NCBI RefSeq assembly: GCF_024125425.1
Contig: NZ_JAMXWN010000007.1
Span: 1-64,000 of the forward strand
DNA: 64,000 nt
Direction: 5' to 3'
DNA from: Sporolactobacillus kofuensis
GTDB taxonomy: Bacteria; Bacillota; Bacilli; Bacillales; Sporolactobacillaceae
The notes under the pieces are model-generated. The model had not been told where the DNA came from. It was given only the letters and a program-made list of their open reading frames with translations, and searched no databases. A program made the position numbers and the translations under genes. Every line of letters starts with the position of its first letter. Position 1 is the stretch's first letter. Shown piece by piece: positions 1-64,000 of the stretch.

Positions 1-35
1 TTTCAGTTTTGAAACGAGGGTTTTGTACTGTGCAA

Positions 36-584
36 TTAATGAATTGAAGGTTTGGGAGCGATTTTAATGAAGCCACTCCGTTCACCAATTTTAACAATGA
101 TCGGATAGAGAACCGCAAGTAAGATCGCATTGACGAGTGCAGTTGGTAACACCATGCTCACAAACATTGTGACAAACATTGCTGCTGGTAAATTAGTTAC
201 CATTATTGCCACAGTTAAAAAGATCGTTCCACTCAGTACAGTGCCAAGACCTGCTAATACTACGCCGAAAATATACTTTCCTTTTGTGGAGAAGTAATGA
301 GCAAATAAGTAAAAGACAAAGAACACAACTGTTGAGGTCACTAATTTATCAACGACATTTGGAATAAATCCACCAGGAAGTGTCGTTGTTAATCCTGCGA
401 GAATCCCATCGACAAGTCCAATGACAAGAAATGTCTTAATGTCAGCAAAAAAGTAAAGCGCTAAGAATAGCATAACCAGTGATAAATCAGATTTCATTCC
501 AAAAATAATTCCTGGAAACAATGCATGGAGCACGGTCCCAATTGCAAGTAATAGAGCAACAACAATCAAATTCTTAAGTTTCAC
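36..584 (-). CDS. trpP: Tryptophan transporter, TrpP family
   Basis: Small integral membrane protein of 182 aa, close to the size of Bacillus TrpP (YhaG). It is hydrophobic throughout, with about five or six predicted helices, and ends in a short basic tail. TrpP is a tryptophan uptake protein whose translation is controlled by TRAP. The assignment rests on size, the Bacillus-like N-terminus and its place next to hit and ecsAB, which is the B. subtilis arrangement. The start is GTG at 584, set 8 nt after a GAGGAG ribosome binding site. That site lies inside a run of NAG triplets (586-618), and a SigA promoter (657-685) precedes it, so the gene has its own control separate from hit. Its terminator is outside the window. 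Confidence 0.85.
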   Translation of the reverse strand: MKLKNLIVVALLLAIGTVLHALFPGIIFGMKSDLSLVMLFLALYFFADIKTFLVIGLVDGILAGLTTTLPGGFIPNVVDKLVTSTVVFFVFYLFAHYFSTKGKYIFGVVLAGLGTVLSGTIFLTVAIMVTNLPAAMFVTMFVSMVLPTALVNAILLAVLYPIIVKIGERSGFIKIAPKPSIH

Positions 585-585
585 A

Positions 586-618
586 CTGATCTCTCCTCAT
601 CTAAGCTAATAGTACCTC
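586..618 (-). promoter_or_regulatory. Probable TRAP (MtrB) binding site over the trpP ribosome binding site
   Basis: Read on the minus strand, triplets spaced by exactly 2 nt run GAG, ACT, TAG, TAG, GAG, GAG, CAG from 618 to 586, so six of seven in-register triplets are NAG. The Shine-Dalgarno sequence is inside the array and the GTG start follows it by one base. TRAP binds (G/U)AG repeats with 2-3 nt spacers, and in B. subtilis represses trpP by covering the ribosome binding site. The same mechanism is inferred here. mtrB itself is not in the window. Confidence 0.75.
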
Positions 619-656
619 CAACAGTGCCCCAGTGGCCTGCTGCAAGGTGTATTCAT

Positions 657-685
657 AATATACACGCGTTATGAAGAAAATGCAA
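657..685 (-). promoter_or_regulatory. SigA-type promoter of trpP
   Basis: Minus strand: -35 TTGCAT (685-680), 17-nt spacer, -10 TATATT (662-657). It lies between the stop of hit and the NAG array of trpP. Confidence 0.6.
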
Positions 686-711
686 TTCTTATTATTGAAA
701 CTTTTGATTAA

Positions 712-1152
712 TTATTTTTTTGAGTTGAGTTCATCAGCGATTGCTTTGGCTATTTCGGCCCGTGATTCATTTGAATAGTCATCTGCATGTGATTGGAAAC
801 TGAATGAAAAGGTATCCTCCTTACCATAGCGCGGAATAAGATGAAGATGGTAGTGGAAGACACTTTGCCCAGCTAATTCACTGTTGTTATTTAATAAGTT
901 CATACCCACTGGATGGAAGGCATTCTGAATCGCCTTGGCGATCATCGGAACTTTACTAAATAATTTCTCAGCAATTTCCGGCTTAAGATTAAAAATATCC
1001 TTTTGATGCACCTTCGGTATTACGAGCGTGTGGCCTTTTGTTACCTGACTCAGATCGAGAAAGGCGAACACATCATCATCTTCATAAATTTTCGCACTTG
1101 GTATTTCGCCATTAATGATTTTGCAGAAAATGCAATCCGTTGCTTCACACAT
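712..1152 (-). CDS. hit: HIT family nucleotide hydrolase
   Basis: 146 aa, the same size as B. subtilis Hit. The histidine triad is present as H100-x-H102-x-H104 in the QSVFHYHLHL segment, and the N-terminal CIFCKI motif is typical of the Hint/HIT branch. These proteins hydrolyse nucleotide phosphoramidates or related nucleotidyl bonds; the physiological substrate is unknown. The ATG at 1152 follows an AGGAAGGATG ribosome binding site. It is transcribed divergently from ecsA and lies upstream of trpP, as in Bacillus. Confidence 0.92.
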   Translation of the reverse strand: MCEATDCIFCKIINGEIPSAKIYEDDDVFAFLDLSQVTKGHTLVIPKVHQKDIFNLKPEIAEKLFSKVPMIAKAIQNAFHPVGMNLLNNNSELAGQSVFHYHLHLIPRYGKEDTFSFSFQSHADDYSNESRAEIAKAIADELNSKK

Positions 1153-1388
1153 GTATGGTCATCCTTCCTCTATACGTTTTTGTCTTATTTTAGCATAAAA
1201 TGTAACGGTTTCATAAAGGATTCATTTTATTCGCATTCATGGCTTCGTTATTGGCTTTCCAAGATCAGATTCAGTAAAATAAAGGGATAGGTAGAAATTG
1301 TTTATCTTGAAGTAAAAGAGTACGTGAGAAAAATCAAAGTACGTATGTAAGGCATTGCAACGAGTAAAAGATGAAAGAGGAAATGATT

Positions 1389-2141
1389 ATGGATACAGTT
1401 TTATCTGTAAAACAATTGAACGGCGGCTATTCACGTCAGCGACCGGTTCTTCATGATGTTTCTTTTGAAATTAAAGAAGGGGAACTTGTTGGTTTAGTCG
1501 GATTAAATGGAGCAGGGAAAAGTACGACAATTAAACAGATTCTCGGGTTATTAACACCTTTTTCAGGAGAGATTCGGCTTAGGGAAAAAACGATTCAGGA
1601 GGATAAGATTTCATACCGACAGAAAATTGCTTATGTACCGGAATTACCGGAACTCTATGAACAGCTGACACTCGATGAACATTTGCAAATGACTGCAATG
1701 GCTTATCATCTGGATAAAAAGACGTATGAAGAACGCAGCGAGCGTCTTCTCCAGCTTTTTCATTTAGAGAAGAAGAGGCGGTGGTTTCCGATCCATTTCT
1801 CAAAAGGTATGCGCCAGAAAGTCATGATCATGTGTGCGTTCCTGGTTCGCCCTGACTTGTATATTGTTGATGAACCGTTTGTTGGACTGGATCCGATCGG
1901 CATTCAGTCTCTTCTTGATTTGATGACAGAGATGAAAAAATCAGGGGCATCCATTTTGATGTCCACACATGTACTGGCGACTGCGGAACAGTATTGTGAT
2001 CGATTTATTATCTTGCATGAAGGACGTATTGCTATTGAGGGAACACTGGACAAGATTCGGAGTAGATTTGGCGATTCAAAAGCCAGCCTTCATGAAATTT
2101 ATGTTGCAGTGGCTAGGGGCGAAACCAAATGGTTGAGTTAA
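1389..2141 (+). CDS. ecsA: ABC transporter ATP-binding protein EcsA
   Basis: ATPase subunit of the EcsAB transporter, which in B. subtilis affects exoprotein secretion and the intramembrane protease RasP. The 250-aa product has Walker A GLNGAGKST (about 38-46), a signature region FSKGMRQK (about 137-144, a variant of LSGGQ) and Walker B LYIVDEP (about 157-163). Three in-frame ATGs are possible. The one at 1389 is preferred because AGAGG (1376-1380) lies 8 nt upstream and it gives the usual N-terminus. It overlaps ecsB by 13 nt, indicating translational coupling. No ecsC follows. Confidence 0.9.
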   Translation: MDTVLSVKQLNGGYSRQRPVLHDVSFEIKEGELVGLVGLNGAGKSTTIKQILGLLTPFSGEIRLREKTIQEDKISYRQKIAYVPELPELYEQLTLDEHLQMTAMAYHLDKKTYEERSERLLQLFHLEKKRRWFPIHFSKGMRQKVMIMCAFLVRPDLYIVDEPFVGLDPIGIQSLLDLMTEMKKSGASILMSTHVLATAEQYCDRFIILHEGRIAIEGTLDKIRSRFGDSKASLHEIYVAVARGETKWLS

Positions 2142-3346
2142 ACAAACTTTGGCAGAAAAGATTTCATGACAATTTTCAGATGCAGCTTCGTTATTGGAAT
2201 CTGATTGGCAGAAATAGTGGGTTAATGTTCTTTATTTACGCGATGATCCTTATTGGTGGATTTTATTATAAAAAATGGCTGGACGTGCTTCCTTCACATT
2301 TTCCGGGAGTACTGATAATCAGTGTGGTGCTGACCTTGTTTTGCGCGCATGCACCAATTCGTACTTTCTTTCAGCGGGCAGATTCAGTATTTCTGCTTCC
2401 AATTGAATCAGAGTTAAAGAGCTATTTTAGAAAAAGCCGGGTATATAGCTTCATGGTGCAAAGCGTGTTCTTGTTCCTCATATGGATGATCAGTTATCCT
2501 CTGTATCTTCAATCCACCGGTTCTGGAGCTGATGCCTTCATCGTGGAAACAGCTGCACTCATTGCAGTGAAAGCTTGGAATATTAATTGCTCTTGGCAGG
2601 AACAATTTATTGAAGATATTCTTCCGGTTCAGCTGCTGCGGACTGGGTTAACCTTCTTTTTTATTTACTTTGTGCTTAGTCATCAATCTTGGTTGGTCAT
2701 GATCGTTTGTATCCTTGTGATGCTGCTGGCAACGGTGTTCTTATTTTATAGACAAGCTGGGCATTCGCTCCTTAACTGGTATCGTGTTCTGGAAAGTGAT
2801 GATCGTCAAGCGATGCAATTTCTTCGATTTGCTAACTTGTTCACAGATGTGCCGCGTTTGAGAAGGCAGATGCATCCGCATCGCTTAGTTAGCCGTTTAT
2901 TTCCGATTCGCCGCTTTGATGAAGATGAAGTGTTCGCACAACTCTTCATCAAAACATTCATTCGTTCAGATGACTACTTGGGAATGTATGTCCGTCTATC
3001 CGTAATTGGTGCGCTGATTGGGTACTTTCTGAACATCGGCTATGCCTCTGTATTCGTGGTCATCTCGATTATTTATCTCACCGGATTGCAACTGTTACCA
3101 TTATGGGATCACCCGTTTCCACAAGCTTTAACTGGACTCTATCCGATTCAAGAATCCAATAAACGGCAACCATTTGTTGCGATAATCTTTAACCTCTTAT
3201 TAGGTCAGAGTCTCGTTCTTAGTTTTGCTGCGGCACTAGGGGCCCGATCACTGACGAGCTTTGTGTTTTTTTTCGCCTTAAGTAGTGCAGTAAGTTGGCT
3301 TTTTGCTCGGGTCTATACAAAAAGACGAATTACAGTTGAAAAATAA
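2129..3346 (+). CDS. ecsB: ABC transporter permease EcsB
   Basis: 405-aa polytopic membrane protein, close to B. subtilis EcsB (408 aa). It is the membrane partner of EcsA. Hydrophobic segments cluster at about residues 28-45, 60-78, 108-130, 170-210 and 290-400, separated by basic cytoplasmic loops (for example PRLRRQMHPHR). The ATG at 2129 lies inside the end of ecsA, with an AGGGG ribosome binding site. The operon ends at a strong bidirectional hairpin 6 nt after the stop. Whether the pair exports or imports a substrate is unknown for the family. Confidence 0.88.
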   Translation: MVELNKLWQKRFHDNFQMQLRYWNLIGRNSGLMFFIYAMILIGGFYYKKWLDVLPSHFPGVLIISVVLTLFCAHAPIRTFFQRADSVFLLPIESELKSYFRKSRVYSFMVQSVFLFLIWMISYPLYLQSTGSGADAFIVETAALIAVKAWNINCSWQEQFIEDILPVQLLRTGLTFFFIYFVLSHQSWLVMIVCILVMLLATVFLFYRQAGHSLLNWYRVLESDDRQAMQFLRFANLFTDVPRLRRQMHPHRLVSRLFPIRRFDEDEVFAQLFIKTFIRSDDYLGMYVRLSVIGALIGYFLNIGYASVFVVISIIYLTGLQLLPLWDHPFPQALTGLYPIQESNKRQPFVAIIFNLLLGQSLVLSFAAALGARSLTSFVFFFALSSAVSWLFARVYTKRRITVEK

Positions 3347-3351
3347 AAGCA

Positions 3352-3395
3352 AAAAATCCGAAGCGAAGAGGTTACCTTCACTTCGGATTTTATTG
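3352..3395. terminator. Bidirectional terminator between ecsB and the ferritin-like gene
   Basis: AAAATCCGAAG pairs with CTTCGGATTTT, with additional GAAG/CTTC pairing inside. Runs of T follow on both strands, so it can end both converging transcription units. Confidence 0.85.
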
Positions 3396-3431
3396 TACTT
3401 AGAAACTTTTGTGTGTATCAATCGATTTCTC

Positions 3432-3866
3432 TTATGCGAAAACCGGGTCCTTCAGAGTCTTGGTTAGTTTTTCTAGATGATTTTGTTCATCAGCGATCAT
3501 ATCTTCAAGTTTAACAACCAGTTCAATCATTCCAAGTTCTTGGGCCTGGCTGCGCCGTTCTTGATAATTTTCCAGCGTATCGGCTTCAGCCTGACGTGCA
3601 CCTTCGAGCATTGCCTTTGCATCAGTGACTTTGGCAACAGGTGCCGGAATCGTTGTTGGTTCACCGCCAAGGTTTGCAATTTTTTCAGAAAGATAAGCCG
3701 CATGACTTAATTCGTCAGGTATTTCTTCTTCAAAGAACGGTTTGAGAATTTGGTAATTCAAGCCGGATACCGTTGTTGCATAATAATTGTACTGAATGAC
3801 AGCAGAGTATTCTCCTGCAAGATCTTTGTTTAACCCGTCAATTAATGCTTGGACTTTTTTATCCAT
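3432..3866 (-). CDS. Ferritin-like / bacterioferritin-type diiron protein
   Basis: 144-aa four-helix-bundle protein. All expected ferroxidase ligands are present in bacterioferritin spacing: E19, E52, H55, E94, E127 and H130 (motifs GEYSA, DELSHA and ADEQNH). Proteins of this kind oxidise and store iron in the cytosol and limit Fenton chemistry. It is not obviously Dps, since it lacks the Dps N-terminal ligand arrangement. The frame is open further upstream, but the ATG at 3866 is chosen because it follows a GGGTGG ribosome binding site and begins the conserved helix. A consensus-like promoter lies at 3919-3947. No heme-ligand methionine could be assigned with confidence, so 'bacterioferritin' in the strict sense is unproven. 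Confidence 0.82.
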   Translation of the reverse strand: MDKKVQALIDGLNKDLAGEYSAVIQYNYYATTVSGLNYQILKPFFEEEIPDELSHAAYLSEKIANLGGEPTTIPAPVAKVTDAKAMLEGARQAEADTLENYQERRSQAQELGMIELVVKLEDMIADEQNHLEKLTKTLKDPVFA

Positions 3867-3918
3867 GTGAACCACCCTTTCAAAAGACATAGCATCGTGA
3901 GCTCTTGTTTTCATACTA

Positions 3919-3947
3919 ATTGTAGAACGTATGATCGCCTTCGTCAA
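3919..3947 (-). promoter_or_regulatory. SigA-type promoter of the ferritin-like gene
   Basis: Minus strand: -35 TTGACG (3947-3942), 17-nt spacer, -10 TACAAT (3924-3919), about 50 nt before the ATG at 3866. I saw no convincing Fur or PerR operator. Confidence 0.65.
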
Positions 3948-4242
3948 TAAATAAGGTTGCCGAGCGTACGAATGCATCTCGCTGTTAAACCACCGAGATT
4001 TCTCCGCAGGCAACTTTAATATAAAGGTACCCTTACAGTTTTTATTTTAAACCTAAGGAGCAAAAAGTGTGCATCAGAAGCCTTCACGTCATGCGTTTTT
4101 TATAATTCGTACACAAATAGCTCCGACTTGAGGCGGAGCTAAAAACCGATTCTAGTCTATGGTAATGAACGCAGTCTCTCTGTATAGTAAAAATATACAA
4201 TGATTAACTACGTAAAGTTTTTTTATGATAGAAAGGATGAGA
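3948..4242. other. Intergenic region between the ferritin-like gene and liaF
   Basis: Holds no gene I can support. A perfect 7-bp stem AGCTCCG / CGGAGCT with an 8-nt loop lies at 4119-4140. It has no proper T-run on either strand, so I do not call it a terminator. TATAGT and TATACA hexamers near 4183-4198 could be the -10 of the lia operon, but no matching -35 is clear. Confidence 0.5.
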
Positions 4243-5076
4243 ATGATGCGCTTGGGCAAAATCTTTGTTGCTTTAGCAATCGTCATACTTGGTGTTTATT
4301 GGTTACTCGATAGTCTTAATCTTATTTCCCAGGGAATAATGTCGATTTTTAGCGGGTATTTGTCTTTTTTTGTACTGTTATTTGGTTTTCTGCTCATTAT
4401 TGCGCCGCTTATTGATCGAAAAAAGCCACACTTCTTTTGGGGACTGTTTTTTTTAATTTATGGAGGTTTGTTGTTGGCGGGACAGGCAAGCATTATTGAT
4501 TTTGGTTGGCCAGATTTTTGGAAACTATGGCCCTATCTGATTATCTACTTTGGATTTGGTATGCTCTTTGGAAATCATTCGTATGTTTCCGTAACCAGTG
4601 ACATCGGATCTCGAATGCAACGTTCGCATGAAAGGCATCGAAAGCATAGAAAGGCTCGTGTGGATTTTGTTTGGAACGATCAAGAGGGGAACGAACAGGA
4701 TCATGAGAAAAATGAAAGCTATTCCTTTGTAAGTGATTCAACCTACAAGCATGAAAACTGGATGGTGAAACCGCTGAACGAGCGGGTGCGAATCGGTGAT
4801 TATACTTTTGACTTTACGAAAGCATTTATCCCGGAAGAGACAATTCCGATCACGCTCTCGGGTTGGGTGGGCAATATTAAAATTACCATGCCTGAAGATC
4901 TTGCGTATCGTGTATCGGTTAGAGCAAAAGTCGGTGATGTGAAAATTAGACAGAATAACCAGAACGGCCTTTTGAAACATGTGGACTACCAAACGTCAAA
5001 TTATGACGAAGCTACACGCAGAATTGATTTTGATTTTGACTTTCAAGTTATTGATTTAAGAATTGTGCAGGTGTGA
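4243..5076 (+). CDS. liaF: LiaF-like membrane regulator of cell-envelope stress
   Basis: 277-aa protein with four N-terminal hydrophobic segments (within about residues 1-105), a charged linker rich in H, R, K, E and D (about 125-165), and a C-terminal soluble domain (IGDYTFDFTKAFIPEET and VGNIKITMPEDL motifs). That domain is typical of the LiaF/VraT C-terminal family. LiaF inhibits the histidine kinase LiaS until cell-wall stress relieves it. ATGs occur at 4225, 4237, 4243 and 4246. GAAAGG at 4231-4236 makes 4243 or 4246 most likely. It is the first gene of liaF-liaS-liaR, with 3 nt between liaF and liaS. The usual target genes liaIH are not adjacent. Confidence 0.85.
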   Translation: MMRLGKIFVALAIVILGVYWLLDSLNLISQGIMSIFSGYLSFFVLLFGFLLIIAPLIDRKKPHFFWGLFFLIYGGLLLAGQASIIDFGWPDFWKLWPYLIIYFGFGMLFGNHSYVSVTSDIGSRMQRSHERHRKHRKARVDFVWNDQEGNEQDHEKNESYSFVSDSTYKHENWMVKPLNERVRIGDYTFDFTKAFIPEETIPITLSGWVGNIKITMPEDLAYRVSVRAKVGDVKIRQNNQNGLLKHVDYQTSNYDEATRRIDFDFDFQVIDLRIVQV

Positions 5077-5079
5077 TCG

Positions 5080-6120
5080 ATGCATAACTATCGAATCAAT
5101 ACAGCGAGATTTCAGCTGCGACATAGTTTTTTCTCAGCATTGTTGCTCTTTGCCTTGCTTCAGATTTACTTTTTGTTTGTACCGTCCGATCATGCGCTTT
5201 TGTTAAGCAGTCTTGTATTCGTATTCAGTTTTCTGATTCAATTTGTCATCGAGACAAATGCGTTGATCAAGGATTACCGAATGTTGATTGATCACTTAGA
5301 CACCATTGATTTGTTCATCAAGACTTTGTCTTCTGGTAAATTATCAGCAAGAATGAACCTAGCGAACGTCGGGGCGATCGGTCGAGTCGAACAGTCTTTG
5401 AATGAATTGGCAGACAAAATTGATACCCAAGTTAAGTCGCTCCAGAGACTTGTCGATGAAAATACGCAGATGAATGTAAAAATTAAGAATGAAGCAGTAA
5501 CAGAGGAAAGGCAGCGGTTAGCTAGAGATCTGCATGATGCGGTCAGTCAGCAACTGTTTGCGCTCTCAATGTTGGCATCAGCAGCAGAAAAAACGATTCA
5601 CACGCATCCTGAAATTGCGGCTGAAAATATCGCTGATGTTTCAGATATCGCTCGAAAAGCACAGGGAGAGATGCGCGCTTTGCTCTTGCATTTGCGTCCG
5701 GTTCGTTTGAATAATGAATCGCTCGATAAAGGACTTGCACGATTGATCCGAGAATTGGACGGCAAGACAATGATCCATTTTGAGGCATCAATCGATCCGA
5801 TCTCCGGACTTTCAAAGGGCATTGAAAACCATTTGTTTCGGCTCAGCCAGGAGGCACTTTCCAATGCACTTAGACATTCAGAAGCGACAAAAGTTACGCT
5901 TTCTTTGCATGTCAAAGATCAACTTGTATCGCTCACTATTTTCGATAATGGACAAGGATTCGATCCAAAACAAGAAAAAGTCGCATCCTATGGATTAAAA
6001 ACGATGAAGGAACGCGCAGAAGAGATGGGCGGGCACTTTATGCTGACGACTCATGAGGGTGAAGGCACTTCTGTGCATATACGCGTACCCATTAATCTGG
6101 AGGCGGATGAACGTGAATGA
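5080..6120 (+). CDS. liaS: LiaS-type sensor histidine kinase
   Basis: 346-aa NarL/LuxR-class sensor kinase. Two N-terminal membrane helices (about 18-34 and 39-58) have almost no extracellular loop between them, as in intramembrane-sensing kinases. A HAMP-like linker follows, then a HisKA_3 dimerisation domain with phosphoacceptor H152 in RQRLARDLHDAVSQ, and a HATPase_c domain with N-box QEALSNALRHS, DNGQGFD and YGLKTMKERA. It senses envelope damage indirectly through LiaF and phosphorylates LiaR. The ATG at 5080 follows liaF by 3 nt, and its end overlaps liaR by 14 nt. Confidence 0.9.
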   Translation: MHNYRINTARFQLRHSFFSALLLFALLQIYFLFVPSDHALLLSSLVFVFSFLIQFVIETNALIKDYRMLIDHLDTIDLFIKTLSSGKLSARMNLANVGAIGRVEQSLNELADKIDTQVKSLQRLVDENTQMNVKIKNEAVTEERQRLARDLHDAVSQQLFALSMLASAAEKTIHTHPEIAAENIADVSDIARKAQGEMRALLLHLRPVRLNNESLDKGLARLIRELDGKTMIHFEASIDPISGLSKGIENHLFRLSQEALSNALRHSEATKVTLSLHVKDQLVSLTIFDNGQGFDPKQEKVASYGLKTMKERAEEMGGHFMLTTHEGEGTSVHIRVPINLEADERE

Positions 6121-6751
6121 GAACATTAAAGTGATGATTGTTGATGACCATGATATGGTCAGGAAGGGATTAACGGCCTATCTTTCTACTGAAAGTGAAA
6201 TTGAAATTGTTGGAGAAGCATCGAGTGGCAATGAAGCCGTTCGTGTATTTGAGACGCTCAAACCAGAAGTCATTCTGATGGATCTCATTATGGAGGATGG
6301 CGATGGAATTGATGCGACAAAGCAGATTCTTAGCAAAGATCCGAGTAAGAAAATTATTATACTTACCAGTTTTTATGACGATGAACAAGTTTTCCCTGCG
6401 CTTGAATCGGGTGCAATGAGTTATTTACTGAAGACCGCATCTTCAGAAGAAATCATACGAGCGATACAAAAAGCGCATTATGGAAAGACGGTTATTGATG
6501 GTAAAGTCGCACAAAAATTAGTGGCAGGGTTGCATAAACATCCGGAACCGTTTGATCGTCTGACAGTCCGCGAAAAAGAAGTATTGAAACTGATTGCTGA
6601 AGGGAAAAATAATTCTGAGATCGCAACTACATTATTCATAGGAATTAAAACGGTGAAAACACATGTGAGTAGCATTTTAAGCAAGCTAGAGGTTGCAGAT
6701 CGTACTCAGGCGGCGATCTATGCTTATCAAAATCATTTATTTAACGAATAA
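6107..6751 (+). CDS. liaR: LiaR-type response regulator
   Basis: 214-aa NarL-family response regulator. The receiver domain has acidic pocket D13/D14, phosphoacceptor D59 (ILMDL) and the ILTS segment. The C-terminal LuxR-type helix-turn-helix is LTVREKEVLKLIAEGKNNSE through KTVKTHVSSILSKL. It is the partner of LiaS and activates envelope-stress genes. The start at ATG 6107 is supported by GGAGGCGG directly upstream and by the standard N-terminus; it overlaps liaS. No liaIH-like target operon or convincing palindromic LiaR box was found nearby. Confidence 0.92.
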   Translation: MNVNENIKVMIVDDHDMVRKGLTAYLSTESEIEIVGEASSGNEAVRVFETLKPEVILMDLIMEDGDGIDATKQILSKDPSKKIIILTSFYDDEQVFPALESGAMSYLLKTASSEEIIRAIQKAHYGKTVIDGKVAQKLVAGLHKHPEPFDRLTVREKEVLKLIAEGKNNSEIATTLFIGIKTVKTHVSSILSKLEVADRTQAAIYAYQNHLFNE

Positions 6752-6764
6752 TGATTCGCTGACA

Positions 6765-6793
6765 TTGACAGAATAATAGTCTAATAATATAAT
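6765..6793 (+). promoter_or_regulatory. Perfect-consensus SigA promoter of the terC leader
   Basis: TTGACA (6765-6770), 17-nt spacer, TATAAT (6788-6793). This matches the SigA consensus at all 12 positions and drives the Mn2+ riboswitch leader. Confidence 0.9.
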
Positions 6794-6807
6794 ATGAGTA
6801 ACAAGTG

Positions 6808-6915
6808 AATTAGCCTCGTAAAAGGGGAGTAGCCATCAGAGTAAAGTCGTCACTACGGGAGAGATCCCCGGCTTCTCTGGCAGCTTTTAAGCTGTTGGCG
6901 AGACCTTTGCCTTGG
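6808..6915 (+). ncRNA. yybP-ykoY manganese riboswitch
   Basis: Leader RNA with the signature AAAGGGGAGTAGCC (6821-6834), the second conserved segment around CGGGAGAGATCCCCGG, and the terminal strand GGCGAGACCTTTGCC. This family binds Mn2+ and controls Mn exporters. Here its 3' strand (GACCTTTGCC) is shared with a terminator (6902-6942), so ligand binding should sequester it and allow read-through into the TerC gene. The call rests on motif match plus the downstream TerC gene; no covariance model was run. Confidence 0.93.
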
Positions 6916-6942
6916 ACGGATCAAAAGGGCAAAGGTTTTTTT
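6902..6942 (+). terminator. Riboswitch expression-platform terminator
   Basis: ACCTTTGCC pairs with GGGCAAAGGT, followed by seven T. Its 5' arm is the last strand of the riboswitch. Confidence 0.85.
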
Positions 6943-6950
6943 AGTACACG

Positions 6951-6987
6951 CAGCCTTTCTGATTAACGTCGGGAGGGCTGTTTTTTG
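6951..6987 (+). terminator. Second terminator-like hairpin in the terC leader
   Basis: CAGCCTTTC pairs with GGGAGGGCTG over about 9 bp including G-T pairs, followed by TTTTTTG. It lies after the first terminator and 50 nt before the start codon, so the leader carries two hairpins in series. Confidence 0.55.
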
Positions 6988-7038
6988 TTGGCATGAAGGG
7001 TGCAAAAAATGAAGATCAATACTGAGGAGGATGATTGA

Positions 7039-7731
7039 ATGGAGTTCTTATCGCTTGATTTCTTGACCTCGTTGCTTATTATCGTGGGTATTGACCTGAT
7101 TCTTGCGGGGGATAACGCGATTGTCATTGCGCTTGCGGCGGCGCGACTCGAGGAGAAACAGCGAAAGCGTGCGGTCTTGTACGGAACACTTGGAGCGGTT
7201 GTGATTCGTGCGGTGGCGACACTTGCGGTTGTCTGGTTGCTTAAAGTACCTGGACTGCATTTGATTGGTGGTTTATTGCTGATTTGGATTGCCTATAAAT
7301 TGCTCAAAGATCATAAAGAGAGTAAGCATATTGCAGCAAAAACAAGCTTGGGTGCTGCAATTCGCACAATTATCACTGCTGATGCATTGATGGGCCTTGA
7401 TAATGTTTTGGCAATAGGTGGGGCAGCATCAGGTAACTATTTACTCGTTATTCTCGGTCTGTTGATTAGTATTCCGCTTGTTATGGGCGGTAGCACATTA
7501 TTTTTGAAACTGGTTGACCGTTATCATTGGATCACTCATGCAGGTTCAGGAATTCTCGCATTCACCGCTGGAAAAATGGTCTTTGCTGATCATTTAATAT
7601 ATGACTTTGTGGCGGGATTTGCTTGGATAAAATGGCCATGTATTGCATTAATTATTGTTGGCGTACTGTTCTTTGGCTGGAAGTCACAACATCAAGTCAA
7701 TGAGACAAGGAATACAGTCATGGGTGACTAA
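7039..7731 (+). CDS. TerC family membrane protein (probable Mn2+ exporter), copy 1
   Basis: 230-aa membrane protein of the TerC/YkoY/YjbE family with about seven helices. The conserved acidic motifs GDNA (residues 24-27) and GLDNVLA, in the two repeated halves, are the expected metal-binding sites. B. subtilis relatives export Mn2+, partly to metallate secreted enzymes. Control by the Mn2+ riboswitch directly upstream supports that role. ATG 7039 follows a GAGGAGG ribosome binding site. A close paralogue follows 113 bp downstream. Which B. subtilis paralogue it corresponds to cannot be settled from sequence alone. Confidence 0.9.
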   Translation: MEFLSLDFLTSLLIIVGIDLILAGDNAIVIALAAARLEEKQRKRAVLYGTLGAVVIRAVATLAVVWLLKVPGLHLIGGLLLIWIAYKLLKDHKESKHIAAKTSLGAAIRTIITADALMGLDNVLAIGGAASGNYLLVILGLLISIPLVMGGSTLFLKLVDRYHWITHAGSGILAFTAGKMVFADHLIYDFVAGFAWIKWPCIALIIVGVLFFGWKSQHQVNETRNTVMGD

Positions 7732-7776
7732 TCCATTTTTTTGCGATTGAATCGCGCATAAGAACGCGCTATTGAT

Positions 7777-7799
7777 GCCGGTCGTTACCGGCTTTTTCT
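7777..7799 (+). terminator. Terminator between the two terC genes
   Basis: GCCGGT pairs with ACCGGC across a 4-nt loop, followed by TTTTTCTT. It should end most copy-1 transcripts. Copy 2 has no recognisable promoter or riboswitch of its own. Confidence 0.85.
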
Positions 7800-7844
7800 T
7801 ATTACTGATAGAGTTGTTGAATTTCATAGGAGGTTTATCATTTT

Positions 7845-8549
7845 ATGGAACTTTTTACTATGGCCTTTTGGTCATCACTTGTAATCATTGTCGGCATTGA
7901 TTTGTTTTTGGCAGGAGATAATGCGGTGGTTATTGCAATGGCTGCTCGTCGCTTACCCGAAAATCAACGTGGACGAGCTATTCTTTATGGTACCATCGGC
8001 GCAGTACTCTTGCGTGCACTATGCACGATTCTTGTGGTTTATTTATTGATGGTGCCAGGACTTCATTTTATAGGCGGTCTTTTACTTATTTGGATTGCAT
8101 ACCGTTTGCTTCGTCCATCTCAATCAGATGCAGAGAAAAAAGAGGTTAAGGCGCAAACGAGTCTATGGGCTGCAGTGCAGACGATCGTTGTTGCAGACGC
8201 TTTGATGGGATTGGATAACGTACTTGCTGTTGCTGGTGCTGCTCAAAATGATCCGCTGCTTGTTATTTTCGGACTGTTCATCAGTATTCCATTATTAATG
8301 GGCGGAAGTGCAATTATCCTGAAACTGATGGATCGTTATTCTTGGCTAATCTATGTAGGTTCTGCTATTCTGGCGATGACTGCAGGAAAGATGCTGTTTG
8401 CAGAACCCCTTGTAAAGAATTGGCTTGGCGAGTTGACGACTTGGACAGAGTGGCCGGTGGTCATCATTATTATGGTTGCCGTACTCTATCTTGGACGGTT
8501 GAGCCAAAGAAAATATATAAAGCAGCATCACCAAAATCAGGCAGTATAA
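7845..8549 (+). CDS. TerC family membrane protein, copy 2
   Basis: 234-aa paralogue of the preceding gene. It shares the IVGID-LAGDNA start (GDN at 24-26), the VPGLH-IGGLLLIWIAY segment and the second DALMGLDNVLA motif, so the pair looks like a tandem duplication that has since diverged. The expected function is Mn2+ (or related divalent metal) efflux across the cytoplasmic membrane. ATG 7845 follows AGGAGG at a slightly long spacing of about 11 nt. An intrinsic terminator separates it from copy 1, so it either depends on read-through or has an unrecognised promoter. Confidence 0.88.
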   Translation: MELFTMAFWSSLVIIVGIDLFLAGDNAVVIAMAARRLPENQRGRAILYGTIGAVLLRALCTILVVYLLMVPGLHFIGGLLLIWIAYRLLRPSQSDAEKKEVKAQTSLWAAVQTIVVADALMGLDNVLAVAGAAQNDPLLVIFGLFISIPLLMGGSAIILKLMDRYSWLIYVGSAILAMTAGKMLFAEPLVKNWLGELTTWTEWPVVIIIMVAVLYLGRLSQRKYIKQHHQNQAV

Positions 8550-8575
8550 CTTATTCTGACTTTGCCTTTACATGA

Positions 8576-9475
8576 TCAAATACTGCGCTCATCATGATTA
8601 AGCTGGTCAAAGTAATGAATGATGAAACGATAAAAATCTTCGACGATGGTCGAATGGTAGCGATCTTCATTCCAGACCAGACTGATGGTTCGGTGGCAGT
8701 TTGGATGACTGATCTGGAGCGGAACAATTGATGTATCTTTTACGGTTCTTAAGGTTAGCGAAGAAAAGAATGCTACACCCAGACCTTCTGAAACCAGTCC
8801 GCGGATCGATAATGAATCGTCAACTTCAAAAGCAATGTCTGGTTGGAAACCTGACATTTGGCAGAAGTGATCCGTCATTTCTCTGAATGCACCATTTGCC
8901 TTAAGTACAAAGGGTTCATGTGCAATATCTTGGAGATCAACTGACTTTCTTGATGCCAGTGCATGGTTTTTTGGGACAACCAGGTAGATCTCGTCGTTCA
9001 TCAATAGGCGGGAACGGATCGGTCTCAATTGTTCCAATGGATAAGGGGTAATGCATAGATCAATCTCTCCATTCTCCAATTGGTGCTGGATTGTCGTTCT
9101 TGAAATTTGCTTGACTCTAAACCGTACAAATGGATGTTTTTTACGGAAACTACCTAGTAAATCAGGAACAATGGGCGTTCGCATAACAGCCATTGAAATA
9201 CTGTCTTCATTTAGTTTTGCAAGATCAATAACTTCTTGCTTTCCTTCCTGGATGACAGAGAAAGCGAGCTCTACTTTCTCCAGAAAGATCCGTCCGTAGC
9301 GGTTCAGTTTAATTCTACGACCTTTACGATCAAACAAAGGAACGCCAAGTTCATCTTCCAGTCGCTTAATGGTTTGGCTTAGGGATGGCTGTGCGATCGA
9401 TAACTCTTCCGCAGCCTTAGTCATGTGTTCAAATCGGGCAACAGTCTGAAAATATTGGAGCTGAAGCAATTCCAT
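8576..9475 (-). CDS. LysR family transcriptional regulator
   Basis: 299-aa LysR-type regulator. The N-terminal winged helix-turn-helix has the family pattern (FQTVARFEHMTKAAEELSIA, then QPSLSQTIKRLEDELGVPLF), followed by a LysR substrate-binding domain from about residue 90. ATG 9475 has AGGAGG 8 nt upstream. It is divergent from an MFS efflux-type gene, and a 21-bp dyad (9593-9613) lies between them. It probably controls that transporter in response to a transported compound, as in the B. subtilis yybE-yybF type arrangement. The effector is unknown. Confidence 0.88.
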   Translation of the reverse strand: MELLQLQYFQTVARFEHMTKAAEELSIAQPSLSQTIKRLEDELGVPLFDRKGRRIKLNRYGRIFLEKVELAFSVIQEGKQEVIDLAKLNEDSISMAVMRTPIVPDLLGSFRKKHPFVRFRVKQISRTTIQHQLENGEIDLCITPYPLEQLRPIRSRLLMNDEIYLVVPKNHALASRKSVDLQDIAHEPFVLKANGAFREMTDHFCQMSGFQPDIAFEVDDSLSIRGLVSEGLGVAFFSSLTLRTVKDTSIVPLQISHPNCHRTISLVWNEDRYHSTIVEDFYRFIIHYFDQLNHDERSI

Positions 9476-9592
9476 GAGGGAAGCCTCCTAAGATGTTTGA
9501 TCAACCAACAGCTGTATTGGAATAAGGCTATATGGTTTCGGTGTAAGATGATCTCTCATAGTTTTGAAGCTATTCATTTATAATAATATAGA

Positions 9593-9613
9593 TATTGGTT
9601 TTAATGAGCAATA
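9593..9613. promoter_or_regulatory. Candidate LysR operator (TATTG-N11-CAATA)
   Basis: Inverted repeat with an 11-nt centre, overlapping the proposed -35 of the MFS promoter and lying between the divergent LysR and MFS genes. The form fits the T-N11-A type of LysR site. Confidence 0.5.
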
Positions 9614-9624
9614 CCGACTAATAT
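9595..9624 (+). promoter_or_regulatory. Putative promoter of the MFS gene
   Basis: TTGGTT (9595-9600), 18-nt spacer, TAATAT (9619-9624). The transcript would start near 9631 and immediately encode the hairpin at 9640-9663. Confidence 0.45.
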
Positions 9625-9639
9625 AGAGTATGGAAAGAG

Positions 9640-9663
9640 AGCGCCTTGGAATTGGCGCTTTTT
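9640..9663 (+). terminator. Terminator-like hairpin in the leader of the MFS gene
   Basis: AGCGCC pairs with GGCGCT around an 8-nt loop and is followed by five T. It lies between the proposed promoter and the start codon at 9702, so it looks like an attenuator rather than the end of an upstream gene; the gene to the left runs the other way. Confidence 0.65.
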
Positions 9664-9701
9664 CTATCGGAATGTATTTATTGAAAAGTAAGGTGTGTTC
9701 G

Positions 9702-10931
9702 TTGACTTTACCACTTTGGAAGAAAAATTTATATGTTGTCTGGTTCGGATCTTTCGCAACAGCAGCAGGAATGAGTCAGATTATACCGTTCCTGCCGCTC
9801 TATATTGAAAAACTGGGAATCACAGATACGGCACAAATTGAGAGCTGGGCAGGTCTGGTTTTCGGAGGCACATTTCTGGTGTCCGCAATCGTTTCTCCGC
9901 TTTGGGGGCGACTCGCTGATAAATACGGACGAAAACCGATGTTACTTCGTGCGAGTCTAGGCATGAGTCTCATAATACTTGCAATGGCATTCGCTCAGAA
10001 CGTTTACCAGCTCTTTGGCCTTCGTCTGATTATGGGCATTGTGTCCGGATATATTCCGGCCTCGATCATTCTCGTTGCAACACAAACACCAAAGACACAT
10101 TCAGGATGGGCTCTTGGTATGCTTTCAACAGGGGGAATCAGCGGTTCGCTTGTTGGCCCTTTAATTGGTGGAATGCTTGCCGAATACATGGGCATGCGTT
10201 TCGTTTTTATTGATACGAGTATTTTGCTGCTTTGCGCATTTCTGGCATCCTACTTCTTTGTCAATGAAAAAGTAGTCGTTACCAAGAAGAAAGCACCGTC
10301 TTTGAAGCAGGTCTGGGAAATGACACCACATGTAGGTTTATTTCTGGCGATGTTTCTTACAACTTTTATGGTTCAACTCGCAAATATGTCGATTCAACCG
10401 ATTATTACCGTTTATGTTAAGATGCTCTCGCAAAGTTCCGCACATCTTGAATTGATGTCGGGCATTGTCGTGGCTGCCGCAGGTCTTGCAAGTGTTCTTT
10501 CTGCACCATTCCTTGGAAAACTATCAGATAAGATCGGACCACGACGCATTTTAATCTACTCATTAATTTTTACTGGTGTTGTATTTATACCGCAGGCTTT
10601 TGTTACCAATGCTTGGCAACTGACAGTTCTTCGCTTTATGTTGGGACTTGCAACAGCGGGAATACTGCCGGCGATCAACACAATTGTCAAGAAAATGGCA
10701 CCTGCTTCCATAACCGGTCAACTGTTTGGATACAATCAATCGGCGCAGTTTCTTGGTACATTAGGCGGTTCATTGCTTGGCGCACATGTGGCGGCAACGT
10801 TTGGTATCCACTATGTGTTCTTCTCGACAAGTTTGTTACTCTTCCTGAATGCCGGTTGGGTAGTCGCTTCGGAGATTTTAGTGAAAAAAAGAGAAAGAAA
10901 AATCGAAGCCGCACGCAGTGGACTTCGATAA
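9702..10931 (+). CDS. MFS drug-efflux-type transporter
   Basis: 409-aa major facilitator with 12 predicted helices. Motif A GRLADKYGRKPM follows helix 2, and a second copy LGKLSDKIGPRR appears in the C-terminal half. Motif C-like glycines (GMLSTGGISGSLVGPLIGG) in helix 5 are typical of drug/H+ antiporters. The frame is open back to an ATG at 9630, but that would lie at the transcript start and include the terminator hairpin. The TTG at 9702 is preferred because AAGGTG lies 6 nt upstream and the protein then starts just before helix 1. The divergent LysR gene is the likely regulator. The substrate is unknown. Confidence 0.85.
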   Translation: MTLPLWKKNLYVVWFGSFATAAGMSQIIPFLPLYIEKLGITDTAQIESWAGLVFGGTFLVSAIVSPLWGRLADKYGRKPMLLRASLGMSLIILAMAFAQNVYQLFGLRLIMGIVSGYIPASIILVATQTPKTHSGWALGMLSTGGISGSLVGPLIGGMLAEYMGMRFVFIDTSILLLCAFLASYFFVNEKVVVTKKKAPSLKQVWEMTPHVGLFLAMFLTTFMVQLANMSIQPIITVYVKMLSQSSAHLELMSGIVVAAAGLASVLSAPFLGKLSDKIGPRRILIYSLIFTGVVFIPQAFVTNAWQLTVLRFMLGLATAGILPAINTIVKKMAPASITGQLFGYNQSAQFLGTLGGSLLGAHVAATFGIHYVFFSTSLLLFLNAGWVVASEILVKKRERKIEAARSGLR

Positions 10932-10962
10932 TCTTAGAAAAATTGAATGTAACGGAATGAGT

Positions 10963-10996
10963 GCATCTGCTGTAATTAGTGGATGCTTCTTTTTTT
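10963..10996 (+). terminator. Terminator of the MFS gene
   Basis: GCATC(T) pairs with (G)GATGC, followed by TTCTTTTTTT. It overlaps the last codons of the converging yitT-like gene. Confidence 0.6.
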
Positions 10997-11872
10997 GAAT
11001 CGTCCGCCTTTAACATCATGAATATCACTAATAGCTAGAAAAGCACTTTTATCAATTGAATCAACAATATTCTTCACTTTTGCCTCTTCTAGACGGCTAA
11101 TGACCGTGAAAATAACATTCTTATTATTTCCGGTATAAGCCCCTTCACCATTCAAATAGGTGACACCACGTCCCAACCGATCATTTAGCGCATCGCCAAT
11201 CTCTTCATGCTGATCGCTGATGATCCATACTGCCTTTGAAGATTCGAGTCCTTCACTCGTTATATCAATCATTTTAAAAGCAACGAAATAGGCAATTAAC
11301 GAATACATCGCGTAGTTCCATCCGAAGACAAATCCTGCGGATCCGAGAATGAATATATTCACGAATAATACAATTTCTCCCACGGAGAACGGTGTTTTCT
11401 GATTGAAGAGTACTGCTAGAATTTCTGTGCCATCTGAGGATCCACCATTACGAATAACCAAGCCAACGCCAATCCCCATGATAATGCCTCCGAAGACGGC
11501 TGCTAGAAGAAGGTCATCAGTGAAACGTGGAATCGGTGTGAAGAGACTAGTCAGGAAGGCTAGAAGCGTAACACCGCAGGCAGATGTAATCGTGAACGTT
11601 TTCCCCATTTGTTTGTACCCAATAATAAAGAAGGGGATATTAATGATAATGAGAAAAATACCGATCGGGAAACCTGAAAGATGCGCCATCATAATTGAAA
11701 CACCAACGACCCCACCATCGATGATCTTATTTGGCACGAGAAAAGTTTCAAGTGCGATCGCTTCAAATGTGACGCCAATTGCGATGAGTAACGCGCGAAT
11801 GACGTATTGATAAACTTTTAATCCTTTGTGCTTTTGCTTATTAAGAAGATCTATTTGTTCTGTTGATTCCAA
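10976..11872 (-). CDS. YitT family membrane protein
   Basis: 298-aa protein of the YitT (DUF161 plus DUF2179) family. The N-terminal half has five or six membrane helices, including the conserved NKIIDGGVVGVSIM and GIGVGLVIRNGGSSDGTEIL motifs. The C-terminal soluble DUF2179 domain covers roughly residues 215-290. Members are widespread in Firmicutes, usually in several copies, and their function is not established. The start appears to be TTG at 11872, with AGAGGTGG about 7 nt upstream; no closer ATG gives the conserved N-terminus. It converges on the MFS gene. Confidence 0.85.
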   Translation of the reverse strand: MESTEQIDLLNKQKHKGLKVYQYVIRALLIAIGVTFEAIALETFLVPNKIIDGGVVGVSIMMAHLSGFPIGIFLIIINIPFFIIGYKQMGKTFTITSACGVTLLAFLTSLFTPIPRFTDDLLLAAVFGGIIMGIGVGLVIRNGGSSDGTEILAVLFNQKTPFSVGEIVLFVNIFILGSAGFVFGWNYAMYSLIAYFVAFKMIDITSEGLESSKAVWIISDQHEEIGDALNDRLGRGVTYLNGEGAYTGNNKNVIFTVISRLEEAKVKNIVDSIDKSAFLAISDIHDVKGGRFKKRSIH

Positions 11873-11989
11873 TGTGGAGCCACCTCTTTATGTGTTCTAC
11901 TCGTACATAGTCAGACTATATGTAGTCCGGCAACTGTATAAGAAGAACGCCGGATAATACATTAGGAAATAGGTTAACTAGGATAAACG

Positions 11990-12988
11990 TTATGCATGAT
12001 CACGTACCGGCGGCGCCATGAATTCAGTACCAATTGAGTGAGGAATATGCCTTAACAATAAGTGATCAATTTCTGATAATGTCTGTTGGTCAAGATGAAA
12101 ACCGTCAATTTCTGATACATCTGAAATCTGAGCTGGATGACGAGCGCCCCACAAGGCTATTCCGTTTTCTGTTTTGTCAAGGATCCAGCGTACGGCCAAG
12201 GCGCGAATTGATTTACCATAACGTTCCTTCGCAAGTTTCTCCAATTCTTGAACTGCAGCAAGATAATGTGAAAAATGTGGTGCTTGAAACTTTGGATCCG
12301 ATAAGCGCAGATCGTCACCAGTAAATTTGCGGTCGGCGGTCATCGTACCACCAAGAAGACCACGACAAAGGCTGCCGTAACAAAGTGCAACGATATGATG
12401 TTCTTTTGCAAAGGGTAATAGATCGTCCTCAATGTCACGTTCAAAGAGATTATAAGGAGGCTGTACGGTATGAATAGGCGCAACTCGGATAAAGTCTTTC
12501 AACTGTTGGACAGTGAAATTGCTGACACCAATTGCTTTGATTTTCCCTTGCTTATACAAGGTGCCCATTGCTTCAGCAGTTTCTTCGATAGGCACCAGTG
12601 GATCAGGCCAATGTACTTGATAAATATCAATATAATCCGTTTGAAGTCGTTTCAGTGAATCGTCCACTTCCTTAATGATTCGTTGCTTTGAACCATTACG
12701 AAACACATCTTGGCCGATCCAGTCGAGACCTACTTTTGTTGCGAGAACAACTTGATCTCTGTGTCCATATTGTTTAAGCGCTTCGCCAACGATGGATTCG
12801 GCATGTCCCTGTCCATAGGCTGGGGCAGTATCAATGGTATTGATCCCCTGATCAAGCGCTTCGTGAATCGTACGTATCGATTCTTGATCATTGGATCCTC
12901 CCCACATCCAGCCTCCAATTGCCCATGTGCCGAGAGCTACTCGAGTTGGTTGTATCGTCAGACCTTGAATTTTTGTTCTTTCCAACAT
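11990..12988 (-). CDS. Aldo/keto reductase
   Basis: 332-aa NAD(P)H-dependent oxidoreductase with the AKR (alpha/beta)8 fold. The catalytic tetrad is visible as D53 and Y58 (DTAPAYG), K85 (LATKVG) and H126 (QVHWPDP). Length and overall pattern resemble the AKR11 branch (B. subtilis YhdN/IolS), which reduces or oxidises small carbonyl compounds and sugars; the substrate cannot be assigned. ATG 12988 follows a GAGAGGCG ribosome binding site. It stands alone between the yitT-like gene and khtU. Confidence 0.88.
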   Translation of the reverse strand: MLERTKIQGLTIQPTRVALGTWAIGGWMWGGSNDQESIRTIHEALDQGINTIDTAPAYGQGHAESIVGEALKQYGHRDQVVLATKVGLDWIGQDVFRNGSKQRIIKEVDDSLKRLQTDYIDIYQVHWPDPLVPIEETAEAMGTLYKQGKIKAIGVSNFTVQQLKDFIRVAPIHTVQPPYNLFERDIEDDLLPFAKEHHIVALCYGSLCRGLLGGTMTADRKFTGDDLRLSDPKFQAPHFSHYLAAVQELEKLAKERYGKSIRALAVRWILDKTENGIALWGARHPAQISDVSEIDGFHLDQQTLSEIDHLLLRHIPHSIGTEFMAPPVRDHA

Positions 12989-13138
12989 AGATCGCCTCTC
13001 TGAATGAATTCTTATTCTTATTTATTATAAATAAAATAAACGAGAAGAATCAAAAGATTCGGCATGAGCGTGTTTGAATAAAAGAGAACAATGGTTGTCA
13101 ACATCTTTTTGTGAAGGCAGAGTAAATAGCGTTGTCTG

Positions 13139-14368
13139 TTAGCGGCGGGACTTTGTTTGGCGTCCGATGGTCGATGTATCTTTTTGCCACTTAAAAAGAC
13201 TATTTAAGATTTGAAAAATACGCTTGGATTCTTTGGTTAAAATTGGGCCAAGTATAGCAAGGATCAGCACGTACAGTGCAGAGAAAGGCTGTAATATCGG
13301 CATCAGACCGCCGGCTATCCCCAAATTTGCCATAATGATCGAAAACTCACCGCGTGAAACGATCGTCAATCCGATATTCGTTGATGATTTATAGGAGAGA
13401 CCGGCGAACTTTCCGGCAACAAGACCTGCAACGAAATTTCCAATGATGGTGACAAGTACAGCACCTAAGGTCATCCATAAGGCACCACCAAGCTTCGTTG
13501 GGTCGATACTTAAGCCGAAACTGAAAAAGAAAATGGCACCAAAGAAATTTCTAAAGGGAATGACCAAATGCTCCATCCGTTCTGCTTGATCCGTTTCAGA
13601 AAAGACTAGACCCAAGAGCAATGCGCCAATAGCTTCTGCAACGTGAATGGTTTCAGAAAAACCGGCGATGAAGAAGAGTGTTGCGAAAATGACAATGATA
13701 AATACTTCATCGGACTTGATTTTCAACAATTTGTTCAAGATTGGTGCTGCTTTTCGTGCAATAATGAAAAAAAGTAACATATAGCCAAGAGAGAGTGCAA
13801 TCGAGAGCAGTGTACCGATGAGTGACTGTGCCTTACCCAGGACAAATCCGGATACCGCGGAAAGATAGACAGCGAGAAAAATATCTTCGAACATGATAAT
13901 GCCCAGGATCAACTCAGTTTCGGCATTTCCGGTTCGCCTAAGATCAACAAGAACTTTGGCAACAATCGCACTTGAAGAAACGGTAATGATGCCCGCAATG
14001 ATTAATGTTTCCTTTATTGGAAAACCAAGGAGAATGGGATAGAGAAGGCCAATCGTTAAGTTAATACCGATATAAATGGAACCGCCGACCAGTATTGATT
14101 TTCCGGAGCGAATCAATTTGCTCGTTGAAAATTCAAGACCAAGGTAGAAAAGTAAAAACAAAATGCCGATCCGTCCGAGAAAATGAATCAGCTCAGCACT
14201 GTGGATAAATTTAAGGTTAATGACGCCAAATTGTGGTGCATGGGGACCGACAATCATTCCGACGAGGATGAGAAATGGAATAATTGAAAAATTGAGTCTA
14301 TTTGCGATCAATGCCGCAAGTGCAACAAGGACAAGAGCGGTACCAACTTCAAAGACGAGATGATCCAT
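13139..14368 (-). CDS. khtU: K+(Na+)/H+ antiporter subunit KhtU (CPA2 family)
   Basis: 409-aa CPA2 monovalent cation:proton antiporter with about 12-13 membrane helices. The FYLGLEFS motif and the discontinuous-helix region fit Kef/KhtU proteins. It has no C-terminal RCK domain; regulation comes from the separate KhtT protein encoded directly upstream. The stop of khtT abuts the ATG of khtU (TAAATG), so translation is coupled. In B. subtilis KhtTU exports K+ under alkaline or high-K+ conditions and methylglyoxal stress. khtS is not seen. Confidence 0.9.
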   Translation of the reverse strand: MDHLVFEVGTALVLVALAALIANRLNFSIIPFLILVGMIVGPHAPQFGVINLKFIHSAELIHFLGRIGILFLLFYLGLEFSTSKLIRSGKSILVGGSIYIGINLTIGLLYPILLGFPIKETLIIAGIITVSSSAIVAKVLVDLRRTGNAETELILGIIMFEDIFLAVYLSAVSGFVLGKAQSLIGTLLSIALSLGYMLLFFIIARKAAPILNKLLKIKSDEVFIIVIFATLFFIAGFSETIHVAEAIGALLLGLVFSETDQAERMEHLVIPFRNFFGAIFFFSFGLSIDPTKLGGALWMTLGAVLVTIIGNFVAGLVAGKFAGLSYKSSTNIGLTIVSRGEFSIIMANLGIAGGLMPILQPFSALYVLILAILGPILTKESKRIFQILNSLFKWQKDTSTIGRQTKSRR

Positions 14369-14869
14369 TTATTCCTCCTTTCCCCGTGAAAAAAGTTCGC
14401 TGAATGCACGTTTTAAATGGACACGTTCACCGGAAACAACAATTGTATCGCCAACGAGAAACTTGGAATCGACACCTGGATTTAATTGTTTGGTTTGGTC
14501 TTTACGAATGATGCCAATGACATTAATCTTATAATTTTGTCGCATGCCGACTTCACCAATGGTTTTCCCGACAATAGGTGTATCCGTGAGTACTTTATAC
14601 CAGTCAATGATTAAGTCATTTAATGCAACTTCCACACTTTCCATTGCTTTCGGTTTATAAGTCAGCCCACCGAGTATGGATGCGAATTGACGAGCTTCTG
14701 AGTCGGTAAAACTAACGGATGAGATGCATTCATCCGGATCACTCATGTCATAATGATAGACATCTCTCCGTCCGTCGTCGTGAATAATGACGACTACTTG
14801 CTCATCATCACGCGTTGTTAACACGAATTTTTTACCGATTCCAGGCAAATCCGTTTCCTTGATATTCAT
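14369..14869 (-). CDS. khtT: KhtU regulatory subunit KhtT (RCK_C domain)
   Basis: 166-aa soluble protein, about the size of B. subtilis KhtT (165 aa). The N-terminal half is family-specific. The C-terminal half (about 90-160) is a TrkA_C/RCK_C domain with the usual GKTIGEVGMRQNYKINVIGI and FLVGDTIVVSGE motifs. It gates the KhtU antiporter, probably by binding a nucleotide or second messenger such as c-di-AMP. ATG 14869 starts the operon, with AGGAG just upstream. The khtU ribosome binding site lies within its last codons. Confidence 0.92.
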   Translation of the reverse strand: MNIKETDLPGIGKKFVLTTRDDEQVVVIIHDDGRRDVYHYDMSDPDECISSVSFTDSEARQFASILGGLTYKPKAMESVEVALNDLIIDWYKVLTDTPIVGKTIGEVGMRQNYKINVIGIIRKDQTKQLNPGVDSKFLVGDTIVVSGERVHLKRAFSELFSRGKEE

Positions 14870-15105
14870 TTATTTGCTCCTTTCGTGGTACTATTATTGA
14901 GAGAAGAAAAGGGTTACAAAATGAGCTTCATTATCCTCTGTATCTAAGTATGCGCAGTAGACTGGAAATGAAGCCATAAGGGTTTATGTGATAAGTAAGA
15001 GTAGCTACTACTCCAAGTGTATCGAAATAGATAAGCAAAGGTCAACGCTGATCCCTTTTGATAAATAACGTTCATGGCCAAATAATTAAGGAGATGCCTT
15101 TTTTC

Positions 15106-15684
15106 ATGCAGCAAATCATTTGTTTCGGTGATAGTATAACAGCAGGGTGGAACGGTACCCAGGAAACACGAGCATTGACCGAGCGTTTGGAACAAGGACT
15201 GAATTGTCGGGTCGTTAATGCAGGAGTTCCTGGTGAGACGACACGACAGGCACGTCATCGTCTTCAAAAATTACCGATTGCATCCTCGAGGATGACCATC
15301 ATTTTATTTGGGTCAAACGATGCCTCATTCCATAAAGGCATTCCCGTGGAGGAATTTCAGGAGAATTTAATTACTTTTATCGAGCGAATTCACCCCAATC
15401 GTTGCCTTTTGGTTACGCCACCGCCGGTGATCGAAATGAAACAAGAGGGGAAAAGAAAAAATACATGCATTAATCAGTACGCAACGAGTGTTCGCAAAAT
15501 CGCTAGGTCAATGAATGTAGCGCTTGTCGATCTTAATCGACAAATGAGTGAACACAATAATCTCTCGCAGCTTCTTCTAGAAGATGGTCTTCATCTTTCA
15601 TCGAGCGGCTATGACTTGTTCGCATTGCTTCTTATCAATCAGGTGAAGCAATTTGAAAAAAAAACAAAAAAGGACAAAATGTGA
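15106..15684 (+). CDS. SGNH/GDSL-family hydrolase (esterase/lipase type)
   Basis: 192-aa cytosolic SGNH hydrolase. Block I FGDSITAG carries nucleophile S10, block II has G40, block III N71 (GSND), and block V supplies D160 and H163 (EDGLHLSSSGYD), so the active site is complete. Members hydrolyse ester bonds in small esters, acylated sugars or lysophospholipids; the substrate is unknown. ATG 15106 is favoured because the product then starts right at the conserved block, although its AAGGAG is 12 nt away. The ATG at 15094 overlaps the ribosome binding site. There is no signal peptide. Lys-rich C-terminus. Confidence 0.85.
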   Translation: MQQIICFGDSITAGWNGTQETRALTERLEQGLNCRVVNAGVPGETTRQARHRLQKLPIASSRMTIILFGSNDASFHKGIPVEEFQENLITFIERIHPNRCLLVTPPPVIEMKQEGKRKNTCINQYATSVRKIARSMNVALVDLNRQMSEHNNLSQLLLEDGLHLSSSGYDLFALLLINQVKQFEKKTKKDKM

Positions 15685-16103
15685 AAAAATTGAGTAAAAT
15701 CTAATTCTTTGTAGGGCTATTATTAATGGTCACTTCGATGTAAGCGTTATATTATGAAAAATTCCTTTTTGCAATTCAGCAAGGATCGGGTTATGATCAT
15801 TTTACGGGGAGCGATAAAGCAGATCAGGATTCAGGCTCAGAATGAGAGATCTCAGGTATTTCTTGTGTTGGACCATATTAACTCAATCTTTTAAAGTTAA
15901 ATAACGCTGTCAATGTACACCAACAATTGACCCGTTAAAGATGATGAGTTCATTAACGAATGGATACCAACCGCTAAACTGGTGATTTTCGGTATTAAAG
16001 GGCTTGAGCCTGTGTCTTTGCTTATTCGCTCTCCGTATCAAATGGATAATAAGCCAAACCGGTATAATGGCGACTAACCCTCTTCCATCCTCCTTTATCC
16101 GGC
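15685..16103 (+). other. Intergenic segment before glpK with cre-like site and possible gene remnant
   Basis: No gene is clearly supported. A cre-like 15-mer (one mismatch to WTGNAANCGNWNNCW) at 15738-15752 overlaps a TATATT hexamer. An open stretch of 48 codons without a start (15931-16077) ends in TAA and follows frames with stops, as expected for a decayed gene; I do not recognise its family. TATAAT at 16063-16068 could be a -10 for the glpK leader. The segment closes with the strong terminator at 16104-16131. Confidence 0.4.
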
Positions 16104-16131
16104 AAAAAGCAGCGATTATTGCTGCTTTTTT
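16104..16131 (+). terminator. Strong intrinsic terminator upstream of glpK
   Basis: AAAAAGCAGC pairs with GCTGCTTTTTT around a 7-nt loop. It ends either the unassigned segment before it or, if transcription starts near 16075, a glpK leader of the GlpP-antiterminated type. Confidence 0.85.
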
Positions 16132-16208
16132 GCATTGGAAAAAATCTAGTTAACGATTATTGTTCATGAACCAAGTATTTTTCAAATTATTCTAGGATCA
16201 ATTAGTGA

Positions 16209-17756
<1,548 letters not shown>

Positions 17757-17784
17757 ATCAATAGATGCTCAGGCAAACGAGCAC

Positions 17785-17816
17785 AAAAAGGTCCGGTAAT
17801 CTGCCGGACCTTTTCT
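17785..17816 (+). terminator. glpK terminator
   Basis: AAAAGGTCCGG pairs with CCGGACCTTTT around a 7-nt loop. The repeat array begins about 13-25 bp further on. Confidence 0.9.
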
Positions 17817-17828
17817 AAAAACAAGATA

Positions 17829-17972
17829 ACGTTTTTCGCACAAAAATACAGCGAAGATGCGAGACGCCAGCGTGATCAGGTACCAGCAAGACCCCACAGA
17901 CTTATGCCTGTTCGAGGAAGCTCGCGGTGCGCCCGCGCAAAGCGAGCAATCGAAGTGCAATGGATACAAGAT
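17829..17972 (+). repeat. Structured intergenic repeat, copy 1 (array 1)
   Basis: Element with a T-rich/A-rich head followed by GCGAAGATGCGAGACGCC, GCGAGACC-CGCAG-like and GTTCGAGGA segments, and a tail near AAGCGAGCAATCG. This copy has TACCAGCAAGACCCC and AGCTCGCGG variants. It is in the same orientation as glpK, downstream of its terminator. It encodes no credible protein. Confidence 0.85.
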
Positions 17973-18019
17973 AAGAGCAGTGTGTTTTTGTCCATTTTTT
18001 CTCAAAATGAAAGTTGAAG

Positions 18020-18166
18020 ACTTTTTTGATTAAAAATACAGCGAAGATGCGAGACGCCAGCGTGATCAGCGTACCAGCGAGACCCCGCAGACTTATGCCT
18101 GTTCGAGGAGGCTTGCGGTGCGCCCGCGGCAAGCGAGCAATCGGAGCATAACTGATACAAAATAAG
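18020..18166 (+). repeat. Structured intergenic repeat, copy 2 (array 1)
   Basis: Starts 191 bp after copy 1 and is nearly identical to it and to copy 3, including the ACTTTTTTGATTAAAAAT head. The tail reads GGCAAGCGAGCAATCGGAGC, as in the copies at 45.5-46 kb. Confidence 0.88.
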
Positions 18167-18202
18167 AACTGGATGTTTTTTGCCCAATTATTAAAGTTGA
18201 AG

Positions 18203-18349
18203 ACTTTTTTGATTAAAAATACAGCGAAGATGCGAGACGCCAGCGGGATCAGCGTACCAGCGAGACCCCGCAGACTTATGCCTGTTCGAGGAGGCTTGCG
18301 GTGCGCCCGCGCAAAGCGAGCAATCGAAGTGCAATTGATGCAAAGTAAT
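18203..18349 (+). repeat. Structured intergenic repeat, copy 3 (array 1)
   Basis: Starts 183 bp after copy 2. The linker between copies 2 and 3 (CTGGATGTTTTTTGCCCAAT, then an AT-rich stretch) is also found, inverted, between the units of array 2. The repeated unit is therefore the whole 183-193 bp, not only the core. Confidence 0.88.
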
Positions 18350-18394
18350 AAATAGGTGGTTTCAGTTTTTCATAGTTAATCGAAGTGTAAATCA

Positions 18395-18423
18395 TTGAAT
18401 ATTATACCCCCTATGGGTATAAT
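18395..18423 (+). promoter_or_regulatory. Promoter of csoR-copA-copZ
   Basis: TTGAAT (18395-18400), 17-nt spacer, TATAAT (18418-18423). The spacer and -10 are covered by the CsoR operator. Confidence 0.85.
18403..18421. promoter_or_regulatory. CsoR operator
   Basis: Nineteen-bp palindrome, TATACCC at 18403 and GGGTATA ending at 18421, with a C-rich centre. It matches the GTATACCCC-type CsoR sites. Bound apo-CsoR would cover the -10 hexamer, and Cu(I) would release it. Confidence 0.88.
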
Positions 18424-18444
18424 TAATGATGAGGGGGTGATCTT

Positions 18445-18795
18445 ATGGATCAAGAAAAGAAATCATGCACATGTGCAGAAGGAACAGAACACTTGTCCAT
18501 AGAGTCGACACATCGAATGCCGCTCGTGCCGCGTACCTCTGATGAGAAACGCAAGATCATGAACCGGTTAAAACGCATTGAAGGACAAATTCGTGGGATT
18601 ACAAAAATGGTTGAAGACGATCGTTATTGTGTTGACATATTAATTCAAGTATCAGCGGTTAAGGCAGCTCTTGAAAAATTTGGCTTTTCAATCCTTGAGC
18701 GCCACACCAAATCATGCGTGACCAAAGCGATCGATGAGGGACATGGCGAAGAACAAATTAATGAACTGTTACAGGTATTCAAACAGTTTAAGTAG
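18445..18795 (+). CDS. csoR: Copper-sensing transcriptional repressor CsoR
   Basis: 116-aa all-helical CsoR/RcnR-family repressor. The Cu(I) ligands C62, H87 and C91 have exactly the spacing of B. subtilis CsoR (C45, H70, C74). An extra N-terminal extension of about 17 residues contains two more cysteines (SCTC, 8 and 10). It represses its own operon with copA and copZ until Cu(I) binds. ATG 18445 follows GAGGGGG. The operator and promoter lie 24-50 nt upstream, and copA starts 24 nt after the stop. Confidence 0.95.
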   Translation: MDQEKKSCTCAEGTEHLSIESTHRMPLVPRTSDEKRKIMNRLKRIEGQIRGITKMVEDDRYCVDILIQVSAVKAALEKFGFSILERHTKSCVTKAIDEGHGEEQINELLQVFKQFK

Positions 18796-18819
18796 GTACT
18801 GAGAAGGAAGGGTATTAAG

Positions 18820-21207
18820 ATGAAGAATACCGTGCAAATCGGCATTACTGGTATGACCTGTGCTGCATGTGCCAATCGTATCGAGCGTGGATTAAATAAA
18901 CTGGAAGGCGTCTCTGCAAACGTCAATTTGGCACTTGAAAAAGCAAAAGTTGACTATGATGATCATGTGGTAAAAGCAAGTGAAATTACTGGAAAGATTG
19001 AAAAGCTTGGCTACGGCGTTTCCAAAGAAAAAGTGGATTTAGACATTAGCGGTATGACTTGCGCGGCGTGTGCGACACGGATTGAAAAAGGACTAGTCAG
19101 AATGCCCGGCGTGACCGATGCAGTCGTTAACTTGGCAACGGAATCCGCGTCTGTGCGCTATCAGCCTGGATTCACAGATCAATCTGCAATTATTGAAAAA
19201 GTGTCCAAACTCGGCTATACGGCACGTCTTAAAGCGGATGAACAAGGTGAAGTGAAGCATAGAGAACTGAGAAAAAAACGTAATAAACTCATTTTATCTT
19301 CAGTACTCGCTCTGCCGCTCCTCTTAACGATGGTGACACATCTTCCGTTTTATTATGGACCACAGCCGATGATCTTGATGAATCCATGGGTGCAACTCGT
19401 TCTTGCGAGCATCGTTCAATTTTATATTGGCTGGTCTTTTTACCATGGAGGGTTCCGTGCACTACTTAATAAGAGTGCCAATATGGATGTCTTGGTTGCG
19501 CTCGGAACCAGTGCTGCATACTTTTACAGTGTTTTTGAAACGATTCGTTATCAATTTTATGGGTTTCATCATCCAGAACTTTATTTTGAGACCAGTGCGG
19601 TTCTAATTACACTTGTATTACTTGGAAAATATATGGAAGCAAGAGCGAAACGGCAGACGACAACAGCAATAACAGAGCTGATGGGTCTTCAAGCAAAAGA
19701 AGCCACAAGAATGGTGAATGGGCGAGAAGAACGTGTACCGATTCATGAGGTTCAAGTTGGAGATTTACTCAGAGTACGTCCGGGTGAAAAAATTCCTGTG
19801 GACGGCATGCTTGTTGAAGGTGAATCTACAGTTGATGAATCGATGATTACAGGTGAGTCGTTACCGGTCGTTAAGCGTACAGGAGATGAACTGATTGGTG
19901 CGACGATGAACACGACAGGTGCCTTCTCAATGCGCGCTGAGAAAGTCGGAAAAGATACGGCACTCGCAGGCATTGTTCGCATTGTAGAGGAAGCTCAGGG
20001 ATCAAAAGCCCCAATTCAGCGTTTGGCTGATGTAATTTCCGGTATTTTTGTACCGATTGTGATTGTCATTGCAGTTTTTGTTTTCACAATTTGGATTGCT
20101 GCTATTCACCCAGGAGAGTGGGGTACGGCACTTTCCGCAGCGATAAGTGTGCTGGTTATTGCTTGTCCTTGCGCGCTTGGGCTTGCAACTCCTACATCAA
20201 TTATGGTTGGAACCGGCAAAGCTGCGGAGAACGGGATCTTGTTCAAAGGTGGGGAGTTCCTCGAAACAACACAAAATCTGCAATCGATCGTATTCGATAA
20301 AACAGGAACAATTACTAAAGGTAAGCCTGAAGTAACAGACTTCTTGCTCTATGGAAATTTACAACGAGACGAGGTCCTTCGCCTCACGGCAGCAGCAGAA
20401 CAAGCGAGCGAGCATCCTTTGGCAAAAGCAATTGTCGCATCTTCAGAGCATGATGACTTACCGGCGGTCTATGACTTTCACGCGCAAACTGGTGCTGGTA
20501 TCAGCGCATCCGTGGCGAATCACAGATTAGCCATTGGAACACGAAGACTGATGAAACAAGAGTCGATTAATATTCAGATGGCAATTCATGAGGCATCTCG
20601 TTTGGAGTCTGCTGGAAAAACAGTGATGTTTGTCGCGATAGACGGTCAATTCCAGGCGCTCATTGCGGTTGCAGATACAATTAAAGATTCGTCAATCGCT
20701 GCAATAAAAGCGCTAAAAGCACGAGGAATTGGCGTATACATGTTGACTGGTGATAATACACGCACAGCAGACGCCATTGCGGAGAAGGCGGGTATTGATC
20801 ACGTCTTAGCCGAAGTACTTCCGGAGGAAAAAGCACAAAAGATACGTGAACTTCAAGCACAAGGTTTGAGCGTAGCAATGGTTGGCGATGGGATTAATGA
20901 TGCGCCCGCATTGGCAGTTGCAGATATCGGTATGGCGATTGGCACTGGGACCGATGTCGCGATTGAAGCCGCGGATATCACATTAGTCGGTGGAGAACTG
21001 ACACATGTTGCCAAAGCGCTGGACGTAAGTAAGAAAACGATGCATAACATTCGTCAAAACTTATTTTGGGCACTCATTTATAACGCAGTTGGCATTCCAA
21101 TCGCTGCGCTGGGTTTACTTGCACCGTGGGTTGCAGGTGCTGCGATGGCATTCAGTTCAGTTTCCGTCGTCGCAAATAGTTTGCGCTTGAAACGAATGAA
21201 ACTATGA
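18820..21207 (+). CDS. copA: Copper-exporting P1B-type ATPase CopA
   Basis: 795-aa Cu(I) efflux ATPase. Two N-terminal heavy-metal-binding domains carry GMTCAAC (residues 11-17 and 78-84). The transmembrane CPC motif is at about 449-451, the phosphorylated aspartate is D493 in DKTGTITKG, and SEHPLAKAI and [11 protein letters not shown] complete the ATP-binding domain. It exports Cu(I) across the cytoplasmic membrane, receiving it from CopZ. ATG 18820 follows GGAAGGG. It is the middle gene of csoR-copA-copZ. Confidence 0.97.
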
Positions 21208-21244
21208 AGTCGATGGAATTTAATCCATTTAAGGAGGTGATAAC

Positions 21245-21454
21245 ATGACAGAACGTACATTAGAAGTGAGCGGTATGAGCTGTGGACACTGTAAAATGGC
21301 AGTATCCGGTGCCCTAAAAGACCTGGATGGTGTTTCTGAAGTGGATGTTGATCTTGCTCGTGGAAAAGTGGATGTTACGTATGATGAAGCAAAAGTTGAT
21401 TTTGCACAAATGAAAGATGCAATTGAAGATCAAGGCTACGATGTTGTAAAATAA
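21245..21454 (+). CDS. copZ: Copper chaperone CopZ
   Basis: 69-aa single HMA-domain protein with the Cu(I)-binding motif GMSCGHC (C13, C16) and the usual beta-alpha-beta-beta-alpha-beta length. It delivers Cu(I) to CopA and to CsoR. ATG 21245 has a near-perfect AAGGAGGTGAT ribosome binding site. It is last in the csoR operon and is followed by a terminator. Confidence 0.96.
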   Translation: MTERTLEVSGMSCGHCKMAVSGALKDLDGVSEVDVDLARGKVDVTYDEAKVDFAQMKDAIEDQGYDVVK

Positions 21455-21474
21455 AAGAATAAGATGATGTGATG

Positions 21475-21507
21475 AAGCTGAGCGGAGCGATCCGATCAGC
21501 TTTTTTT
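21475..21507 (+). terminator. Terminator of the csoR-copA-copZ operon
   Basis: AGCTGA pairs with TCAGCT, with inner CGGA/TCCG pairing, followed by seven T. Confidence 0.9.
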
Positions 21508-21526
21508 AGTTAAGAAACGATAATCC

Positions 21527-21560
21527 TTCTTTCTTCAAAATGCAGCGAATATGTGAGACT
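21527..21560 (+). repeat. Head fragment of the structured intergenic repeat
   Basis: Only the first part is present: a T-rich head, AAAATGCAGCGAATATGTGA and then GACTT, compared with AAAATACAGCGAAGATGCGA in the full copies. It lies 20 bp after the copZ terminator and is in the same orientation as copZ. Confidence 0.5.
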
Positions 21561-21668
21561 TGTTTCCACAAGATTTTCATGAAGAAAGGAATGAATTTTT
21601 GACATAATTAGATCTAATCGAAATTTTTGTAATAGAATTAATTTTATTAAATGTTTATAATAGATATT

Positions 21669-21683
21669 AAGAAAGCGCTTGCT
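21669..21683. promoter_or_regulatory. Candidate cre (CcpA site) upstream of glcD
   Basis: AAGAAAGCGCTTGCT differs from WTGNAANCGNWNNCW at one fixed position and has the palindromic AGCGCT core. It lies just downstream of a TATAAT (21656-21661), where CcpA would block transcription. No good -35 is visible. Confidence 0.6.
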
Positions 21684-21707
21684 AATGCAAGAATCGGAGG
21701 ATCGAAC

Positions 21708-23141
21708 ATGCCATCATCAAAGAGCGAAAAACAATTAAGCACGATCAAGGAAAAATTAGTCGCTATTATGGGTCAAGAGAATGTGGATGATACGATGAGT
21801 GGACGATTAGCCTACTCGTATGATGCGACGCCGAACTTTCAAGCGCTACCGGATTTTGTGGTGTCACCGCGAACGGCTGAGGAAGTTGCTGCAGTCCTTA
21901 AGCTATGTAGTGACACATCAACTCCGCTCTACACACGGGGGTCAGGAACGAACCTTTGTGCGGACACCTGCCCAATAAAAGGTGGGGTCGTTCTACTTAT
22001 GAAACATCTGGACAAGATCCTTGAACTTGATAAGGAAAATCTCACAATCACCGTACAACCGGGTACGATCACTAAGACAATCACTGATCGGGTTGAGCAA
22101 GAGGGGTTGTTCTATCCACCGGATCCGAGTTCAATGAAAATTTCAACGATTGGCGGGAATCTTGGCGAAAACTCAGGTGGACTTCGTGGACTGAAATATG
22201 GAGTGACGAAAGACTATGTCATGGCTCTTCAGATTGCCTTGCCAAATGGTGAGCTGATACGTACCGGTGGTAAGCTGACTAAGGATGTTGCAGGGTATGA
22301 TCTAACCCATTTATTTGTTGGATCGGAAGGAACGTTGGGGGTAATTACAGAGGCAACCTTAAAATTAATTCCTAAGCCTGAATCTCAGAAGACAATTCTC
22401 GCACTCTATCAAGATATTGAGGCTGCAGGTCGTTCGGTCTCTTCAATTATTGCCCATAAGATGATTCCTGTAACCTTGGAATTCCTCGATCAAGATACGT
22501 TAAAAGCAGTTGAAGATTTCGCACATATCGGTTTGCCTACAGATGTGAAAGCGATCCTATTGATCGTTCAAGATGGACCAAAAGAAATTGTTGATCGTGA
22601 TATTCACCGTATGGCTGAGCTTTGCCGTGAGGAACATGCGGTTGACGTTCGGCTTGCTGCTTCGGATGCAGAAGCAGAAGAACTGGCGACCGCACGTCGT
22701 TCGGCATTAAGTGCACTGGCGCGATTAAAGCCGACAACGATTCTTGAAGATGCCACTGTACCTCGTTCTGAAATAGCAACAATGGTACGCGCCATTGCAG
22801 AGGTTGCAAAGAAATACAAGGTTAGAATATCAACATTCGGTCATGCCGGTGATGGAAATCTACATCCCACTTGCTTGACGGATGCGCGTGATAAAGAAGA
22901 GATGGAGCGAGTAGAAGCGGCTTTCGCTGAAATCTTTGAGAAAGCCATTGAGTTAGGTGGTACTTTGACAGGAGAGCATGGCGTCGGGGTTACCAAAGCA
23001 CCTTATCTCGAATGGAAATTGGGGCATGCGGGCATTGAAGTGATGAAAGGTATAAAACAATCCATTGATCCAAACGGCATCATGAATCCCGGAAAAGTAT
23101 TCTCCGAACAGTCGAAGCAGAGGATGGTGATGATGAAATGA
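21708..23141 (+). CDS. glcD: FAD-linked oxidase, glycolate/D-lactate oxidase subunit GlcD
   Basis: 477-aa flavoprotein with an FAD_binding_4 domain (TRGSGTNLCADTCP and GGNLGENSGGLRGLKYG motifs) and a C-terminal FAD-oxidase_C domain ending in GEHGVGVTKAPYL and NGIMNPGKVF. It oxidises glycolate or D-lactate and passes electrons to the iron-sulfur subunit encoded next. The frame is open further upstream, but ATG 21708 follows TCGGAGG and gives the normal length. It overlaps glcF by 4 nt. A cre-like site upstream suggests catabolite repression. Confidence 0.92.
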   Translation: MPSSKSEKQLSTIKEKLVAIMGQENVDDTMSGRLAYSYDATPNFQALPDFVVSPRTAEEVAAVLKLCSDTSTPLYTRGSGTNLCADTCPIKGGVVLLMKHLDKILELDKENLTITVQPGTITKTITDRVEQEGLFYPPDPSSMKISTIGGNLGENSGGLRGLKYGVTKDYVMALQIALPNGELIRTGGKLTKDVAGYDLTHLFVGSEGTLGVITEATLKLIPKPESQKTILALYQDIEAAGRSVSSIIAHKMIPVTLEFLDQDTLKAVEDFAHIGLPTDVKAILLIVQDGPKEIVDRDIHRMAELCREEHAVDVRLAASDAEAEELATARRSALSALARLKPTTILEDATVPRSEIATMVRAIAEVAKKYKVRISTFGHAGDGNLHPTCLTDARDKEEMERVEAAFAEIFEKAIELGGTLTGEHGVGVTKAPYLEWKLGHAGIEVMKGIKQSIDPNGIMNPGKVFSEQSKQRMVMMK

Positions 23142-24469
23142 TGACAGCACAGATCAAGCAAAAGATTCAGAAAGAATTTAAAGAAGAAATGGATTATGAT
23201 GAACTGTTGAATTGTATGCGCTGCGGCTTTTGTCTGCCGTCATGTCCGACGTATATCGAAACCGATCGGCAGGAAAAATATTCACCACGTGGTAGAATTG
23301 CCTTAATGAAGGGGATCACTGATGGTGTCCTTGAGCCAGATGATGATATTGCACACTCTCTTGATCTTTGCCTTGGTTGTCGTGCTTGTGAACCGGTTTG
23401 CCCTTCAGGTGTTCAATATGGTCACCTTTTAGAGGATGCGCGGAATATCTTACAGCGCAATAAGAAACAAACGGTTCGTGTGAAGTTGCTAAGAAAAGGC
23501 ATTTTTGATGAACTGTTCCCGCATCAAGAGCGAATGGAGACAGTGACTGGACTACTTGGCTTTTATCAACGCAGTGGGCTTTCTAAAGTTGCTCGTAAAA
23601 TTGGGTTTATGAATTTGTTCCCTGAGAACATGGCTACAATGGAAAAAATTCTGCCTGACGTTCCTAAGCGTAGTGTGATGAAGGAACGCCCGCGTTTCTT
23701 TGAGCATGAAGGAGATAAAAAAGCTACAGTGGCACTGTTTGCAGGTTGCTTAATGGATACAATGTTCTTTGAGACAAATAACGCCACGATTAAATTGCTC
23801 CAGAAAGCTGGCTGTGATGTTACGATTCCTGAACATCAACTTTGCTGCGGTGCGTTGCATGGACATAATGGTGAGCTCGAAAAGTCCAAAGAACTTGCAA
23901 AACAAAACATCGAAGCATTCGAATCTGCAGAAGCGGATTACATCATAACAAATGCAGGTGGATGTAGTGCATTTCTTATTGAGTATGATCATTTACTAAA
24001 GGACGAGCCGGAGTGGGTAGATCGCGCAAAACAATTTGTTCGAAAACTAAAGGACATCTCAGCGATTCTTATCGCATTAAATTTTCAGAAGACACATCAT
24101 TTGCGCCTTCCTAATCAGACAATTACCTATCAGGATTCCTGTCATTTGCGCAATGTCATGAAGACATTTAATGAACCAAGAGCATTGCTTCATTCCATTG
24201 AAGGTGTTCAGTTTGTTGAAATGGAAGGTGCCGACACATGCTGCGGATCAGCAGGTGACTATAACATTGTACAACCGGACATGGCGATGCAAATTTTGGA
24301 TCACAAAATGGAGAAGGCTGAGCATACGCATGCACAGACCATAGTTACTGCGAATCCAGGCTGTTTACTGGAAATGAAATTGGGTATCGAGCGTGCGAAG
24401 AAGACGGGACAGGTTCGTGCGGTGCATATTGCAGATCTTTTGCTTGAGGCAGTGGATGAAGGAATTTAA
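23138..24469 (+). CDS. glcF: Glycolate/D-lactate oxidase iron-sulfur subunit GlcF
   Basis: 443-aa protein with two [4Fe-4S] ferredoxin clusters (C26, C29, C32, C36 and C78, C81, C84, C88) and two C-terminal CCG domains (LCCGALHGHNGE and TCCGSAGDYNI). It takes electrons from GlcD and passes them on, probably to the quinone pool. The ATG overlaps the end of glcD (ATGA), showing tight coupling. The counterpart in B. subtilis is YsfD. A terminator follows about 30 nt downstream. Confidence 0.92.
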   Translation: MMTAQIKQKIQKEFKEEMDYDELLNCMRCGFCLPSCPTYIETDRQEKYSPRGRIALMKGITDGVLEPDDDIAHSLDLCLGCRACEPVCPSGVQYGHLLEDARNILQRNKKQTVRVKLLRKGIFDELFPHQERMETVTGLLGFYQRSGLSKVARKIGFMNLFPENMATMEKILPDVPKRSVMKERPRFFEHEGDKKATVALFAGCLMDTMFFETNNATIKLLQKAGCDVTIPEHQLCCGALHGHNGELEKSKELAKQNIEAFESAEADYIITNAGGCSAFLIEYDHLLKDEPEWVDRAKQFVRKLKDISAILIALNFQKTHHLRLPNQTITYQDSCHLRNVMKTFNEPRALLHSIEGVQFVEMEGADTCCGSAGDYNIVQPDMAMQILDHKMEKAEHTHAQTIVTANPGCLLEMKLGIERAKKTGQVRAVHIADLLLEAVDEGI

Positions 24470-24502
24470 TTCAATAATATGGAAATATTGTCTGAAGAAA
24501 AT

Positions 24503-24548
24503 AAATCCGGGAGTGAACAACGATTTCGCTGTTCATTTCCGGATTTTT
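24503..24548 (+). terminator. Terminator of glcDF
   Basis: AAATCCGG pairs with CCGGATTT, and TGAACA with TGTTCA inside, followed by TTTTTGC. It also faces the converging 45-aa gene. Confidence 0.85.
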
Positions 24549-24555
24549 GCATGAT

Positions 24556-24693
24556 CTATTTGTTTTTACGGGCGCGTTCTTCCAGTTTGGAAACGGGCGA
24601 TTGGTGGTCATCTTGGGAGCGACCGGCTGGGGTAACACTTGAAGCGGTTGCTCCTTTTGATGACCGATACTCTTTTCTTCTTGACTCTGACAT
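24556..24693 (-). CDS. Small hydrophilic protein of unknown function (45 aa)
   Basis: 45-aa, highly charged and polar product beginning SESRRKEYRSSKG and ending KLEERARKNK, with no hydrophobic segment and no cysteine. I do not recognise the family. The gene is supported by an excellent ribosome binding site, AGGAGGTGG placed 5 nt before the ATG at 24693, and by the facing terminator just past its end. Composition (S, R, K, Q, D) is like small spore-associated or intrinsically disordered proteins of Bacillales, but no SASP signature is present. It lies 3' of the GNAT gene on the same strand. Confidence 0.6.
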   Translation of the reverse strand: MSESRRKEYRSSKGATASSVTPAGRSQDDHQSPVSKLEERARKNK

Positions 24694-24746
24694 GGTGGCC
24701 ACCTCCTGTTGTTTAACATAAGCAATTGTTTGAGTTTTATGTGAGA

Positions 24747-25211
24747 CTATAATAATTTGCTCATATTGATGTCCGTATCCAAAAAACCAAGCTTCTGATA
24801 AACATGGTACGCACGCGTGTTGTGGGCGAACACATGGAGGCTGATTTTGATCAGTCCAAGATGATGGCAATAGGCGAAGAGTGCTTGCATGGCTGATTGT
24901 CCAAGCCCAAGATTACGATAAGCTTCAAAGATCTCAAAATCATAAATAAAAGCCTCACGGTTTCTCGGCGAGATATGGATCCAAAATATGCCGACCTTGA
25001 TCCCTGAAGGATCGACCAATGAAAGAAACTGATGATTCGGCGTGTCATAGCCTTGGGGGAGTAGTCGATGAATATCGGCCCGTGCATTTTGAATCGCTTC
25101 ATCGGCTGACCATGCTCCGGACACTTGTTTTTCTTTTGCGTATTCCTCCACGGAATGCGCCAAGTACGATGAAAAATCAATTTTCGGCATAGGCATAATC
25201 TGTACACTCAT
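24747..25211 (-). CDS. GNAT family N-acetyltransferase
   Basis: 154-aa GNAT protein. The acetyl-CoA-binding motif A is YRNLGLGQSAMQAL, preceded by the FIYDFEIFEAYR strand, and the C-terminal NTRAYHVYQKLGF is the usual last strand-helix. An acceptor cannot be predicted. ATG 25211 is chosen, with GGTGGG about 7 nt upstream; a GTG four codons earlier is possible. It lies between the 45-aa gene and the DUF402 gene, all on the minus strand. Confidence 0.85.
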   Translation of the reverse strand: MSVQIMPMPKIDFSSYLAHSVEEYAKEKQVSGAWSADEAIQNARADIHRLLPQGYDTPNHQFLSLVDPSGIKVGIFWIHISPRNREAFIYDFEIFEAYRNLGLGQSAMQALFAYCHHLGLIKISLHVFAHNTRAYHVYQKLGFLDTDINMSKLL

Positions 25212-25233
25212 AAATAAACCCACCCATCATTTA

Positions 25234-25785
25234 TTAAATTGGAAATGTATGATGTAAGTCACGAACAAGATTCAGAAATTTTTCAGGATCTCTCTTAATC
25301 GAGGACATTAGAGAATGGGCAGTCTTCCATGCCTTTTCATACATTTCCGGTGTAATAATGCCATTATCCAGTGCTTCATTTAATTCATCCTCATCAACCA
25401 GATAGAGCCGGTGATTCGGGAAGAGGATGATATCTAAGTAGAGATCATCAAACCAAGGTGTGCCGCTTTCGTCTTTACCAACCTGATGAACAACATCGAA
25501 GTAGCATTGCACCAATTGATGTTGTGCATTGAACATGGCTGTGAGCACAAATTGAGAGCCATGGGAAGGAAAGAGTTGAAGCCAAGAATAATTTTGGTCA
25601 ACTGTTTTCGTACGTATTCCACCATAGACCACAGAAAGAGGGGCCTTGATTTCATTAAACTGAATTAATACGGCTTCACCATGAAAAGCGGGCCAAATGA
25701 AATCCTTCTTCATTGTGTTGCTGGAGATGATGCGGCGCCAGCCACGCCGATCGGCATATTTTCTTTTCATTTTCGTTAATTTCAA
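25234..25785 (-). CDS. DUF402 domain protein (Ntdp-like)
   Basis: 183-aa protein with a DUF402 domain, seen in VYGGIRTKTVDQNYSWLQLFP, the metal-site motif WFDDLYLDIILFP and the C-terminal helix region. Related Gram-positive proteins (Ntdp) hydrolyse nucleoside tri- and diphosphates with divalent metals; this protein differs from the Bacillus YgaC type, so activity is only inferred. The start appears to be TTG at 25785 with AGAAGGTG upstream; ATG at 25770 is the alternative. It is 22 nt upstream of the GNAT gene, so the two are probably co-transcribed. Confidence 0.7.
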   Translation of the reverse strand: MKLTKMKRKYADRRGWRRIISSNTMKKDFIWPAFHGEAVLIQFNEIKAPLSVVYGGIRTKTVDQNYSWLQLFPSHGSQFVLTAMFNAQHQLVQCYFDVVHQVGKDESGTPWFDDLYLDIILFPNHRLYLVDEDELNEALDNGIITPEMYEKAWKTAHSLMSSIKRDPEKFLNLVRDLHHTFPI

Positions 25786-26006
25786 GAGATCACCTTCTGT
25801 CCTACCTGTCTATTGTATCGTAAAATGCGAAGAAATGAAGATTTCTAGGTCGAATTGATTGTGGGGGTGACCGATACGTTCACTTAGTACAAATTATGTC
25901 ATCTTCCTAGTTTTGAACCCTTATTTGTGCGGTTCATTGTGATAAGGGTTCCTCTATACCATTCTCAACGTATATCCATAATTGAATGCATGCAATCAAA
26001 AGAAAT
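25786..26006. other. Intergenic region upstream of the DUF402 gene
   Basis: AT-rich spacer between the DUF402 gene and the terminator of the ydjO-like gene. I saw no gene, repeat or clear promoter in it. Confidence 0.4.
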
Positions 26007-26046
26007 GCAGGACGATCATTCTGAGGAGTCAGAAGAATCGTCCTGC
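26007..26046 (-). terminator. Terminator of the ydjO-like gene
   Basis: Long stem, GCAGGACGAT with ATCGTCCTGC, plus inner TTCTGA/TCAGAA pairing. On the minus strand it is followed by ATTTCTTTTG, a weak T-tract. Confidence 0.65.
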
Positions 26047-26086
26047 TTTATGAACGAAGCTAAACTAAATCACAAATCTAAATGGG

Positions 26087-26269
26087 TCAATCAATGACTG
26101 GCAGCATTTTTGTTTCTTTTTTCATTTCGGAATGGCAAAGCGGACAAGTGGGTTGGCTATCAAACGAAAAAGCATCCCTCATCCACCCGGAGCATGAGTC
26201 GTTGGTACATGTCCAGATCGCCGTTTCTGCTTCTGGAATTGGTTCTTGCGGACCGCGATTAAATCCCAT
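26087..26269 (-). CDS. YdjO-like small zinc-ribbon protein
   Basis: 60-aa protein with two CxxC-type pairs (WTCTNDSCSGWM and CPLCHS), forming a probable zinc ribbon, and the MKKETKMLPVI end typical of the Bacillus cold-inducible YdjO family. Function is unknown. The frame on the other strand over this region is discounted because this one has a family match and a GGAAGGGG ribosome binding site before ATG 26269. It is a single gene, with a terminator 40 nt past its stop. Confidence 0.8.
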   Translation of the reverse strand: MGFNRGPQEPIPEAETAIWTCTNDSCSGWMRDAFSFDSQPTCPLCHSEMKKETKMLPVID

Positions 26270-26368
26270 CGATCAAAATCCCCTTCCCTGTTAATCATAC
26301 TATTATAACATTTTATTGAACGCGATGAAAATTTTAGCACCTATGGCATGTGTCAGGCTTTTCTCGTA

Positions 26369-26497
26369 ATGGAGCTTTTGGTCCGCGCTTGTCGCGGGCG
26401 ATCCGTGGACGTTCTCATACATGCGTGTGATCTGCGGGGTCTCACTTGGTTCGCGATCATCAGGCATAACCCGCAGGCGTCTTGCACTACACTTTTC
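26369..26497 (-). repeat. Structured intergenic repeat, diverged copy 3' of gerKC
   Basis: Minus-strand copy. CGCTTGTCGCGGGCG and TCTGCGGGGTCTCACTTGG on the plus strand correspond to the tail and middle of the element. CTGCGGG and CCCGCAG can pair. It lies about 28 bp beyond the stop of gerKC and points the same way as that gene. No separate terminator was found for the ger operon. Confidence 0.75.
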
Positions 26498-26524
26498 TAA
26501 CCTCCCCTCCGAAGAACTTCATGG

Positions 26525-27640
26525 TCAGCTGGAGATACCCGTTTGCTGAATCTTAACAGATATTTTGCAATGAAAATGTGCTTGGCGATAACGTTCAGGC
26601 CAGGATTTCCCATCAAAATGATACGTGAAACTTCTGACTTGATCGCCCAATTGCAACGGGTCGATCCCTTTTTTTTGAAGTTGGTGTACGAGTTTTTTGG
26701 CTTGATAAGCCAAATCTCTTTCCAACTTTCTTTCCATTCTAGGTGCTGTTGCTTTACTGATCGATCCAGGGTATGCCTGACGGACTTGTCCGATGATCTT
26801 AACCTTTGCGAAGATCTCTGGTGAGGTGCTGTTACCGTTCCGAACGTTATAACTGACCGAAGTGTGCACATTACGCAAGGCAATATGTTTTCCCGGCGCA
26901 AATTGGAAGTCATAGACCCCTTGATTGAAATTCTGATAGAGCATTTTAAAAATAAAGGCTTTATTTTCAGAAATACTCATCACATACTTATCACGTTTGA
27001 ATAATGCGAGTCCCCGCATTTCAATATGATCATCCTTTTTCCGAATTATAGGCATAAAGGGATCCATATAAGTTCCATAGTATGCATACAAAAAGGTGGA
27101 CAGATCACTATCCGGATAATTCTGTTCATTGTTATGAATGATCATATCCTGTACATAGCGTGCAATAGGAATTTGGGTTTGATAATTCTCTGATGTGAGT
27201 AACTCTTTGCAGCTGCCATCGACAATTGCTAAATTCAGATCACGCGGTACATCCGGATCGCGATTACGGAACGTTAATTGCTTGGCTAAGCCGTGTTTTG
27301 CCAGTCGTTTATTATAAAGTATTAATCGAATCTTGCCTGGACGGATGACTCTCTGACCCTCGGATTGAAATTTATCGACTAACGATTTGCCATCATAGGT
27401 TTTCCCGCTGAGGTTACGAATCATTGATGCGGTTGTAGGCATACCTGCCCCTTGGCTCCCCTGATTGCCGCTTTGAACAAAGTTCGGCATCGTAATTGTT
27501 CCGATTACTTTTCCATTTCCAATATAATCATAGCCCTCTCCTTCTATAATCAGGATATCATCGATGATACTGGTTGGAATGCAGCCTGCGAGAAAAATGA
27601 AACAAAGAAAAAGTGAAGTTAGGGTTATTTTTCGCTTCAT
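26525..27640 (-). CDS. gerKC: Spore germinant receptor C subunit (Ger(x)C family lipoprotein)
   Basis: 371-aa lipoprotein: signal peptide MKRKITLTSLFLCFIFLAGC with lipobox cysteine C20, then the Ger(x)C domains to the C-terminus. In spores it sits on the outer face of the inner membrane as part of the A/B/C receptor complex. ATG 27640 overlaps the gerKB stop (ATGA), giving the correct signal peptide; the longer frame upstream would destroy it. It is the last gene of the four-gene operon. The K in the symbol is only a label for the GerA/GerK-type receptor; the germinant is unknown. Confidence 0.88.
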   Translation of the reverse strand: MKRKITLTSLFLCFIFLAGCIPTSIIDDILIIEGEGYDYIGNGKVIGTITMPNFVQSGNQGSQGAGMPTTASMIRNLSGKTYDGKSLVDKFQSEGQRVIRPGKIRLILYNKRLAKHGLAKQLTFRNRDPDVPRDLNLAIVDGSCKELLTSENYQTQIPIARYVQDMIIHNNEQNYPDSDLSTFLYAYYGTYMDPFMPIIRKKDDHIEMRGLALFKRDKYVMSISENKAFIFKMLYQNFNQGVYDFQFAPGKHIALRNVHTSVSYNVRNGNSTSPEIFAKVKIIGQVRQAYPGSISKATAPRMERKLERDLAYQAKKLVHQLQKKGIDPLQLGDQVRSFTYHFDGKSWPERYRQAHFHCKISVKIQQTGISS

Positions 27641-28746
27641 GCGGATTCTCCAGAAAGAATTTTTTTTAGCCATTGGCAAAAAAGAAGTAAAGGAATGTAG
27701 AGATAAATAAAGATAAATCCGGAGTTGTTTATGAGAGCGCCTACTTGTTTGACTTGTTCACCATTTTGAATAAGTACAGTAAGCACAATGGTAAGAATTA
27801 AAATGCCAATTAATGAATATTTCATTTTCACATTTGGAAAGGTGAATTTGATGCCCCGTGCAAGAACCCAGGAACAGAGACTGATCACAGGAACAAGGTT
27901 CCAGAGCAAAATAATGACGCAAATGATGTCAATGTGTTCCAAAAATGGAAACCGGACGCTCTTCCAAAAGGTAAGTGCGGGCCAAATCGTGTTCTGCAAT
28001 TCTCCTTGACCAAAAAAGAGAATGGAGAGAAGAACAATCATCAAGTAGGTATACATGGTTGTAAGAAGACCAAAGTACGCCCATTTCTTTGCATCTTTTG
28101 GGCTTTTAATAAATGGATAGACAAATAAGAGAAATTCAAAGCCAAGATAGGCAAATGTGGACACGAAGCTAGAGGATAAAATGTCCTGTAGGCCGTGATC
28201 AAATATCGGCAACAGATTGGAAAAATGCGCGTGCGGAACAACGAATATAGCTGTTGAAAATACGGGCACAAGATAAATAAAACTGAGCAGACAAACACCA
28301 AGTATATTTCGGATTCCGCCTATAACGATGTACCAAACAATGAGGCAAAATAAGATTGAAAAAGAAAGCGTGGATAATTGATTAAAGATCTCAACTTGAA
28401 GAATTTCAATGATGCTCCTCAAGTAAGCGACAGAAAAGCCAATGACATAAAGGAAGGATAAAAAGTTCAGTATAGCGCCGATCCGTTTGCCAAAGATACG
28501 GTAATGCACGGAAAATAGATCTGGCGTTCCATATTTTCGTTCATTTTCAAGAAGGCGCAGAATGAACCACATGACAAGAAGCGTAGAAAGACCGCTGATC
28601 AAGACCGCAATCCATGCATCTTGCCCGCTCGCTTTTGTGACAACACTAGCAAAAGAAAGAAAACCCACGCCGATTTGCATCGCTTGTGGGATAAAAAAGG
28701 CAGCTAGTGGACCGACTGTATGGGTTTCATTGATTTTCTTCATCAC
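27637..28746 (-). CDS. gerKB: Spore germinant receptor B subunit (spore permease family)
   Basis: 369-aa membrane protein of the GerB/amino-acid-permease-like spore permease family, with about ten hydrophobic segments. It begins INETHTVGPLAAFFIPQAMQIGVG, close to the usual start of GerAB homologues. The B subunit binds the germinant in the inner spore membrane. The start is ATG 28746 or the next ATG codon. It begins 29 nt after gerKA and overlaps gerKC by 4 nt. Confidence 0.9.
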   Translation of the reverse strand: MMKKINETHTVGPLAAFFIPQAMQIGVGFLSFASVVTKASGQDAWIAVLISGLSTLLVMWFILRLLENERKYGTPDLFSVHYRIFGKRIGAILNFLSFLYVIGFSVAYLRSIIEILQVEIFNQLSTLSFSILFCLIVWYIVIGGIRNILGVCLLSFIYLVPVFSTAIFVVPHAHFSNLLPIFDHGLQDILSSSFVSTFAYLGFEFLLFVYPFIKSPKDAKKWAYFGLLTTMYTYLMIVLLSILFFGQGELQNTIWPALTFWKSVRFPFLEHIDIICVIILLWNLVPVISLCSWVLARGIKFTFPNVKMKYSLIGILILTIVLTVLIQNGEQVKQVGALINNSGFIFIYLYIPLLLFCQWLKKILSGESA

Positions 28747-28775
28747 GTCTCAATCTCCTCATGGTATCCGTTCGC

Positions 28776-30290
28776 TTACTCATCAATGTCTGGCGAATGT
28801 TTTCCTTTTTTTGCAAGCAAGCGTTTTTGATTTGAACGATGAGCATCTCCTGACCGTAGAAACAGTGGACGCATCGTCTGTTGATTCAAGGGTAAGCGAA
28901 TGTAAGCATCCTTTAAATCGGTGACACGTACGGGATAAATAGGTTCAATAAACGGCCGTCCAAGCGAGGTCAATTTGATCAAATGGCAAACAAAAGCCAT
29001 GAAGCATAGAGCAACTCCAAGTAAGCCAAGGATCTGTGCCGAGATAATAAATGGAAATCGGATAAATCGAATCGTTGTCGCCATTCTATAGTTGGGCGTA
29101 ATAAATGCAGCTAGTGCCGACATGGCAATAATGATCAATAAAATATTGCTGGTCACGCCGGCTTGGACAGACGCTGTTCCAATAACAATACCACCCACAA
29201 TACCAATCGTCTGTCCCACTTTTGTTGGCAGGCGCGCCCCTGCTTCCCTGAGCAGTTCAATCATAATCTCCAGCAATAAAACTTCTATAATTGGGTCGTA
29301 AGGAACCGAGCTTCTCGAAACAATTAACGTCCCCATCAAATCTTTTGGTACTAATTGATAATGATAGGTGAGAACAGCGACATACAATGCTGAAGACGCT
29401 GCGGAGAAGGCAATTGCGAAAAGTCTCAGTAGACGATAACTCGAAGCAATCGGCCAGGCAAGAAAATAATCGTCATAGGCAGCGAAAAATTCGACAATTG
29501 TTGAAGGAAGAATTAAAGCGGTCGGTGATCCATCCACCACAACAGCAATTTTCCCCTCACACATTGCTCCAGCTACACGATCTGGGCGTTCTGTATCGAG
29601 AAATTGAGGAAAAATGGAATTCGAATTATCGGCAATCAGCAAGGCCAGGTTTGTTGCATCGATCAAATTGACGATTTCCAAGTCCGTAATTCTTTGCTTA
29701 ATGGTATTCAGATTTTCTTTGTTCGCAATGCCCTCAACATAGAGAATACAGACGCGTGTCCGCGACATTTTGCCAACGCGCATTTCTTCGACTGAAAATT
29801 GAGGAATCGGAATGCGTTTGCGGACCAAATTAATATTCGCATCAATGGATTCAATAAAGGATTCACGAGGGCCAATAATACTTGTTTCAATTTCCGGCTG
29901 GTCAACTTGCCTCCCCTGTGCCTTTATTGATGGAATGACCAGGCAGTCCGGTCGATTTTCATTTTCTTGGATGATAATAAATCCTTCAAGCAATTTGGAC
30001 TGTATGACGGCCATATCTTTGGTTCGAATTATTTTCTCAACCGGAAGGGTTGCTTGCGCATCCGCGATATTATGTACGCGATTACTGTAAAGTACAGGGA
30101 AAATATCACGATGGATGTAATCAACATCGACCATTGTCTGAATAAAAGAAACCCAGCAGGTAAATGTTTCACCCTTGTGTTTAAAATGGGTGAAATCCGG
30201 GTTGGATTTTAATTGATTGATTAAATCAGCTATGGTTTTAACCGGTGTGTCCGGATCTACTTGATCAAGTCGTTTCTTCTTCCAAAACAT
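28776..30290 (-). CDS. gerKA: Spore germinant receptor A subunit (GerA family)
   Basis: 504-aa GerA-family protein: a large N-terminal cytoplasmic region (about 1-270), then about five membrane helices, and a basic, hydrophilic C-terminal tail. Typical segments are YVEGIANKENLN, DGSPTALILPSTIVEFF and GTLIVSRSSVPYDPIIEVLLLEI. With B and C it forms the inner-membrane receptor that triggers germination. ATG 30290 has CGGAG upstream and follows a small membrane-protein gene by 23 nt. Which germinant is recognised cannot be told. Confidence 0.93.
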   Translation of the reverse strand: MFWKKKRLDQVDPDTPVKTIADLINQLKSNPDFTHFKHKGETFTCWVSFIQTMVDVDYIHRDIFPVLYSNRVHNIADAQATLPVEKIIRTKDMAVIQSKLLEGFIIIQENENRPDCLVIPSIKAQGRQVDQPEIETSIIGPRESFIESIDANINLVRKRIPIPQFSVEEMRVGKMSRTRVCILYVEGIANKENLNTIKQRITDLEIVNLIDATNLALLIADNSNSIFPQFLDTERPDRVAGAMCEGKIAVVVDGSPTALILPSTIVEFFAAYDDYFLAWPIASSYRLLRLFAIAFSAASSALYVAVLTYHYQLVPKDLMGTLIVSRSSVPYDPIIEVLLLEIMIELLREAGARLPTKVGQTIGIVGGIVIGTASVQAGVTSNILLIIIAMSALAAFITPNYRMATTIRFIRFPFIISAQILGLLGVALCFMAFVCHLIKLTSLGRPFIEPIYPVRVTDLKDAYIRLPLNQQTMRPLFLRSGDAHRSNQKRLLAKKGKHSPDIDE

Positions 30291-30313
30291 AGTATGTGCT
30301 CCGTTTCATTACA

Positions 30314-30523
30314 TTAATTACCGTTTGCGTGCTCCGAAATTTTTGCTTTTTTCTTTTCTACCTTACTTTGTTCTATATAAAGCACAATGAACGGTATAAT
30401 ATTTGGAAATAAAACGAGGATGTATGTGAAGAGTAATGCAAAAAAATTGAACCGAAGTAAAATAAAAACTAAGAATAGAAAGAGAAAAATAAAATAACTT
30501 AGGAATAAAAAAATACAAACCAT
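30314..30523 (-). CDS. Small membrane protein, candidate germinant-receptor D subunit
   Basis: 69-aa protein with two hydrophobic helices (about 2-23 and 28-51) and a short charged tail (EQSKVEKKKAKISEHANGN). It has a good AAAGGATGG ribosome binding site and lies 23 nt upstream of gerKA on the same strand, so it is the first gene of the ger operon. Small two-helix 'D' proteins occur in many ger operons of spore formers and modulate receptor function; location, size and topology fit. I see no diagnostic sequence motif, so this is an inference from context. Confidence 0.6.
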   Translation of the reverse strand: MVCIFLFLSYFIFLFLFLVFILLRFNFFALLFTYILVLFPNIIPFIVLYIEQSKVEKKKAKISEHANGN

Positions 30524-30771
30524 TTTCTATCCATCCTTTGGTGAGCAAATAATAGCACGAACATTAGTTTCAGTATTAACTCTTTCTCTTCCGGTTCACA
30601 TGAGTATCTTTAGATCTTGAGTTATTTTCCCTATGAATGAAAAAATTATTCTATTTTATTAAAGGTTATTTAGAATTCAAGGATGAGCGGTCACAGAAAG
30701 AGTAAGTATCACGAAAAAATAATGACGAGCTCTTGAATCCGCTTTTCTTTTCTACAGTCCCTGTGGTAAAG
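30524..30771. other. Divergent region between the ger operon and tagG
   Basis: AT-rich, no gene. The ger operon promoter should lie at roughly 30540-30640; I could not identify a convincing SigG pair of hexamers. Confidence 0.4.
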
Positions 30772-30800
30772 TTGACTTTGTGAGTTTTACGGAATTTACT
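30772..30800 (+). promoter_or_regulatory. Putative tagGH promoter
   Basis: TTGACT (30772-30777), 17-nt spacer, TTTACT (30795-30800), 32 nt before the tagG ATG. The -35 is good and the -10 weak. Confidence 0.4.
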
Positions 30801-30831
30801 AATAGAAATGTTCATTGGAAGGATTACTACT

Positions 30832-31668
30832 ATGAAATCTGCATGGAAAGTGATTAAGGAACAGATTAGCAGCTTTTATCTGATCAGGCGACTGTCCCTT
30901 TATGAACTGAAGAGTGAGAATACGAATAATTATCTTGGTACGGCGTGGGTGGTCATTAACCCATTGATTCAGATCTTCATTTACTGGCTTGTTTTTGGAA
31001 AAATCTTGGGAAGAAGCAATAAAATACCGGTCGACAACGGTCAGGTTGCTCCTTACATAATCTGGCTCATTTCGGGAATTATCGTTTGGTTTTTCATTCA
31101 GCCGGCGATAATCCAAGGGTCAAAATCCATTTATTCACGAATTCGTTTTATCGCAAAAATGAACTTTCCGATGAGCGCGATCCCAAGCTACGTCATTCTT
31201 GAAAAATTTTATCAGCATCTGATGATCACAGGAATTGTTTTCGTTATTCTGCAATTCACTAAGTATCACGTCAGTGTCTATATCATTCAACTGCCTTATT
31301 TTATGTTTGCTGCATTGGCATTCCTTTTTTCTGTTTCCTTGATCACATCGACGCTGTCTACGATTATTCGTGATGTACATCAGGTTCTGATTTCGATTAT
31401 GCGGATGTTGTTTTACTTAACTCCGTTTCTATGGGAACCTGCGCGTCTTACGGCTGCCGGTATGCCGAGTTACATTGAGAAAATTTTGTTGCTTAATCCA
31501 ATGTATTATCTTGTACAAGGCTACCGCTCGACATTGCTCGGCGCATCTTGGTACGGTCTCGATCACATTTGGTATACAGCTTACTTCTGGGGATTTGTAC
31601 TCGTAACTCTGATTTTTGGATCAGCAATCCATCTGAAATTCAGGGATCATTTTGTAGATTATTTGTAA
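30832..31668 (+). CDS. tagG: Teichoic acid ABC transporter permease TagG
   Basis: 278-aa ABC2-type permease with six membrane helices. Typical TagG/TarG segments are NYLGTAWVVINPLIQIFIYWLVFG, YLTPFLWEP and LLNPMYYLVQGYR. With TagH it exports wall teichoic acid polymers across the cytoplasmic membrane. ATG 30832 is preferred over 30808 because GGAAGG lies 9 nt upstream and the product starts at the conserved helix. It is followed after 13 nt by tagH. No tag/tar biosynthetic genes are adjacent. Confidence 0.93.
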   Translation: MKSAWKVIKEQISSFYLIRRLSLYELKSENTNNYLGTAWVVINPLIQIFIYWLVFGKILGRSNKIPVDNGQVAPYIIWLISGIIVWFFIQPAIIQGSKSIYSRIRFIAKMNFPMSAIPSYVILEKFYQHLMITGIVFVILQFTKYHVSVYIIQLPYFMFAALAFLFSVSLITSTLSTIIRDVHQVLISIMRMLFYLTPFLWEPARLTAAGMPSYIEKILLLNPMYYLVQGYRSTLLGASWYGLDHIWYTAYFWGFVLVTLIFGSAIHLKFRDHFVDYL

Positions 31669-31681
31669 GGGGCCTCCATTT

Positions 31682-32476
31682 ATGGAAAAATCAGTAGTGG
31701 TAAAAAATGTATCAAAAAAATATAAAATGTACACGAAAAACTCAGAGAAGATTCTCGATCTGATTTCACCAAAGGGATATGGTAAAACATTTTACGCCCT
31801 GAATGATATTAGTTTTGAGGCGAACAAAGGTGATGTGGTCGGTATTATTGGCGTCAATGGTTCAGGAAAATCAACACTTTCCAACATCATTGCCGGTATC
31901 ATTCCGCCAACATCAGGTACCGTCGAGACTCATGGAGAAGCGGCATTGATAGCCATTCAGTCTGGGTTAAAGAAAGAACTGACCGGTAGAGAGAACATTG
32001 AGCTCAAATGCCTCATGCTTGGCTTTAATAAAAGTCAAATAAAAGAATTAACTCCTCAGATTATTGAATTTGCCGACATTGGTGATTTTATTGATCAACC
32101 GGTAAAAACCTACTCAAGTGGGATGAAATCAAGACTAGGCTTCGCAATTTCTATTCATATTGATCCGGATATATTGGTGATTGATGAGGCACTTTCCGTC
32201 GGTGATCAAACGTTCGCTGACAAATGTCTTGATAAAATGAATGAATTTAAGGAAAAAGGGAAAACGATCTTTTTCATTAGCCATTCCATTAGCCAGATGA
32301 AGAAGTTCTGTGAGAAAGCATTATGGATTCAATATGGACATGTTGAGCAATACGGTTTAATGGAAGAGGTAATGCCGGAGTATGAAAAATTCATCAAGGC
32401 GTACAAAAAAATGACAAAACAAGAGAAGAAAGCTCTTGCAAATAAAGTGAAAAAGAGCCGTATGATAAAATCCTGA
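31682..32476 (+). CDS. tagH: Teichoic acid ABC transporter ATP-binding protein TagH
   Basis: 264-aa ATPase: Walker A GVNGSGKST (about 57-65), signature YSSGMKSRL, Walker B ILVIDEALSVGDQ and the H-loop FISHS. It energises teichoic acid export with TagG. It has the short form (264 aa, as in Staphylococcus TarH) and lacks the long C-terminal extension of B. subtilis TagH (about 527 aa). It ends in a lysine-rich helix. GGGGCC lies upstream of ATG 31682. Confidence 0.94.
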   Translation: MEKSVVVKNVSKKYKMYTKNSEKILDLISPKGYGKTFYALNDISFEANKGDVVGIIGVNGSGKSTLSNIIAGIIPPTSGTVETHGEAALIAIQSGLKKELTGRENIELKCLMLGFNKSQIKELTPQIIEFADIGDFIDQPVKTYSSGMKSRLGFAISIHIDPDILVIDEALSVGDQTFADKCLDKMNEFKEKGKTIFFISHSISQMKKFCEKALWIQYGHVEQYGLMEEVMPEYEKFIKAYKKMTKQEKKALANKVKKSRMIKS

Positions 32477-32499
32477 GCGTTAAAGCGCTCAGGATTTTT
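32467..32499 (+). terminator. tagGH terminator
   Basis: AATCCTGAGCG pairs with CGCTCAGGATT, followed by TTTTTC. The tagH stop codon lies in the 5' arm. Confidence 0.92.
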
Positions 32500-32512
32500 C
32501 AAAAGAAAAGAA

Positions 32513-32610
32513 ACTTTTTGCTTAAAAATGAGCAAAGATGCGAGACGCCTCGCGAACAGGTGCCCTTCGGTGCGTCCGCGACAAGCGAGCAATCGGAGCA
32601 TAATTGATCA
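32513..32610 (+). repeat. Structured intergenic repeat, internally deleted copy
   Basis: Has the AACTTTTTGCTTAAAAATGA head, AAGATGCGAGACGCC and the tail ACAAGCGAGCAATCGGAGCA, but lacks most of the middle. It lies 14 bp after the tagH terminator and is in the same orientation as tagH. Confidence 0.82.
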
Positions 32611-32678
32611 AGATCATGGACCGGACCTTTTTGTTCGCGGTTTTTCTAATTTTTCGCGTGAGCCCAGCAATAAAAAAA

Positions 32679-32703
32679 AAATCCGCAGAACGATTGCGGA
32701 TTT
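32679..32703. terminator. Bidirectional terminator-like hairpin
   Basis: AAATCCGCA pairs with TGCGGATTT around a 7-nt loop. On the minus strand it is followed by a long T-run (complement of A10 at 32671-32681); on the plus strand by TTTCTAG. Confidence 0.6.
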
Positions 32704-33043
32704 CTAGTGAATTGGGGTTAGGGTTATTGTAAGTATTCCACATTATTCATTTCTTAAACATAATTGCAGATTTTCACGTCTTTCACTAATGAACACTTCT
32801 GAACGCCAATAGCTGGCATTAAATAAGATTTTTAGAATCAATACATATGTAAGCGTTTTTATTGTATAATAATGTTTAAAAACTTAGATAATCGTTCATA
32901 GTGACTATTAAATGATCATTATATTGATTCTTATTCGTAAAAACAGACACGTCGTTTTTTATTAATGCTTAGGAGGGAGGAAGGGTCATTTAGAAAGTAA
33001 AATAATGTAACCGTTTACTTTACTTTTGGATGATCTGTCATTC
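32704..33043 (+). other. Region upstream of the FbpA-like gene
   Basis: Contains a cre-like site (32847-32861, one mismatch) immediately before TATAAT (32865-32870). It also has a very strong Shine-Dalgarno-like run (AGGAGGGAGGAAGGG, 32971-32985) that has no proper start codon after it, and an AAAGTAAA / TTTACTTT inverted pair (32994-33023). A poor Fur-box-like sequence begins near 32913. No gene seen. Confidence 0.4.
32847..32861. promoter_or_regulatory. Candidate cre before the FbpA-like gene
   Basis: ATGTAAGCGTTTTTA has one mismatch to the cre consensus and lies directly upstream of a TATAAT hexamer. Single-mismatch sites are expected by chance in a window this long, so position is the main support. 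Confidence 0.4.
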
Positions 33044-33220
33044 ATGAATCACATTAACGTGTTGCGAAGAGCGGTTGAGAATCGGAAAAAATATTTGATA
33101 AAAGTACTTGAACAAAACTTAGTGACAAAAGCATCCGATCGTCTAAATGAATGGACACTCTCTGAACTGGAAAACGAATGGAGACGCTATCAGAAGAGTC
33201 AAGAAAAAGACATTGGTTAA
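33044..33220 (+). CDS. FbpA-like small basic protein (Fur-regulated basic protein family)
   Basis: 58 aa from ATG 33044, or 64 aa from TTG 33026. The pattern LRRAVENRKKYLIKVLEQN, then EWTLSELENEWRRYQ, resembles the Bacillus FbpA family, whose members are small proteins induced by iron limitation and thought to help a small RNA in iron sparing. Neither start has a strong ribosome binding site; GGATGA before 33044 is the better one. The region 41 nt further up carries a strong but unused Shine-Dalgarno run. No clear Fur box was found, so iron control is unproven. Confidence 0.6.
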   Translation: MNHINVLRRAVENRKKYLIKVLEQNLVTKASDRLNEWTLSELENEWRRYQKSQEKDIG

Positions 33221-33317
33221 TTATTTAGTAATTGATAAAGCATGAGCACAAAAAGATTTGTTACAATAGACACGAATCATCCGCAGATTGCGGACGTAGT
33301 GCGGAGGTGAAGATCAA

Positions 33318-33821
33318 TTGAATGAATCTTTTATGTTTCGTGATTTCTATGGGAATAAGGTAAATCTTGCGCTTTCCTCAGCGCCTTTTTCTGAGCAACC
33401 GAAACATGTTTGGGTTATTTGCCGATTTCATCGACAATGGCTGCTTACACTCCATTCAAAACGCGGACTAGAATTTCCAGGAGGAAAAGTGGAAGCTGGT
33501 GAGCAGGCAGAAGACGCTGCAGCCAGAGAGGTGTTTGAGGAAACCGGAGCACATGTTGGTCAACTCTATTACATTGGCCAATATCAGGTTGTTGGCAAAA
33601 ATGAGCAGATCATTAAAAATATATATTTTGCAGAGATTGATCAACTTGTTTTGAAGCAGGATTACATGGAAACAGATGGACCGAGATTGTATAGCCATTT
33701 GCCGATCAAGATAAAGGACAACAAGAAATTCAGTTTCTTAATGAAGGACCAAGTTCTTGCTGAATCCATGAAAGCAATTCGCCAACAGCAATGGACACCT
33801 GTATCTGAGTTACGCGTATAG
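33318..33821 (+). CDS. ytkD: Nudix hydrolase, YtkD-like nucleoside triphosphatase
   Basis: 167-aa Nudix protein with a complete box GGKVEAGEQ...REVFEETGA (about residues 55-78). Its size and N-terminal F.D..GN.V pattern fit Bacillus YtkD, which hydrolyses 8-oxo-dGTP and related triphosphates and has also been linked to RNA 5' pyrophosphate removal. The start is TTG 33318, with GGAGGTGA 8 nt upstream. Its location near pckA agrees with the B. subtilis ytkD-pckA neighbourhood. A terminator follows. Confidence 0.88.
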   Translation: MNESFMFRDFYGNKVNLALSSAPFSEQPKHVWVICRFHRQWLLTLHSKRGLEFPGGKVEAGEQAEDAAAREVFEETGAHVGQLYYIGQYQVVGKNEQIIKNIYFAEIDQLVLKQDYMETDGPRLYSHLPIKIKDNKKFSFLMKDQVLAESMKAIRQQQWTPVSELRV

Positions 33822-33858
33822 CCCCATGAAAGAAAAGCGAACTGCAACGCCTGAACGA

Positions 33859-33906
33859 AACCCTCGAGGTTGGGCAAGGGAAGAAGCCGACGTCGAGGGT
33901 GTTTTA
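33859..33906 (+). terminator. ytkD terminator
   Basis: ACCCTCGA pairs with TCGAGGGT, enclosing a 25-nt loop, followed by GTTTTATT. Confidence 0.65.
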
Positions 33907-33975
33907 TTACACTTTTTTGGTTTCATGCTATAAGAAATGGTAAGTCCTTCGTCTGTTTATGAATCCATTTTTGAA

Positions 33976-35562
33976 TCATAGACCTTTTATTGGACCGGCA
34001 CTCCGAATTAGTTCCGGAACGTTTGAGAAGCGCTCAAAATTACGTATAAACAAATGCGCAAGCGCTTTGGATGCTCGTTCATAAGCTTCTTGATTATGCC
34101 ATGAATTCCAAGGCATAAGAAGATGATTAGGAACACCTGGACATGACTTTGGAATACGCAAGCCAAAAATAGGATCGTTAACCGTATCACATTCATTTAA
34201 ACAGTTGTCCAATGCACCCTGGATCATTTTTCTTGTAAAGGAAAGATCGATGCGCTCTCCCACACCAAAAGGCCCTCCAATCCAACCGGTATTCACCATA
34301 AAAACGTTTACATTATATTTGTTAATAAAATTGCCTAAGAGTTTCGCATAGCTCGTTGCTTGAAGAGGCATGAACGGAGCGCCGAAACAGGTTGAAAACG
34401 TCGCTTCCGGATCAATAATACCACGCTCTGTCCCTGCAAGTTTACTCGTATATCCGGAAAGAAATTGATACATTGCTTGCTCAGTCGTAAGTATACTTAG
34501 TGGCGGAAGTACACCGAACGCATCTGCGGTCAAGAAAATAATGGTACTCGGATGTCCGCCTTGACTCGAAGACAATGCATTTCTTACAGTGCTCATTGAG
34601 TAAGCAACACGTGTATTCTCTGTAAGCGATCCATTCGTGTAATCTGGGGTACGATCGGCACTTGAAAGCACAACATTTTCAAGCACCGATCCAAACTGAA
34701 TACATGCATATATTTGAGGCTCTTTTGCTTGCGTCAGTCGCATCGTTTTGGCATAGCAGCCGCCTTCAATGTTAAATACACCATGATCCGACCATCCATG
34801 CTCATCATCGCCAATTAATAAGCGATCCGTTGTATTCGATAGCGTCGTCTTTCCTGTCCCGGATAGCCCAAAGAATAGCGCAACACGTCCGTCTTTCCCC
34901 TGGTTTGCCGAACAATGCATCGGCATGATCCCTTTTTGTGGAAGAACGTAATTCATGACCGTAAATATGGATTTCTTGATCTCACCGGCATATTCTGTAC
35001 CTCCAATTAATACAGCACGATGTTTTATAGAAATAATAATAAATGCTTCAGATTTTGTCCCATCAGTAGCCGGATCGGCTTTAAATCCCGGGACAGAAAG
35101 AACAGTAAAGGGTGAATGGTATTGATTTAAATTTACTTTAGAAGGTTCAATAAACAGCTGTCGGCAGAAGAGGTTCTGCCAAGCGAATTCATTAATAATT
35201 TGTATCGATAGGCTATGTTCAGGATCTGCACCGGCAAACCCTCTAAAGACATACCTGTCCTTCTTGATACACAAATAATTTGTGAGTTTCCGATAAAGAG
35301 TGTTGAAGACGTCGTCGCTAATGGATTGATTCCGACTCCAATCAATCATGTTTTCAGTCAGTTCATCTTTCACAATAAATTTGTCTTTAGGAGATCTTCC
35401 GGTGTATTTTCCGGTTGTGACACATAGTGCACCATTACTTGCTAAAACGCCTTCATTTTTCTTCACCGCATGTTCAATAAGTTCCGGCACAGACAGATTA
35501 ATAAATGTATTTCCGACTTTGAGCAATTCAGAGATGGGTGTTTCTGAGAATAATTGATTCAT
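33976..35562 (-). CDS. pckA: Phosphoenolpyruvate carboxykinase (ATP)
   Basis: 528-aa ATP-dependent PEPCK, converting oxaloacetate and ATP to PEP, CO2 and ADP as the first committed step of gluconeogenesis. The kinase P-loop GLSGTGKTTLS, the following DDEHGWSD metal site, and TGKYTGRSPKDKFIV in the N-terminal domain are intact. ATG 35562 follows AAAGGGCTG. It is divergent from metK with the SAM riboswitch between them, the same arrangement as in B. subtilis. Repression by glucose is expected for the enzyme, but I saw no clear operator here. Confidence 0.97.
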   Translation of the reverse strand: MNQLFSETPISELLKVGNTFINLSVPELIEHAVKKNEGVLASNGALCVTTGKYTGRSPKDKFIVKDELTENMIDWSRNQSISDDVFNTLYRKLTNYLCIKKDRYVFRGFAGADPEHSLSIQIINEFAWQNLFCRQLFIEPSKVNLNQYHSPFTVLSVPGFKADPATDGTKSEAFIIISIKHRAVLIGGTEYAGEIKKSIFTVMNYVLPQKGIMPMHCSANQGKDGRVALFFGLSGTGKTTLSNTTDRLLIGDDEHGWSDHGVFNIEGGCYAKTMRLTQAKEPQIYACIQFGSVLENVVLSSADRTPDYTNGSLTENTRVAYSMSTVRNALSSSQGGHPSTIIFLTADAFGVLPPLSILTTEQAMYQFLSGYTSKLAGTERGIIDPEATFSTCFGAPFMPLQATSYAKLLGNFINKYNVNVFMVNTGWIGGPFGVGERIDLSFTRKMIQGALDNCLNECDTVNDPIFGLRIPKSCPGVPNHLLMPWNSWHNQEAYERASKALAHLFIRNFERFSNVPELIRSAGPIKGL

Positions 35563-35731
35563 GATAACAGCCCTTTCTTCATTAAATTGTTCACCTATTC
35601 AATACGGTATAGCACAATAATGGAAATGTAACCTACTAATATTTTAATCAGCTTTTGATGATAAAACAATCTGAAAAAATATTTGTTACAGAGAGAACAA
35701 CAAAGAAAGTATTTTGGAGGGAAAACATACG

Positions 35732-35760
35732 TTGACAGTTTAAATTCCCTGCGTTATGAT
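35732..35760 (+). promoter_or_regulatory. SigA promoter of the metK leader
   Basis: TTGACA (35732-35737), 17-nt spacer, TATGAT (35755-35760), about 20 nt before the S-box RNA. Confidence 0.85.
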
Positions 35761-35779
35761 GTGATTTATACACGGCTGC

Positions 35780-35899
35780 TCTTATTCCGAGTAGGCAGAG
35801 GGACAGGCCCGATGAAGCCCGGCAACCGGCCAAATAATTGGTACGGTGCTAACCTGCAGAGAAAGGAAAATAACCTTTCTTCTGATAATAAGAGGCACG
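35780..35899 (+). ncRNA. SAM-I (S-box) riboswitch of metK
   Basis: The conserved S-box blocks are present in order: CTCTTATTCCGAG, GCAGAGGGACAGGCCC, GATGAAGCCCGGCAACC, GGTGCTAACCTGC and the closing AATAAGAGG that pairs with the first strand (P1). SAM binding stabilises P1 and lets the downstream terminator (35912-35940) form, lowering metK expression. Confidence 0.96.
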
Positions 35900-35911
35900 C
35901 GATAAGAATCG

Positions 35912-35940
35912 GCCTTTCCTTAATTGGAGTGGGCTTTTTT
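35912..35940 (+). terminator. Terminator of the SAM riboswitch
   Basis: GCCTTTCC pairs with GGAG and GGGC (one bulged T), followed by TTTTTT. Confidence 0.8.
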
Positions 35941-36023
35941 CTTGCCTTGAAAACAAAAGAATAAGGATTGGGTACCGTTGACACCATTTTGTATATAATG
36001 TTTGAAAGGCAGGGTGAAGAAAA

Positions 36024-37247
36024 ATGACGAAGAAGTATTCAAGACGGTTGTTCACTTCTGAATCAGTTACTGAAGGACATCCGGATAAGATCTGTGACCA
36101 AATTTCAGATGCTATTCTTGATGAACTCCTTAAGGGAGATCCTAATGCTAGGGTTGCATGTGAGACTGTGGTCAATACCGGACTCGTGCTTGTTACAGGT
36201 GAAATTTCAACATCTACCTATGTAGATATTCCTAAAGTAGTTCGTCAGACGATTCAGGAGATCGGCTATGATAATGCGAAATATGGGTTCGATGCGTCTA
36301 ACTGTGCCATTCTAACTTCAATCGAAGAGCAGTCGGCAGATATTGCGCAAGGTGTAAATCAGGCACTTGAAGCTCGTGAAGGCACGATGACCGAAGATCA
36401 AATTGAAGCGATCGGAGCTGGTGATCAGGGGTTGATGTTCGGTTTCGCAGTCAATGAAACACCGGAACTGATGCCTTTACCAATAGCGCTTGCACATAAA
36501 TTGGCAAAACGTTTGGCTGATGTTCGAAAAGACAAAACCATTAGCTATCTCCGCCCGGATGGTAAAACCCAGGTCACTGTTGAGTACGATGAAGACGGTC
36601 ATCCGGAACGTATCGATACCATTGTCATTTCCGCACAACATGATCCCGATGTGACAGAAGCACAAATAAAAAAAGATTTGCATGAATTTGTTATTCGTCC
36701 AACGGTTCCTGAAAAATTGATTGATTCAAAAACGAAATTTTTTATTAATCCGACCGGTCGCTTTGTCATTGGCGGACCCCAAGGCGATGCAGGGCTCACT
36801 GGACGTAAAATTATTGTAGATACCTACGGCGGATATGCACGGCATGGAGGCGGTGCATTCTCAGGAAAGGATGCAACAAAAGTTGATCGTTCTGCCTCAT
36901 ACGCAGCAAGGTATGTTGCAAAAAACATTGTGGCTGCAGGACTTGCTGAAAAGTGTGAAGTCCAGCTTGCTTATGCCATTGGTGTTGCTGAACCTGTTTC
37001 AATTTCTGTTGATACATTTGGCACCGGCAAGGCAACTGAAGAACAACTCGTTCAACTCATTCGTCATAATTTCGATCTGAGGCCGGCAGGGATTATTAAA
37101 ATGCTGGATTTACGTCGACCGATTTACCGGCAGACTTCGGTATACGGGCATTTCGGACGTACAGACATTGAACTTCCATGGGAGAAAACAGACAAAGCGG
37201 ATCTGTTGAAACAGCAAGTGCTCTCAAGTACTCAAACTCATTCCTAA
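36024..37247 (+). CDS. metK: S-adenosylmethionine synthetase
   Basis: 407-aa enzyme making SAM from methionine and ATP. The family motifs are visible: [20 protein letters not shown] at the N-terminus, [12 protein letters not shown] (methionine/ATP site) and the P-loop-like [19 protein letters not shown] 36024 follows AGGGTG. It is controlled by the SAM riboswitch and promoter upstream, giving direct feedback from its product. A strong terminator follows. Confidence 0.98.
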
Positions 37248-37254
37248 TCGTTAC

Positions 37255-37294
37255 AAAATCGCTTTCCTTGCAAGTTAAGGGAAAGCGATTTTTA
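37255..37294 (+). terminator. metK terminator
   Basis: AAATCGCTTTCC pairs with GGAAAGCGATTT, followed by TTATTT. Confidence 0.92.
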
Positions 37295-37487
37295 TTTGAT
37301 ATACAGTTACATAAGTTTAGAGAACGTTTGTTATACTAGGATTAATCATGAGAAAAATAAGAACTCATCGGGATCCTTGTGAAGAGTCGGTCATAAAAAA
37401 TAATAATCTTTGCAGGCAATGAGACTTTTATCGTTTTTCGTACCGCTAGTCTTTGATGATTGATTGATTTGTAAGGAGGTCGTGAAG

Positions 37488-38555
37488 ATGACTGTACCGT
37501 CGGGACCATTAATCTTAATGGCACAGATTTATCGAAAAGTGTTACCTTCCGTCCATGAAGAACTTGATAAATGGACACAGAAAGCACACGCCATTCCAGA
37601 TCTGGAATTAAGAAAGCAAGCATTGGCAAGTATTAGAACGAAAACTTTTCATTGTGAGGGCGGAGCAATATACAGTCTCCTGGCTGATCAGAAGCAGCGT
37701 GAACTTATCACTTTTATCGTTGCGTATCAGACAATCAGTGATTATCTTGACAACTTATGCGATCGAAGTGTGTCACTGGATCCCGAGGACTTTCGCTGCC
37801 TACACCAATCAATGATTGATGCGCTCACACCAGGATCTAAAATGATCGATTATTATCGATTCCGCGGTGAATGTGCGGACGGCGGCTATTTGTGTGCGCT
37901 CGTCTCCACTTGCCAGGATGTATTAGCAGACATTTCCGCACGCTCAATCATTCAACCAGCACTGCATGAATTAGCCGGATTTTATTGTGATTTGCAAGTA
38001 CACAAGCATGTAAAAAAAGATCAGCGTGTGCCAAGACTGGTTGCTTGGTTCCAAAAAAATAAAGCTCATCTTCCTGAGATGAGCTGGTACGAATTTGCGG
38101 CTTGTTCCGGATCAACGCTAGGCATCTTCTGTATTGTGTCGTACGCCGCCGCACGAGGGAGAGAGATGGTTCATCTGGTTGATCAAATCAAGGACAGTTA
38201 TTTTCCATGGGTGCAGGGTTTACATATCCTCATGGATTATTTCATCGATCAAGAAGAAGATCGCATTGAAGGAGATCTCAACTTCTGTTCGTATTATCGC
38301 AACGATGATGAAATGATCAATCGCTTCAAACATTTTATTGAGGAAGCAGATCGCGCTATTGAAACCATGCCGGATAAACAGTTTCATAAAATGATTAATC
38401 GAGGTCTGCTCGGTATCTATCTTGCCGATCAAAAAGTAGCAAGACAACGCAATGTACGTGTTCTTGCTCGAAAATTAATTCGTAAATCCGGCAGTAGAGG
38501 CTTGTTCTTCTTTGTAAACGGTTGGTTGTACCGTCGAATCAGGCAAAGCATTTAG
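37488..38555 (+). CDS. ytpB: Tetraprenyl-beta-curcumene synthase (YtpB, DUF2600)
   Basis: 355-aa member of the DUF2600 'large terpene synthase' family. In B. subtilis YtpB cyclises tetraprenyl diphosphate to tetraprenyl-beta-curcumene, a precursor of the C35 sesquarterpenes found in spores and vegetative cells. The Asp-rich segment SDYLDNLCD (D85, D88, D92) is the probable Mg-diphosphate site. ATG 37488 has AAGGAGG 8 nt upstream and is preferred over the ATG at 37464. It converges on ytqA with a 4-nt overlap. The prenyltransferase HepST is not nearby. Confidence 0.88.
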   Translation: MTVPSGPLILMAQIYRKVLPSVHEELDKWTQKAHAIPDLELRKQALASIRTKTFHCEGGAIYSLLADQKQRELITFIVAYQTISDYLDNLCDRSVSLDPEDFRCLHQSMIDALTPGSKMIDYYRFRGECADGGYLCALVSTCQDVLADISARSIIQPALHELAGFYCDLQVHKHVKKDQRVPRLVAWFQKNKAHLPEMSWYEFAACSGSTLGIFCIVSYAAARGREMVHLVDQIKDSYFPWVQGLHILMDYFIDQEEDRIEGDLNFCSYYRNDDEMINRFKHFIEEADRAIETMPDKQFHKMINRGLLGIYLADQKVARQRNVRVLARKLIRKSGSRGLFFFVNGWLYRRIRQSI

Positions 38556-39520
38556 AGCGAACGATGAATGGGTGATTTTGCATATTTTCCTTGCCAACTG
38601 TCTCTTCTGGCTAATTCTTCATCAATTGCGTCGAGAACTTCCCATTTGTTGAGACTCCACATCGGACCAATCATCAGGTCGGCAGGACCGTCACCGGTTA
38701 ATCTATGGATGATCATTTCAGGCGGGAGAATTTCAAGTTGATCACAGACAAGATTGACATAGGTTTTGAAATCGAGAAATTGAAGCATACCTTTTTCGTA
38801 TTGTTTTACCATTGCTGTTTTTTTCAGCAAATGGAGCAGATGAATTTTAATCCCTTGTACATCAAGCTTAGCCACTGCTTTTGCGGTTTCAAGCATCATT
38901 TCCGGGGTTTCTCGAGGCAGTCCGTCAATAATATGAACACAAACCGGTATATGATGGCGGCGTAATTTCTCTACACCTTCAACAAAGCAGTCAAAATCAT
39001 GTGCGCGGTTAATTAGACGACCAGTTTCGTCATGTACAGTTTGAAGCCCTAATTCTAGCCAAAGGAAAGTGCGTTGATTTAAGTCAGCCAAATAGTCAAC
39101 GACATCATCCGGCAGGCAGTCCGGACGCGTTGCAATTGAAAGACCAATGACACCTTCTTGTTCTAAAACGACTTCATAGCTTTCGCGCAACACATCCACA
39201 GGCGCATATGTATTTGAGAACGCTTGAAAGTAGCCGATATACTTGTCTGCATGGGGCCATTTGGCTTTCATCTTGTCTTTAATGGTGTTGAATTGAGTGA
39301 TCAGGTCGTCACGACGATTTCCTGCAAAGTCCCCGGACCCTTTCTGACTGCAGAAGGTGCACCCACCCCATGCTATTTTTCCATCACGATTGGGACAGTC
39401 GAAGCCGCCATCAAGAGGCACCTTAAAAACTTTGCTTCCAAACTTGTGCCTTAGATAGGTATTCCAAGAATAATATCGTTTATCCGGGCCGAAATGTTTC
39501 GGCCATTTTTGTTCCGCCAT
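38552..39520 (-). CDS. ytqA: Radical SAM protein YtqA (TIGR01212 family)
   Basis: 322-aa radical SAM enzyme. The cluster cysteines are C42, C54 and C57 in DCPNRDGKIAWGGCTFC, the wide spacing characteristic of this family (C-x11-C-x2-C) and unlike the standard CxxxCxxC. The ELGLQT and HIIDGLPRETPEMM motifs support an Elp3-like radical SAM fold. The reaction and substrate are not established. ATG 39520 starts with the conserved HFGPDKRYYSWNTYL region. It converges on ytpB. Confidence 0.87.
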   Translation of the reverse strand: MAEQKWPKHFGPDKRYYSWNTYLRHKFGSKVFKVPLDGGFDCPNRDGKIAWGGCTFCSQKGSGDFAGNRRDDLITQFNTIKDKMKAKWPHADKYIGYFQAFSNTYAPVDVLRESYEVVLEQEGVIGLSIATRPDCLPDDVVDYLADLNQRTFLWLELGLQTVHDETGRLINRAHDFDCFVEGVEKLRRHHIPVCVHIIDGLPRETPEMMLETAKAVAKLDVQGIKIHLLHLLKKTAMVKQYEKGMLQFLDFKTYVNLVCDQLEILPPEMIIHRLTGDGPADLMIGPMWSLNKWEVLDAIDEELARRDSWQGKYAKSPIHRSL

Positions 39521-39650
39521 GTCATGGCTCCCTTCATTTACCTAAGGCACATTCTAGCAAACAATGGCGAAAACATAAAGTTGAGGATTTTGGAATGTGA
39601 AAATCTGTATCAACGTATTGTCGCTGAAGAACGATTTTTGCCCGATCGAG

Positions 39651-39679
39651 TTGACATCTCTGATCAATATCAATAAAAT
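39651..39679 (+). promoter_or_regulatory. SigA promoter of the leuS T-box leader
   Basis: TTGACA (39651-39656), 17-nt spacer, TAAAAT (39674-39679). Confidence 0.82.
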
Positions 39680-39687
39680 GGAAGCAC

Positions 39688-39953
39688 AACCTTATAAATG
39701 AAATCACAATGACGGAGAGTACTAGCTAATGAACCCTTTCAGAGAGCCGGTGTTTGGTGTGAATCGGCATGGGAATTTAGGCGAACTCGCTCTTGAGTTA
39801 CAGGGTTGCCTTTGATTAGGTACCTTGTCGTTTCCCCACGTTACGGATTCAAGTGAGCATAATTTTTATTAAGCTAATTTGGGTGGTACCGCGGGAATTA
39901 ATAGTCATCAACCTCTCGTCCCTAACTAACAGGTTAAGGATGAGAGGTTTTTT
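39688..39953 (+). ncRNA. Leucine T-box leader of leuS
   Basis: T-box riboswitch: Stem I with AGAGAGCCGG and GGTGTGAATCGGCA, a probable CTC (leucine) specifier at 39786-39788 following GAA, the T-box sequence GGGTGGTACCGCGG (39881-39894) and a terminator. Uncharged tRNA-Leu(GAG) would pair with the specifier and the T-box bulge, form the antiterminator and permit leuS transcription. Confidence 0.95.
39910..39953 (+). terminator. T-box terminator
   Basis: AACCTCTCGTCC pairs with GGATGAGAGGTT, followed by a T-run. Confidence 0.9.
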
Positions 39954-40002
39954 AATTTTTTTGCAAGAACGATTACCGGTTATGAAAAGGGAGGAACACG
40001 CC

Positions 40003-42432
40003 ATGGCAATGGCCTTTGACCATCGAAAAATTGAAGCAAGATGGCAAAATTATTGGGATGATCATCAAACATTCAAGACCCATGATGATTCGGATAAACC
40101 TAAATATTATGTACTAGATATGTTTCCATATCCGTCAGGAAAAGGACTGCATGTCGGACATCCGGAAGGTTATACTGCAACCGATATTATGGCGCGTATG
40201 AAACGGATGCAAGGCTTCGAAGTGCTGCATCCAATCGGGTGGGATGCCTTTGGGCTTCCGGCGGAACAATACGCACTGGATACCGGACACGATCCGGCTG
40301 ATTTTACAGAACAGAACATTGCTACATTCAAAAAGCAGATTAAATCGCTTGGTTTTTCCTACGATTGGGATCGTGAACTCAACACAACCGATCCGGAGTA
40401 CTATAAGTGGACGCAATGGATCTTCCTGCAGCTGTACAAAAAAGGGCTCGCTTATAGTGCAGAAGTCCCGGTGAACTGGTGTCCGGCACTCGGAACCGTT
40501 CTGGCAAATGAAGAGGTTATTGATGGAAAGAGCGAGCGCGGCGGGCATCCGGTCATTCGCAAGCCAATGCGGCAATGGATGCTGAAAATTACCGCCTATG
40601 CCGATCGTCTGCTTGATGATCTTGACGATCTCGACTGGCCGGATAGCATTAAAGAGATGCAGCGTAACTGGATCGGTCGCTCTGTAGGGGCTGAAGTGCA
40701 GTTTGCCATTGACGGATTCGAAAATGAAAAAGTAACAGTTTTCACGACACGTCCGGATACGCTGTTCGGTGCAACCTATATGGTGCTCGCACCGGAGCAT
40801 AAATTAATCGATAAGATTGTCACACCGGAACAGAAGTCGGCTGTTGATCAATACCGCGCTGATGTGGCAGCAAAAAGCGATTTGGAACGAACGGATCTGG
40901 CAAAAACGAAAACCGGTGCGTTTACCGGGGCATATGCAATCAACCCGGTTAACGGTAAAAAAGTACCGATTTGGATCGCTGATTATGTTTTGATTACTTA
41001 TGGATCAGGCGCCATTATGGCGGTTCCTGGACATGATGATCGTGACTATGAATTTGCAACGAAGTTTAATCTGCCGATTGTTGAAGTTGTTGCCGGAGGC
41101 GATCTGTCCAAGGAAGCCTATACAGGTGACGGCAAACATGTCAATTCTGGTTTTCTAGATGGACTCGGAAAACAAGAAGCGATCGCAAAAATGATTGATT
41201 GGCTCGTCGCTCACAAGGTCGGCAGCCGTAAAGTTACGTATCGGCTCCGCGACTGGCTGTTCAGTCGCCAGCGTTACTGGGGCGAACCGATTCCGATTAT
41301 CCATATGGAAGATGGGTCGCTTAAAGCTGTTCCAGAAGAAGAACTGCCGCTTCGTCTTCCTAAAACAAAAAATATCAAGCCATCCGGTACGGGAGAATCA
41401 CCGCTTGCCAACATAACCGACTGGATTGAAGTGACGGTTCCTGAAACGGGCATGAAGGGACGCCGCGAAACAAACACCATGCCGCAATGGGCGGGAAGTA
41501 GTTGGTACTTCCTTCGTTATATCGATCCACATAACAAAGAAAAACTGGCAGATCCGGAAAAACTGAAACGCTGGATGTCGGTTGATCTGTATGTTGGCGG
41601 GGCAGAGCATGCGGTACTCCACCTGCTGTATGCACGTTTCTGGCACAAAGTACTTTATGATCTAGGCGTCGTACCGACCAAAGAACCGTTCCAAAAACTC
41701 GTCAACCAAGGGATGATTCTTGGAACAAATCACGAGAAAATGAGCAAATCGAAGGGGAACGTGATCAATCCGGATGACATCGTTGCTTCTCACGGTGCCG
41801 ACACGCTTCGCCTTTATGAAATGTTTATGGGACCAATCGATGCTGCGAAGCCTTGGTCGGAGACTGGAATTGACGGCTCACGTCGGTTCCTCGACCGTAT
41901 CTGGAGACTGTTTGTAACGTCCGAAGGAAAGCTTTCTGAAATTGTAGCTCCGAATGCAACAGTCAGCGAGGAATTTGAAAAAGCTTATCACCAGACTGTT
42001 AAAAAGGTTAGTGAAGACTTTGAAATCATGCATTTCAACACGGGCATTGCACAACTCATGACGTTTATTAATGAAGTTTACAAACAAGACAAGATCCCTG
42101 CATCGATGGCGGAAGGTTTCATTAAACTTCTTTCTCCTGTCGCTCCGCATATTAGTGAAGAAATCTGGTCGCTACTTGGCCATGATCAGTCCATTGAAAA
42201 ATCAATGTGGCCGGTTTACGATGCCAATAAGCTCGTTGAAGAACAAATTGAGATTATTGTTCAAATTAATGGCAAGATTCGTGCGCGGCTCAATGTAGAT
42301 AAAGGAACATCAAGAGACGAACTTGAGAAGATGGCGCTTGGCGACGAGCAAATTAAGGCACAGCTTGCTGAAAAGTCGATCAAAAAGGTGATCGCAGTTC
42401 CCGATAAACTCGTCAATATTGTGGCTAAATAA
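40003..42432 (+). CDS. leuS: Leucyl-tRNA synthetase
   Basis: 809-aa class I synthetase (B. subtilis LeuS is 804 aa). The HIGH-type motif is HVGH (50-53, in [12 protein letters not shown]) and KMSKS is at about 579-583. Between them lies a CP1 editing domain with the [19 protein letters not shown] segment, and [22 protein letters not shown] includes the editing aspartate region. ATG 40003 follows GGGAGG by about 8 nt and lies after the T-box terminator; the frame extends upstream through the leader but cannot be translated sensibly there. Confidence 0.98.
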
Positions 42433-42445
42433 AGGCCATCCCACT

Positions 42446-42490
42446 AAAAAGTCGCTTTTCATGCGAAAGCATAGAAGCGACTTTTATTTT
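42446..42490 (+). terminator. leuS terminator
   Basis: AAAAGTCGCTT pairs with AAGCGACTTTT with an inner ATGC/GCAT pair, followed by ATTTT. Confidence 0.85.
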
Positions 42491-42657
42491 GTACTTAGAA
42501 ATCATTTGTTGCATTGATAAATTTTACGTTTTTACGATGAAATGTGACAATTCATGGAAGAGCTTACCATATCGATGCTGCATGATTAAATGAATATGGT
42601 AAAATACTAAGAGTTGTGGGCATTATTGCCCAATTGAGAGTTTAGGAGCGTTGACAG

Positions 42658-44253
42658 ATGTCCGCATCAAAAATGATCCGGGGCACGATGATTCTTACCA
42701 TTGCTGCTTTTTCTTCAAGATTGTTAGGTATTTTATTTGTTATCCCCTATAATGCATTAACGGGTACGGAGGGATCCTTCCTTTACCAATATGCTTATAC
42801 GCCATATGCGATCATGCTTAGTATCTCAACGATGGGCTTACCGCTGGCAGTTTCTAAATTCGTATCAAAGTATAACGCGCTTGGAGATTATGAATCGGGA
42901 AAGCGTCTATTTAAATCTGGAATAGTCTTAATGTCTATAACCGGTTTGATCGGTTTCATGATCTTGTTTCTTGGAGCGCCAAATATAGTCGCTACTTATG
43001 GTGTTCCCTCTGCTGAGGTGCCCAATGTCATTCTCGTTACCCGAGTGGTTAGCATCGCAATATTGGTTGTTCCGGTTATGAGTCTGTTACGCGGTTATTT
43101 TCAAGGGTTTCAATCGATGGGACCAACAGCAGTTTCTCAAGTTGTTGAGCAAATTATTCGCGTTGGTTTTATTCTCGTTAGTGCATTTCTAGTCATGAAG
43201 GTATTTAATGGATCAGCAGTTACGGCTGCTTCCCTCGCTACTTTTGCGGCATTTGTCGGAGCGGTAGCCGGTCTTTACGTTATGCTCCAATATTGGGTCG
43301 CTAGACGTCCGTATCTCAATAAATTGGAACAAACCTTGACTAGACGCTCTAAAATTTCATATCTCTCTATGTATAAAGAGCTTGTAACATATGCTGTTCC
43401 TTTTGTCGCTGTAGGCATTGCGATGCAGCTCTATCAGCTCATTGACCAAGTAATGGCTTATCATTACCTTGAATACAGTGCAGACGTTACGAAAAAGGTG
43501 ATTACTGATTTAACCATGAATGATCAGAAAATGGTGATGATCCCGGTAACTCTGGCAACGTCTCTTGCCGTAAGTGCCGTACCTGCAATCATTCAATCGT
43601 ATTCTGTCGGACGTCTAAAGGATGTCAACAATAAGATTACCCAAGCTTTTGAATTGGTATTATTTCTTACGATTCCAGCATCGATTGGCTTGTCTCTATT
43701 AGGGTATATGGTGCATGGGTTACTCTTTGAAATCGACCCCGTCGATTTAGCGATCGGCGGACGCATTTTGATGTGGTATGCCCCAACAGCGATTTTCTTT
43801 GCACTGTTCCAAGTGACCGCTTCTATTCTTCAAGGCATTAATCATCAAAGAGTGACCCTGTTCAGTCTTGGTGCTGGAGTACTGGTTAAAATATTACTTA
43901 ACCCCGTATCCATGAAACTCTTCGGTATGGTTGGCCCAGTGATCGCAACAGATATAGGTTATACATTATGCATTCTGATTAATTTAATTGCAATCAAAAG
44001 GGCAACGGACTATCACTACTCAAATATTGCTAATCAGCTTATCCATATTATTGGGTATACGGTCATGATGGGCCTTGTGATTCAACTCATCTTCTTAATC
44101 TTCGGTGGACATTCACCAAGCAGTAAAGGAGAGGCGATTGTTGTTATTCTCTTAAGTGTACTTCTTGGAGCTGCCGTTTATTTGCTTCTTGCGAAATGGA
44201 CGGGCTTATTAAGACGCGTGGTTGGGAATTTCAGAGGGAAACAAGCGGAATGA
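42658..44253 (+). CDS. ytgP: MOP-superfamily flippase YtgP (MurJ-like polysaccharide biosynthesis protein)
   Basis: 531-aa membrane protein with about 14 helices, of the PST/MurJ class in the MATE/MOP superfamily. It starts MIRGTMILTIAAFSSRLLGILFVIPY and contains the conserved LLRGYFQGFQSMGPTAVSQVVEQI segment. In B. subtilis, YtgP is a lipid II flippase redundant with Amj, so the likely job is moving peptidoglycan precursor across the membrane. ATG 42658 has AGGAG 9 nt upstream. A strong hairpin follows 21 nt after the stop. Confidence 0.88.
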   Translation: MSASKMIRGTMILTIAAFSSRLLGILFVIPYNALTGTEGSFLYQYAYTPYAIMLSISTMGLPLAVSKFVSKYNALGDYESGKRLFKSGIVLMSITGLIGFMILFLGAPNIVATYGVPSAEVPNVILVTRVVSIAILVVPVMSLLRGYFQGFQSMGPTAVSQVVEQIIRVGFILVSAFLVMKVFNGSAVTAASLATFAAFVGAVAGLYVMLQYWVARRPYLNKLEQTLTRRSKISYLSMYKELVTYAVPFVAVGIAMQLYQLIDQVMAYHYLEYSADVTKKVITDLTMNDQKMVMIPVTLATSLAVSAVPAIIQSYSVGRLKDVNNKITQAFELVLFLTIPASIGLSLLGYMVHGLLFEIDPVDLAIGGRILMWYAPTAIFFALFQVTASILQGINHQRVTLFSLGAGVLVKILLNPVSMKLFGMVGPVIATDIGYTLCILINLIAIKRATDYHYSNIANQLIHIIGYTVMMGLVIQLIFLIFGGHSPSSKGEAIVVILLSVLLGAAVYLLLAKWTGLLRRVVGNFRGKQAE

Positions 44254-44274
44254 CTGTAGCTTGAACTGCATAAT

Positions 44275-44308
44275 AAAAAAAGTCGAAACGATTGTTTCGA
44301 CTTTTTTT
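44275..44308. terminator. Bidirectional terminator between ytgP and the coiled-coil gene
   Basis: AAAAAAAGTCGAAAC pairs with GTTTCGACTTTTTTT around GATT. Both strands have T-runs, so it serves both converging genes. Confidence 0.93.
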
Positions 44309-44317
44309 ATGTGCTGC

Positions 44318-44836
44318 TTATCTTGGAGGAAATCCCGGAATACCGATAGGCGGCATAGGAAACCCAAGTCTTTGTTCAAGGGCACGCACACGACGATCTA
44401 AGCTTTGAAGTTCACGCTGAACTTGTTGTTGCTGCCGTTCAACTTGGCGTAATTGCCGCTCAAATTGCTGCTGTTGTTGTTCAACCTGTCGTAACTGCCG
44501 CTGAATTTGTTGTTGTTGTCGTTCAAGTTGGGTTAATCGCCTTTCAATTTGTTGCGGATTAAAAGGCGGTTGAGGTGGACGAGGCGGTTGCTGCATTTGC
44601 CGGTTTTCTAGTGATGTACCGTCCCATTCAAAGCTGTTCTCCTTATAAGGTTCGGTGAATCCTTGCGTTTGTGGAAATGGAAATGCGATCTCTGATGGTG
44701 ATTGAAATGGAAGAGCCGTTGGATCATTCTGAATGGAATACGTAGGTTGCGGATTAATTATTCCTCTTGGTGCTGAAGACGGTTGAAATGCGCTTGCGTC
44801 TGTTGGGATCGATTCGGAATTCGGGCTTGAAAACAT
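44318..44836 (-). CDS. Q-rich coiled-coil protein with Pro-rich ends, unknown function
   Basis: 172-aa product that I cannot assign to a family. Residues 1-75 are polar and low in predicted structure. At 84-95 is a proline cluster (PPRPPQPPFNP). Residues 97-159 are a coiled coil with 14-residue repeats: 104-117 LERQQQQIQRQLRQ, 118-131 VEQQQQQFERQLRQ, 132-145 VERQQQQVQRELQS and a degenerate 146-159. The C-terminus is FPMPPIGIPGFPPR. There is no signal peptide or membrane helix. ATG 44836 follows GGGAGG. Composition recalls spore coat or other self-assembling proteins, but that is only a guess. Confidence 0.75.
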   Translation of the reverse strand: MFSSPNSESIPTDASAFQPSSAPRGIINPQPTYSIQNDPTALPFQSPSEIAFPFPQTQGFTEPYKENSFEWDGTSLENRQMQQPPRPPQPPFNPQQIERRLTQLERQQQQIQRQLRQVEQQQQQFERQLRQVERQQQQVQRELQSLDRRVRALEQRLGFPMPPIGIPGFPPR

Positions 44837-44944
44837 GTTTCTTTCCTCCCTGTACATAATTGGATAACAATCGTTTATAGTCTATGTTCCAAAATGAATT
44901 TTGCCTATAAACGCTTTAATTGATGTAGGGGAGGGAAAAGGTCA

Positions 44945-44972
44945 AATAAAAAGAGCTGTTATTAAACAGCTC
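44945..44972 (-). terminator. ytzE terminator
   Basis: On the minus strand GAGCTGTT pairs with AACAGCTC, followed by TTTTTATTTG. The stop codon of ytzE is in the 5' arm. Confidence 0.88.
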
Positions 44973-45189
44973 ACGATACTTTCACTTTTTTCTTCGTTAC
45001 GGTCCATTGTCCCCTTCTAGGACTTCTGACCAAATCATTATAAGTGAGAATATTCAAGTCTCTTTGCATTGTTCTCTGTGTCATGTCAAATTCTTCAACC
45101 AGCTCTTTCGTCGTGACAGTACCTTGTCTGCGAATAAACAAATAAACGGACCTAACGCGATTTAGCATACGATCAGTTGAAGGACCCAA
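44971..45189 (-). CDS. ytzE: DeoR-type helix-turn-helix regulator YtzE
   Basis: 72-aa protein consisting of only a winged helix-turn-helix of the DeoR kind (VTTKELVEEFDMTQRTMQRDLNIL). It lacks the sugar-binding domain of full DeoR regulators, as does B. subtilis YtzE (71 aa). Targets are unknown. The TTG at 45189 is chosen because GGGAG lies 7 nt upstream and the product starts GPSTDRMLNRVR; a TTG at 45216 and an ATG at 45168 are alternatives. It stands alone on the minus strand. Confidence 0.78.
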   Translation of the reverse strand: MGPSTDRMLNRVRSVYLFIRRQGTVTTKELVEEFDMTQRTMQRDLNILTYNDLVRSPRRGQWTVTKKKVKVS

Positions 45190-45530
45190 ATAACCACTCC
45201 CTAGATTATTTATCAATAAAAGGTATGCCTTCTATTGAGCAAAATATTCAAAAAAGAGTAAAAACAGAGGAGTTTTCACAAGGAAATACTTCCAAATGCT
45301 ATGGGTTAGGAAGATGATGGATCATCTCTATGGTCGCCAACACAGAACCGTGAGACGCCAAAAACCCCTATCAGAGTCATGATGTCATTGAATTATCGAA
45401 TTAAACAATTTAAATATAACTCTTTAATCGAAAAAGTCAAACATTTTATGGAAATTTTATTTCATTTTATTCATTTAGGTTCGTTTATTTAAAATGTTCG
45501 TTGTTTAAGAAATTTTTTCAATCCTTATTT
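45190..45530. other. AT-rich intergenic region upstream of ytzE
   Basis: No gene seen. AT-rich, especially 45400-45520. CGTGAGACGCC near 45351 matches a short piece of the intergenic repeat, but too little to call a copy. Confidence 0.4.
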
Positions 45531-45682
45531 TGTATCAATTATGCTCCGATTGCTCGCTTGCCGCGGGCGCACCGCAAGCCTCCTCGAGCAGGCAAATATC
45601 TGCGGGGTCTCGCTGGTACGCGATCATCTGGAACAGTCCCGCAGGCGTCTCGCATCTTCGCTCATTTTTAAAGAAAAAACCT
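45531..45682 (-). repeat. Structured intergenic repeat, copy A (array 2)
   Basis: Minus-strand copy. TGCTCG pairs with CGAGCA around an inner GCTTGC/GCAAGC stem. CTGCGGG pairs with CCCGCAG around an inner TCGC/GCGA hairpin. It is in the same orientation as cysK, whose 3' end lies to the right. Confidence 0.88.
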
Positions 45683-45723
45683 TAACCTTTAATAATTGGG
45701 CAAAAAACATCCAGTCCTTATTT

Positions 45724-45875
45724 TGTATCAATTATGCTCCGATTGCTCGCTTGCCGCGGGCGCACCGCAAGCCTCCTCGAGCAGGCAAATATCTGCGGGG
45801 TCTCGCTGGTACGCGATCATCTGGAACAGTCCCGCATGCGTCTCACATCTTCGCTCATTTTTAAAGAAAAAACCT
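45724..45875 (-). repeat. Structured intergenic repeat, copy B (array 2)
   Basis: Exactly 193 bp from copy A and nearly identical, including the linker. CCCGCAT replaces CCCGCAG. Confidence 0.88.
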
Positions 45876-45916
45876 TAACCTTTAATAATTGGGCAAAAAA
45901 CATCCAGTCCTTATTT

Positions 45917-46003
45917 TGTATTAATTTTGCTCCGATTGCTCGCTTGCCGCGGGCGTACCGCAAGCCTCCTCGAGCAGGCAAAAGTCTGCGGGGTCTCGCT
46001 GGT
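45917..46003 (-). repeat. Structured intergenic repeat, copy C (array 2), partial
   Basis: Again offset by 193 bp from copy B. Tail and middle are intact, but the head is replaced by unrelated sequence containing TCCTGATTCAGGA. Confidence 0.82.
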
Positions 46004-46069
46004 CCCTGATTCAGGAACGGACTCGCTGAAACACGCGAATTTATACTGTGATCACTCATGTACCCATTT

Positions 46070-46113
46070 AAAAAAGGTGTCTCACAGTCAATTGACTATT
46101 GAGACACCTTTTG
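46070..46113. terminator. Terminator 3' of cysK
   Basis: AAAGGTGTCTCA pairs with TGAGACACCTTT, with an inner AGTCAATTGACT palindrome. It overlaps neither gene and works for cysK on the minus strand, with T-rich flank. Confidence 0.88.
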
Positions 46114-46117
46114 AAAA

Positions 46118-47050
46118 TCAGTGTGGAAATATATCTCCGGATAAATAACGTTCTCCGGTATCGTTAATTATGCATACCACCAATTGTTCCGGCTTAAAGC
46201 GTTTTGCAACTTGCAATGCGACATAGACAGAGGCTCCGGAAGAAGGACCGCACAGAATGCCTTCCTCACTTGCAAGACGTCGCGTTATTTCATAAGCATC
46301 CTCATCCGTGACGTCAATAATTTCATCAACGATCGAAAGATCCATCGTCTTCGGTATAAAGCCGGGGCTCGTGCCTACAATCTTATGCCGACCTGGTTTC
46401 CCGCCAGAATATACCGGTGATCCGGCAGGCTCACAAATATGTACGGTCATATTCGGAAAAGCTTCCTTTAAAGCAGTACCGGCACCTGTTACTGTGCCTC
46501 CGGTACCCGCTGCACCTACGAATGCTACAAGTGGTCGGCCAAGCGTGTGAACGTCTTCAATGATTTCAGGCGCTGTTGTTTTACGATGAGCCTCAGGGTT
46601 AGCCTGATTTTCAAATTGCATCGGCATATAGCTATTAGGAAGTTGCTGTGCAAGTTCCCTTGCTTTCTTAATAGCTCCGGGCATTTTATCTTTTCCAGGA
46701 GTAAGTACGACTTCTGCTCCAAATGCCTTCAGCAAATTAATTCGCTCTTGCGTCATTGTATCCGGCATAACAATGATCGCCTTATATCCACGGGCAACTG
46801 CGGTCATTGCAAGACCGATGCCCATATTCCCGGAAGTGGGTTCAATAACAGTAGCTCCCGGTTTCAGAATACCTTCCCGCTCTGCCTCAAGGATCATGTA
46901 TAAGGCGGCCCGGTCTTTAACGCTTTTGGTGGGATTAAAATTTTCCAGTTTCACATAAATTGTGGCGCCATTTGGATCGGGAAGACGATTCAAGCGTACC
47001 ATAGGCGTATTTCCAACAAGATCATTAATTGATTGGACGACTTTATCCAT
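46118..47050 (-). CDS. cysK: Cysteine synthase family protein (YtkP/CysK)
   Basis: 310-aa PLP enzyme of the O-acetylserine sulfhydrylase family. The PLP lysine is K45 (SVKDR), the substrate loop is TSGNMGIGLA, and the phosphate loop is GAAGTGGTVTGAG. It makes cysteine from O-acetylserine and sulfide, or a related beta-replacement. Its neighbours thpR-ytlQ-ytmP match B. subtilis ytkP (311 aa), so this is probably the YtkP orthologue rather than the main housekeeping CysK. ATG 47050. A TATAAT lies about 70 nt upstream without a good -35. Confidence 0.88.
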   Translation of the reverse strand: MDKVVQSINDLVGNTPMVRLNRLPDPNGATIYVKLENFNPTKSVKDRAALYMILEAEREGILKPGATVIEPTSGNMGIGLAMTAVARGYKAIIVMPDTMTQERINLLKAFGAEVVLTPGKDKMPGAIKKARELAQQLPNSYMPMQFENQANPEAHRKTTAPEIIEDVHTLGRPLVAFVGAAGTGGTVTGAGTALKEAFPNMTVHICEPAGSPVYSGGKPGRHKIVGTSPGFIPKTMDLSIVDEIIDVTDEDAYEITRRLASEEGILCGPSSGASVYVALQVAKRFKPEQLVVCIINDTGERYLSGDIFPH

Positions 47051-47213
47051 ACATACCTCTCTTTTCCTTCTCCGTTCATTTCCATATGGGAAGATGAACC
47101 GAACAATCCTCTTATTATTTCCATTATACAGGAGAAATAGATCATGGGTCGACCGTCGATGGATTATTTCCTAGTAAAAAGGGGCATTTTCTATAATTAA
47201 ATACTTTAATATC

Positions 47214-47242
47214 TTGTAATAACCTTCTAAGACCAGTATGAT
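47214..47242 (+). promoter_or_regulatory. Promoter of thpR-ytlQ-ytmP
   Basis: TTGTAA (47214-47219), 17-nt spacer, TATGAT (47237-47242), 22 nt before the thpR ATG. Confidence 0.6.
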
Positions 47243-47264
47243 CATTGCGAAAGGAATGACAAAT

Positions 47265-47822
47265 ATGTCCGATCATTTTTTTTTAGCTGTTCCGTTACCT
47301 GAACCGATCGCGCTTACGCTCAAACAAACTTCGGAGCAGGTTGCTCCTTATGTGCGCTTTAAACGTTGGACGGATTCTCGTGATTTTCATCTTACCCTGT
47401 TTTTCTTCGGGGCACTTGACGACGCCCAACGATTGACTATTCTCAATGAAATCAAGAGAATTACAGAGCAGTTCTCTCCCTTTTCATTAACACTTTCTCG
47501 TGTGGAGGGATTTGGCGATCCGAATCGGCCACGGGTTCTCTATGCGTCCGTTAAGCACTCCAAAACGCTCATGACGATTCGAGAGCGGCTCGGGGAACCA
47601 TTGGGGGATCATGGAATTCCGATTGACCACCGGACGTTTCATCCACATATCACATTGGCGAAACGGTGGGATGAAGGGATGATGCACAGTCAGCTACAAT
47701 TAGAAAACCTGATGGCTTTGAGTGGCACATGGAAGGTCACTCATGTGTCGCTCTTTAAGGTATGTCCAGGACAACTGCCTCAATATCAATCCGTTGCAGA
47801 GTTTCCCTTTCTGGAAAAATAA
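47265..47822 (+). CDS. thpR: RNA 2',3'-cyclic phosphodiesterase (2H family)
   Basis: 185-aa 2H phosphoesterase with both histidine motifs: H42-L-T-L45 (FHLTLFFFG) and H127-I-T-L130 (FHPHITLAKR). Members open 2',3'-cyclic phosphates or join 2'-5' RNA ends in vitro; the cellular role is unclear. It corresponds to B. subtilis YtlP by synteny. ATG 47265 follows AAAGGA at 9 nt and is preferred over the ATG at 47238, which would start inside the proposed promoter. Confidence 0.9.
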   Translation: MSDHFFLAVPLPEPIALTLKQTSEQVAPYVRFKRWTDSRDFHLTLFFFGALDDAQRLTILNEIKRITEQFSPFSLTLSRVEGFGDPNRPRVLYASVKHSKTLMTIRERLGEPLGDHGIPIDHRTFHPHITLAKRWDEGMMHSQLQLENLMALSGTWKVTHVSLFKVCPGQLPQYQSVAEFPFLEK

Positions 47823-47921
47823 CTACTTTTCAATTGAATGTTTTATACTGGTAATTGACAATTAATTTGTCTTTGAGCACATCCATAAGTGAAGGCTTAG
47901 AACAGTGAAGGTGAACAGAAA

Positions 47922-48713
47922 ATGGCCCAACTCATTAAGGTTAACCAATGTGTATCACGTTATCAGTTGGATTTGCGTGCTTATGCAAATCGATTCACTT
48001 GGTTAAAGAAGAGACGTATGGAAGAGTGGAAAGAAAAGTGGGGAAACACATCAACGATTAAAGACCAATCAGATCGAGACGATAAAGATAATAAATCCAT
48101 AAAAGCTCAGTTTGAAAACTGGTTCTTTGAAAAGCAAGTGGGATGGGCGACACGCACAGCATTTGAAGTATCACAGTCTCCAAAGCATTTGCAAGAGGAA
48201 CACTGGGTACGGAGAATTCTGACCAGAATTAATGACGTCTCGTTTTTTATGTATCAACCTGTGCTACTCACAAAATCAGGTTCTATTCAGCTTGATTCTT
48301 TGATCATCGGCAACGATCTTATTTGTTGCGTACATCCGCTTATTGGAGAACCTGGTCATGTGTTCCAAAGTGTTTCACAAAGAACGTGGTGTGAAATTAC
48401 AAATGGCGGCGCTACAAAACAATTAATCAATCCTTTAATTTCGTTGAGAAGATCTAAAGCTGTAGTTTCTGCTTTTCTGAGAAATCATGGATTGAATGAG
48501 ATGGTGATTAAAACAGCGGTCTATGCACCAGATGGTTACATTGAACAGGTGATGAGCAGTTACGAGACGGATTTTGTTGATCGCCGGAATGAGAGAAAAT
48601 GGTTTGAGTGGCTTGATCAACATGCACTATTATTGAAGAGAGAACAATTGGATGCAGCTGAGATGATTCTTCAACACAGTGAAACCATAGCGGAATCTAG
48701 GGTTGATGACTGA
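47922..48713 (+). CDS. ytlQ: YtlQ-like protein of unknown function
   Basis: 263-aa soluble protein matching B. subtilis YtlQ in position (between ytlP and ytmP) and size. The middle (about 95-180: HWVRRILTRINDVSFFMYQPV, IQLDSLIIGNDLICCVHPLIG) has the spacing of a nuclease-related fold of the NERD or restriction-like kind, including an LDSLII strand where such enzymes carry a metal-binding aspartate. That similarity is weak and by eye only. There is no signal peptide or membrane segment. It lies 99 nt after thpR. Confidence 0.65.
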   Translation: MAQLIKVNQCVSRYQLDLRAYANRFTWLKKRRMEEWKEKWGNTSTIKDQSDRDDKDNKSIKAQFENWFFEKQVGWATRTAFEVSQSPKHLQEEHWVRRILTRINDVSFFMYQPVLLTKSGSIQLDSLIIGNDLICCVHPLIGEPGHVFQSVSQRTWCEITNGGATKQLINPLISLRRSKAVVSAFLRNHGLNEMVIKTAVYAPDGYIEQVMSSYETDFVDRRNERKWFEWLDQHALLLKREQLDAAEMILQHSETIAESRVDD

Positions 48714-48839
48714 GAATCAATCATAATCTCTTAATTTTTTTGATTGTTGATTGAGCAGGAAAGTGGTATATTTTTAGGCATAGTCTGTTTTTTGGAGACG
48801 GAGAACAAGACTGGCTTAGAAAGGCAATGGTGGACTGCT

Positions 48840-49640
48840 TTGATCAGTTTTTTTGATGGCGAAGATTGGGATATTTCTCCGGCAGGAGGACTAACAGGAG
48901 AAGCCTATATGGCAAGTTCCGGGGGAAATAAGCTCTTTATCAAGCGAAATTCTTCCCCTTTTCTTGCTGTCCTTTCTGCAGAGGGAATCGTTCCTAAATT
49001 GCTTTGGACAAGGCGCATGGATAATGGGGATGTGCTTACTGCCCAAAAGTGGATGAACGGAAGAGTGTTGACGCCTAAGGAAATGTCTTCAGAGCAAGTT
49101 GCTGGTCTGCTGAAAAAAATTCACTCTTCTGAACCGCTTCTCTCAATGTTGAGAAGACTTGGGAAAAAACCGGTAACCACACAACACATGTTAAATACCC
49201 TTGTTGATCAGGCAAAGGGGCGACAGGAGACGCGTGCACTCTGTCAAGCGATCAATTTTTTGAAAGATACGGCAGAAATGGCAGAATATCCAATAAAACG
49301 GGTTTGCCATTCGGATATTAATCATAATAACTGGATGCTCAGTCATGATGAGCAACATCTGTATCTTGTTGATTGGGATCAGGCGGTTATTGCAGATCCT
49401 GCTATGGATCTTGCCATGCTCTTGTACTGGTATGTTGAAGAAGATCAGTGGGAGAAATGGCTTGCACTCTACGGGATTGAGTTGAATCACATGCTTCATC
49501 TTCGGCTCCTTTGGCATATGGTAGCGATGACTTTGCGCTTCATGTTTTGGCATCAGGAACATGCTGAAATGAAGAAAATGATCTTGTTCGAAAAAGATTT
49601 ACTATGGTTGAATGAGTATGCTGCAAAGTTTGTACATTAA
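48840..49640 (+). CDS. ytmP: YtmP-like aminoglycoside/choline phosphotransferase family protein
   Basis: About 266-aa kinase-fold protein. The catalytic loop CHSDINHNNWML and the metal-binding DWDQA segment (VDWDQAVIADPAMDLA) are intact, as in choline/thiamine kinases and aminoglycoside phosphotransferases. The natural substrate of YtmP is unknown. The N-terminus is uncertain: the frame is open to 48744 but without a ribosome binding site there. TTG 48840, with GGTGG 6 nt upstream, starts just before the conserved DWDISPAGGLTGEA. ATG 48825 would need a frameshift at the nearby T-run. trmB follows, as in B. subtilis. Confidence 0.8.
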   Translation: MISFFDGEDWDISPAGGLTGEAYMASSGGNKLFIKRNSSPFLAVLSAEGIVPKLLWTRRMDNGDVLTAQKWMNGRVLTPKEMSSEQVAGLLKKIHSSEPLLSMLRRLGKKPVTTQHMLNTLVDQAKGRQETRALCQAINFLKDTAEMAEYPIKRVCHSDINHNNWMLSHDEQHLYLVDWDQAVIADPAMDLAMLLYWYVEEDQWEKWLALYGIELNHMLHLRLLWHMVAMTLRFMFWHQEHAEMKKMILFEKDLLWLNEYAAKFVH

Positions 49641-49883
49641 TCGTACAGACAATTAAGGCGTCAGCATGCGCTGAACAGCCGGATAAAGGGCGACATGAAC
49701 GGGCATCTTTCAGTTGTTTCTGAGGGATGCACTTTTTTGCGATCAGCAGCACTTTAACGATGCCGATGCACTGTGGAAGTTGTTCTTGTAATGGTAAAAT
49801 AAATAATAAACGCAGACAGATAGCATAGAGAAATGTACTGTTCTGTTTATTGATAAATTTTTAAGCTTAAAGGAGCGTTATAC

Positions 49884-50525
49884 ATGAGAGTACGCCATAA
49901 ACCTTGGGCAAGGGGAAAACTTGACCGCCATTCGAATATTGTGATTCAGTCGCCTAGAGATTACAACGGTGAATGGCATGAGGAATTTCATAGAGAGGCG
50001 CCGCTTCATGTAGAGATTGGATCTGGAAAAGGACGTTTTATCACAGGGATGGCTAAGAAGTACCCGAATAACAATTTCGTAGGTATTGAACTACATGAGA
50101 GTGTTATTGTTGGTGCACTAGAGAAATGCTTGGATGATGATCTTAATAATGTCCGATTAATAAATGAAGACGCAAGAGGATTAACGGAGTTTTTTGCTGA
50201 AGACGAAGTGGATGCACTTTATCTCAATTTCTGTGATCCTTGGCCGAAAAATCGTCATGAGAAACGTAGACTCACCTATTCTGCATTCCTTGCTCAATAT
50301 GAGTATGTGTTAAAAAAAGGTGGCATCCTACATTTTAAAACGGATAATCAAGGGTTGTTTGAATACTCACTTGAGAGCTTTTCCAAATATGGATTTACGC
50401 TACAAAACATCAGCCTTGATCTGCATCATGCAAAGGTTAATGATAATGTCGTCACGGAGTATGAAGAAAAATTCTCGGAAAAAGGCCAGCGCATCTATCG
50501 TTGCGAGGCAATATCCAATGAATGA
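49884..50525 (+). CDS. trmB: tRNA (guanine-N7-)-methyltransferase
   Basis: 213-aa SAM-dependent methyltransferase making m7G46 in tRNA. The SAM motif is VEIGSGKGRF (43-52). The family motif FCDPWPKNRHEKRRL (about 116-130) and the C-terminal TDNQGLFEY are present. ATG 49884 follows AAAGGAGCG. It is the B. subtilis YtmQ orthologue by sequence and position. A GC-rich terminator follows directly. Confidence 0.97.
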   Translation: MRVRHKPWARGKLDRHSNIVIQSPRDYNGEWHEEFHREAPLHVEIGSGKGRFITGMAKKYPNNNFVGIELHESVIVGALEKCLDDDLNNVRLINEDARGLTEFFAEDEVDALYLNFCDPWPKNRHEKRRLTYSAFLAQYEYVLKKGGILHFKTDNQGLFEYSLESFSKYGFTLQNISLDLHHAKVNDNVVTEYEEKFSEKGQRIYRCEAISNE

Positions 50526-50530
50526 AACAA

Positions 50531-50566
50531 GGCCCCAAGCGAATAGCAGGGGCCGGTTCTTTTATG
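50531..50566 (+). terminator. trmB terminator
   Basis: GGCCCC pairs with GGGGCC around a 12-nt loop, then GGTTCTTTT. Confidence 0.7.
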
Positions 50567-50600
50567 TTCTTCTTCACTGGATGTACGTCTGATCTTCTCT

Positions 50601-50921
50601 TTATTGCGCTTTAAGTTCCAATAATGATCCTGTATGCGCATCAGCGACAAAATCAAAATGGTGAATGATTCCGTCTTCATCAGAAGTTAGACCGCCTTTG
50701 TACACAAAATGGGTGAAATCGTCTTTAGACCATGACTGAGGGGAAAGGTATATCCATGCCCCATTTATTGGCCATTGTTCGCTTACTGCTTTTTTAACAC
50801 GTGCTAATACGTTTTCTGAACTTAAGGAACCTTTCTTATTAATGAATTGGCATGTGGCAATCCCGGCAAGATAACCGGTAATTGTGCCGACAACTATTGC
50901 TGCACCGAGTCGATTGCTCAT
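50601..50921 (-). CDS. Small membrane-anchored PepSY-like protein
   Basis: 106-aa protein with an N-terminal hydrophobic segment (about 5-22, LGAAIVVGTITGYLAGIAT) and a small extracytoplasmic domain ending VADAHTGSLLELKAQ. That ending is typical of PepSY-type modules (YxxDAxTGxLL). Function is unknown; PepSY domains often bind or inhibit proteases. ATG 50921 follows GGAGG by 7 nt, preferred over the ATG two codons earlier. It is on the opposite strand to trmB and yjjX and is probably its own unit. Confidence 0.72.
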   Translation of the reverse strand: MSNRLGAAIVVGTITGYLAGIATCQFINKKGSLSSENVLARVKKAVSEQWPINGAWIYLSPQSWSKDDFTHFVYKGGLTSDEDGIIHHFDFVADAHTGSLLELKAQ

Positions 50922-51085
50922 GATCATTCCTCCGTTCTACAGTATGTTAGGCAATGGAGATTGGGCCGAAATCAGTCGCAGTCATACCTTAAAAAATAGC
51001 TAAGGTCTTTCTTTTATTTATAGACTTATTTCCGTTCATTGACAAACAAAATCGTTAATCAGATGCAGAAAGAAGGAAATCACTA

Positions 51086-51622
51086 ATGATTATTGGTGTG
51101 GGTACGAAAAATCCGGCAAAAATAGAAGCAGTGAGGCAGCTCATTCAAGAAAGTCACCGTGATGCAAGCATTCGTAGTTTTGATGTACCTTCTGGTGTGT
51201 CTGCCATGCCGATGACTGATCTTGAAACGCGACAAGGTTCAATAAATCGAGCAAAAGCAGTACTCGCTTATGATCAAGAAGTTTCCTTCGGTGTTGGCAT
51301 GGAAGGTGGCGTGGAGGATATCGAAGGAGAGCTGTATCTTTGTAATTGGGCAGCTGCTGCAGACCGTTCCGGACATGTGATCAGTGCCGGCGGTGCAAGA
51401 ATTCTACTCCCTGAACTATTAGCCAAAGGTGTTCGAGCCGGTCAGGAGCTCGGAGACATTGCTGATCTCTATGCGCATCAGAAAAATGTACGCACTCATG
51501 GCGGAACAATTGGCATTTTAACTGAAGGAAGAGTGACTCGAACAGAGATGTTCTTCCATATTCTGAAACTTATTGAAGGTATGTATGCGCATCAGAAAAG
51601 CTTGCAAGATCTGGAAAGCTAA
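51086..51622 (+). CDS. yjjX: Inosine/xanthosine triphosphatase (DUF84, YjjX family)
   Basis: 178-aa NTPase of the DUF84 family, related in fold to HAM1/ITPase. The family start VGTKNPAKIEAVRQ is clear, followed by FDVPSGVSAMPM, the acidic GVGMEGGVE and THGGTIGILTEGRVTR. These enzymes hydrolyse ITP and XTP and so clean the nucleotide pool. ATG 51086 follows AAAGGAAA. It sits where B. subtilis has ytpP, just upstream of ytpQ. Confidence 0.9.
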   Translation: MIIGVGTKNPAKIEAVRQLIQESHRDASIRSFDVPSGVSAMPMTDLETRQGSINRAKAVLAYDQEVSFGVGMEGGVEDIEGELYLCNWAAAADRSGHVISAGGARILLPELLAKGVRAGQELGDIADLYAHQKNVRTHGGTIGILTEGRVTRTEMFFHILKLIEGMYAHQKSLQDLES

Positions 51623-51734
51623 GTGTTTCTGTTAAATTACAAGCTAGTCTATGCTAAACTAATACCATATCTGTTTTAAGAAATTTCTTGTGCCTGAACG
51701 GTGTTCTAGTTGGAAAGAAAAGGAGCTGATGACA

Positions 51735-52547
51735 ATGGACTTAGCGGAAATGATAAAAATCCTTGATCGCCAATTGACTACCGAAGGACGAACGATCCAT
51801 GTGGACAAAGCAAAAGAACACATGCGTATTGAGCAGAGGACAAGCGGACAAGGTGTAAGTCTTTCGCTCTCAGAACTTCTGAGGCGTTATCATGAAGATG
51901 GCGAAGAAGCACTGAATCAGACAATCCTTGCTATTGATCGTGGACTACATGCCATGGCAAGTGCGCCGCATTTGAAGGGAAAGGAAAGCAAAATTTTCCC
52001 GGTAATTCGCTCGGCATCTTTTCCTGACCATACATCGGATGGTCGACGGTTGATTACAAGCGCGCATACTGCTGAAACGAAAATTTTTTATGCACTAGAC
52101 CTCGGCGATGCCTGCCGGCTCATCGATGACCAATTTCTGGATCAGGAAGGTTTGGATGAGCAGTCATTGATCGAATTAGCATCGTTTAACCTAAGTGCCT
52201 TGCCAATAAAAATAAAAAAAGATGTAGTGAAGAACAATACTTTCTATTTTATACACACGAATGATGGTTTTGATGCCAGCCGAATACTGAATCGGAAGCT
52301 GGTCTCAGATATGCAGGCAAAAGCGCATGGAGATTTAACCGTTGCGATTCCACATCAGGATGTATTGATTTTCGGTGATGTTGTGAATCCGGAAGGTTAT
52401 GATATTCTAGCGCAGATGACGATGAAGTTCTATACATCAGGAACTATTAGAATAACCATGCTTCCCTTTATCATTGAAAAAGGGAAACTCGAGCCTATAT
52501 TCATTATGGCCAATAAACGGCCAATGCCGGGTAAATCAAAACGGTAA
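51735..52547 (+). CDS. ytpQ: YtpQ (DUF1444/UPF0354 family)
   Basis: 270-aa soluble protein, the same length as B. subtilis YtpQ (269). It is conserved in Bacillales but of unknown function. Visible features are an N-terminal helical part (LSELLRRYHEDGEEALNQTI) and a beta-rich C-terminal half ending FIMANKRPMPGKSK. ATG 51735 is chosen because AGGAG lies 9 nt upstream; ATG 51729 is too close. It is first in a ytpQ-ytpR-sftA cluster with gaps of about 30-40 nt. Confidence 0.87.
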   Translation: MDLAEMIKILDRQLTTEGRTIHVDKAKEHMRIEQRTSGQGVSLSLSELLRRYHEDGEEALNQTILAIDRGLHAMASAPHLKGKESKIFPVIRSASFPDHTSDGRRLITSAHTAETKIFYALDLGDACRLIDDQFLDQEGLDEQSLIELASFNLSALPIKIKKDVVKNNTFYFIHTNDGFDASRILNRKLVSDMQAKAHGDLTVAIPHQDVLIFGDVVNPEGYDILAQMTMKFYTSGTIRITMLPFIIEKGKLEPIFIMANKRPMPGKSKR

Positions 52548-52587
52548 CATGTAACATGGTATTGCCAATTCTGGAAGGAGTAAAGTG

Positions 52588-53217
52588 ATGATTCTTTATT
52601 ATAATCGTGAGGGAATAGGAGACACATTAATCGTGTACGTGAAGGAGGGAGAAAATCAAGCACTTCAAAGTAATGGTGACGTCACAAGAATCTATGATCG
52701 TGAGACAAAGGAAACACTTGGTATCAATTTCTTTCATGTATCCAGCTTTCTTGATGGCCTTACTTCCGGACAAGTGAAACCGGATCTTCAACTCATTGAT
52801 CGACTCAATCAAAAGTTGACTGAATCTGGCATAGAGACAATGCTTCCAAATGATCTACAACCATTAATAGTTACCGGTCACGTACTAGCCATGGAGAAAC
52901 ACCCTGACTCAGACCATATGCATGTTTGTCGCGTCGAATGCGGGCAGGAAACATTGCAAATTGTTTGTGGTGCACCTAATATTGATCAAGGTCAGAAAGT
53001 CGTTGTAGCAAAACTAGGCGCCTTAATGCCCAGTGGCTTAATCATTCGTCCGACAGTCTTAAGAGGCGTGGCGTCAGACGGAATGATCTGCTCTGCACGT
53101 GAACTTGCTCTGCCAAATGCACCGCAAAAGCGCGGGATACTTGTTCTTGCTCCTGATACGAAGACAGGATTAGATTTTTATTTAGATGTGGCATCAAAAG
53201 TTCAGAAATCGTATTAA
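52588..53217 (+). CDS. ytpR: YtpR, tRNA-binding-domain protein
   Basis: 209-aa protein with an N-terminal DUF4479 region and a C-terminal OB-fold tRNA-binding domain like that of PheT. The domain segments are VTGHVLAMEKHPDSDHMHVCRVECG, QIVCGAPNIDQGQKVVVAKLGA and GVASDGMICSARELAL. The freestanding domain may bind tRNA or act as a PheT-like accessory; its role is unknown. ATG 52588 has GGAAGGAG 7 nt upstream; a GTG just before it is also open. sftA follows 27 nt later, as in B. subtilis. Confidence 0.9.
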   Translation: MILYYNREGIGDTLIVYVKEGENQALQSNGDVTRIYDRETKETLGINFFHVSSFLDGLTSGQVKPDLQLIDRLNQKLTESGIETMLPNDLQPLIVTGHVLAMEKHPDSDHMHVCRVECGQETLQIVCGAPNIDQGQKVVVAKLGALMPSGLIIRPTVLRGVASDGMICSARELALPNAPQKRGILVLAPDTKTGLDFYLDVASKVQKSY

Positions 53218-53244
53218 GAGTCACAAAAGGTGAGGTGAATCGCA

Positions 53245-55560
53245 ATGACCGATAGCTGGTGGCGTCGCTTTTTCAGCTTAGATGATGAAGATGCTGACAA
53301 TGATCAAGAAGCGAATCGTATAACTCAGCAACCTCAATCACGTGTAGGTCGTTTTACAGATACACAACGAAAAGTTGACGTGAAAATGCTTGCCCGATAT
53401 CCTGGCGAAGAGCTTCATGAATTGACGAAGCCAAAAGTCCCATTAAAGCGTGAAACAGAAGAGGGTATTCAGGATAGAGGACCTCGCCAAAGAAAAAAGG
53501 CACCATTCCGCCCAACCAAGGTCCCTTCTCCAGTATTTGGCTATCGTCAACCACCTGCAAATTTTTATCAGGGGAATCCAGAATCCGACTATTATCTAGA
53601 TGCGGAAAAGGAAGCACAGGAAAAACAGCAAATCTTAGAACGGAAAAAAGAGGAACAATTACATAATCCAGTGCAAAGGAATTCCGATGCTCACGTAGTT
53701 GATAAAGAAATTATTGATCAGCCATCGCTAAGCAGAAAAGCGGAAGTATTTCATGACCAAAACAAGAAAATAATGTATAGAAATGCGGAGCAAACCAACC
53801 GAGCACCGCAGCACATCGATGAGCGAAGTGAACAACGAGATCACTCGAATATGACTGATGCTCAAGAGCAACCGACGTCAACCGTAAATCCAACACTTAA
53901 TGAGATGCCGAATACTGATGGCCCGCAAGCAGAGGTACAACAACCACCGGTTCGGCAACACCATCAAATGATGAAAATCAACAGTCGTCTTCCCCGATCA
54001 CCACATCGTCAGGATACTCAATCAAGAGTACCTTTTAATGTATTGATGTTTAAATCGGATAGAAATGTATCAAAGTCGGCACCAATACATGAGGCGCCAG
54101 TTCACACAGTATCAGCGACAGCGGAGCGTCCGCAATTACAGCTCTCGCTTGACCTACTAAAGGATTCGCCGCAGTCCGAGAAAGACAGTGATACATGGAT
54201 TCAAGAGAAGAAGGCGATCTTAATTGAGACGCTTGAAAATTTTCATGTAGATGCTGATGTGATTGGTTTTGTGCAGGGCCCCAGTGTAACACGATTTGAT
54301 CTACATCTCCATCCAGGTGTGAAAATCAATAAAGTGCTCAGTTTGAACGAGGATATTAAGCTCAGTCTAGCAGCAAAGCAAATCCGAATCGCTCCTGTAC
54401 CTGGAACAAGTGCTGTCGGCATTGAAATTCCAAATAAGGTTCGCAAGCCGGTATTGCTTAAGGAATTACTGACCTCATCGGACTATCAGAATAGTAAAGC
54501 ACCATTGACTGCGGCACTCGGCCAGGATGTCTCGGGCAACCAAGTGGTTACGGATTTGGCAAAAATGCCACATGGCCTAATTGCAGGTGCAACCGGATCA
54601 GGAAAAAGTGTATGTATTCACTCGTTAATCTTAAGCTTAATTTACCGGACGACTCCGGAAGATCTTCGTTTCCTGCTGATCGACCCTAAAGTCGTTGAGC
54701 TGGCTCCGTACCAAGAAATACCACATTTAGCTGCACCTGTGATTACAGAACCTAAAGAAGCAGCTGCCGCACTCAAATGGGCGGTTGATGAAATGGAACG
54801 AAGATATCGGCTCTTTGCACAAAACGCAGTGCGTGATATGAAAGGCTACAATAATAAAGTACGTGAAGGTGAGACTCAGAGCGAGAAGATCCCCAATATT
54901 GTCATCATCATTGATGAACTTGCTGATCTTATGATGGTCTCTCCTCAGGATGTTGAAGAGTCTATATGCCGAATTGCTCAGAAAGCTCGGGCCGCAGGCA
55001 TCCATTTACTTGTTGCCACGCAGCGCCCATCAGTAGATGTGATTACCGGCTTAATAAAATCAAACATACCGACACGGATTGCTTTCAGTGTGTCTTCACA
55101 AACGGATTCCCGAACAATACTGGATTGTGGTGGTGCCGAAAGATTGCTTGGACGAGGCGATTTGTTGTTTGCGGAGAATGGATCACGTAGTCTTCGCCGA
55201 CTGCAGGCATGCTATGTGTCGGATGAGGAAATTAATCTTGTGACTCATGCATTTCATGACTGGCCGAAACCGGATTACCTATTTTCACCGGAAATGGTTC
55301 GTACCGATTATGAACGCTCTGATCAAGTCGATGAACTACTTGATGAAGTCATGTCTTTCGTCGTTGAACAAGGTCAGGCATCGGTATCGAGTATACAACG
55401 CCATTTCAGAGTCGGTTACAATCGTGCGGCGCGTCTTGTTGATGAACTTGAGCAGCGTAATGTCATTTCTTCCAATAATGGAAGCAAGCCTCGACAGGTA
55501 TTGATGTCCAAAGATAAATTAGAAAAACAGCTGACCGAACAGGAACGTAGTGAATTCTAA
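53245..55560 (+). CDS. sftA: Soluble DNA translocase SftA (FtsK/SpoIIIE family)
   Basis: 771-aa FtsK-type motor without N-terminal membrane helices, hence SftA rather than SpoIIIE. A long, charged, Q/P-rich linker (about 1-290) precedes the motor. Walker A GATGSGKSV lies at about 448-456, Walker B IVIIIDELADLMM further on, then ATQRPSVDVITG, and the DNA-orienting gamma winged helix is at the C-terminus (VEQGQASVSSIQRHFRVGYNRA). It helps clear DNA from the closing division septum. It is shorter than the B. subtilis protein (952 aa), mainly in the linker. ATG 53245 follows AGGTGAGGTG. Confidence 0.94.
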   Translation: MTDSWWRRFFSLDDEDADNDQEANRITQQPQSRVGRFTDTQRKVDVKMLARYPGEELHELTKPKVPLKRETEEGIQDRGPRQRKKAPFRPTKVPSPVFGYRQPPANFYQGNPESDYYLDAEKEAQEKQQILERKKEEQLHNPVQRNSDAHVVDKEIIDQPSLSRKAEVFHDQNKKIMYRNAEQTNRAPQHIDERSEQRDHSNMTDAQEQPTSTVNPTLNEMPNTDGPQAEVQQPPVRQHHQMMKINSRLPRSPHRQDTQSRVPFNVLMFKSDRNVSKSAPIHEAPVHTVSATAERPQLQLSLDLLKDSPQSEKDSDTWIQEKKAILIETLENFHVDADVIGFVQGPSVTRFDLHLHPGVKINKVLSLNEDIKLSLAAKQIRIAPVPGTSAVGIEIPNKVRKPVLLKELLTSSDYQNSKAPLTAALGQDVSGNQVVTDLAKMPHGLIAGATGSGKSVCIHSLILSLIYRTTPEDLRFLLIDPKVVELAPYQEIPHLAAPVITEPKEAAAALKWAVDEMERRYRLFAQNAVRDMKGYNNKVREGETQSEKIPNIVIIIDELADLMMVSPQDVEESICRIAQKARAAGIHLLVATQRPSVDVITGLIKSNIPTRIAFSVSSQTDSRTILDCGGAERLLGRGDLLFAENGSRSLRRLQACYVSDEEINLVTHAFHDWPKPDYLFSPEMVRTDYERSDQVDELLDEVMSFVVEQGQASVSSIQRHFRVGYNRAARLVDELEQRNVISSNNGSKPRQVLMSKDKLEKQLTEQERSEF

Positions 55561-55843
55561 TTTCAAAGAGAAAAAAGGATAATTTTGTTTTTACAACCTA
55601 GATATTTAAGGTTAAAATAAGTGTCGGGCATTATAGGCATTGAATCAAAGTATGGATGAGAAGTGTCATTTATTGCTCGCGTCTTTATGGATGATTAAGA
55701 TCATTTTCGAGTAGATGGATCATTGTAGGTTAGGTTATCGGCAACGATCGGATCGGCAGTACACGGAATAGTCCTTTTTCACGTATACTATTAGTCAATT
55801 ACAGCGATCTGATCATGTACGAAGCATTTATGGAGGTCATTGT

Positions 55844-57166
55844 ATGACGAAATACCATTTTGTTGGCATAAAAGGAACAGGAATGAGCGCTTTGGCTCAA
55901 ATCCTTCAAGATTTGCACCATGACGTGCAGGGATCTGATTATGACAAACGCTTTTTTACTCAGAAGGCACTAGAAGACAAAAAAATTAAAATTTTACCCT
56001 TTACAGAGAAGAATATTACATCTGACGAAGTGGTCATCGCAGGGAATGCTTTTCCGGATCAGCACGAAGAAATTGCAAAGGCTAAAGAAATGGGTATTCC
56101 TGTCTATAGGTACTATGACTTTCTTGGTGACTTGGCAAAGAAATATACCAGTGTTGCCGTAACAGGTACACATGGAAAGACATCGACAACAGGGTTGCTA
56201 TCTTTTGTCTTTAAAGATTTTGCGCCAACCTCTTATTTGATTGGTGACGGAACAGGGTCCGGAAATGATAACAGTAAATACTTCATTTGGGAATCTTGCG
56301 AATACAAACGTCATTTCTTGCATGCAGATCCTGATTATTGTCTCATTACGAACATTGAGTTTGATCACTCAGATTATTATAAAGATCTTGAGGATGTATT
56401 CAGTGCGTTTCAGGAACTTGCGCTTAAAGTGAAAAAAGCGGTGTTCGCATGTGGAGATAATGAACAGTTACAAATGATCAAATCGAATGTACCAATCATC
56501 TATTACGGTTTTAATGAAGAAAATGACTTTCAAGCAAGAAATGTAAAGTTCCTTAATGATGATTCAGGAACGGAATTTGACGTCTACGTGCGTAATGACT
56601 TCTATGGACATTTTAAGATCACCGGTTACGGCAATCATAATGTATTGAATGCGCTTGGTGTGATCTCATTCTGTAACTATATGAATGTTCCGATTGAACT
56701 TGTGCAAGAGCGGTTAGCACTCTTTCACGGTGTGAAACGGCGATTCTCTGAAACAAGGCTTGAACAGAATGATCAAGTGATGATTGATGACTACGCCCAT
56801 CATCCAACGGAGATCCGTGTGACCATTGAAGCTGCTCGTGAAAAATATCCAGATCGCAAAATTGTTGCGATCTTCCAACCGCACACCTACTCGAGAACGA
56901 TGACGTTCATGGATGAGTTTGCGGAGGCACTTGGAACAGCTGACTCTGTATACTTATGTGATATCTTCGGATCTGCTCGTGAGAAAAGCGGTAAGCTCTC
57001 CATTCATGATCTTCAAGATCGAATAAATGGCTCACATATTCTGCATAATAGCACTATTGACGATTTAAAAGCATTTAAACACAGTGTTCTGCTCTTCATG
57101 GGAGCAGGTGACATTCAGAAGTATCAAAATGCTTACAAAGAAGCACTGAATTCATCACCAATGTAA
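55844..57166 (+). CDS. murC: UDP-N-acetylmuramate--L-alanine ligase
   Basis: 440-aa Mur ligase adding L-Ala to UDP-MurNAc, the first amino acid of the peptidoglycan stem. The N-terminal Rossmann motif is [12 protein letters not shown], the ATP P-loop [10 protein letters not shown] (108-117), and the C-terminal domain has [20 protein letters not shown] and [11 protein letters not shown] 55844 follows TGGAGG. It follows sftA by 283 nt, with a possible TATACT promoter near 55784. Synteny with B. subtilis ytpR-sftA-murC is kept. Confidence 0.97.
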
Positions 57167-57252
57167 TTTTCTAATGTATTTTCATACGCCTTTGTTTTAC
57201 TCTTTGTAAATGTTAAGATAATAGAGTAGACAAAGGTTTTTTATTTGATTCT

Positions 57253-57279
57253 GGAAATAGGTATAGTTTTACGCTGAAT
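57253..57279 (+). promoter_or_regulatory. Possible SigH-type promoter of ytxGH
   Basis: GGAAAT (57253-57258), 14-nt spacer, GCTGAAT (57273-57279), about 40 nt before ytxG. B. subtilis ytxGHJ is known to use general-stress and SigH promoters. The -35 match is only partial. Confidence 0.35.
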
Positions 57280-57320
57280 CATCAAACTAATACGGAATCG
57301 ATTGAAAGGGAGGAAGTACG

Positions 57321-57752
57321 GTGATCATTATCCTGTATTTGGCTGTTGCGGTTATTGCCATTGCTTTTGCTGTTCTTGTCTATTATCTGTCCCAGACCTT
57401 GAGTTCTGCGCAGAAGACTATGGATGACGTTGCTTCAACTTTAGAAGATGTTCAGGAACAGATGAAAGGTTTGAGTGAGGAAACAACAGAACTGCTGCAT
57501 CGGACAAACACGCTTGCTGAAGATATACAGAGAAAGTCAAAGAGTTTGAACAGTATTTTTGATGCGGTTGAAGGATTCGGTCAGTCGCTGAATACTGTTA
57601 ATGATTCAGTGAAAAAAGTCACATCAAGCATTGAATCTAAAGGTGTAGAACAATCGGGCAAGATTGCTCAAACCCTCCAATGGGGCAAAGCAATAATCGA
57701 TCTTGTGCATCGCTGGCAGAATGTTAGTAAAGACAATAAAGTAGAGAAATAA
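57321..57752 (+). CDS. ytxG: YtxG, DUF948 membrane-anchored stress protein
   Basis: 143-aa protein with one N-terminal membrane helix (about 1-22) and a long helical region with heptad-like spacing (about 25-120), the DUF948 pattern. In B. subtilis ytxGHJ is a general-stress/SigH operon; molecular function is unknown. The start is GTG 57321 with AGGGAGG upstream. ytxH follows after 13 nt. No ytxJ follows here. Confidence 0.88.
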   Translation: MIIILYLAVAVIAIAFAVLVYYLSQTLSSAQKTMDDVASTLEDVQEQMKGLSEETTELLHRTNTLAEDIQRKSKSLNSIFDAVEGFGQSLNTVNDSVKKVTSSIESKGVEQSGKIAQTLQWGKAIIDLVHRWQNVSKDNKVEK

Positions 57753-57765
57753 GGGGGCGTTTTTC

Positions 57766-58053
57766 ATGAGCCGACGTGAAGCGAATTCCGAAGGAAAAGG
57801 AATTGCTTTCTTTACAGGTCTAATGATAGGCAGCGCGCTTGGTGCGGTTGCAATTTTTCTACTTGCGGCTCCTTCTGGAAAAAGAGTAATAAAAGATATT
57901 CAGAAACAGAGCATCTCTTTGAAAGGGAAAGGTTCAGAATTCATTCAGACAGCAAAGCAGAAGTCGATCGAATTGACACACCAAATTTCCCCTGCCAAGA
58001 GTGAAAAACAAGATCACTATGAACAAATGATCCCGATCCCCAAGGATTATTGA
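57766..58053 (+). CDS. ytxH: YtxH family protein
   Basis: 95-aa YtxH-family protein: a hydrophobic, Gly/Ala-rich N-terminal segment (FFTGLMIGSALGAVAIFLLAAPSGKR, about 15-40) followed by an amphipathic, lysine-rich helix. The family is associated with stress and is of unknown function. ATG 57766 has AAGGGGGC upstream. It is the second gene of the ytxGH unit. The usual third gene ytxJ and the aroA gene that precede ccpA in B. subtilis are absent. Confidence 0.87.
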   Translation: MSRREANSEGKGIAFFTGLMIGSALGAVAIFLLAAPSGKRVIKDIQKQSISLKGKGSEFIQTAKQKSIELTHQISPAKSEKQDHYEQMIPIPKDY

Positions 58054-58307
58054 TTGCGCCAATACATTTATTTTTTATTCATCCCATAGATGAATACACA
58101 GTGGATTGCGCTTTCGGTAATCCTTGTTTGTGTAGACAAAGTGAAATAAATATAGCGAATCCAGTCAAAATTTGTTAGTATTTGAATGTGGGCATCAAGA
58201 CTAATTGATGTATCTTTGAGTTACCATAAAATGAAAACGGTATAGAGCATGAACAGGGTTTCAGGCTGACTATAGACAATTTGGTGGATTTTGAGGAGGA
58301 ATGAGCT

Positions 58308-59306
58308 TTGAGTGCAACAATTTACGATGTAGCTCGAGAAGCTGGCGTTTCAATGGCGACTGTTTCTCGAGTAGTGAACGGCAATCCAAATGTAAAGCCG
58401 ACAACACGAAAAAAAGTATCTGAAGCAATTAAAAGGTTGGGGTATCGTCCCAATGCAGTTGCTCGAGGCTTGGCAAGTAAAAAGACAACAACTGTAGGTG
58501 TCATTATTCCGGATATTTCAAGTGTATATTTTTCGGAACTCGCACGCGGTATTGAAGATATTGCAACCATGTATAAGTACAACATCATCTTATGTAACTC
58601 TGATCAAAATAAGGACAAGGAAATTCGATTGATTCAAACGCTCCTTGGTAAGCAAGTGGATGGTATTGTATTTATGGGTGGTAAGATTGATCACGAACAT
58701 ATTGAGGAATTCAAGCAGTCAAATGTTCCGATTGTTCTAGCTTCAACTGTAGACGAGCAGCATGAAATTCCTTCAGTAACGATTGATTATGAACAAGCTG
58801 TTTTTGAAGTTATTTCAGAACTCATCGAAAAGGGTAATCGTCGGATCGCTTTCATTAATGGTCCTGTGGAAGTACCGATTAATGGAAAATACAAGCTGAA
58901 TGGTTATAAAAGGGCACTTGAGGCTCATCAGTTACCATTTGATGAATCTTTGGTGACCGAAGGAGACTATACCTATGAATCCGGTAAAGAAGCCACTGCT
59001 CAGTTTTTAAACCAAGAGATCAAGCCGACTGCAATCTTCGTGGATTCGGATGAAATGGCGATTGGAACCATTCATGAAATCCAAGATGAAGGATTACGTG
59101 TTCCTGGAGATATTGAAGTCGTCAGCAGTGAAAATACAAGGCTTGTTCAAATGGTTCGCCCAACGCTTTCAAGTATCGCAGAACCTACATACGATATCGG
59201 TGCGGTTGCGATGCGGTTGCTCACTAAATTGATGAATAATGAAAAGGTAGACAGCATGACTGTTGTTCTTCCGCATCGTATCGATAACAGAAAATCAACA
59301 AAATAA
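58308..59306 (+). CDS. ccpA: Catabolite control protein A
   Basis: 332-aa LacI/GalR regulator. The N-terminal helix-turn-helix is [20 protein letters not shown] with the hinge helix [12 protein letters not shown], followed by a periplasmic-binding-protein-like effector domain. It binds HPr(Ser-P) and controls carbon catabolite repression through cre sites; candidate targets in this window are glcDF and the glpK region. The start appears to be TTG 58308, with GAGGAGG about 9 nt upstream, and it gives the standard [15 protein letters not shown]-terminus. A long terminator follows. Confidence 0.96.
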
Positions 59307-59330
59307 CAAAAAATTTAATGAAAAAACAGT

Positions 59331-59388
59331 AAAGCCCCTACTTGAGAGAAACGACTGAACAATGGTTCTCTTTGGTAGGGGCTTTCAT
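59331..59388 (+). terminator. ccpA terminator
   Basis: AAAGCCCCTAC pairs with GTAGGGGCTTT, with inner GAGAGAA/TTCTC pairing, followed by TTTCATT. It can also serve the converging PBP gene. Confidence 0.85.
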
Positions 59389-59416
59389 TATACACGAACA
59401 ACCTAATGGTATTTAT

Positions 59417-59460
59417 GTAAAAATAGAGACGCTCGGTGCAAGCGAGCAACCGGAGCGTCA
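59417..59460 (+). repeat. Tail fragment of the structured intergenic repeat
   Basis: Has a TAAAAATAGAGACG head-like piece and a tail GGTGCAAGCGAGCAACCGGA, with the middle lost. It lies about 30 bp after the ccpA terminator, in ccpA orientation. Confidence 0.6.
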
Positions 59461-59526
59461 CCAAAATCAGGCAGGGCTTAAGGACTTTACTTCGCCCAGT
59501 TTTTCGAATCATAAGATGAGCTTAGA

Positions 59527-62175
59527 TTAAGGGCGTATCCTGCCAAGTAATTTTTGATTTGCTGAATGTAAATCAGTATAAGGAAATCTAGATTTTAAGA
59601 AATCAGGCTTAATGCGAAAGAGCGAGTAATCGGTCGTTTTCTCATTTTTCGCTTGGTTAGGATTCGCTTGGTTATCAGTAGAAGGATTCTGTTCATTGAC
59701 GGCCTGCGTCCCGGTATCTGGTTGTCCATTGAGCGGTTCAAGCACTTCAATGGATGCTTTCGGCAAATATTTCTTGTTGATCAAATCATTTTCCTCAAAG
59801 CCAGCTGCTTTACAATATGGGGTGGCTTTTCCATCGGTAAGCCCGCAATAGGTTGTCTTTTCAACACCTTTAGGCTGTTTAAATCGAGCTTTTGGCGCCA
59901 TAAGATCAGGGTCTACGTCATATGCACGATTGGCAAATCCTGCCCATAGTTGTTTCGTTTGTGTGGAATAGATATTTTTATTCAATTGCTGATTATGTGC
60001 GTAGCCATTCCAAACACCCATCGTGATATTTGGGTTTGACGCAACAAGCCATGAGTCACGCCAATCCTGTGACGTTCCTGTTTTTCCTGACCAGTCTGCA
60101 GAAAATTGTAGCAGATGCGGAAGTGCGGCTCCGGTGCCATATTTAAAAACATCACGCATCATATCAAGCATAAGATAATTGGTTTGTTTCGAGAATACAG
60201 GGACAGGTTTTATTTTATGTTGATAAATAATCTTTCCAGTGCTGTCGGTAATTTTGTCAATCATGTATGCATCCACAAAATTACCATTATTGGCGAACGT
60301 CGTGTACGCATTGGTATTTTCCTCGATCGTTATGCCTCTTGTGATCCCGCCTAGCGCTGCTGAGACGTTATGACCATCCGTGCCAACAAGTGAGGTGATG
60401 CCCATTTTTTTCAAGTAATCCGGTGCGTGATTTGTTACATTGCTTAGTCTTGTAAATACACTGACTGCAGGCACGTTATGTGAAGCGGCAAGCGCTGCAC
60501 GTGCAGTTTCAAATCCATGGTACAATTTGCTGCTCGATGTTGACCCGTAATCAGTCGGAGCATAGATTTTTCCATTTACTGTGCGTTTATAAGGAAGGTC
60601 GGGAACAATTGAACCGGGTTGAATGAGACCGAGCTCCATCGCCGGTGCATAGACAAGCAATGGTTTCATCGTTGATCCATTTTGGCGGGGGACTTCAGTT
60701 GCATAATTTAATTGTGAACTGCCGAATCCTCGACCGCCAACGAAGCTAATGATGCGGCCGGTTTTATTCTGAATCAGAATAGAACCAACTTGCATCGGGT
60801 CTTTCACTTTTTCCATCTTTCCGGTTTTACTATCTTTTATTTCTTGAATTTGTCCATTTGTCGTACGTGCATACTGATCTGGGCTATAACCGGAATAGTT
60901 CTGTGCAAATGTTTCCATATCATCATAGATCGGTTTATTGATTGTTGTGTAGATACGATAACCGCCATTTGCCAAATCAATGGATGCATCTCTCATAAAT
61001 TCCGTAAATAGAACATCATGCTTTTGCACGGAAGCAAAATCGAAATCATGAATTTTGGCAATCTCTTGAAGTGTCTTTCCTGCATATACATTGTTGTTAT
61101 GCTCGTAGACCATTTTTTGATAGTTGATGTAATCTGTGTATAATTTATCGCTGCTGTACCCTTGTTTTTGAGCCATGATTTCCGCGAAAATGATGGTTGT
61201 ACGATCTTGTACTTCTTTTAACAAATAAGGATAATCACTATTGATCGTTTTTTCGGGTTTGGCAAAGTGCTTTTTGTAGTCATAGTTCAATGCAGTGTTC
61301 AATTGCGTTTTATTGATATACCCTGCTGCATACATTCGCCTAAGCACAGTATGTGCTCTGTTGACTCCGGGGGACATATCTTCTTTCAGTCCACCATGGT
61401 TTTGAAATGGGGAGTATGTAAATGGATTTTTTGGAAGACCAGCGATAAAAGCTGCTTGAGCAAGTGAGAGCTTGTCTGCTTTGACACCAAAAATTCCTTC
61501 GGCTGCTGCTGCAGCACCGGCTATATTCTTTCCTGATGCATCACGGCCAAACGAAGCCATATTCAGATAAGATTCAAGGATTTGATTCTTAGTAAAAAAG
61601 CGTTCTACACGGAGTGCAAGCATAATTTCTTTGAACTTACGGTCGAGGGACACTTCATTGGTCAAAATTTGATTTTTGACCAATTGTTGTGTAATCGAAC
61701 TGCCTCCTGTCACTTGTGGTTTATTGAGCAGTTCCTCCATGCTTGCGCGAATAACAGCCTTGGGGACAACACCATGGTGCTGATAAAAGAGTTCATCCTC
61801 GGTTGCTACAACAGCATGTGTTAAATATGGGGAGATATCTTTCAATTGTGTCTTGGTTCGGACGAGATCACTGTTCATATTCCCAATTGGAATATTACCT
61901 GCAAAGTAGCTGACACTACTCTGAGAATAATTGTTAATATCATGTTTCAGTGTTTTATAACTGAGCACGGGCTGATTATGGACGAGAGCAGCGAAATAAC
62001 CGGAAACAGTACCGGCCGCAAAGCATAATCCGATAACGATTATACATATCGTGAGTAAGAGAGAATTCCAAATGAAACCGGTTATCGATTGTACCGTTTG
62101 TATCACTGAACTTGAGGCCCATTTTTCCGCCAACCGGTCGAAAAAATCGGAAAAGCTTTTTAATGGGGCACGCAT
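59527..62175 (-). CDS. Class A penicillin-binding protein (glycosyltransferase/transpeptidase)
   Basis: 882-aa bifunctional peptidoglycan synthase with one N-terminal membrane helix (about 38-62). The GT51 domain has EDELFYQHHGV (catalytic Glu), GGSSITQQLVKN and ESYLNMASFG. The transpeptidase has S501-T-M-K504, SHN (SxN) and K698-T-G (SGKTGTSQDWRDSW). A low-complexity C-terminal tail rich in N, Q, T and P (about 820-860) precedes a short end. It polymerises and cross-links cell-wall glycan outside the membrane. ATG 62175 follows AGGAG by 8 nt. It resembles PBP1/PBP2c-type proteins, but the exact paralogue is unclear. Confidence 0.92.
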   Translation of the reverse strand: MRAPLKSFSDFFDRLAEKWASSSVIQTVQSITGFIWNSLLLTICIIVIGLCFAAGTVSGYFAALVHNQPVLSYKTLKHDINNYSQSSVSYFAGNIPIGNMNSDLVRTKTQLKDISPYLTHAVVATEDELFYQHHGVVPKAVIRASMEELLNKPQVTGGSSITQQLVKNQILTNEVSLDRKFKEIMLALRVERFFTKNQILESYLNMASFGRDASGKNIAGAAAAAEGIFGVKADKLSLAQAAFIAGLPKNPFTYSPFQNHGGLKEDMSPGVNRAHTVLRRMYAAGYINKTQLNTALNYDYKKHFAKPEKTINSDYPYLLKEVQDRTTIIFAEIMAQKQGYSSDKLYTDYINYQKMVYEHNNNVYAGKTLQEIAKIHDFDFASVQKHDVLFTEFMRDASIDLANGGYRIYTTINKPIYDDMETFAQNYSGYSPDQYARTTNGQIQEIKDSKTGKMEKVKDPMQVGSILIQNKTGRIISFVGGRGFGSSQLNYATEVPRQNGSTMKPLLVYAPAMELGLIQPGSIVPDLPYKRTVNGKIYAPTDYGSTSSSKLYHGFETARAALAASHNVPAVSVFTRLSNVTNHAPDYLKKMGITSLVGTDGHNVSAALGGITRGITIEENTNAYTTFANNGNFVDAYMIDKITDSTGKIIYQHKIKPVPVFSKQTNYLMLDMMRDVFKYGTGAALPHLLQFSADWSGKTGTSQDWRDSWLVASNPNITMGVWNGYAHNQQLNKNIYSTQTKQLWAGFANRAYDVDPDLMAPKARFKQPKGVEKTTYCGLTDGKATPYCKAAGFEENDLINKKYLPKASIEVLEPLNGQPDTGTQAVNEQNPSTDNQANPNQAKNEKTTDYSLFRIKPDFLKSRFPYTDLHSANQKLLGRIRP

Positions 62176-62181
62176 GCGCAA

Positions 62182-62460
62182 AACTCCTCTGAAATTTAGT
62201 CATGAATAGCTTATAACATTCTAAAAATTTAATTAAAGCTTCTTATATATTAGCGTAAATTTCAACTGTTGAAAAGAATAAACGCAATTCGGGTAGATGA
62301 CATTAGTAATGTGTAGTTAAAAAAGGGTTTTAACCTTTTTTCTCTACTCCACTCGCATAATCCTTTGTTATCACAATAAAAGAAAGCTGATAAGGTTTGT
62401 TTGTATAAGTATAACTGTGCAAAAATTTCTCAGGCGGTCTATTTTGCATTGATGAGGCAT
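62182..62460. other. Intergenic region upstream of the PBP gene
   Basis: AT-rich, no gene. It should contain the PBP promoter on the minus strand; no pair of hexamers stood out. Confidence 0.4.
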
Positions 62461-62582
62461 CGAATACGGCTTGCCGCGGGTAACCGCAAGCCTCCTCGAA
62501 TCAGAGGATCTGCGAGGTCTCGCTGGCACCTGATCCCGAAGTCGTCTCGCGTCTCTGCTCCACTTTAAGCAAAAAGTTTAAT
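62461..62582 (-). repeat. Structured intergenic repeat 3' of rpsD
   Basis: Minus-strand copy with the AACTTTTTGCTTAAA head also seen after tagH, GAGACGCGAGACGAC, CCAGCGAGACC and the tail GAGGCTTGCGG...CGGCAAGCC. It begins about 17 bp beyond the rpsD terminator and has the orientation of rpsD. Confidence 0.82.
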
Positions 62583-62598
62583 ACTTCCTTACCTTGCA

Positions 62599-62636
62599 AA
62601 AAAAAATCCTCACAGCTAAGCTGCAAGGATTTTTTA
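62599..62636 (-). terminator. rpsD terminator
   Basis: On the minus strand AAAATCCT, CAGCT pairs with AGCTG, AGGATTTT, followed by a run of T. Confidence 0.9.
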
Positions 62637-62648
62637 CAACGTGTTCTA

Positions 62649-63251
62649 TTATTTTGAATAGAATTCGACGATCATTGCTTCTGTGATCTCCGCAGGGAGT
62701 TCCGAGCGTTCAGGAAGTCTGCTGTATGTGCCTTCGAGAGTTTTTTCGTCAAAAGTCAGGTATTCTGGAACAAATGTATTCGTTTCAACAGAATCCTTGA
62801 TGATTACGAGGTTATGTGATTTTTCACGGACACCAATCGTTTCACCTGGTTTTACACGATAAGACGGAATATCTACACGTTTGCCGTTAACGGTAATGTG
62901 ACCGTGGTTAACAAGCTGACGTGATTGTCTGCGTGTTCTAGCCAAACCAAGACGATAAACAAGGTTATCAAGACGAGATTCAAGCAGAATCATGAAGTTT
63001 TCACCGTGAACGCCTTTCATTTTCGCTGCATCATCAAATGTGCGACGGAATTGACGTTCATTTAAACCGTACATGAAACGCAGTTTTTGCTTTTCTTGTT
63101 GTTGACGTCCATATTCAGACAACTTAATACGTTGTGTCGGGCCGTGTTGACCAGGAACGTACGGACGCCTTTCAAGTTCTTTACCTGTACCGCTGAGTGA
63201 AATACCCAAACGGCGTGATTTCTTCCAAACCGGACCAGTATAGCGAGCCAT
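62649..63251 (-). CDS. rpsD: 30S ribosomal protein S4
   Basis: 200-aa primary 16S rRNA-binding protein that organises the 5' domain of the small subunit. Typical segments are [35 protein letters not shown] and the S4 RNA-binding domain [37 protein letters not shown] 63251 has GGAGGAG upstream. It is monocistronic with a long leader and terminator, as in B. subtilis, where S4 represses its own synthesis through the leader. ytsP lies upstream on the same strand. Confidence 0.98.
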
Positions 63252-63478
63252 AGAATGACTCCTCCTTCGTCATTTTATTCGAGAGTGTCCCTTAGACCTA
63301 TGATCTAAAGAAACAAACCCACGCGGTATAAAATGACACCTCTGCAAGCTCTTCCAAAGATATTTTGCCATCTTGTACCTTCGCCCAGGCAGTCTAGGTT
63401 ACACAGTACACCTCTTGTATATCAAGAGGAACAAAATAGAAATGCTTTGGACCCTTCCAGTGCTGCCTCATTTTACAC
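63252..63478 (-). promoter_or_regulatory. rpsD leader, candidate S4 autoregulatory RNA
   Basis: About 227 nt of untranslated leader between the promoter (start near 63478) and the rpsD ATG. It contains a CCTCTTG/CAAGAGG hairpin (near 63414-63432). Bacillus rpsD has an S4-binding leader; the length fits, but I could not derive the full structure by eye. Confidence 0.45.
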
Positions 63479-63485
63479 GAAGGCA

Positions 63486-63515
63486 ATTATACCTTTATTT
63501 AAGGGATAATGTCAA
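63486..63515 (-). promoter_or_regulatory. SigA promoter of rpsD
   Basis: Minus strand: TTGACA (63515-63510), 18-nt spacer, TATAAT (63491-63486). It begins 3 nt past the ytsP stop codon. Confidence 0.85.
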
Positions 63516-63517
63516 GC

Positions 63518-63967
63518 TTACAGATGAGCAACAAGTGTTTCAGCAAATGCTTCAAGAAATTGCTGATCATCTTCTGAAAATCGATCACAAATCGGACTAT
63601 CGATGTCGAGAACGCCAATCAATTCTTCGTTTTTGATGAGCGGTACCACGATTTCTGAGCGGGAAACTGCATCACACGCAATATGACCGGGAAATTCATG
63701 TACGTCTGGGACACGAATAATTTCTTTTTCCTGGGCTGCAGTTCCGCAGACGCCCTTCCCCAATGGAATCCGTATACAGGCAGTTTTTCCTTGGAAGGGA
63801 CCGAGAACAAGTTCGTTATTCTCGAGTAAATAAAAGCCAACCCAATTAATTTTATCCAGGCATTCGTTTAGCCAAGCGGATGCGTTTGCGAGATTAGCAA
63901 TACGGTTTGGTTCATCTTTTATTAAGGATTCAAGCACTTGAATTCGCGTTTTATTGACAGAGTTCAT
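63518..63967 (-). CDS. ytsP: Free methionine-(R)-sulfoxide reductase (GAF domain)
   Basis: 149-aa single GAF-domain enzyme of the fRMsr family, reducing free methionine-R-sulfoxide. The three active-site cysteines C64, C74 and C98 have the spacing of E. coli fRMsr (C84, C94, C118), and the conserved INWVGFYLL, GKGVCGTA, FPGHIACDAVSRSEIVVP and GVLDIDSP motifs are present. ATG 63967 follows GGGGTG. It lies upstream of rpsD as in B. subtilis, but rpsD has its own strong promoter right after the stop. Confidence 0.94.
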   Translation of the reverse strand: MNSVNKTRIQVLESLIKDEPNRIANLANASAWLNECLDKINWVGFYLLENNELVLGPFQGKTACIRIPLGKGVCGTAAQEKEIIRVPDVHEFPGHIACDAVSRSEIVVPLIKNEELIGVLDIDSPICDRFSEDDQQFLEAFAETLVAHL

Positions 63968-64000
63968 TCGTTTTACACCCCGATTATCAGTGAAAGTACT

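Follow-up and report, generated by a model that had tools for sequence, protein, structure and literature searches.

Short structured repeats behind transcription terminators in Sporolactobacillus and other Bacillales, a probable family of terminator-targeting mobile elements

The stretch of DNA analysed here (the window) comprises 64,000 nt from Sporolactobacillus kofuensis. Its interval 17756-18445 runs from glpK through three copies of a short repeat to csoR; in five congeners a gene of 559-606 aa that we did not identify (perhaps glpD) directly follows glpK instead. The repeat, hereafter the element, is multicopy, non-coding and about 130-180 nt long. All seven loci named in a preliminary description of this DNA (behind glpK, copZ, gerKC, tagH, cysK, ccpA and rpsD) are present. 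We identified nine copies at the profile level (three each after glpK and cysK, one each after rpsD, tagH and gerKC) plus two remnants, pieces behind copZ and ccpA that were detected solely by blastn or weak nhmmer matches. Within the window, every copy follows a gene and shares the orientation of that gene. The features are as follows.

17786-17815, + strand: host terminator of glpK (hairpin and T-tract), read from the sequence
17825-18002, + strand: element copy 1 after glpK, type A, with terminator-like tail (model match 17833-17975, 116.3 bits; ends read)
18017-18185, + strand: element copy 2 after glpK, in tandem (model match 18023-18166, 128.3 bits; nhmmer range)
18200-18363, + strand: element copy 3 after glpK, in tandem (model match 18206-18348, 124.7 bits; nhmmer range)
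21511-21562, + strand: remnant (head and start of the core) behind the copZ terminator (blastn 84.6% over 26 nt; read; missed by the model)
26367-26489, - strand: type E copy after gerKC, without terminator tail (model match, 58.1 bits; flanks read)
32470-32500, + strand: host terminator of tagH, overlapping the stop codon (read; the orthologous terminator is element-free in G003, G004 and G007)
32505-32649, + strand: element after tagH, with an internal core deletion (model match 32513-32618, 60 bits; ends read)
45524-45680, - strand: third cysK copy, in a 193-nt tandem duplicate (98%) with the second (model match, 127.1 bits)
45717-45873, - strand: second cysK copy, in tandem (model match, 124 bits)
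45910-46043, - strand: element copy closest to cysK, with a diverged head (model match, 98.8 bits)
59412-59506, + strand: remnant with a deleted core and a terminator-like tail, behind the terminator of ccpA (nhmmer E 0.046 and a 27-nt blastn match; read)
62405-62593, - strand: element after rpsD, its head a few nt beyond the T-tract (model match 62440-62577, 93.6 bits; ends read)

Three consecutive copies occur at each of two loci, glpK and cysK. Because two of the cysK copies sit in the 193-nt, 98% identical duplicate, the arrays grew partly by local duplication. The cysK locus counts as tandem only if the open reading frame at 44318-44857 (- strand) is a gene, and our codon-model caller did not call it. 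At the Rfam gathering score, the window holds nothing but a T-box leader (39700-39926, + strand) and a SAM riboswitch (35779-35894, + strand). The window copies of the element, which were scanned without the Bacillaceae copies, went unmatched; at E<=5 the cysK copies gave one match (E 2.8), far under its cut-off.

The head of many copies is a form of GATAAGAAAGTATAA, followed by a T/A-rich stretch and then by the core, in the order GCGAGACGCCTGCGGGA ... GAGACCCCGCAG ... GAGGAGGCT ... CCCGCGGCAAGCGAGCA. The tail is a terminator-like hairpin, GGACTGGGC ... GCCCAGTTTTTCTTA. For terminal inverted repeats, type A shows by eye no more than TAAGAAA/TTTCTTA. Subfamilies B-D, also distinguished by eye, have other heads and tails, yet they too end in a hairpin and T-tract, and each of types A-D appears to finish in a terminator-like hairpin of its own. 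Type E, the different subfamily to which the gerKC copy belongs, has no terminator and carries inverted ends, TGTGTAAAAAGTTTCTCGG / CCGAGAAAAGCTTGACACA (for example at window 26367-26489, and in L121 and L079). An outward TTGACA in type E could act as a -35 box, and 5 of 12 type E copies lie in divergent regions. Genome-wide, GATAAGAAAGTATAA has 8 exact occurrences, 7 coinciding with a model match, and 43 occurrences when one mismatch is allowed, versus 22 for the pattern read backwards. Twenty places with the head motif away from model matches were fetched; 6 scored between 8.5 and 49 bits with the element HMM, several lying behind a terminator, and 14 gave no match to it. Decayed and core-deleted copies exist.

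A model derived from sequence alone, with the nine window copies as input, gave at least 139 matches at E<=0.01 in the 2.96-Mb genome, spread over 117 intergenic regions. The number is a lower bound, given that 150 of 531 first-look candidates were scored. Genes were called with our own codon-model caller on stretches around elements; RNA genes were not called, and the calls were not checked against an annotation. No copy lies in a called gene (none of the 139 shares more than 30 bp with a called CDS). The element is in tandem with the flanking genes in 73 regions and against them in 5; a further 23 regions are convergent, 13 are divergent, and 3 lack one neighbour. The preliminary description had the element always 3' of a gene and in its orientation, which is true of the window and too strong for the genome. 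The profile search and orientation scoring that it proposed do find a strong polarity (73 of 78 tandem regions). Counted by copy, those with a recognised head are tandem with the genes in 37 cases, against in 3, convergent in 14 and divergent in 3; for type E these numbers are 6, 1, 0 and 5, and for the remaining copies 46, 1, 14 and 9 (the three neighbour-less copies are placed under convergent or divergent). Among regions of at least 100 bp, elements occupy 78 of the 208 that are tandem, 23 of the 47 convergent and 13 of the 67 divergent. These are not genome-wide rates, as the fetched stretches were picked around elements.

Replication direction could also impose a polarity. With the leading strand taken as each contig's majority strand, leading-strand tandem genes have 68 elements with them and 2 against, and lagging-strand tandem genes 5 and 3. 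Convergent elements number 17 leading versus 6 lagging, divergent elements 7 versus 6. Gene and replication direction are partly confounded here. Replication as the cause of the polarity is weakened, not excluded; on the lagging tandem and the convergent counts, it may add to the orientation bias.

The position relative to the terminator is tight. Among first copies scoring 40 bits or more (96 in all), a simple finder detected a terminator at 59 of 81 co-oriented ones versus 1 of 15 others; applied to regions without an element, the finder reported one at 89 of the 178 3' ends of genes and on 12 of the 238 5' sides. The distance from the end of the T-tract to the head GATAAGAAAGTATAA is -2 to 8 nt, with a mode of 4, for 33 of the 43 first copies that are co-oriented and bear a head, and falls within that range in 1 of 6 copies in other orientations. 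The head does lie past the terminator, as had been proposed, at a shorter distance than the 14-35 bp given, which ran to the T-rich stretch.

Orthologous sites in five congeners carry the element in some species and lack it in others. For tagH, the genomes have both the terminator and a downstream landmark in common; no element is present in G003, G004 or G007, and elements are present in G001 too. Those of G000 and G013 differ in type and agree in place and orientation, and by eye about five bases of the host still separate the T-tract from the G013 insertion. The copZ site holds one full element and, by eye, a partial second in G007, a partial element in G013, and none in G004 or G001. The G004/G007 pair, 90-94% identical in aligned stretches, yielded no clean, readable target duplication. 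Behind copZ in G003, a group II intron with a domain V match starts four bases beyond the terminator T-tract; it spans two contig ends (L142 from about 7380, and L148 1-345). That congeners differ at orthologous terminators indicates, on sequence comparison, that the element is mobile.

The element is not confined to the genus. Of 58 genomes from the order, 37 match the model at E<=1e-6, among them 15 of 15 from the genus. The ccpA loci of 80 named records include 10 with matches at E<=0.1: two Sporolactobacillus, two Fictibacillus, two Sutcliffiella horikoshii, Alkalihalobacillus macyae, Cytobacillus oceanisediminis, Bacillus sp. CHD6a and a record named Paenibacillus sp. BSR1-1. At named loci outside Sporolactobacillus, 13 copies divide into 7 tandem with the genes, 2 against and 4 convergent. 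The 30 best copies from three genomes of other families are tandem with the genes in 17 cases and against in 2, with 6 convergent and 5 divergent; both tandem exceptions come from G049, in which 2 tandem copies are with and 2 against. Different terminal sequences carry the common core in different genera. In G049 (L257 and L264) the ends resemble GGCTCTGTTAA, and 8-9 bp direct repeats are visible by eye in two copies, which together look like a conventional MITE vehicle around the shared core. A blastn search of plasmids and phages with one window copy gave no match, and one exact core pattern gave 0 matches in viral contigs; Bacillaceae forms were not among the queries of either search. With more than 100 copies per genome in several Bacillales, and no Rfam match for the window copies, the element is relevant to annotation.

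The core is predicted to fold into a nested structure of three helices, S0 (TGC/GCA), S1 (GCC.GCGGG/CCCGCGGC) and S2 (GCGNNCC.AGYGAG/CTCRCGGNNCGC), plus the tail hairpin. RNAalifold returned zero pairs on the gappy alignment of 67 Sporolactobacillus copies, a result that we attribute to the gaps, and was replaced by an explicit pair count. By that count, 83.5% of cells are paired and two-sided changes number 98, versus 48.7 +- 5.6 when shuffled (0/500). Kinship among copies can inflate the number of pair changes in this test, and covariation in Bacillaceae is the more independent one. From 34 Bacillaceae copies, RNAalifold proposes S1 and S2 unaided, with two-sided change in 8 of 17 pairs. The S0 arms of these copies pair better with their own partner (5.11) than with those of others (3.48; 0/2000 permutations). 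For S2, in 33 copies, the values are 3.42 versus 2.96 (0/2000), but this test is weak, because the arms were excised with a crude pattern that failed to catch the true one in several copies. Two window copies folded singly as one strand were no more stable than shuffles (z -0.22 and -0.68). The three stems first suggested for the element (CTGCGGG/CCCGCAG, GCTTGC/GCAAGC and TGCTCG/CGAGCA) pair no better than with shuffled partners, whereas other helices do; covariation, which the preliminary description had put forward as a check, supports the nested S0/S1/S2 and tail fold and none of those stems. We conclude that the core is structured and its fold conserved; compensatory changes in Sporolactobacillus support this, and so do those found in Bacillaceae on their own.

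A footprint of insertion comes from a Sutcliffiella-type lineage. In the Sutcliffiella-like genome G035 the element ends are CAGTGTGTAGACAAA ... TTTGTCAACAGTCTG, inverted at 12 of 15 positions and found in S. horikoshii as well. Each of the first ten copies read is flanked at either end by the hairpin of the host terminator, and with wider flanks their repeats are 10-27, versus 6-12 in mismatched pairs. For a second set, 20 loci were picked by exact ends alone; both ends were recognised in 18, 3 of which were already in the first set. A direct repeat of at least 10 nt flanks 17 of these 18 copies, by eye part or all of a hairpin, and mismatched flank pairs (n=306) reach at most 9 nt. The lone exception, L286, has no hairpin duplication. 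Perfect whole-hairpin copies measure 21, 21, 24, 26 and 31 nt, and therefore the length of the repeat follows the hairpin. Most co-oriented copies have an upstream hairpin without a T-tract and a downstream hairpin with one. Orientation agrees with the upstream gene in 16 of 18 copies (tandem 9 with, 2 against). In L266 (= L295) the flanking hairpins have identical arms and different loops, which suggests later constraint on the stems. No hairpin duplication was found in ten copies from G051 (6-9 versus 5-12 in mismatched pairs) or ten from G049 (6-9 versus 6-17), and none was detectable in 23 Sporolactobacillus copies (own repeats 4-9 versus 3-11).

Filled and empty sites can be compared in two records of S. 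horikoshii. In DSM 8719 (L230), two of three copies have the hairpin duplication and the third is without it. CH28_1T (L242) is syntenic with L230 and probably another species under the same name, because aligned stretches are 76-92% identical. At both places it has a single hairpin with T-tract and no element, the empty counterpart of the DSM 8719 site. At the first, the filled site reads ATAAAACGAACGTGC...GCACGTTCGTTT, element, AAACGAACGTGC...GCACGTTCGTTTTATTTTACATT, and the empty one has a single AAAACGAACGTGC...GCACGTTCGTTTTATTTTACATT; at the second, the filled and empty hairpins match in position and differ in some bases. As far as sequence can tell, the pattern at these two sites is what insertion with hairpin duplication would leave.

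Taken together, we consider it likely that these repeats form a superfamily of small, non-coding, non-autonomous mobile elements that target terminators, share a structured core and occur throughout Bacillales; the enzyme that moves them is unidentified. Copy number, polarity, terminator spacing, differing presence among species, the fold, and hairpin duplication with empty sites all come from direct comparison of genomes. Mobility and terminator targeting likewise rest on comparison. Of the explanations first offered, insertion next to terminators with fixed polarity is favoured by the head spacing, the species-specific presence and the filled and empty Sutcliffiella pairs with their hairpin duplication.

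In the mechanism that we propose, the target would be the intrinsic terminator of a gene. The mover would recognise the terminator hairpin and T-tract and place the element just downstream, its 5' end toward the gene. In Sporolactobacillus, landing about 4 nt past the T-tract would give gene, terminator, element and a second terminator (the element's own hairpin), which could serve in turn as the target of the next copy. In the Sutcliffiella type, landing would be between hairpin and T-tract, the whole hairpin (about 20-31 nt) would be copied, and the outcome would be gene, hairpin, element, hairpin and T-tract. We infer that the hairpin itself, as a DNA cruciform or single strand, is the thing recognised, that the core fold is the recognition site of a trans-acting enzyme, and that one machinery, or its relatives, serves both lineages. 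The lineages may not share one mechanism, because hairpin duplication is missing in Sporolactobacillus, G051 and G049; an early insertion might have captured a duplicated hairpin as the Sporolactobacillus tail, a path for which there is no test.

No transposase has been linked to the element, and none was searched for by family. A search in G035 for an autonomous partner by its end sequences found no end pair more than about 500 nt apart among the ends listed (in one search, 100 of 175 ends). A literature search limited to open papers turned up nothing that we recognised as describing the element; PMC11109978, in the part accessible to us, reports 250 mobile or repeat candidates in 50 genomes, and its supplements could include this family. 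We raise only tentatively that this is an undescribed form of DNA mobility, in which a folded terminator is targeted, the hairpin is duplicated whatever its sequence or length and host termination is preserved, with the folded core as recognition module and an order-wide family using gene 3' ends as a safe harbour. If so, insertion would leave termination of the host gene intact. Small bacterial repeats are usually filed as intergenic clutter; here there is a rule, behind terminators and facing with the gene, and the whole-hairpin target copy with empty sites in one lineage is a directly testable insertion footprint. The question bears on how mobile DNA finds harmless sites and on how transcript 3' ends evolve.

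Polarity might instead reflect function, if selection keeps a 3'-UTR RNA or back-up terminator behind genes, where it would stop read-through or stabilise mRNA ends. The strong polarity and the constraint on the core fold fit such a role. So do the terminator-like hairpin and T-tract seen by eye in types A-D, on which the suggestion of a back-up transcription barrier would rest and which in our reading belong to the element itself. Since most upstream hairpin copies in Sutcliffiella are without a T-tract, we infer that the element should be transcribed. A function is nevertheless unlikely to account for the family, given that presence at orthologous genes varies between related species, that decayed and core-deleted copies exist, that insertion with hairpin copying is a signature of mobility, and that, in our judgement, the host genes have no obvious need in common. 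Given the conserved fold of the core, the proposed 3'-UTR RNA role as such cannot be ruled out.

Nor does an ordinary MITE seem at all probable, that is, one inserting at random, with polarity and place as the residue of selection against harmful insertions. The inverted ends of type E, G035 and G049 are of this kind, type E and G049 copies do look like ordinary MITEs, and selection alone could give the lower frequency in divergent than in tandem or convergent regions. Such selection does not explain the tight T-tract spacing or the hairpin duplication, nor the 73:5 polarity of tandem regions, in which an element ought to be tolerated either way round.

Least credible is an origin in group IIC introns, with the element as their derivative or passenger. 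The RT of such introns inserts at stem-loops, often terminators, and the G003 intron does sit at the element's typical spacing behind copZ. Against this, no Rfam group II model matches the window copies, reverse splicing would not be expected to duplicate a hairpin, and G012 has at least 54 copies without an RF00029 match while G006 has 1 copy and 2 introns. Group II introns were likewise rejected as movers, since intron number does not track element copy number in 13 congeners.

Among known systems, REP and BIME sequences are intergenic structured repeats, often 3' of genes, as the element is, and REPs are tied to RAYT proteins. That tie does not apply to what was seen of the element. Neither does the REP size, 20-40 bp according to the accessible part of PMC3733652. 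IS1549 and IS1634 make long direct repeats of variable length (8-514 bp; PMC2266710, available in part). The repeats of the element are alike in this respect, except that they follow the hairpin and that no transposase is linked to them; by analogy, an enzyme of this type may be a clue to the mover, as a lead only. Group IIC introns recognise a DNA stem-loop and insert beside it with fixed polarity (PMC10190682, in the portion available). The element also inserts beyond stem-loops with fixed polarity, a likeness in working and not in membership: it is about 150 nt long, shows no intron domains or RT, and duplicates the hairpin in Sutcliffiella. Like MITEs, it is short and non-coding, has many intergenic copies and bears inverted ends in some lineages. 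It lacks the fixed-length target duplication of MITEs: the repeat follows the hairpin in G035 (21-31 nt where perfect), was not detected in Sporolactobacillus and is 8-9 bp in G049 (two copies, by eye). The partly accessible PMC2267715 describes bcr1 and the B. halodurans family Bhal-1 (74 bp, 36 copies); Bhal-1 is possibly related, the sequences not having been compared. From MITEs and bcr1-type repeats the element differs by its terminator targeting, its polarity and a conserved core under genus-specific ends.
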